A stretch of 21,546 nucleotides of DNA from a virus: IMG/VR virus record IMGVR_UViG_3300025889_001101, positions 1 to 21,546 of that record; one strand, written 5' to 3'. Below, in pieces: positions 1 to 21,546 of the stretch. The position numbers were made by a program, and so were the translations under genes. Numbering within the stretch: the stretch's first letter is position 1; the number at the start of each line of letters is the position of its first letter. The notes beneath the pieces were generated by a model, which saw nothing but the letters and a program-made list of their open reading frames with translations, had not been told where the DNA came from and made no database searches.

Positions 1-182
1 GAACTTATTTATCGGGTAAAGGAGTTTCTATTGAAAACTTTGGAGATGGTTTTAATTTTGAATATCAACTTGGACAAACAATAGCAGGTGTATCTGACAC
101 ATTAACTTTATGTGCTAAAGGTGCATCTAATAATGATGGTGTTATTGGTTCATTAAAATGGTACGATACGACAAATGGCTAA
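1..182 (+). CDS. 3' end of a virion-like protein (partial)
   Basis: An open frame enters from the left edge (first full codon at 3) and ends at the TAA at 180-182, leaving 59 residues. The fragment is rich in Gly, Thr, Asn and Ser with alternating hydrophobics, as in beta-rich phage tail or decoration proteins, and ends in LKWYDTTNG. Its stop overlaps the next start by 8 bases (ATGGCTAA), the same close packing as the following genes, which supports a real gene. The product is not recognised; a structural role is inferred from position and composition only. Confidence 0.7.
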   Translation, partial: TYLSGKGVSIENFGDGFNFEYQLGQTIAGVSDTLTLCAKGASNNDGVIGSLKWYDTTNG

Positions 183-513
183 CTTTTATAAAAACAAATT
201 CTATGATCCTAGCACAACAGATGCTGTGACTTTATATACTTGTCCTAGCAATGCAAATGCAATAATTCAAAATGTTCAAATAACTAATACGAGTGGATCA
301 AAAGTATTTAAAACTCATATAACAGATAGTTCTGCAACGACTAGTTATGTTGTAGCATATGCATCTATTACAGGACCAACTATTTGTAATCTTGCAAAAG
401 GACCCTTGATATTAGAAGAAAGCGATTCAATAGCTCTTGAAACTTCTGATGTTTCTGGTATAAGTGCAACTATATCAATATTAGAAATAAGTAGAGAAGA
501 TCAAAATGGATAA
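175..513 (+). CDS. Small beta-rich putative virion protein
   Basis: 112 residues. The pattern is that of a single beta-sandwich: a Thr/Ser-rich start (FYDPSTTDAVTLYTCP), alternating strands, an internal ITNTSG turn, and a late acidic stretch LILEESDSIAL before a final strand SATISILEIS. Short proteins of this design are common among structural genes of marine phages and may decorate capsid or tail; this is family-style recognition, not a proven homology. There is no clear Shine-Dalgarno, and the start overlaps the upstream stop, so translation is probably coupled. It overlaps the next gene by 8 bases. Confidence 0.7.
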   Translation: MANFYKNKFYDPSTTDAVTLYTCPSNANAIIQNVQITNTSGSKVFKTHITDSSATTSYVVAYASITGPTICNLAKGPLILEESDSIALETSDVSGISATISILEISREDQNG

Positions 514-733
514 TGAACCAATAAAAATAAATTGTACGACTCACATCGTAATTAAAAATAAACTTACAGGAAAAATATATAAAGATGAAGCAGAAAGAGA
601 TGCAGACATCAACGACCCAAATACACCAACAACTGTAAATCATATTCAACAAGATTTAACAGTTGAAGTATCTCCAAAGGGCCTTGAAGCATTAAAGAAA
701 GTAATGAGCAAACAAAATGAACCAAAATCCTAG
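506..733 (+). CDS. Small hypothetical protein
   Basis: 75 residues, acidic and lysine-rich, with no membrane segment. The middle (KLTGKIYKDEAERDADINDPNTP) reads as a hydrophilic linker and the end (SPKGLEALKKVMSKQ) as a short helix. It overlaps both neighbours (8 bases upstream, 17 bases with the glycosyltransferase), so it sits in one tightly coupled late operon. No family recognised. Small proteins of this type lie among tail genes in marine phages, but a virion role is only inferred from position. Confidence 0.6.
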   Translation: MDNEPIKINCTTHIVIKNKLTGKIYKDEAERDADINDPNTPTTVNHIQQDLTVEVSPKGLEALKKVMSKQNEPKS

Positions 734-1655
734 AGGCGGGACGGAATTACAATTAGAATATTTAAAAAAATACGTTGATTCAAATTTACTGGATCAAGTA
801 TCAATATGTACTTCTGTACCAGAAAAGATTCCATTAGATCCAAATAAACCAAACATTCTTTGGCAAAAGAATTCATATGATCAAACTAATCTAGCTCCTT
901 GGTTTGAAGATAAATCAAATCATAAAAAATATGATTGGTATGTATTTAATTCAAATTGGAACTATGAAAAATTTAGAATGATGTTTGATATACCTACTGA
1001 AAGATCAGTGGTAATTAAAAATGGTATAGATGAAATAAAACCTAGAAACTTAAATATTATAGGTAATAAGAAAATAAAGATAATTCATCATTCAACACCC
1101 TGGAGAGGTTTGTCAGTTTTATTAGGCGCAATGCAATTAGTAAAAAATACTAATATACAATTAGACGTATATTCTTCTTGTGAAGTTTATGGTCAAGCAT
1201 TTAAAGAACAAAATGATAAAAACTATGAAGCTTTATATGATCAAGCTAGAAAACTACCTAATGTATCTTATATTGGTTATAAACCAAATGAATACATTAA
1301 AGAACATTTACAAGATTATGATTTATTTGTTTATCCAAGCATATGGGAAGAAACGTTTTGTATATCAGCATTAGAAGCAATGGCTGCAGGTCTATACTGT
1401 ATTGTAACTAATTACGGAGCTTTATATGAAACTTGTGCAGAGTTTCCAATGAGCATACCATATTCAAATGATTATAAAAGTTTAGCTCATAAATTTGCTG
1501 CAGGTATTGATATAGCAGCTGAAACACTAAAGACAGATGGAATACAAGATCATTTAAAAGCACAGATAGAATATGTAAATAGATTTTATAATTGGAAAAC
1601 AAAAGGACAATCTTGGACAAGATTTTTAAAAGGAGTATTAGCTAATGCAAAATAA
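717..1655 (+). CDS. GT-B glycosyltransferase (GT4-like)
   Basis: 312 residues, a compact GT-B glycosyltransferase that would move a sugar from a nucleotide-sugar donor to an unknown acceptor. The N-terminal glycine loop is visible (PRGGTEL, 5-11), followed by NILWQKNSYDQ (46-56) of the first Rossmann domain. The C-terminal donor domain shows STPWRGL (126-132), VSYIGY (183-188), and the EX7E signature with Glu212 and Glu220 in EETFCISALEAMAAG, then TNYGALYE. The donor cannot be read from the sequence. It is shorter than typical cellular GT4 enzymes (about 350-400) because the N-domain is trimmed. It lies inside virion genes and overlaps a second glycosyltransferase by 11 bases, so the pair may act on one glycan, on virion proteins or on the host surface. 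Confidence 0.85.
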   Translation: MNQNPRGGTELQLEYLKKYVDSNLLDQVSICTSVPEKIPLDPNKPNILWQKNSYDQTNLAPWFEDKSNHKKYDWYVFNSNWNYEKFRMMFDIPTERSVVIKNGIDEIKPRNLNIIGNKKIKIIHHSTPWRGLSVLLGAMQLVKNTNIQLDVYSSCEVYGQAFKEQNDKNYEALYDQARKLPNVSYIGYKPNEYIKEHLQDYDLFVYPSIWEETFCISALEAMAAGLYCIVTNYGALYETCAEFPMSIPYSNDYKSLAHKFAAGIDIAAETLKTDGIQDHLKAQIEYVNRFYNWKTKGQSWTRFLKGVLANAK

Positions 1656-2508
1656 TGAACCTATCTGGTTTAATGGCAATGAAAATACAAAAGAAATAAA
1701 GTTAGAAGATTTTAATAAACAAAAAGAACCCATTAAAATATTTGTAGCTATTCCTTGTCATAGTGAGATGAGCATACATACTGTTCAATCATTATTAGTA
1801 TTACAACAAGAATGTATACAAAAAAGAATCATTATAAGTTTTAGTTTAATGAAATCTTCTTTAGTACAGCAAGGTAGAAATTTATTAGTATCTGAATTTA
1901 TGAATGATTCTATGAAATATGATTATTTATTATTCATTGATTCTGACATAGACTTTCAATCTAAAACCATATTTAAAATGATAGAAAAAGACAAGGATAT
2001 CATTGCGTGTCCTTATCCAATGAAAACATTTGATTGGGATAAAGCTTGGAATAGATTACATAAAGAAGGAATTGATGAAGCTGATCATTTAATGAAATCT
2101 GGATTTACCTTTCCAATAAAGGTACATAATAGAAATGAAATTACAGTTAATGATGGTGTAGCAGAGGTATCTCACGCACCTACTGGATGTATGCTAATTA
2201 AAAGATCAGTCATAGAAAAGATGATGAAAGAATATCCAAACTTAAAGATTCATCAACCAACCATAGTTAATGGTAAAGAAGCATTTAAAGAAAACTTTTA
2301 CAATTTATTTGATTGCGTTCACGACCCTGAAACTAAAGAGTTTTTTGGAGAAGATTTTGGTTTCTGTAAAAGATGGACCGAAATAGATGGTAAAATATAT
2401 GTTTATATATTAGATTATATAACCCACGTAGGAGAGTACCAATTTTGCGGTAGACTTTGGGACGAATTACAGTATACTAAACGTATTGACGAAAAAGCAA
2501 AAAAATAA
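1645..2508 (+). CDS. GT-A glycosyltransferase (DxD type)
   Basis: 287 residues with a GT-A fold. After a loose 30-residue lead come the first strand IKIFVAIPCHSEM (30-42), a helix and FSLMKSSLVQQGRN, then YDYLLFIDSDIDF, whose D99-S-D101 is the metal- and nucleotide-sugar-binding DxD motif. HAPTGCMLIKRSVIE (177-191) and GEDFGFCKRW (235-244) fit the acceptor-side and catalytic regions, and His261 in THVGEYQF could be a late metal ligand. The start is set by AAGGAG nine bases upstream (about 1628-1633). Substrate unknown. The 11-base overlap with the GT-B enzyme argues for joint action. It could be placed in GT2 or a mannosyltransferase-like GT-A family; sequence alone does not decide. Confidence 0.82.
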   Translation: MQNNEPIWFNGNENTKEIKLEDFNKQKEPIKIFVAIPCHSEMSIHTVQSLLVLQQECIQKRIIISFSLMKSSLVQQGRNLLVSEFMNDSMKYDYLLFIDSDIDFQSKTIFKMIEKDKDIIACPYPMKTFDWDKAWNRLHKEGIDEADHLMKSGFTFPIKVHNRNEITVNDGVAEVSHAPTGCMLIKRSVIEKMMKEYPNLKIHQPTIVNGKEAFKENFYNLFDCVHDPETKEFFGEDFGFCKRWTEIDGKIYVYILDYITHVGEYQFCGRLWDELQYTKRIDEKAKK

Positions 2509-2566
2509 TAAAGTCAATAATTACAGGTTTTCTATACCTGCCTTAAATTAATTTAACTATTAAAAT

Positions 2567-3856
2567 ATGACAATATCAAGGATGTTACAACCAAGACAAC
2601 AATACGGATTAGGAAGCTTAGTTAAATCAGCTGTAAAAGGTGTTACTGGCGCTGTTAAAGGTGTAGCTAGTGGAATTAAAGATTTTGCTAAATCTGATTT
2701 AGGTAAAGCGGCTTTAATTGGTGCTACTATGTTTGGTGTACCAGGAACACAGTTTGGTGGATTATTTGGTAGAGCTGGTTTTGGAGGAGCTGCTACAGGT
2801 TTATTTGGAAAAGCAGGAATAGGAGCAACACTAAGTGGAATACCAGGAGCTTCAAAAGCTGCAGCGTTTTTAGGTGGAGAAAAAACACTTGGTAAAACTT
2901 TAGGAGTTTTTGCTGGTGGTAGTTTATTAGGTGGTTTATTATCTAAAGCTGAACAAGGCGATCCAAACGCTATGCAAGCAACAAGAGATGTTGGTGCATT
3001 AAGAACTTATTTAACTGAAGGATATACAAATCTCGGATACTCTGCAGAAGAGATTCCTGCATTAGTAGAAAAAGATGTTTCTGAATATTCATCTATTGGT
3101 GGATATGCTAACGGAGGTAGAATAGGATTTGCTAATGGCGTAACTCCAGAATTAATGAAAAAAATAAAAGAAATTGTTAAAGAAATAGAATCAAAACCTG
3201 AAATAGAAGAAGAAAAACCTTCTAAGCTTGAAGAACAAATTAAAAAAGATTTAGAAAAAAGACATATGCAAGACATAGTTATTATGCAAAAGAAAGCATA
3301 TGGCGGTAGAATTGGCTATGCAAATGGTCCTGATAAAAAAATGATGATAGTTGATTTAATAAATAGAGGTGTTGATTTTAAAGATATTAAATCAATGACA
3401 GGAGCTTCTGATGAAGAAATTCAAGATGCTATTGGTTTCTTTAAATACGGTGGAGCTGGAGTACCATTGCCTACATTTGATGATAAAGGCAATATGATTG
3501 ATGATGGTTTATACAAAGGAAGAGAAACAAGACCAGAAGCTAAAGCTTATGGTGGAAGAATTGGTTATATGAAAGGAACTCCAGAAGGTAACGCGATTCA
3601 GGCTTCAGGGATTATGAATCTACCATTGAGTCAAAACAAGGCAGGTGTAACTGAATTAGACCTTAGAAAAACAGGTGGATTTATTCCACCAGTTGGTGTA
3701 AAAGAAAAGGCAGATGACATTCCTGCAATGTTGTCAAATAATGAATTTGTATTTACGGCCGATGCTGTTAGAGGTATGGGTAATGGAAACGTTAACTTAG
3801 GCGCGCAACGTATGTATGATATGATGAAAAAATTAGAAAAAGGAGGCAGAGTATAA
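2567..3856 (+). CDS. Putative virion protein with GGRIG repeats
   Basis: 429 residues, no enzyme motif. Residues 14-130 are a Gly/Ala/Lys-rich, mildly hydrophobic stretch (SLVKSAVKGVTGAVKGVASG and so on), as in proteins that touch membranes or pack inside capsids. Residues 195-243 are a highly charged helix or coiled coil. Three copies of a GGRIG(Y/F) motif lie near residues 180-191, 245-254 and 328-337, and the protein ends in KGGRV. Residues 382-423 (ADDIPAMLSNNEFVFTADAV, then NLGAQRMYDMMKKLE) form a compact block that I associate with marine phage structural proteins. No strong Shine-Dalgarno; the ATG at 2582 (residue 6) is an alternative start. It overlaps the next gene by one base (TAATG). 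Likely a virion or ejection component; exact role unknown. Confidence 0.7.
   Translation: MTISRMLQPRQQYGLGSLVKSAVKGVTGAVKGVASGIKDFAKSDLGKAALIGATMFGVPGTQFGGLFGRAGFGGAATGLFGKAGIGATLSGIPGASKAAAFLGGEKTLGKTLGVFAGGSLLGGLLSKAEQGDPNAMQATRDVGALRTYLTEGYTNLGYSAEEIPALVEKDVSEYSSIGGYANGGRIGFANGVTPELMKKIKEIVKEIESKPEIEEEKPSKLEEQIKKDLEKRHMQDIVIMQKKAYGGRIGYANGPDKKMMIVDLINRGVDFKDIKSMTGASDEEIQDAIGFFKYGGAGVPLPTFDDKGNMIDDGLYKGRETRPEAKAYGGRIGYMKGTPEGNAIQASGIMNLPLSQNKAGVTELDLRKTGGFIPPVGVKEKADDIPAMLSNNEFVFTADAVRGMGNGNVNLGAQRMYDMMKKLEKGGRV
3104..3577 (+). repeat. Three GGRIG(Y/F) peptide repeats within one gene
   Basis: Copies encode YANGGRIGFANG (3104-3139), YGGRIGYANG (3299-3328) and YGGRIGYMKG (3548-3577). The peptide core is constant, but the Gly and Ile codons differ between copies (GGAGGTAGAATAGGA, GGCGGTAGAATTGGC, GGTGGAAGAATTGGT). 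The repeat is therefore kept at protein level and is not a recent DNA duplication. Confidence 0.85.
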
Positions 3857-4743
3857 TGGCCGAAACAATAACACAAATAACGCAACCACCTGAGTTTATA
3901 GAAGCAGCTGGTAAAACGTATTTAACAGATTTACAAAAAGCAATTGGCGAATATAAAGCTGCAGATTTATCACAAACTTTAGGACCACAATTTGTTGCAG
4001 GTCTATCACCTTTACAACAACAAGCTATTGGACAAGCAAGTGGACTTGGATCATATGCTCCATATTTACAACAGGCAGGAACTTTAGCTGGACAAGCAGA
4101 AACACAAGCAGGATTAGCTGGTCAATATGTTGGACCACAAGCTTATCAAGCTTTTATGTCTCCATATCAACAAGATATTATTAACACAACTTTACAACAA
4201 TATGATATTCAAGCACAAAAAGGTTTACCACAACTAGCAGCTAACGCTATTAGCGCTGGGGCTTTTGGTGGTGGCAGAGAAGGTGTTCAAAGAGCAGAAT
4301 ACCAAGCTCAATCAGATTTAAATAGAGCTGCATTACAAGCTCAATTATTAGGACAAGGATACACACAAGCTCAACAAGGAGCAGCACAAGCATTTGGTCA
4401 ACAGCAACAATTAGCAGCTCAACAACAATCTTTGGGTCAACAGCAACAAGCTTTAGCTTCACTTGCTCCAAGTTTAGCAGGTTCACAAATTGCAGGTTTA
4501 ACTACTTTAGGTGGAATGCAACAAGCTCAAACACAAGCAGGATTATCTGCTCAACAACAATTAGCTCAACAACAAATGATGCAACCTTTAACAGCAGCAC
4601 AACAATATGGTGCTGGTATTGCAAGTTTAATATCTGGATACCCAGGTCAATCAAGCGTACAAACTCAACCTTCTCCAAGTGCATTACAAACTGGAATTAG
4701 TGCAGGTGCTACGTTAGCTGGATTATACAGATTATTTGGATAA
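3856..4743 (+). CDS. Gln/Ala-rich putative internal virion (ejection) protein
   Basis: 295 residues, extremely rich in Gln, Ala, Gly and Leu. The N-terminal third (ITQPPEFIEAAGKTYLTDL) looks ordered. YQAFMSPYQQDIINTTLQQYD (97-117) and ISAGAFGGGREGVQRAEYQ (132-150) match a pattern I associate with a common marine phage structural protein. From about 150 the chain becomes a long Gln/Ala helical repeat (LLGQGYTQAQQGAAQAFGQQ). The C-terminus is hydrophobic (ISAGATLAGLYRLFG). The AAGGAGG at 3839-3845, nine bases upstream, is one of the best ribosome sites here and fixes the start, one base inside the upstream stop. Composition and position suit a small ejection protein of the T7 gp14 or P22 type, by analogy rather than homology. 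Confidence 0.72.
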   Translation: MAETITQITQPPEFIEAAGKTYLTDLQKAIGEYKAADLSQTLGPQFVAGLSPLQQQAIGQASGLGSYAPYLQQAGTLAGQAETQAGLAGQYVGPQAYQAFMSPYQQDIINTTLQQYDIQAQKGLPQLAANAISAGAFGGGREGVQRAEYQAQSDLNRAALQAQLLGQGYTQAQQGAAQAFGQQQQLAAQQQSLGQQQQALASLAPSLAGSQIAGLTTLGGMQQAQTQAGLSAQQQLAQQQMMQPLTAAQQYGAGIASLISGYPGQSSVQTQPSPSALQTGISAGATLAGLYRLFG

Positions 4744-4747
4744 TATT

Positions 4748-5710
4748 ATGAGTAAAGTATTTAAAAGACCAATGTTTAGAAAAGGTGGAAATGTCAATGA
4801 AGGCATTATGACTGGTATTGTAGATAGAGAAATGCACGCTTTGTCTAATCCAGATGGAGTAGGATTTTCTAATAGAACTTCTGAACTAGCAAAAAGAAAT
4901 TTAGATATTTTAATGCAAAATATTGATCAAGATAAAGGCATTGATCCAATAACACAATTCTTAGTTGAGTTTGGACCAGAACTTGCTAGACAAAAACCTG
5001 GTGCTGGATTAATTAATGCAATAGTTTCTGCTACAGGTAAACCAATAAAAAGTTTATTAGAAACAAAAGGAAAAGAACGACAATTTTTAAGAAACCTTAA
5101 ATCAGGTGCCACACAATTAGCTATCGAACAAGCAGGTAAAGAAGATATATTATCACAAGAAATAGCTGGTAGAATGCAATTAAAAGGTATGGAAGGTGTC
5201 GATAACATCGATAGAGTTATATTTGAAAATCAATTAAAAGAAGAACTTGGTGTTTATGTTGGTAGACCTCAAGTAGCAACTAGAGCTGCTGAATTTAAAT
5301 CAAAATTTGCCGATGATTTAAGAGGTGAAGTAGGTGGTGAAAAATATGGTGGGGTTTTAACATTTGATATTTCAAATCCTAGTGAAGTAAAAGCAAATTT
5401 AAAAACTTTAAAGCAATTAGAAGGTAAATTTGTTTATGATCCTTTTTCAAACAATTATAAAAAAATAACATTTGAAAATGGTAGACCAGGTGTAGGTGGT
5501 GAATATTCAGATATTAAATCAATTCGAACAACTTCAGCTGGTACTACAGCTGGAGGAGCTCCTCTTAATTTAACAGACTATCAAAAAGATGTTTTAAGAA
5601 AAGCAGACGAAGCTAGAAAAATAAAAGAAGAAGAAGAAAAGAAAAGAGAAATTCAAAGAAAAAAACAATTTTTTGAAAAGTCTCCAACTTTAGATATTTC
5701 TGGAGCCTAG
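4748..5710 (+). CDS. Putative virion protein with FRKGG N-terminus
   Basis: 320 residues from the ATG at 4748. A TTG at 4736 lies in frame, but it sits inside the upstream gene and puts GGA (4738-4740) in the wrong place; GGA seven bases before ATG 4748 favours the latter. The N-terminus (KRPMFRKGGNVNEGIMTG, 6-23) carries the same GG motif as the neighbouring virion proteins. The middle is helical with charged segments. Residues about 275-311 form a Lys/Glu-rich coiled coil (DEARKIKEEEEKKREIQRKK). No catalytic motif. Position between two ejection-type proteins suggests a virion or assembly role. I have seen similar N-termini in uncultured marine phage proteins, but no function is known to me. 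Confidence 0.7.
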   Translation: MSKVFKRPMFRKGGNVNEGIMTGIVDREMHALSNPDGVGFSNRTSELAKRNLDILMQNIDQDKGIDPITQFLVEFGPELARQKPGAGLINAIVSATGKPIKSLLETKGKERQFLRNLKSGATQLAIEQAGKEDILSQEIAGRMQLKGMEGVDNIDRVIFENQLKEELGVYVGRPQVATRAAEFKSKFADDLRGEVGGEKYGGVLTFDISNPSEVKANLKTLKQLEGKFVYDPFSNNYKKITFENGRPGVGGEYSDIKSIRTTSAGTTAGGAPLNLTDYQKDVLRKADEARKIKEEEEKKREIQRKKQFFEKSPTLDISGA

Positions 5711-5718
5711 GAGATTAA

Positions 5719-8700
5719 ATGGCGGAAGATTTTATCCCACTATTACCAGAAGAAGAGGGAAACGAAGCTTCTTGGTATACTGCAGGTCTTGCAGGTATTG
5801 CATCAGGTTTAATTAAAGTACCAGAAGGAGTATTCTCATTAGGTGCAGAACTTATTGATTTAGGTTTTGATACTAATACAGCAGCAGACGTAGAAAGATT
5901 TTTTGATAAATTAAATCCATTTGAAGAAATAGCAGAACAAAAAGGAATTGGTAAATTAACAGAAGCTTTAACTTCAATAGGAATTCCTGGAACAGCTGGA
6001 TTTAAATTAGGATCTAAATTAGCAACTAAATATTTTAATAATAAAAAAGCTGGTAGCATTATTAGTTCCGGTTCAAAGAATCTTGTAAAAAACGCAGCTA
6101 AAGCTAAACAGTTAAATGAAAAAGAAGGATATATAAAATTTGCAGCTGGTGCTATTGGAGGTGCAGCCGGAGAAACTTTTGTAGCTGATGTTGAAGATAT
6201 AGGTACATTTGGAGATTTGTTTGATGCAGGCCCAACTCGATTAGATACTTTTTCTATAGGTGGAGGTAGAGAAGATGCTACTAGAAAATTATTAAATAGA
6301 ATAAAGTTTGGAAGTGAATCTTTATTATTTACTCCTGTTGTAGCTGGTGTAGGTAAAAGTGCAAAAGCTTTAGCACAAAAAGGAAAAGAGTTAGCATATA
6401 GTAATAGTAGATTTGAAAGATACTTAAATAAATTTGCTGAAGCATTTACTCCTGAAGGACCATTAACAAAAGCTTTATTTGGTTCACAAAAAGTTATGGA
6501 AGGATTCAAAGCTGCAGATATGAATAGAGCAACTGAGCTTGTAAAGAATATTGATAGAACAGTTGGTAAAGCACTTCCTCAAATGCAAAAAGTTTTAGAA
6601 CGTTCTTTAACAAAAGAAGAACAAGAAACATTTTATAAAGAATTAAATGAATTAATTTTAGATGGAGATTTAACTAAATTAACTTCTGCAAAAGATTCAG
6701 ATAAGTTTATAAAAAGTTTAAAGAAAAGAGGTGTGGATAATGAAACAGCTCTTTCACTTATGAATGTTGTTGATGAAGCAAGAGATACTTTTGCTAATTT
6801 AATTAAAACAACAAACAGTTTTAATGCTCCAGAGTTAAAATCAATATTACAAGATAGAATAAAATCTACCGTTAAGAATACATATAAGATATTTGAAGAT
6901 GCTCCTTTTTTAGGATTGTTTGGAAGATATAAACCTACAGATGAAGTAAAAGAAAAGGCAACTAAATTTTTTCAAAAACAAATAGCTGATGCAAATCAAG
7001 ACGTTACATTTAATCCAAGAAGTACAAAATATTATCAAGAAGCTAGGGAAATAGTTGACAAGATATTAGAAGATGGAATTAAAAAATCTAAGAATAAAGT
7101 TAAAGGACTGCCAGACACAGATTACATAAGAAAAACTTTAGAAAGTGATTTTGGTAAAGATAAAGGTTTTATTTCAAAGGTAATAAGTGAAACAGGTGTT
7201 CCTGTAAAAGTAATTAAAGAATTGTTGGGTGAAATGAGTGATCCTAGATATTCAATATTTAATGCCATCACTGAATTATCTGGTATGGCCAGAACAAGTG
7301 CAATGTTAAAACAAATGGCTGATCAAAATGATTTAATTCAAAAAGAAGGTGGTATAGGAAGTTTCTGGAAAACAAAAGATGAAGCTTTTGCTGCAACTAA
7401 TAGAACAGTTGAAATAGTTAAAATAGATGATGTCTTTGGTGAATTATTAGATTTTAAAGCTGGTCAAATAGCTAATCCTTTAGCTACTAGATATACTACA
7501 AGACCAATTGCAGAAGGGCTTTTAAGAGCTAATGGTATAACAGAAGGATTTTTTACTTCAGCTATTAGAGGTAGAGAAGGCTCAACTGCAGCTGAAAAAG
7601 GAGCAGCTTTCTTATGGAGAAATTTATTATTGTTTCCAAAGGCAACGTCTCAATTAGCTAAAACTGTATTTTCAATACCTACTCACTTAAGAAACATAAT
7701 AAGTGCTGGTGCATTTGCTGCAGCTAATGGAATATTATTTGAAGGATTTAAAAATCCAAAATTGTTAGGTGATGCTTTTAGAAAAGGTTGGCAAATATCT
7801 GGTGTAGGTAATTTAAAAGCAACTAGATTTAAAGATGCTGATTTTGAATCAGCATATAGAGAACTACTAGAATTAGGTGTTGTAAACTCACAGGTTCAAA
7901 TTGGAGATTTAAGAAATTTAATGAGAGATGTTAATTTTGGTGATAAAATATCTAACTTAGATTCAGTTTTAAATCCAATGCTTTCTAGACTAAAAAAAAT
8001 TCCAGAATATTTACAAGGTAAATATGTTGCAGAAGATGATTTTTGGAAAATAACAAATTACTTTGTTGAATTAAATAGAAGAAAAAATGCTTATATAAAA
8101 GATGCAGCAAGAAAAAAAATAAAATTTAATCCTGATGATGAAGAATTTGTAAGACAATTAAAACAAGAAGCTGCAGCAATTGTTAGAAATACAGTTCCTA
8201 ATTATGCATATGTTGGAGATGTAGTTAGAACTGCAAGATTACTACCTGTTGGTAACTTTATGTCATTTCCATCTGAAATGATTAGATCTACAGTTAATAT
8301 TGCAGAGCAAGCCATTAAAGAAATGAAACATAAGCCGCTTAAAGGTGAGATTATTGTGGGAACAGATATTGCTCCTATGGTTTACATAAAAGGAAAAGGT
8401 TTTGTTGAAAATAACAATCCAATGTATAGCATTGGTGTAACTAGAGCAACAGGAATGGCATTTACTTTAAATGCAGTACCTGCACTAACAGTAGCTGGTG
8501 CACAAGCTTTATATGATGTAACTGAAGATGAATTAAAAGCTTTAAGACAATTCGTTCCTGAATGGTCAAGAAATTCTACATTAGTTCCAATAAGAGATGA
8601 AGAAACAGGTGAATTAAAATATGTAGATTTCAGTCATTCAAATGCATACGATTTAATTGGTAGACCATTTAGAACATTAGCTAATGAGATTATTTCCGCA

Positions 8701-9792
8701 ACTAAAAATGGTGATACAATATTAAAAGGATTTATGACTGGAGCGGATGAAGCTATCACTGAACTAGCTGCTCCTTTTATTGATGAATCTATTTGGACAG
8801 AAGCAGCTGCAGATATAAATTTATTACCATTGTTTCCAGGAAGAGGTGGTAGAACAAGAGATGGAAAAATATTATATACAGATCAAACACCTCTTGGTGA
8901 TAGAACAGCAATTAAGTTTATTCATTTAATGGAAGCTCTTGCTCCATCATACAAACAAGGTGTAAGAATTATTCAAGCACTAACAGAAACTCCTACAAAG
9001 ACCGGAGAATTTTTACAATTAGATGATCAGATAGCAGGTTTAATTGGATTTAGACCCACAACTGTAGATCCATTAAGATCTATGGGATTTAAAATTGCTG
9101 AATATCAACAAGGTATTCGTAATGCTAGAAGAGAATTTACAGGAGGTTTCTTTGGAATATTAAAAGGTGGACCAATTGAACCTAATGATGTTATTACATC
9201 ATTTTATCAATCAAACAAAGCTAGATTTAATGTGCAAAGAGAAATGCACAAAAACATAAATGCAGCTGAAATACTTGGTGTTTCAAGTAATAGATTAAGA
9301 CAAGAATTTGCTGATAGACAATTATCAGCAGATAATTTTAACAAATTAAGAAGAGGAAATTTTGATGCTTATTTTCCATCTGATGATATTAGAGCTAGAT
9401 TTAGAGAAATTGCAAGAGACTTAGGTACTTCTGATGTATTTATTTCTGTTCTACCAACTTTAAAAAGAATGGAATTAGATATGAATAGATTAAGGTTAGA
9501 TGGTTCATTTGAAAGAAACATTCAATCGCAGAATTTTGCAAGAGGTGGTTTAGCTTCTAGTTATGAACCAAATTTAGAAGACGAATATCAAGAAGGTTTA
9601 AATTTAAATGATTATTTAATTGAAGAAGTGGCAACAGCACCATTGCCTATTACTCCAATGCCTAATTCACAAGTCATCCTGTCTCAGGCTTCAGGGAACA
9701 ATATAATGGCAACAGGTTTAACTCCTACAGAAAGTGCTTTACTTACTGAAGAAGAAAAGATAATGAGACTTAAACAGAGAGGACTTGCTTAA
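5719..9792 (+). CDS. Giant (1357 aa) putative internal virion / DNA ejection protein
   Basis: The largest gene here, 1357 residues, mostly alpha-helical. Hydrophobic segments occur around residues 20-45 (AGLAGIASGLIKVPEGVFSL), about 640-670 (FLWRNLLLFPKATSQLAKTV, then IISAGAFAAANGILF) and about 910-935 (GMAFTLNAVPALTVAGAQAL); they could insert in or cross the host membrane during DNA delivery. I see no lysozyme or transglycosylase active-site pattern, unlike T7 gp16, so any cell-wall role would rest with another protein. The C-terminus carries FARGGLASSYEPNLED (GG at 1276-1277) and ends with TGLTPTESALLTEEEKIMRL and KQRGLA, a tail I associate with marine phage contigs. AGGAG at 5709-5713 fixes the start. 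Role inferred from size, hydrophobic pattern and location. Confidence 0.75.
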   Translation: MAEDFIPLLPEEEGNEASWYTAGLAGIASGLIKVPEGVFSLGAELIDLGFDTNTAADVERFFDKLNPFEEIAEQKGIGKLTEALTSIGIPGTAGFKLGSKLATKYFNNKKAGSIISSGSKNLVKNAAKAKQLNEKEGYIKFAAGAIGGAAGETFVADVEDIGTFGDLFDAGPTRLDTFSIGGGREDATRKLLNRIKFGSESLLFTPVVAGVGKSAKALAQKGKELAYSNSRFERYLNKFAEAFTPEGPLTKALFGSQKVMEGFKAADMNRATELVKNIDRTVGKALPQMQKVLERSLTKEEQETFYKELNELILDGDLTKLTSAKDSDKFIKSLKKRGVDNETALSLMNVVDEARDTFANLIKTTNSFNAPELKSILQDRIKSTVKNTYKIFEDAPFLGLFGRYKPTDEVKEKATKFFQKQIADANQDVTFNPRSTKYYQEAREIVDKILEDGIKKSKNKVKGLPDTDYIRKTLESDFGKDKGFISKVISETGVPVKVIKELLGEMSDPRYSIFNAITELSGMARTSAMLKQMADQNDLIQKEGGIGSFWKTKDEAFAATNRTVEIVKIDDVFGELLDFKAGQIANPLATRYTTRPIAEGLLRANGITEGFFTSAIRGREGSTAAEKGAAFLWRNLLLFPKATSQLAKTVFSIPTHLRNIISAGAFAAANGILFEGFKNPKLLGDAFRKGWQISGVGNLKATRFKDADFESAYRELLELGVVNSQVQIGDLRNLMRDVNFGDKISNLDSVLNPMLSRLKKIPEYLQGKYVAEDDFWKITNYFVELNRRKNAYIKDAARKKIKFNPDDEEFVRQLKQEAAAIVRNTVPNYAYVGDVVRTARLLPVGNFMSFPSEMIRSTVNIAEQAIKEMKHKPLKGEIIVGTDIAPMVYIKGKGFVENNNPMYSIGVTRATGMAFTLNAVPALTVAGAQALYDVTEDELKALRQFVPEWSRNSTLVPIRDEETGELKYVDFSHSNAYDLIGRPFRTLANEIISATKNGDTILKGFMTGADEAITELAAPFIDESIWTEAAADINLLPLFPGRGGRTRDGKILYTDQTPLGDRTAIKFIHLMEALAPSYKQGVRIIQALTETPTKTGEFLQLDDQIAGLIGFRPTTVDPLRSMGFKIAEYQQGIRNARREFTGGFFGILKGGPIEPNDVITSFYQSNKARFNVQREMHKNINAAEILGVSSNRLRQEFADRQLSADNFNKLRRGNFDAYFPSDDIRARFREIARDLGTSDVFISVLPTLKRMELDMNRLRLDGSFERNIQSQNFARGGLASSYEPNLEDEYQEGLNLNDYLIEEVATAPLPITPMPNSQVILSQASGNNIMATGLTPTESALLTEEEKIMRLKQRGLA

Positions 9793-10013
9793 TGAAACAG
9801 CCCAAAACAACTGGTGAGCACATCATAGATTTACACGGACACATTAAAGGTGTTAAAAGAGAAGTTTATCATTTGAAGATCACACAAGAACATATTCATA
9901 GAGATATTGAAAAATTGGGCGGTCAAATAGACAAAATCTATTGGGTAATCTTAGCAGCGGTGGGGGTCGTTGCTCTTGAAGTATTTATACTTTTTGGTAG
10001 TATAATAAAATAA
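9792..10013 (+). CDS. Holin-like small membrane protein (XhlA-type architecture)
   Basis: 73 residues: a soluble N-terminus with heptad-like spacing (EHIIDLHGHIKGVKREVYHL) followed by one membrane segment at about 50-72 (YWVILAAVGVVALEVFILFG) and a Lys at the end. This coiled-coil-plus-TM layout is that of XhlA/hemolysin-type holin partners. It follows the last virion gene by a one-base TAATG overlap, with GAGAGGA about nine bases upstream. A lysis role would involve oligomers in the inner membrane that permeabilise it. No endolysin lies beside it in this window, so a membrane-anchored virion or assembly role cannot be excluded. Confidence 0.6.
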   Translation: MKQPKTTGEHIIDLHGHIKGVKREVYHLKITQEHIHRDIEKLGGQIDKIYWVILAAVGVVALEVFILFGSIIK

Positions 10014-10026
10014 GAAAGATAAGATT

Positions 10027-10404
10027 ATGCAAAATAGTTTATTAGTACATAAACATTTAATCATTAGAGCAGAAGCAGTACGTCCACCGATGGATGAAGA
10101 AATTTTAACTAATTGGTTAAAAGATTTTATTGATTCGATTAATATGAAAGTATTAATGGGTCCATATGTAAAATATCACGATGTACCAGGCAATAGAGGA
10201 ATTACAGGTGCAGCGATTATTGAAACATCACATATTGTAATGCACGTCTGGGACGAGGTTAATCCTGCATTAATGCAATTTGATGTATATTCTTGTGGTG
10301 AATTTGATCCACACCAAATATGTAATAAAATTAGCAAAGATTTTGATATACGCAAGATAGAATATAAGTACCTAAATAGAGAAACAGGACTTGTAGATTT
10401 ATAA
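10027..10404 (+). CDS. speD: S-adenosylmethionine decarboxylase-family protein (pyruvoyl enzyme)
   Basis: 125 residues, the size of a bacterial class 1b SpeD. Such enzymes cleave themselves at an internal serine to make a pyruvoyl group and decarboxylate AdoMet, giving the aminopropyl donor for spermidine. The core is at 64-91: IIETSHIVMHVWDE then MQFDVYSCGEFD. By comparison with T. maritima SpeD, Ser68 would be the pyruvoyl precursor (Ser63), His73 the processing histidine (His68) and Cys90 the catalytic proton donor (Cys83). Two differences stand out: Thr, not Glu, precedes the serine, and the usual HTWPE is HVWDE. SpeD homologues with changed substrate (ornithine or arginine) are known, so the substrate is open. 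It sits between the holin-like gene and hsp20 in the late direction, as a host-metabolism gene. Confidence 0.82.
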   Translation: MQNSLLVHKHLIIRAEAVRPPMDEEILTNWLKDFIDSINMKVLMGPYVKYHDVPGNRGITGAAIIETSHIVMHVWDEVNPALMQFDVYSCGEFDPHQICNKISKDFDIRKIEYKYLNRETGLVDL

Positions 10405-10444
10405 AAAATAACTATATTACTGTCAGGTGCACAATAACGTGGCC

Positions 10445-10462
10445 TATTAAACTTGCTTAATA
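10445..10462 (+). promoter_or_regulatory. Inverted repeat before the hsp20 ribosome site
   Basis: TATTAA, six bases, TTAATA: a perfect 6 bp dyad just before the AAGGAG (10464-10469) of the Hsp20 gene. The same spot holds TTAATATAA, also seen in promoter-like sites elsewhere in the window, but no matching -35 box is found. It could be a weak mRNA hairpin or an operator; AT-rich dyads also arise by chance. The rest of this 71-base gap (10405-10475) shows nothing clear. Confidence 0.25.
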
Positions 10463-10475
10463 TAAGGAGAATAAT

Positions 10476-10898
10476 ATGACAGCATTAGACATAATCAATA
10501 AGTTCAATAAAGACGTTTGGGATCATTCAGACAGAATGTTTGGTGATACGTTTGACTCTATCTTTGATAGTTGGTCAAAAGCTCAATCGTTTCCATTTTA
10601 CAATGTAGTAAAATACGGAAAAGGTGAATACGGTCTTGAATTAGGTTTAGCAGGATTCAATAAGAAGAATGTTAAAGTTCAATACAAAGACGGTGTATTA
10701 ACTATTTCTGGTCAAGTAGAAGACAAAGAAAAAGACTACATTGAAAAAGGTTTAGCAGCTAGAAAATTCTTTAAACAATTTTCTTTACATCAAGATGTAG
10801 TTGTTAATGAAGCTGAGATGGAAGATGGTGTATTAACAGTGAAGTTAGGTGTTAATGAACCAGAAGAAATCAAACCTTTAGATATTAAAATTAAATAA
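10476..10898 (+). CDS. Hsp20 / alpha-crystallin family small heat shock protein
   Basis: 140 residues, typical for IbpA-type proteins, which hold unfolding proteins in a refoldable state in the cytoplasm. The alpha-crystallin domain starts near FPFYNVVKYGKGEYGLEL (39-56) with KNVKVQYKDGVLTISGQ (64-80). The hallmark A-x-x-x-D-G-V-L is AEMEDGVLTVKL (113-124). The C-terminus carries an I-x-I oligomerisation motif (IKI, 137-139). AAGGAG six bases before the ATG is strong. Phage Hsp20 genes are common in marine T4-like phages and are thought to assist virion protein folding. Here it ends the rightward late block, its stop codon directly adjoining that of the reversed block. Confidence 0.93.
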   Translation: MTALDIINKFNKDVWDHSDRMFGDTFDSIFDSWSKAQSFPFYNVVKYGKGEYGLELGLAGFNKKNVKVQYKDGVLTISGQVEDKEKDYIEKGLAARKFFKQFSLHQDVVVNEAEMEDGVLTVKLGVNEPEEIKPLDIKIK

Positions 10899-11096
10899 TT
10901 ATTTTGGGGCGGTCTTTACTGCCCCACAATAAAATCCTACCGCAGGCATACCTTCTATTAAATTAATATTGTATTTATCTATATGAACTAGTTTGTTCAT
11001 ATACCAATTTTCACAAGATTCTTTTATCTTGTATTCTTTATATTCAATCTCTCCAGTAGATAGTAATAATAATACTGTTATTGTTTTTATATCCAT
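10899..11096 (-). CDS. Small secreted-like protein with two cysteines
   Basis: 65 residues on the reverse strand, starting 10 bases inside the end of the helicase gene, so probably translated with it. A short hydrophobic run at 6-13 (ITVLLLLS) after two charges resembles a weak signal peptide or anchor. The rest has Cys28 (KESCENW) and Cys57 (GFYCGAV), which could form a disulfide after export. The layout (STGE, ESC..W, G.YC) resembles small phage proteins I associate with marine podoviruses, function unknown. Its last codons form the GC-rich hairpin at 10906-10925, and its TAA adjoins the hsp20 TAA. GC-rich final codons in an otherwise AT-rich gene suggest the hairpin is selected. Confidence 0.65.
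   Translation of the reverse strand: MDIKTITVLLLLSTGEIEYKEYKIKESCENWYMNKLVHIDKYNINLIEGMPAVGFYCGAVKTAPK
10906..10925. terminator. GC-rich hairpin at convergent gene junction
   Basis: GGGGCGGT, loop CTTT, ACTGCCCC: an 8 bp stem with one G-U pair in the + strand RNA and a 4-base loop. It lies 8 bases past the hsp20 stop and within the last codons of the reversed small gene. Neither strand has a clean T-run right after the stem, so it is not a textbook intrinsic terminator. It would still block RNA polymerase or protect 3' ends from both directions, and is striking in an AT-rich context. Confidence 0.6.
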
Positions 11097-12520
11097 TGTT
11101 TTAATTCTTCTCCTAATATCTCTGTTGCAATATTAACTTTATTACGAAGAGCTTTTACTATTCTATCGTCTACAGTATCTTCTGCAATAATATCAATGTA
11201 AGTCATTTTTCTAGTTTGTCCAATACGATCAATACGAGCTTCAGACTGTTGACGTTTTTCTAAATCATATCCATTAGAAAAATAAATCATATTACTTCCA
11301 GCTGTTAATGTAATACCATAACCACCAGTATGTGTAGTACCAACAAAGAATCTACATTTTTCATCTGTTTGAAATTTTTTAATATTAACTGATCTAGCGT
11401 CTGTATCTGTAGCACCATAGTAATCTACAACAGATTCTTCACCATAAACTTTTTTAATTTCTGCAATGATTCTTCTTACATCGTGAGTATAGTGGGACCA
11501 TATAATACTTTTACCTTCTATGTTTTCTAAAATATTCATTAACTCAGATAATCTACTACAAGGTAAATCTTTTATTGAACCATCATCAGCTGTAAAATGA
11601 CCACAAGTAATTTGATGTAATCTCATTAATTGAGTCATAACAGTTGCAGAAGATTGCATTTTACCATCTAAAAATGCAATTGCTTCTCTTCTCATTTGTT
11701 CATAAACTTTCTTTTGTTCTTTAGTTAATTCAACAGAATGTTTAACATAAGTTTTTTCTGGTAAATCTAAACAATCTGATTTTAAAACTCTTCTTGAAAA
11801 AGGTTTTATTTTATCTGATAATTCTCCAAGGTTTCTGTAACCTACTACTATTTCAACTCTTCTACCTTGAACTTCTATTTTTTTAGTAACTGCATATCTA
11901 GCTTTAAATGTCCAATAAGAATCGTGCCCCAGGAGCCAAGGATCAAGAAATTGACATTGTGAAAATAAATCTAATGGGGATTTAGTAACTGGAGAACCAG
12001 TTAATATTCTTCTATATTTAGCGTGTTCTCTTAATGCTAAAATATTTTTAGTTCTATTTGATGTTGGAGTTTTTATTGTAGTTGATTCATCAATTGCAAT
12101 CATTGATTTGTGACAAGACAAAAATTTATATGCAAACTGTGCTCCATCTCCTGATGAGAAAGCTTCAACATTCATAATTAAAATATGTAAATCAGTTCCT
12201 TGTTCAAATAAGGAACTTAATATTTGTTTTTGTTTTTTAGATTTATCTGAAGTTTTCCATAAAACCATTTTATGGTAGATATGATCAGGTAGATGCGTTG
12301 GCACCTCCTGATCATACCAATTCTTATAAACACCTTTTGGTGCTATAAGAAGGAGGCCATTTATCTGGCCTTTATCGTAAAGCATTGCGGCATTATCTAA
12401 TAATACTTTAGATTTGCCTGTACCCATTTCCATAAAGTATGCAAAATTTTCTTTGTCCCAAGATAATTCTAAGGCTTCTAATTGGTGTTTGTATGGTTTA
12501 GTCTTAAACTTATAATTCAT
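11087..12520 (-). CDS. SNF2-type SF2 helicase
   Basis: 477 residues with a full set of SF2/SNF2 motifs: Walker A MGTGKSK (32-38), the Ia region LLLIAPKGVYKNW, motif II IDES (143-146, where many family members have DESH or DEAH), motif III LTGSP (173-177), motif V GGYGITLTAGSNMIYF (399-414) and motif VI QSEARIDRIGQTR (425-437). Such proteins use ATP to move along duplex DNA and remodel protein-DNA contacts; in phages they accompany replication and recombination genes. There is no extra nuclease or DNA-binding domain; the protein is just the two RecA-like lobes. It is one of only two leftward genes and has its own sigma70-like promoter at 12547-12577. The reversed orientation between two rightward blocks suggests a separately acquired or separately controlled module. 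Confidence 0.92.
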   Translation of the reverse strand: MNYKFKTKPYKHQLEALELSWDKENFAYFMEMGTGKSKVLLDNAAMLYDKGQINGLLLIAPKGVYKNWYDQEVPTHLPDHIYHKMVLWKTSDKSKKQKQILSSLFEQGTDLHILIMNVEAFSSGDGAQFAYKFLSCHKSMIAIDESTTIKTPTSNRTKNILALREHAKYRRILTGSPVTKSPLDLFSQCQFLDPWLLGHDSYWTFKARYAVTKKIEVQGRRVEIVVGYRNLGELSDKIKPFSRRVLKSDCLDLPEKTYVKHSVELTKEQKKVYEQMRREAIAFLDGKMQSSATVMTQLMRLHQITCGHFTADDGSIKDLPCSRLSELMNILENIEGKSIIWSHYTHDVRRIIAEIKKVYGEESVVDYYGATDTDARSVNIKKFQTDEKCRFFVGTTHTGGYGITLTAGSNMIYFSNGYDLEKRQQSEARIDRIGQTRKMTYIDIIAEDTVDDRIVKALRNKVNIATEILGEELKQWI

Positions 12521-12527
12521 ATAACTG

Positions 12528-12556
12528 TTTACATTTCTTTCTAACTATTATATTAT
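12528..12556 (+). promoter_or_regulatory. Sigma70-like promoter, rightward
   Basis: TTTACA (12528-12533), 17 bases, TATTAT (12551-12556): each box is one mismatch from consensus and the spacing is ideal. Transcription would begin near 12563, 16 bases before the ATG at 12579. It shares its -10 region with the leftward promoter, so only one polymerase should bind at a time. Prediction from sequence only. Confidence 0.55.
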
Positions 12557-12577
12557 ATTAAAAAAGAAAAAAGTCAA
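12547..12577 (-). promoter_or_regulatory. Sigma70-like promoter, leftward, for the helicase block
   Basis: Read leftward: TTGACT (12577-12572), then two overlapping TATAAT boxes at 14 bases (12557-12552) and 19 bases (12552-12547). Neither spacing is ideal, but both boxes are exact. Transcription would start near 12540 and reach the helicase ATG at 12520. The -10 overlaps that of the rightward promoter, and each -35 lies beyond the other's start site. A near copy of the 14-base-spaced form lies at 17935-17960. Confidence 0.5.
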
Positions 12578-12578
12578 T

Positions 12579-12956
12579 ATGCAATTTTATAAAACAAGTG
12601 GAAAAACAATCGGTAGTAGTAATTTTGTTTATTTATTACAGGATATTCCAATAGACAGAGAAACAGGACAACCCAAATATAATATTATGGGCGCTAGAAA
12701 ATATGGCGAAATTAAGATTATGTTTAGAGCATTAGAACAAATAATGTTTTCACCAGGTCCTTTTATATTTTCAATTAGACAAAAATTAAAAGATTTTACA
12801 GAAAATGACTATTTATTATTAAATGGTGATCCAGCTATTATTGGTGTTACTTGTGCTATTGCCTCAGAAATGACACAAGGTAAATTTAAATTATTAAAAT
12901 GGGACAGACAAGAAAAAACATATTATCCCATAGAAATAAATATTCATCAAAAATAG
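12579..12956 (+). CDS. Conserved-looking hypothetical protein, first gene of the replication block
   Basis: 125 residues, well mixed in composition, with no membrane segment or known motif. Ordered-looking segments are SSNFVYLLQDIPIDRETGQPKYNI (start), GARKYGEIKIMFRALEQIMF (38-57), and GDPAIIGVTCAIASEMTQGKFKLLKWDRQEKTYYPIEINIH near the end. I associate this pattern with a marine phage protein of unknown function beside replication genes. It is the first rightward gene after the divergent promoters, a place where phages often keep early host-takeover or control proteins, so an early regulatory role is possible but unproven. Shine-Dalgarno is weak. Confidence 0.7.
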   Translation: MQFYKTSGKTIGSSNFVYLLQDIPIDRETGQPKYNIMGARKYGEIKIMFRALEQIMFSPGPFIFSIRQKLKDFTENDYLLLNGDPAIIGVTCAIASEMTQGKFKLLKWDRQEKTYYPIEINIHQK

Positions 12957-12958
12957 TC

Positions 12959-12987
12959 TTGACAAAACACGTTTCAGTGTTTAATAT
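12959..12987 (+). promoter_or_regulatory. Strong sigma70-like promoter
   Basis: TTGACA (12959-12964), perfect, 17 bases, TAATAT (12982-12987). It begins three bases after the stop of the preceding gene and would start RNA near 12994, giving a leader of about 33 bases to the ATG at 13027. It probably drives the coiled-coil protein, the SSB-like protein and the primase. An 18 bp dyad fills the spacer. Confidence 0.65.
12965..12982. promoter_or_regulatory. Operator-like dyad in promoter spacer
   Basis: AAACAC, six bases, GTGTTT: perfect 6 bp inverted repeats lying exactly between the -35 and -10 boxes. A dimeric repressor bound there would block polymerase. No repressor gene is recognised in the window, so the binder would be host-encoded, encoded elsewhere on the phage, or one of the small unknown proteins. 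Confidence 0.45.
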
Positions 12988-13015
12988 TACATTATGAAAG
13001 TTAAAAAGTTAAAAT

Positions 13016-13020
13016 AGGAG
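13016..13020 (+). promoter_or_regulatory. Ribosome binding site that decides the next start
   Basis: AGGAG directly abuts an ATG at 13021, too close to use it, but lies six bases before the in-frame ATG at 13027. The later ATG is therefore preferred. Confidence 0.7.
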
Positions 13021-13026
13021 ATGACT

Positions 13027-13575
13027 ATGATAATAGATCTACGTAAAGATGCACCAGATCAAACAGATAACCTTGATCCGGAAAAACTTTCTCAAGAAGT
13101 TGAGAAATTAAAAACAATACAAAATCAAATAGTTAATTTAGAATCACAGATAAAAGATTTAAAAGAAGATGAAAAATATTTTAGCTGTGTAGTAATTCCA
13201 AAATTAATGGAAGATATGAATTTAGAATCTTTAAAACTTAAAGATGGTTCAGAATTAACTGTTAAAAAAATTTATAGTGCTTCAATTAGAGCTGATAAAA
13301 AAATTGAAGCGATAAACTGGCTTCGAGCAAATGGCTTAGGTGATATTGTGAAAAATGAAATCACAGTAAACTTTGGTCAAAACGAAGATAACAAGGCTAT
13401 TGACTATGTCAACCTTGCGAGGGAGCGTGGATTTGAACCTTCTCAAAAAGAAAGTGTTCATCCCGCTTCACTCAAAGTAGTTATGAAGGACTGGAAGGAC
13501 AAAGGTCGTGAAGTTCCTGAAGAACTATTTAGTACGTTTGATGGAAATCAAACGCATTTTAAAAATAAAAAATAA
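13027..13575 (+). CDS. Coiled-coil phage protein of unknown function
   Basis: 182 residues from the ATG chosen by the AGGAG at 13016-13020. Residues 18-55 form a coiled coil (QEVEKLKTIQNQIVNLESQI and on). Residues about 60-115 hold IPKLMEDMNLESLKLKDGSELTV and KKIYSASIRADKKIEAINWL, and the end carries GFEPSQKESVHPASLKVVMKD and REVPEELFSTF. I associate this arrangement with a T7-like/marine podovirus family next to replication genes, role unknown. The second half (from about 13315) uses more G/C-ending codons (CTT CGA, GCG AGG GAG CGT, GGT CGT) than the A-rich first half. It is followed 20 bases later by the SSB-like gene, probably on the same transcript. Confidence 0.75.
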   Translation: MIIDLRKDAPDQTDNLDPEKLSQEVEKLKTIQNQIVNLESQIKDLKEDEKYFSCVVIPKLMEDMNLESLKLKDGSELTVKKIYSASIRADKKIEAINWLRANGLGDIVKNEITVNFGQNEDNKAIDYVNLARERGFEPSQKESVHPASLKVVMKDWKDKGREVPEELFSTFDGNQTHFKNKK

Positions 13576-13595
13576 AAAATAAGGAGCAAATATAT

Positions 13596-14375
13596 ATGGC
13601 AAATACAAATGCTATGACAAATAAAGCTAGTGCAGGTGCATTAGCTGCTATCAATCTTAGAAGTGATTCTGGAAGAGGTAGCGAAGAAATAAAATCGGAT
13701 GATATGTCAACTCCGATTTTAAAAATCCTACATCAACTATCCCCTGAATGTAATGCGAACGATTCTAAATACGTTCAAGGTGCAAAACCTGGTATGATAT
13801 ATGCCAAAGGTTTGGGTGCTTTAGTTGATGGACAAAAAGGCGTGGATATAATTGTTTCTCACGTTCAAACAAGATATCCAGAATGGCAGGAAATGGGAGA
13901 CACAGCAGCTCCACCTGTTACAACACATTTATCAAAACCAGAGGATGCCGTTGAAGAACGAAACGGTAAGTACAGATTATCAAATGGTAATTATGTAGAG
14001 AAGACCGCATATTTTTATGTGATCGTTTTAGGTGATGAACCTAGACCTGCAGTGATTACAATGAGATCTTCTAACTTAACTCCCGCTAGAGAATTAAATC
14101 AGTTGATTAAAAATCTAAGATTTAAGGATGATAAAGGTCTTTACAATCCAGCAGCATATGCAGCAGTTTATAATTTAAAAACTGTTGGGAAAACAGCAGG
14201 AAGTAAAAGTTGGCACGTTTATAAACCATCTATGGCAAGATCTTTAGATGTAAATAAAAAACAAGATGCTGATTTATATTTAATGGCAAAGGAATTGCAA
14301 AAGACTGTGTCAAAAGGTGCTGTTAAACCAGAATATGAAAAAAGCAATGGTCCTAAAACTGAGGACATTATCTAA
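13596..14375 (+). CDS. Phage protein of replication block, possible ssDNA-binding type
   Basis: 259 residues, start set by AAGGAG nine bases upstream (13581-13586). A flexible Ala/Asn/Ser N-terminus precedes the landmark SDDMSTPILKILHQLSPECN (34-53), then PGMIYAKGLGALVDGQKGVDIIVSHVQTRYPEWQE. The middle is beta-rich (YFYVIVLGDEPRPAVITMRSS), and the tail is Lys-rich and disordered with an acidic end (KTEDII). Proteins with this S-x-P-xLKILQ-LSP start recur in phages near DNA polymerase and primase and are sometimes annotated as single-strand DNA-binding. Beta-rich core plus acidic C-terminus fits that, but there is no clear OB-fold signature. Treat the function as a hypothesis. Confidence 0.7.
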   Translation: MANTNAMTNKASAGALAAINLRSDSGRGSEEIKSDDMSTPILKILHQLSPECNANDSKYVQGAKPGMIYAKGLGALVDGQKGVDIIVSHVQTRYPEWQEMGDTAAPPVTTHLSKPEDAVEERNGKYRLSNGNYVEKTAYFYVIVLGDEPRPAVITMRSSNLTPARELNQLIKNLRFKDDKGLYNPAAYAAVYNLKTVGKTAGSKSWHVYKPSMARSLDVNKKQDADLYLMAKELQKTVSKGAVKPEYEKSNGPKTEDII

Positions 14376-14389
14376 TTCACTAAGTGAAT
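14375..14389. promoter_or_regulatory. 15 bp palindrome after the SSB-like gene
   Basis: ATTCACT, A, AGTGAAT: perfect 7 bp half-sites around one central base, starting on the last base of the stop codon. A one-base centre favours protein binding to DNA, though a 5 bp RNA stem with a 5-base loop is also possible. No promoter boxes are seen beside it. Confidence 0.4.
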
Positions 14390-14399
14390 ACTTGCAAGA

Positions 14400-14431
14400 A
14401 GAGGCGGCAACGGGAGACTGCGGCCGCCTCT
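14400..14431 (+). terminator. GC-rich hairpin between SSB-like and primase genes
   Basis: AGAGGCGGC, 14-base loop, GCCGCCTCT: a perfect 9 bp, mostly G-C stem. The 3' arm includes the octamer GCGGCCGC (14420-14427), very rare for AT-rich DNA. It is followed by TCCATAATGG, not a T-run, so it is not a standard terminator. It may lower transcription into the primase gene, be an RNase processing site, or shield the upstream mRNA end. Confidence 0.5.
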
Positions 14432-14449
14432 CCATAATGGAAAGAGTTT

Positions 14450-16105
14450 ATGACAGATACGTATATAAAATATTTTACTGGATTAAAACGTAATTACGGT
14501 TTTTGTAATATAAGTAATGGTTATAAAGATCCAAACACTGGGAAAATAAAATTTCATTCAGGTGATTATGGTTGGTCAGGAAAATCAATCACTGATGAAG
14601 ATTACAAACTTCATTTAAATGGAAAAAAATCAATAGGTATACAACCTTGTGATGACAATGGTTATGCAAGATTTGGTGCAATAGATATTGATCCAAAAGT
14701 ATATAAAGATTTAGATATAGAATTTTATTTAAAAGTAATTCAAGAAAAACAATTACCTCTAATACCAATTAAATCAAAAAGTAATGGACTTCATTTATAT
14801 GTTTTTATGAAAGAATTTGTAAAAGCAAGAGAGATAAAAGATTTTTTAGAAGAAATATTATTTTTATTTAATCTACCAATTACTACAGAAATATTTCCAA
14901 AACAAACTAAACTAGGAAGCAACATAGAAGGAGACAAGATAAATGGTAATTTTATAAATCTTCCATACTTCAATGGTTCAGAAAGAGTTGCATTAGATCC
15001 TTCAGGTAAAGAAATGAGTTTAGATTTATTTTTAAAATGTGTTGAATTAAATCAGGTTGATTCAAAAAAATTAAAAGAAATGTCTAACTCAATAATTAGA
15101 AATGAATTAACTGGAGGTGCAGATGAATTTAAAGATGGTCCACCTTGTTTAGAAATATTAAGTAAAAATAAAATGACTGATGGTAGAGATAGATTTTTAT
15201 ATAACTATATGGTCTTTGCTAAAAAGAAATATCCTGATGGTTGGAAAAATAAAGTATTACAAGCTGGTAGAAATTATTTTGAGTTTGATCAAACTTGGAC
15301 AGATGACTACATCAAAAAGAAAATTAAAAATTGGGAGAAAGATACTAAAGGACATACTTGTCACGATCAATTATTAGCACCAGTGTGTATTAAATCGGAA
15401 TGTATAAAAAGAAGTTTTGGAATATTATCTGATAAAAAAATTACTTGGCCAAGACTTACTAATTTAGTCAAAATAGATTTTAAACCTGATCCAGAATATT
15501 ATTTTGATGTTGAAAGAGATGATGGTGAAACTGTTTCTGTGCACGCTAGAAATAAAAATGAAATAAAAGATCAACAAGAATTAAGAGGTTTGATTATGGC
15601 ACAAGCTGATGAACTTCCTCCTCCAATAAAATCTATGGATTTTTATGAGATCATAAAAAATTTATTAGCGACTCAAGATACTGTGCAACCGGCTCCAGGA
15701 ACCACACCAATTGAAATATTAAAGAAACATTTAAAACATTATATTCATAGCACTCAAGCTACTAGTTACAATTCTTTTAAAAGTGGAAACGTACTAAAAG
15801 ATGATACCTATGCATATTTTGTTTATGACGAATTTTATAATGATTTAAAAGATAATGAATGGAAAAAAGATTCATCAAGAACTTCTTATATGATTGAAAA
15901 AATGTTTGAAAAAGAAGATGCAGATTTACCAAAACCACAATTTGATAAGAAAAAAAGATTTCCAGGCAAAGATAAAAAAACAGGTAAATCATATCCAGGT
16001 GTAAGTGGATGTGCAGTCATACCATTATATTTGTTTGAGAAAGATCAAGATGATGAAGACGTTATAGAAATAGCAAAATTTAAACAAGAAGAGGAGATAA
16101 TTTAA
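14450..16105 (+). CDS. Archaeo-eukaryotic-type primase (AEP)
   Basis: 551 residues. The N-terminal half is an AEP primase fold: FGAIDIDP with metal-binding D79 and D81, the SKSNGLHLYVF motif (109-119) with His115, and the third motif region ITTEIFPKQTKL (144-155) with Glu147, then GNFINLPYFNG. It closely resembles the primase domain of TOTE-type conflict systems and of many phage primases. Residues 301-324 hold three cysteines (C304, C313, C318 in GHTCHDQLLAPVCIKSEC) before KRSFGI, as in phage primase-helicases where they probably bind metal. The C-terminal third is helical and charged (YFVYDEFYNDLKDNEWKKD), without a Walker A motif, so there is no fused helicase. It makes primers for the polymerase encoded downstream; helicase action must come from separate genes. 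Confidence 0.85.
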   Translation: MTDTYIKYFTGLKRNYGFCNISNGYKDPNTGKIKFHSGDYGWSGKSITDEDYKLHLNGKKSIGIQPCDDNGYARFGAIDIDPKVYKDLDIEFYLKVIQEKQLPLIPIKSKSNGLHLYVFMKEFVKAREIKDFLEEILFLFNLPITTEIFPKQTKLGSNIEGDKINGNFINLPYFNGSERVALDPSGKEMSLDLFLKCVELNQVDSKKLKEMSNSIIRNELTGGADEFKDGPPCLEILSKNKMTDGRDRFLYNYMVFAKKKYPDGWKNKVLQAGRNYFEFDQTWTDDYIKKKIKNWEKDTKGHTCHDQLLAPVCIKSECIKRSFGILSDKKITWPRLTNLVKIDFKPDPEYYFDVERDDGETVSVHARNKNEIKDQQELRGLIMAQADELPPPIKSMDFYEIIKNLLATQDTVQPAPGTTPIEILKKHLKHYIHSTQATSYNSFKSGNVLKDDTYAYFVYDEFYNDLKDNEWKKDSSRTSYMIEKMFEKEDADLPKPQFDKKKRFPGKDKKTGKSYPGVSGCAVIPLYLFEKDQDDEDVIEIAKFKQEEEII

Positions 16106-16106
16106 T

Positions 16107-16316
16107 ATGATAAATAATAGAAAAGCATACAGAATATTTATGTCGTTACCAAAAGAAGAAAGAAAAAAACTTCAGATTCAACACGAAATAGAAGAAATAG
16201 AAAATATGGAAGATAAATCTTGGTTAAATAGATTTGGTAGATGGCAAGGTTCTTTTTGGAATTGGCTATGGATGTGTCATTTTAAAAAAGATTATAAGGA
16301 TAGAAATGATATATAA
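16107..16316 (+). CDS. Small Trp-rich, charged hypothetical protein
   Basis: 69 residues between primase and helicase, one base after the primase stop and overlapping the helicase start by 11 bases. AGGAG ten bases upstream supports translation. The first half is a charged helix (RIFMSLPKEERKKLQIQHEIEE). The second half is unusually aromatic (SWLNRFGRWQGSFWNWLWMCH, five Trp in about 20 residues), suggesting a membrane-surface or protein-contact face. No family recognised. It may serve mainly to couple translation of the helicase or be a helicase/primase partner. Confidence 0.6.
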   Translation: MINNRKAYRIFMSLPKEERKKLQIQHEIEEIENMEDKSWLNRFGRWQGSFWNWLWMCHFKKDYKDRNDI

Positions 16317-17736
16317 ATATTTTGGTCCACCAGGAACAGGTAAAACTCATAAATTAATTAGTAGAGCCAAGGCTTACATAAGAATTGGAACACCTTTACA
16401 TCAAATAGGTTATTTTGCTTTTACAAAAAAGGCAGCAGAAATTTCTAAAAAAAGAATGCCAGCAGAAGAAGATAAACTTGTTTACTTTAGAACTCTTCAT
16501 TCATTTGCATTTCAACAATTAGATTTAAATGACACTATGGTTATGCAACCAGAAGATTATATAAGTATAGGTAAAGAACTAAACATAAAAGTTAAGTATT
16601 ATGATAAATTTAATAAAGAGGAAATATTTTATTTAAATATTGAAAGTCCATATTTTAAAATGATTGGTAGAGCAATCAATAGATGTACTACAGTTAGAGA
16701 AGAATACGACAGGAATGAACATAATAGAAAAGAAGTTAAATGGTTTATTTTAAATAACTTAGATAAAAATTTAAAAGAATATAAAAGAATTACAGGTAAA
16801 CTAGATTTTAATGATATGATTGAAAGACTTTTACAAAAACAAGATTTACCTAGATTTAAAGCTATATTCATAGATGAAGCTCAAGACTTATCTCCATTAC
16901 AATGGAAATTATATGATAAATTAAAAGAATATTCAGATGATATTTATTTAGCTGGTGATGATGACCAAGCTATATTTGCCTGGGCAGGCGCAGATGTAAA
17001 TAGATTTATTCAAGAACCTGGAAAAGAAAGAGTATTAAAATATTCAAAAAGAATATCAAAAGCCGTACAAGAGCAATCACAATTACCATTAGAAAAAATT
17101 AGAGGACTAAGAAAAGAAAAATTATATTATCCAAGAGACTTTGAAGGCAAATCAGAAAGAATAAATAATTTAGATCAAGTAGACTTAACCAAAGGTAAAT
17201 GGTTAATTTTAACCAGGACCATACATAGATTAGTTGAAATGACTAAAGAATTAAGGAAAAGAAATTTATACTATCAAACCAATAAAGGCAAGAGTTTTCA
17301 AGTTAGGTTATATAATTCATCAATTAACTACAATTCTTGGTGTAGAGGAATACAATTAGATGAAAAAGAAATAAAAGATATAAATGAATTTACCGGTTTA
17401 CCAATAGATAAATGGAATAACGAAGTAGAATGGGTTGATGCATTTGAAGAATCAAAATTAGCAGACAGACAGTATATAAAAAATATGTTGGAAAATGGTG
17501 AAGACCTAGACAAACCAGCTAGGATATGGGTATCCACAATACACGCAGCAAAAGGTGGAGAAGAAGATAATGTTATACTTTGTTTAGATTTAGGTAGAAC
17601 AGTTAAGAAATCATCAAAAAAAAGTGACGATAAGAATGATGAAGAACATAGAGTTTGGTACGTTGGATCAACTCGTGCAAGAGATGATCTATATAAATTA
17701 AAAGCTAAGAATAAAAAAAATGAATACAAGTTTTAA
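16306..17736 (+). CDS. UvrD/Rep-like SF1 helicase
   Basis: 476 residues from the ATG at 16306, preceded by AAGGA at 16296-16300. An upstream in-frame ATG at 16234 would add 24 residues that lie inside the neighbouring gene and match nothing, while the chosen start puts Walker A at the usual distance from the N-terminus. SF1 motifs: GPPGTGKT (7-14), FAFTKKAAEI (37-46), IDEAQDLSPLQW (189-200), LAGDDDQAIFAWAGAD (215-230), VSTIHAAKGGEEDNV (409-423), and VWYVGSTRARDDLY (450-463). It is smaller than UvrD (about 720) and nearer T4 Dda (439), lacking much of the inserted domains. Likely a 3'-5' or Dda-like translocase aiding fork movement or recombination. It is cotranscribed with the primase. Confidence 0.92.
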   Translation: MIYKYFGPPGTGKTHKLISRAKAYIRIGTPLHQIGYFAFTKKAAEISKKRMPAEEDKLVYFRTLHSFAFQQLDLNDTMVMQPEDYISIGKELNIKVKYYDKFNKEEIFYLNIESPYFKMIGRAINRCTTVREEYDRNEHNRKEVKWFILNNLDKNLKEYKRITGKLDFNDMIERLLQKQDLPRFKAIFIDEAQDLSPLQWKLYDKLKEYSDDIYLAGDDDQAIFAWAGADVNRFIQEPGKERVLKYSKRISKAVQEQSQLPLEKIRGLRKEKLYYPRDFEGKSERINNLDQVDLTKGKWLILTRTIHRLVEMTKELRKRNLYYQTNKGKSFQVRLYNSSINYNSWCRGIQLDEKEIKDINEFTGLPIDKWNNEVEWVDAFEESKLADRQYIKNMLENGEDLDKPARIWVSTIHAAKGGEEDNVILCLDLGRTVKKSSKKSDDKNDEEHRVWYVGSTRARDDLYKLKAKNKKNEYKF

Positions 17737-17740
17737 AAAA

Positions 17741-17757
17741 TTATACACTATGTATAA
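17741..17757. promoter_or_regulatory. Palindrome covering the start of a tiny ORF
   Basis: TTATACA, CTA, TGTATAA: perfect 7 bp half-sites with a three-base centre. It begins five bases after the helicase stop, and the ATG at 17750-17752 lies across its centre. It could be an operator, or an RNA hairpin that hides the start codon. Confidence 0.45.
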
Positions 17758-17893
17758 ACAGAATGGGATAGAGAACTTTCCTAAACGGTGTGTGGTAGCA
17801 TCGAGCCTGGTTAGCGAAGTTGGTTTGACTTCTCGAATCCCTGTTTCATTCATACTCAGTCAAATCAATGACTACCACTTAACAAAAGGATAA
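17750..17893 (+). CDS. Tiny ORF (47 aa) of unusual composition
   Basis: ATG at 17750 to TAA at 17891-17893 gives 47 residues: MYKQNGIENFPKRCVVASSL, then VSEVGLTSRIPVSFILSQIN and a short tail. It reads like a small folded helical protein (IENFPKRCVVASSLVSEVGL), with no membrane segment. Codons are atypical for the window (CGG, TCG, AGC, CTG), and 17787-17846 is 50% G+C by hand count. There is no Shine-Dalgarno; the gap to the helicase is 13 bases. It may be a true microprotein under strong constraint, or the frame may be incidental to a structured RNA here. It fills the gap in the operon, favouring coding. Confidence 0.5.
   Translation: MYKQNGIENFPKRCVVASSLVSEVGLTSRIPVSFILSQINDYHLTKG
17792..17878 (+). 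ncRNA. Possible structured RNA element (or constrained coding sequence)
   Basis: An 87-base segment closed by GTGGTAG (17792-17798) and CTACCAC (17872-17878), a perfect 7 bp pair. Inside, 17819-17830 can pair with 17858-17869 over 12 bp with two G-U pairs (core TTTGACT / AGTCAAA). TCGAG (17801-17805) can also pair with CTCGA (17832-17836) in the apical loop, as in a pseudoknot. It overlaps the 47-codon ORF. tRNA-like features are partial only (see rejected items). Folding done by eye; weak evidence without covariation. Confidence 0.25.
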
Positions 17894-17895
17894 AA

Positions 17896-17976
17896 ATGAA
17901 AATACTAACTAGCGATATATTTATAATAGTAACATTGACTTATTTCATAATTAATATAATGGAGGTATTAAAGTAA
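17896..17976 (+). CDS. 26-residue single-pass membrane microprotein
   Basis: ATG at 17896 with AAGGA five bases upstream (17886-17890); TAA at 17974-17976 overlaps the next ATG in a TAATG junction, like other true gene pairs here. The product has a polar start (MKILTSD), a hydrophobic stretch IFIIVTLTYFIINIM, and an EVLK end: one transmembrane helix. The good ribosome site and coupled stop support translation. Function unknown; small membrane peptides in phages may affect lysis timing, exclusion or host membrane proteins. The frame also contains a promoter-like sequence at 17935-17960, so it could be partly incidental. Confidence 0.55.
   Translation: MKILTSDIFIIVTLTYFIINIMEVLK
17935..17960 (+). 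promoter_or_regulatory. Promoter-like motif, near copy of the one at 12552-12577
   Basis: TTGACT (17935-17940), 14 bases, TATAAT (17955-17960). Compared with the leftward site at 12577-12552, 22 of 26 positions agree and the four differences are all A/T. Against a promoter role here: the 14-base spacing is short for sigma70, and RNA starting near 17967 would miss the GGAGGT (17961-17966) of the next gene. It lies in the frame of the membrane microprotein. Confidence 0.35.
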
Positions 17977-18224
17977 TGACAGACAAATCTATATTTAAAA
18001 GTGTTTTTCCTCAAGAAAAACAAATAGGCGGGAGTCACTATAAATCGTTTCACATACAACCGTATGAATTTATATCTAAAAATAATCTCAGCTTCTTTCA
18101 GGGGAACGTTGTGAAGTACGTTTGTAGGTACCAAAATAAAAATGGAATAGAAGATTTAGAAAAGATAATTCATTATTGTGAATTAGAAATTAAAAAAATA
18201 AAAGATATGAGGAATAAAAAATAA
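17976..18224 (+). CDS. DUF3310 family phage protein
   Basis: 82 residues with the DUF3310 pattern: IGGSHYKSFHIQPYEFISKN (17-36), then LSFFQGNVVKYVCRYQNKNGIEDLEKIIHYCELEIKKI. The GGSHY, GN.VKYV.RY and KNG.EDL..I.HY elements are all present. The family is widespread in phages beside nucleotide or DNA metabolism genes; its function is not established. Strong GGAGGT nine bases upstream. The gene overlaps the microprotein stop by one base and the polymerase start by one base (TAATG), so it is translated together with the polymerase. Confidence 0.88.
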   Translation: MTDKSIFKSVFPQEKQIGGSHYKSFHIQPYEFISKNNLSFFQGNVVKYVCRYQNKNGIEDLEKIIHYCELEIKKIKDMRNKK

Positions 18225-20161
18225 TGTTAATGCCAACTACAGAGTGGGTAGCACCTACAGAATATCCTGATTTAAGAAACGCAGAAGAAATAGCAATAGA
18301 CTTAGAAACAAGAGATCCAGATTTAAAGAGTCTGGGTTCAGGGTCCATTAAAGGTAATGGTGAAGTGGTAGGAATAGCAGTAGCTGTAGATGGATATAAA
18401 AATTATTTTCCAATAGCTCACGGTGAAGGTCCAAATATGGACAGAGATAAAGTTTTAAATTGGTTTAAAGATATTTGTGAATCACCTGCTACAAAAATAT
18501 TTCATAACGCAATGTATGACGTATGTTGGATTAAGTCTATGGGTATAAAAATAAATGGTAGAATAATAGATACAATGATTGCAGCATCCTTGATTGATGA
18601 AAATAGATTTAATTATACTTTAAATGCATTGTCTTGGGTTTATTTAAATAAAGGTAAAAATGAAACTTTACTTAACAAAGCAGCTAAAGAAAGAGGATTA
18701 GATCCTAAAGCTGATATGTGGAAGTTACCTGCAAGTGAAGTTGGTGCATATGCAGAAGAAGATGCAGCACTAACATTAGAACTTTGGCATCATTTAGAAA
18801 AAATAATAATTGAAGATGATTTAGAAAATATATTTAATCTTGAAACTGATCTTTTTCCTTGTCTAGTCGATATGAGGTTCCTAGGCGTCCGGGTAGATGT
18901 TGAAAAAGCAAATCAATTAAAAAAAGAATTAACCAAAAAAGAAGAAGAATTATTATTCCAAGTGAAAAAAGCAACAGGAATAGAACCTCAGATATGGGCT
19001 GCAAGAAGTATTGCACAAGTTTTTGATAAATTAAATTTACCTTATGCAACAACTGAGAAATCAAATGCCCCATCATTTACTAAAAATTTTATTTCTAATC
19101 ATACTGATCCGATAGTTCGTATGATAGCAGAAGCAAGAAAAATAAACAAGGTTAGTACGACATTTATTGATACTATATTAGATCACGAATACAAAGGTAG
19201 AATCCACGCAGATATTAATCAAATAAGATCTGATGAAGGAGGAACAGTTACAGGAAGATTTAGCTATCATAATCCAAACTTACAGCAAATACCTGCAAGA
19301 GATCCAGATACAGGTCCTTTAATTAGAAGTTTATTTATACCAGAAGAAAATTGTAAATGGGGAACATTTGATTATTCACAACAAGAACCAAGATTAGTTG
19401 CACACTATGCATTAAGATTTAATTATGAAACAGCTAAAGCAATAGCTACTTCTTATGAAAACGATCCATCAACAGACTTTCATCAAATAGTAGCTGATAT
19501 GGCACAAATAGATAGAAAAGAAGCTAAAACAATTAACTTAGGTTTATTTTATGGTATGGGTAAAGCTAAATTACAAAATGAATTAAATGTTTCAAAAGAA
19601 AAAGCAAATGAATTATTTGATATTTATCACAGCAGAGTTCCATTTGTTAAACAATTAATGAATGGTGTAATGTCAGTTGCTCAAAACAAAGGTAGAATAA
19701 AAACATTATTAGGTAGAAGATGTAGATTTCCAAAGTATGAACCAATATTGAGAGGTTCAGAATGGGGTACTTTTGTTCCTGCAGAAGATCACGAAACAAT
19801 GTTAGAATTAAAAAATATGGGACCACATTTAAAAGATGAAGATGGAAATATTATTAAAGATAGTGAAGGTAAACCTAAAAAAAATTATTGGTATAATAAT
19901 GGTCATAGAAGAGCGTTTACTTACAAAGCATTAAACAAATTAATTCAAGGTTCAGCTGCAGATATGACTAAAAAAGCTATGGTTGATTTGTATAAAGAAG
20001 GATATTTAGCACATATACAAATTCACGATGAATTAGATTTTTCAATTGAATCAGATAAACAAGCTGGTATAATAAAAGAAATAATGGAACAAGCAGTAGA
20101 TCTAGAAGTTCCAAACAAAGTAGATTATGAATCTGGCCCTAACTGGGGAGAAATAAAATGA
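18224..20161 (+). CDS. polA: Family A DNA polymerase with 3'-5' exonuclease domain
   Basis: 645 residues. The proofreading exonuclease occupies about 20-195: Exo I AIDLETRDP (D26, E28), Exo II FHNAMYDVCW (N95, D99), Exo III YAEEDAALTLEL (Y176, D180). The polymerase domain shows TGRFSYHNPNLQQIPARD (343-360), motif A FDYSQQEPRL (D383, E388), the motif B O-helix RKEAKTINLGLFYG (K435, Y443), and motif C IHDELDF (H601-D602-E603). All catalytic residues are present, so it should be active as the replicative enzyme. The residue equivalent to E. coli Pol I Phe762 is Leu439 (NLG). There is no 5' nuclease domain and no DnaJ-like insert such as that reported in phage HMO-2011. A 53-residue stretch (about 505-560, WGTFVPAEDHETMLELKNMG and on) enlarges the fingers region, as in T7-type polymerases. 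An in-frame ATG two codons later is an alternative start. Confidence 0.95.
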   Translation: MLMPTTEWVAPTEYPDLRNAEEIAIDLETRDPDLKSLGSGSIKGNGEVVGIAVAVDGYKNYFPIAHGEGPNMDRDKVLNWFKDICESPATKIFHNAMYDVCWIKSMGIKINGRIIDTMIAASLIDENRFNYTLNALSWVYLNKGKNETLLNKAAKERGLDPKADMWKLPASEVGAYAEEDAALTLELWHHLEKIIIEDDLENIFNLETDLFPCLVDMRFLGVRVDVEKANQLKKELTKKEEELLFQVKKATGIEPQIWAARSIAQVFDKLNLPYATTEKSNAPSFTKNFISNHTDPIVRMIAEARKINKVSTTFIDTILDHEYKGRIHADINQIRSDEGGTVTGRFSYHNPNLQQIPARDPDTGPLIRSLFIPEENCKWGTFDYSQQEPRLVAHYALRFNYETAKAIATSYENDPSTDFHQIVADMAQIDRKEAKTINLGLFYGMGKAKLQNELNVSKEKANELFDIYHSRVPFVKQLMNGVMSVAQNKGRIKTLLGRRCRFPKYEPILRGSEWGTFVPAEDHETMLELKNMGPHLKDEDGNIIKDSEGKPKKNYWYNNGHRRAFTYKALNKLIQGSAADMTKKAMVDLYKEGYLAHIQIHDELDFSIESDKQAGIIKEIMEQAVDLEVPNKVDYESGPNWGEIK

Positions 20162-20170
20162 TGAGGAATT

Positions 20171-20821
20171 ATGGCTTATTTAAATGCAAACATACCACCG
20201 ATCTATTGCAATGTAAGGAAGGAATATCTTTATGATCTTAAAAAACATCAAGATGAAAGTGAAGAATGTATTATCTTCGGTGTTGCTTCTATTTCAGGCC
20301 GTGCGTTATTATTTCACATTATGTTACCGAATGGCGCTGTCTACTATAGATTACCGATTTCTGCGTTTTTTCAAAAAAATTTTTCAAGAAGCCAAGTTCC
20401 GAATATGCGCGTCGATGAGCTTCAATTATGGAATTGCTTTAGTTATTGGCCTAGCGTTCATACTTTTGATTTTTTAGCTGGTGTAGAAGGTAAATATCTT
20501 GGAAAAGATAAAAAATTTTATACTGGTCAATATTTATTTACTATTGACTGGGCTCACCCAGAGACTAATATACTAAATACGGAACATTCTGAAATTCCGC
20601 AAGAGCACAAATGTGCACACATAATTGCATTAGATAATGGAAATTATGCTGCCCAGCCAAATAACAGAATCATTTGGCATATAAATAATTACACAACAAG
20701 CAATGAATGGCCAGACTATAAGGTGCAATCTAGTGTTTGGGATGTAGAAGGAAGAGATTGGGTAACTGAAGATTCTGATAAAATGTTTTATGAGGTAAAT
20801 GAAAATGAAAAGAATATGTAA
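20171..20821 (+). CDS. Hypothetical protein following the polymerase
   Basis: 216 residues; GAGGA four to five bases upstream. No enzyme motif is recognised. The N-terminal half is dense and ordered: IPPIYCNVRKEYLYDLKKHQ (8-27), CIIFGVASISGRALLFHIML (33-52), GAVYYRLPISAFFQ, VDELQLWNCFSYWPSVHTFD. The second half contains WAHPETNILNTEHSEIPQEH and aromatic strands (NRIIWHINNYTTSNEWPDYK). Acidic and aromatic overall, soluble. The first 250 bases use more G/C-rich codons (CGT GCG, CGC GTC) than the surroundings, suggesting strong sequence constraint or a different origin. Position directly after the polymerase suggests a replication-linked or early role, unproven. Confidence 0.7.
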   Translation: MAYLNANIPPIYCNVRKEYLYDLKKHQDESEECIIFGVASISGRALLFHIMLPNGAVYYRLPISAFFQKNFSRSQVPNMRVDELQLWNCFSYWPSVHTFDFLAGVEGKYLGKDKKFYTGQYLFTIDWAHPETNILNTEHSEIPQEHKCAHIIALDNGNYAAQPNNRIIWHINNYTTSNEWPDYKVQSSVWDVEGRDWVTEDSDKMFYEVNENEKNM

Positions 20822-21014
20822 AAAATGTAATCACAAATGTCATTGTAAAGGACAAGGATATTATGTGAGTGATTCTTCTTGTGAAGATTATTGTAAATGT
20901 AAAAATTGTTGTCACAACGAAGAAGATTTGTTAAAACAAATTAATAAGGAGAGACCAATGATTAAAAAATTATGGAAAAAATTTGTAGATTGGGTATTTA
21001 AAGATTTTTACTAA
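20805..21014 (+). CDS. Cys-rich small protein with amphipathic C-terminus
   Basis: 69 residues from ATG 20805, chosen because GAGG (20792-20795) lies nine bases before it but only three before the alternative ATG at 20799. Nine cysteines fall in the first 36 residues (C5, C8, C12, C14, C26, C30, C32, C35, C36), with CKKCNHKCHC and YCKCKNCCHN clusters and several His, so zinc binding is likely, in a knuckle or metallothionein-like fold. After a charged linker (EEDLLKQINKERP) the last 18 residues form a cationic amphipathic helix. An in-frame ATG at 20958 with its own strong ribosome site may also produce that helix alone. It overlaps both neighbours. Confidence 0.7.
   Translation: MKRICKKCNHKCHCKGQGYYVSDSSCEDYCKCKNCCHNEEDLLKQINKERPMIKKLWKKFVDWVFKDFY
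20946..20953 (+). promoter_or_regulatory. Strong internal ribosome binding site
   Basis: AAGGAGAG lies in the coding sequence of the Cys-rich gene, four bases before an in-frame ATG at 20958. It is stronger than the site of the full-length gene and suggests internal initiation of an 18-codon product. Confidence 0.5.
20958..21014 (+). CDS. Possible 18-residue amphipathic peptide from internal start
   Basis: Same frame as the Cys-rich gene; the product would be MIKKLWKKFVDWVFKDFY. On a helical wheel at 100 degrees per residue, K3, K4, K7, K8, D11 and K15 fall within about 140 degrees, and most Trp, Phe, Val, Ile and Leu lie opposite. Net charge is positive. It resembles membrane-active peptides. 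It ends in a TAATG overlap with the next gene, which has no ribosome site of its own, so the internal site may mainly feed that gene by coupling. Confidence 0.4.
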   Translation: MIKKLWKKFVDWVFKDFY

Positions 21015-21397
21015 TGTCCAAGATAACTGAAGACACATCTGTAAAAACAGATATTAAAACAATTGTGACTATCATAGCCGCAGCAGGTTTTGCTGTGTAT
21101 ATGTATATTGGTATGACTAATACTATCAATACACTTGAGACAAGACTTCAGTTAATGGAAGCAGATTTACTAAAGAAGGCAGATCAAATACCTGTCGATA
21201 AGGAACAGTTTTTTCTGTTAGAGTCATTAGCAGAAGATACTGAGAAACAACAAAAAATATTAGAGGAAAACCTGCACGTTAAAGTTATGCTTATGCAGGC
21301 TGAAAAGGAAATTGAAAAACTAAAAAAAGATGTTGAAAAGCTTAAAGACGCAACAAGAGATATTCAATTTAGCAATGGGAATGGAAACGGGCATTAA
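21014..21397 (+). CDS. Membrane-anchored coiled-coil protein
   Basis: 127 residues. One transmembrane helix at about 16-34 (TIVTIIAAAGFAVYMYIGM) follows a short polar N-terminus. Then come coiled coils at 38-56 and 68-115 (LAEDTEKQQKILEENLHVKV, EKEIEKLKKDVEKLKDATRD) and a Gly/Asn/His tail (NGNGNGH). The layout recalls inner-membrane spanins, but there is no partner lipoprotein gene or endolysin beside it and it lies in the replication block. Tethering of replication or host factors to the membrane is equally possible. It has no Shine-Dalgarno and starts within the upstream stop. Confidence 0.7.
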   Translation: MSKITEDTSVKTDIKTIVTIIAAAGFAVYMYIGMTNTINTLETRLQLMEADLLKKADQIPVDKEQFFLLESLAEDTEKQQKILEENLHVKVMLMQAEKEIEKLKKDVEKLKDATRDIQFSNGNGNGH

Positions 21398-21485
21398 CGC
21401 AGGGACCTTCCAAGAGTATGATTATACTTGTGAAGATTTTGAGTGTGAGTGGAAACAAATAACTGAATATTGGAGGATGAAGTAA
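21375..21485 (+). CDS. Tiny ORF (36 aa), acidic, two cysteines
   Basis: ATG at 21375 (or 21381) to TAA at 21483-21485. The product contains TFQEYDYTCEDFECEWKQIT and ends WRMK; the two Cys are four residues apart. It overlaps the upstream gene by 23 bases and the next ATG by one base (TAATG), the packing style of genuine pairs here. Ribosome site not obvious. It may bind a metal with partners or be a small host-interaction protein; I recognise no family. Confidence 0.5.
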   Translation: MGMETGINAGTFQEYDYTCEDFECEWKQITEYWRMK

Positions 21486-21546
21486 TGGCTGATAGAGATA
21501 AAATAAATAAATTTAAAATGACTCAATATGCACAAGAAAAAATGGA
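21485..21546 (+). CDS. 5' end of a hypothetical gene (partial)
   Basis: ATG at 21485, eight bases after GGAGG (21472-21476), runs open to the window end (20 full codons, MADRDKINKFKMTQYAQEKM). Charged helical start; too short to identify. Confidence 0.6.
   Translation, partial: MADRDKINKFKMTQYAQEKM

Follow-up and report, generated by a model that had tools for sequence, protein, structure and literature searches.

An in-frame nested start in a cysteine-rich phage gene probably yields a separate amphipathic peptide

Introduction

In mycobacteriophage Ms6, the two products of lysA, the full-length lysin and Lysin241, are large enzymes with a common catalytic domain, as has been shown experimentally (PMC3111421). 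Very small phage proteins are known from the disruptins, which are phage-encoded peptides for the outer-membrane step of lysis, and whose archetype is a short amphipathic helix (PMC12819732). According to the same source, approximately 13% of the Caudovirales phages with Gram-negative hosts have no recognisable spanins.

Few studies appear to have dealt with lysis in pelagiphages. None dedicated to it turned up in a full-text search of one literature collection, and the main text of the HTVC027P transcriptome paper contains nothing on gp12, a cysteine-rich (Cys-rich) protein to which we return below. A conserved membrane peptide encoded near an endolysin gene is therefore a testable candidate. 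In this paper we analyse a 21.5-kb virus record, the whole of which we call the window, whose relatives are Pelagibacter phages of the HTVC023P type. A preliminary description of this sequence had proposed that a Cys-rich gene contains a nested start releasing an 18-residue peptide.

Results

A nested start within the Cys-rich gene

The genes of interest follow one another in the order polA, the phrog_3704 gene, the Cys-rich ORF and the membrane/coiled-coil gene; their coordinates are given in Table 1. The Cys-rich ORF encodes a domain of the form CxxCxHxCHC...C...CxCxxC followed by an amphipathic C-terminal tail. The SD spacing is better at its second ATG, at 20805, than at its first (20799). 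The coiled-coil gene has weak matches to Rz-like spanins. Homologues of the gene at 20171-20821 are called PurM in GenBank and ferredoxin in PHROGs and have no Pfam match; the function label of this gene looks unreliable.

Table 1. Features at the nested start, in coordinates of the window.
Feature	Position	Strand	Basis or remark
Upstream gene, phrog_3704	20171..20821	+	3' end overlaps Cys-rich start; relatives' labels PurM or ferredoxin
Cys-rich ORF, 71 aa (69-71 by start used)	20799..21014	+	ORF list and homologue alignment
Internal Shine-Dalgarno (SD) AAGGAGAG	20946..20953	+	Duplex energy; retained in nested homologues
Putative nested in-frame ORF, 18-residue amphipathic cationic peptide MIKKLWKKFVDWVFKDFY	20958..21014 incl. 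stop	+	Homologues, selection, helix prediction
Next gene, N-terminal membrane segment and coiled coil, phrog_20984	21014..21397	+	Starts within peptide stop

As the preliminary description had stated, and as can be read directly in the sequence, AAGGAGAG stands four bases (ACCA) before an ATG (20958-20960) that shares the frame of the Cys-rich ORF. The same description had judged this site better than the gene's own, and the duplex energies agree: the internal site scores -8.2 kcal/mol, as compared with -5.0 at 20799 and -6.9 at 20805. None of the 109 internal in-frame ATGs in the 14 other genes of the window is preceded by an SD as strong as this. A larger background comprised 3017 internal ATGs from 327 longer genes, both in the window and in related loci; SD matches of 6 nt or longer occur at 0.2% of these, of 5 nt or longer at 4.0%, and of 4 nt or longer at 12.7%. 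Together, the first of these backgrounds and the 0.2% of the second rule out a chance SD at 20946-20953. The accessibility of the internal SD in the RNA is unremarkable (0.53, background 0.50 +/- 0.17). Like in-frame nested phage genes, the nested ORF has its own ribosome-binding site and an internal start codon in the same frame.

At its other end, the stop codon of the peptide (TAA, 21012-21014) shares one base with the ATG of the next gene, forming TAATG. The duplex energy at the start of this coiled-coil gene is -1.0 kcal/mol. As the gene thus lacks an SD, its translation is probably coupled. Given the TAATG overlap and the missing SD, the internal start should also raise the translation of the coiled-coil gene.

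The Cys-rich domain

The pattern of Cys and His residues is invariant across an alignment of 21 homologues. This pattern is the sole basis on which the protein can be described as metal-binding, as it had been at first, and comparison with known families did not add to it: no profile from Pfam, PHROGs or PDB matches the Cys-rich protein of the window. The one sub-threshold match, Lar-like, came from HTVC027P gp12. AlphaFold2 gave low confidence on the Cys-rich part. When the 71-aa protein and its distant relatives were compared by tblastn with annotated phages, there were no matches or only weak ones, and the bacterial genomes searched contained no relatives.

Arrangements of the peptide among relatives

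We gathered approximately 60 close loci by anchoring on the downstream coiled-coil gene, and in nearly all of them the peptide lies directly upstream of that gene. It occurs in three arrangements: as a stand-alone ORF of 21-28 residues with its own start (L019, L027, L032/L033, L036-L038, L047, L061 and L065), as an ORF distinct from a preceding, separate Cys-rich gene (L028, L039 and L054), and nested in frame, as in the window. The stand-alone peptide of L019/L065 is MINWFKKQWQKFVDWVFKDFY, and the upstream genes there differ; that of L027, L036 and their relatives is MIKWIKKQWQKF(I/V)DWVFDGFYK, directly after the phrog_3704 gene. A comparison of L047 with L041 is instructive. Both have a common upstream end (..TKLRRKK), after which the peptide comes either at once or with the Cys-rich module interposed, so that the module is present or absent precisely at the junction of start signal and peptide. 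When the arrangements are mapped by parsimony onto the coiled-coil gene tree, the nested label requires 7 changes and the stand-alone label 8; many forks of this tree are weak, and at least 2 changes per label are forced by its well-supported branches.

The pairing of peptide and coiled-coil gene is restricted to this close group, because no peptide is found immediately upstream either in coiled-coil homologues of approximately 50% identity (L071 etc.) or in L057-L059/L066. Outside the nested arrangement, the W/K-rich tail is also found fused but without an internal Met, in L111, L118, L151 and others and in HTVC027P gp12. Since such distant relatives, together with L031 of the close group, have a fused tail with neither Met nor SD, the free form of the peptide is not universal. 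The distant relatives also bear out the idea that the tail works as part of the long protein, and there perhaps only so, since they keep it with no internal start.

Other ORFs occur in similar positions. In L140, a nested SD and ATG precede a different, transmembrane-like peptide, whose length and layout resemble those of a 34-aa ORF in 023Pt_psg01 (see Discussion). In six loci (L110, L113, L118, L129, L159 and L243) a second ORF of 41-57 aa, with the pattern M-F/L-D-x-F/L-x-Y-x-F... and a Lys/Arg-rich end, starts in a TAATG after the Cys-rich tail. In L108 and L239, the segment joined to the Cys-rich domain is hydrophobic and has a lipobox-like LLSC or LLGC, followed by CTKEKYPNK or CSKEKYPNK; this fusion has no internal start.

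Amphipathicity and constraint

The hydrophobic moment of the 18-residue peptide is 0.55, against a mean of 0.25 for shuffled sequences (p ~0.02), and its net charge is +3. The preliminary description had called the helix sharply amphipathic; amphipathic it is, but the adverb is slightly too strong, as D16 sits on the apolar side and K3 at the apolar edge. The stand-alone versions are likewise amphipathic (p between 0.002 and 0.04). AlphaFold2 predicts a helix at residues 52-67 of the long protein, with a mean pLDDT of 72 and 81 in two blocks that cover most of it. For the peptide core, pN/pS is 0.10 in nested copies and 0.19 in stand-alone copies; the core is under purifying selection, stand-alone copies included.

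These results bear on the suggestion, also made at the outset, that the internal site merely drives the next gene. If the SD and ATG did nothing but load ribosomes for that gene through TAATG coupling, the peptide being a by-product, we would expect what is seen downstream, namely a gene with no SD whose ATG overlaps the peptide stop. However, the residues of the peptide are selected, and its amphipathic pattern kept, even where it stands alone; loci in which the stop and the next ATG do not overlap (TAGTTTATG) still retain the peptide; and tail-only relatives retain the helix with no internal start at all. Since stand-alone copies, too, show constraint on the amino-acid sequence, coupling is insufficient by itself, and we consider it improbable that it is the whole purpose of the site. 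Coupling probably operates all the same, and it is compatible with a functional peptide.

Retention of the start signal

Among the distinct Cys-rich sequences with a Met near the start of the tail, 37 of 41 show a suitably spaced SD match of 4 nt or longer, three of these 37 being of the weak GGTGA type. The linkers differ in their residues (ERP, EEN, EEK, EDT, GET, EVK, EDN and others), and the SD falls in different codon phases. The strong SD motif is present in 24 of 30 distinct linkers with the Met, as compared with 3 of 36 without it. For example, the residues KEV are written AAG GAG GTT before the ATG in L199 and AAA GAA GTT in L207, where there is no ATG. A simulation of synonymous codons over 19 linkers gave a combined p of 1e-4, which, like all p-values for linkers and SDs in this paper, is nominal because the sequences are related. 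Linkers of the I-G-E type carry no information in this respect, as the SD arises in them regardless of selection. Within the limits of such nominal statistics on related sequences, the start signal is kept beyond the needs of the long protein.

The preliminary description had proposed to align homologues, and would have taken the loss of the SD or ATG from a conserved protein as evidence against the peptide. The outcome is mixed: in nested close homologues both signals are kept through divergent linkers, but in distant relatives they are absent. The adverse result was thus obtained in part, from the distant relatives and not from the peptide's own close family.

The relatives whose fused tail has no Met (L031, L111, L118, L151 and HTVC027P gp12 among them) are compatible with a reading in which only the full-length protein matters, the helix anchoring its Cys-rich domain and the internal start being left over from a formerly separate gene; in the fused copies, moreover, one frame runs through both parts uninterrupted by a stop. 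Yet a leftover start would decay, whereas the SD and ATG persist across linkers of divergent sequence and codon phase, and linkers with no ATG after them avoid SD codons. The stand-alone copies, in addition, show that the helix works without the Cys-rich part. We think it unlikely, on balance, that the start is such a remnant.

Two probable products from one frame

Both the reading by coupling alone and that by a leftover start rank below a third, which comparison of the homologues makes the probable one: that the gene yields a membrane-anchored Cys-rich protein and, from the same frame, a free amphipathic peptide. Since in related phages a tiny gene of its own encodes the same peptide, a single stretch of DNA probably gives rise to both products. 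This had been the central proposal of the preliminary description, and the comparison supports it strongly, through the stand-alone copies, the retention of SD and ATG, and the absence of SD codons where there is no ATG. It also supports viewing the peptide as an independent conserved unit whose start signal is retained inside the long gene.

On this two-product reading, ribosomes starting at 20799 or 20805 would make a Cys-rich protein of 69-71 residues ending in the amphipathic helix, which is probably its membrane anchor, while those starting at 20958 would make the 18-residue helix alone. Ribosomes terminating at TAATG may also supply the membrane/coiled-coil gene.

Possible target of the free peptide

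From its cationic, Trp/Phe-rich make-up, which is typical of such binding, we infer that the helix binds the membrane interface, presumably lying in the plane of the membrane. The free peptide could instead act on a protein at the membrane, perhaps by regulating a membrane protease or the adjacent coiled-coil protein. Short amphipathic phage helices such as lambda CIII (PMC1838920) have such roles, and the peptide travels with the coiled-coil gene even into a different neighbourhood (L019/L065); its cationic, Trp-rich character and the nearby endolysin favour the bilayer, however, and a protein target seems to us possible but rather doubtful.

In the near-identical contig L021, an M15 endolysin gene (PF08291, phrog_894) starts 842 nt after the start of the coiled-coil gene. 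An M15 endolysin is also downstream in L025, and the coiled-coil homologues of cultured pelagiphages have an M15 or lysozyme gene in their vicinity; in L033 and L052 there is no endolysin within 3 kb downstream. A crude lipobox pattern identified no lipobox ORF in the window, L003 or L021, all of which are fragments. A role in lysis is reasonable in view of the cationic helix, the nearby endolysin genes and the disruptin precedent. We therefore suggest, tentatively and at somewhat less than even odds, that the envelope may be where the peptide acts, late in infection, either assisting lysis or disrupting the outer membrane as the phiKT disruptin does.

Discussion

Comparison of the homologues thus gives evidence that an abundant group of marine phages has a micro-gene nested in frame within another gene. 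The mixture of stand-alone, nested and tail-only forms shows that a tiny gene can fuse to another with its own start kept. A broader scenario, which we offer as speculation and judge unlikely in its entirety, is that these peptides of approximately 18-28 residues, whose genes would rank among the smallest of phages, form a family of membrane peptides with a part in host lysis. The family would have been captured repeatedly as the C-terminal tail of Cys-rich proteins with its start retained, a single frame thereby giving both a free form active on membranes and an anchored form that possibly responds to metal.

Among pelagiphages, HTVC027P and 023Pt_psg01 have the same gene order as the window: polA, the phrog_3704 gene, and then a small ORF for a Cys-rich protein, a membrane peptide or both. 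The gp12 of HTVC027P is Cys-rich and has the tail SWWKKIISWLT, in which, unlike in the window, there is no internal Met. In HTVC023P, a tail-less Cys-rich ORF is overlapped by an amphipathic ORF of 30 aa in another frame; this second ORF (L008:4741-4833, MIDKYLYKFFDALDKFGSLIDNLFKRKKKK) overlaps the end of the short Cys-rich one, and both are unannotated. The pair shows a cultured phage with comparable Cys-rich and peptide ORFs, and its absence from the record illustrates that annotation misses nested genes of this kind. In 023Pt_psg01, a separate transmembrane ORF of 34 aa (L009:4898-5002) stands at the same place instead.

With respect to function, the closest analogy is the phiKT disruptin, as described in PMC12819732, which cites Holt et al. 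2022; no homology is claimed. The likeness lies in a short cationic amphipathic helix encoded by a phage of a Gram-negative host, and the differences are that the peptide of the window is much shorter, is nested in another gene, and is tied to lysis only by its neighbours. With respect to arrangement, the closest precedent is Lysin241, in frame within Ms6 lysA (PMC3111421), again with no claim of homology. Whereas the Ms6 products are both large enzymes, the short product of the window is a predicted helix of 18 residues that lacks the entire N-terminal domain.
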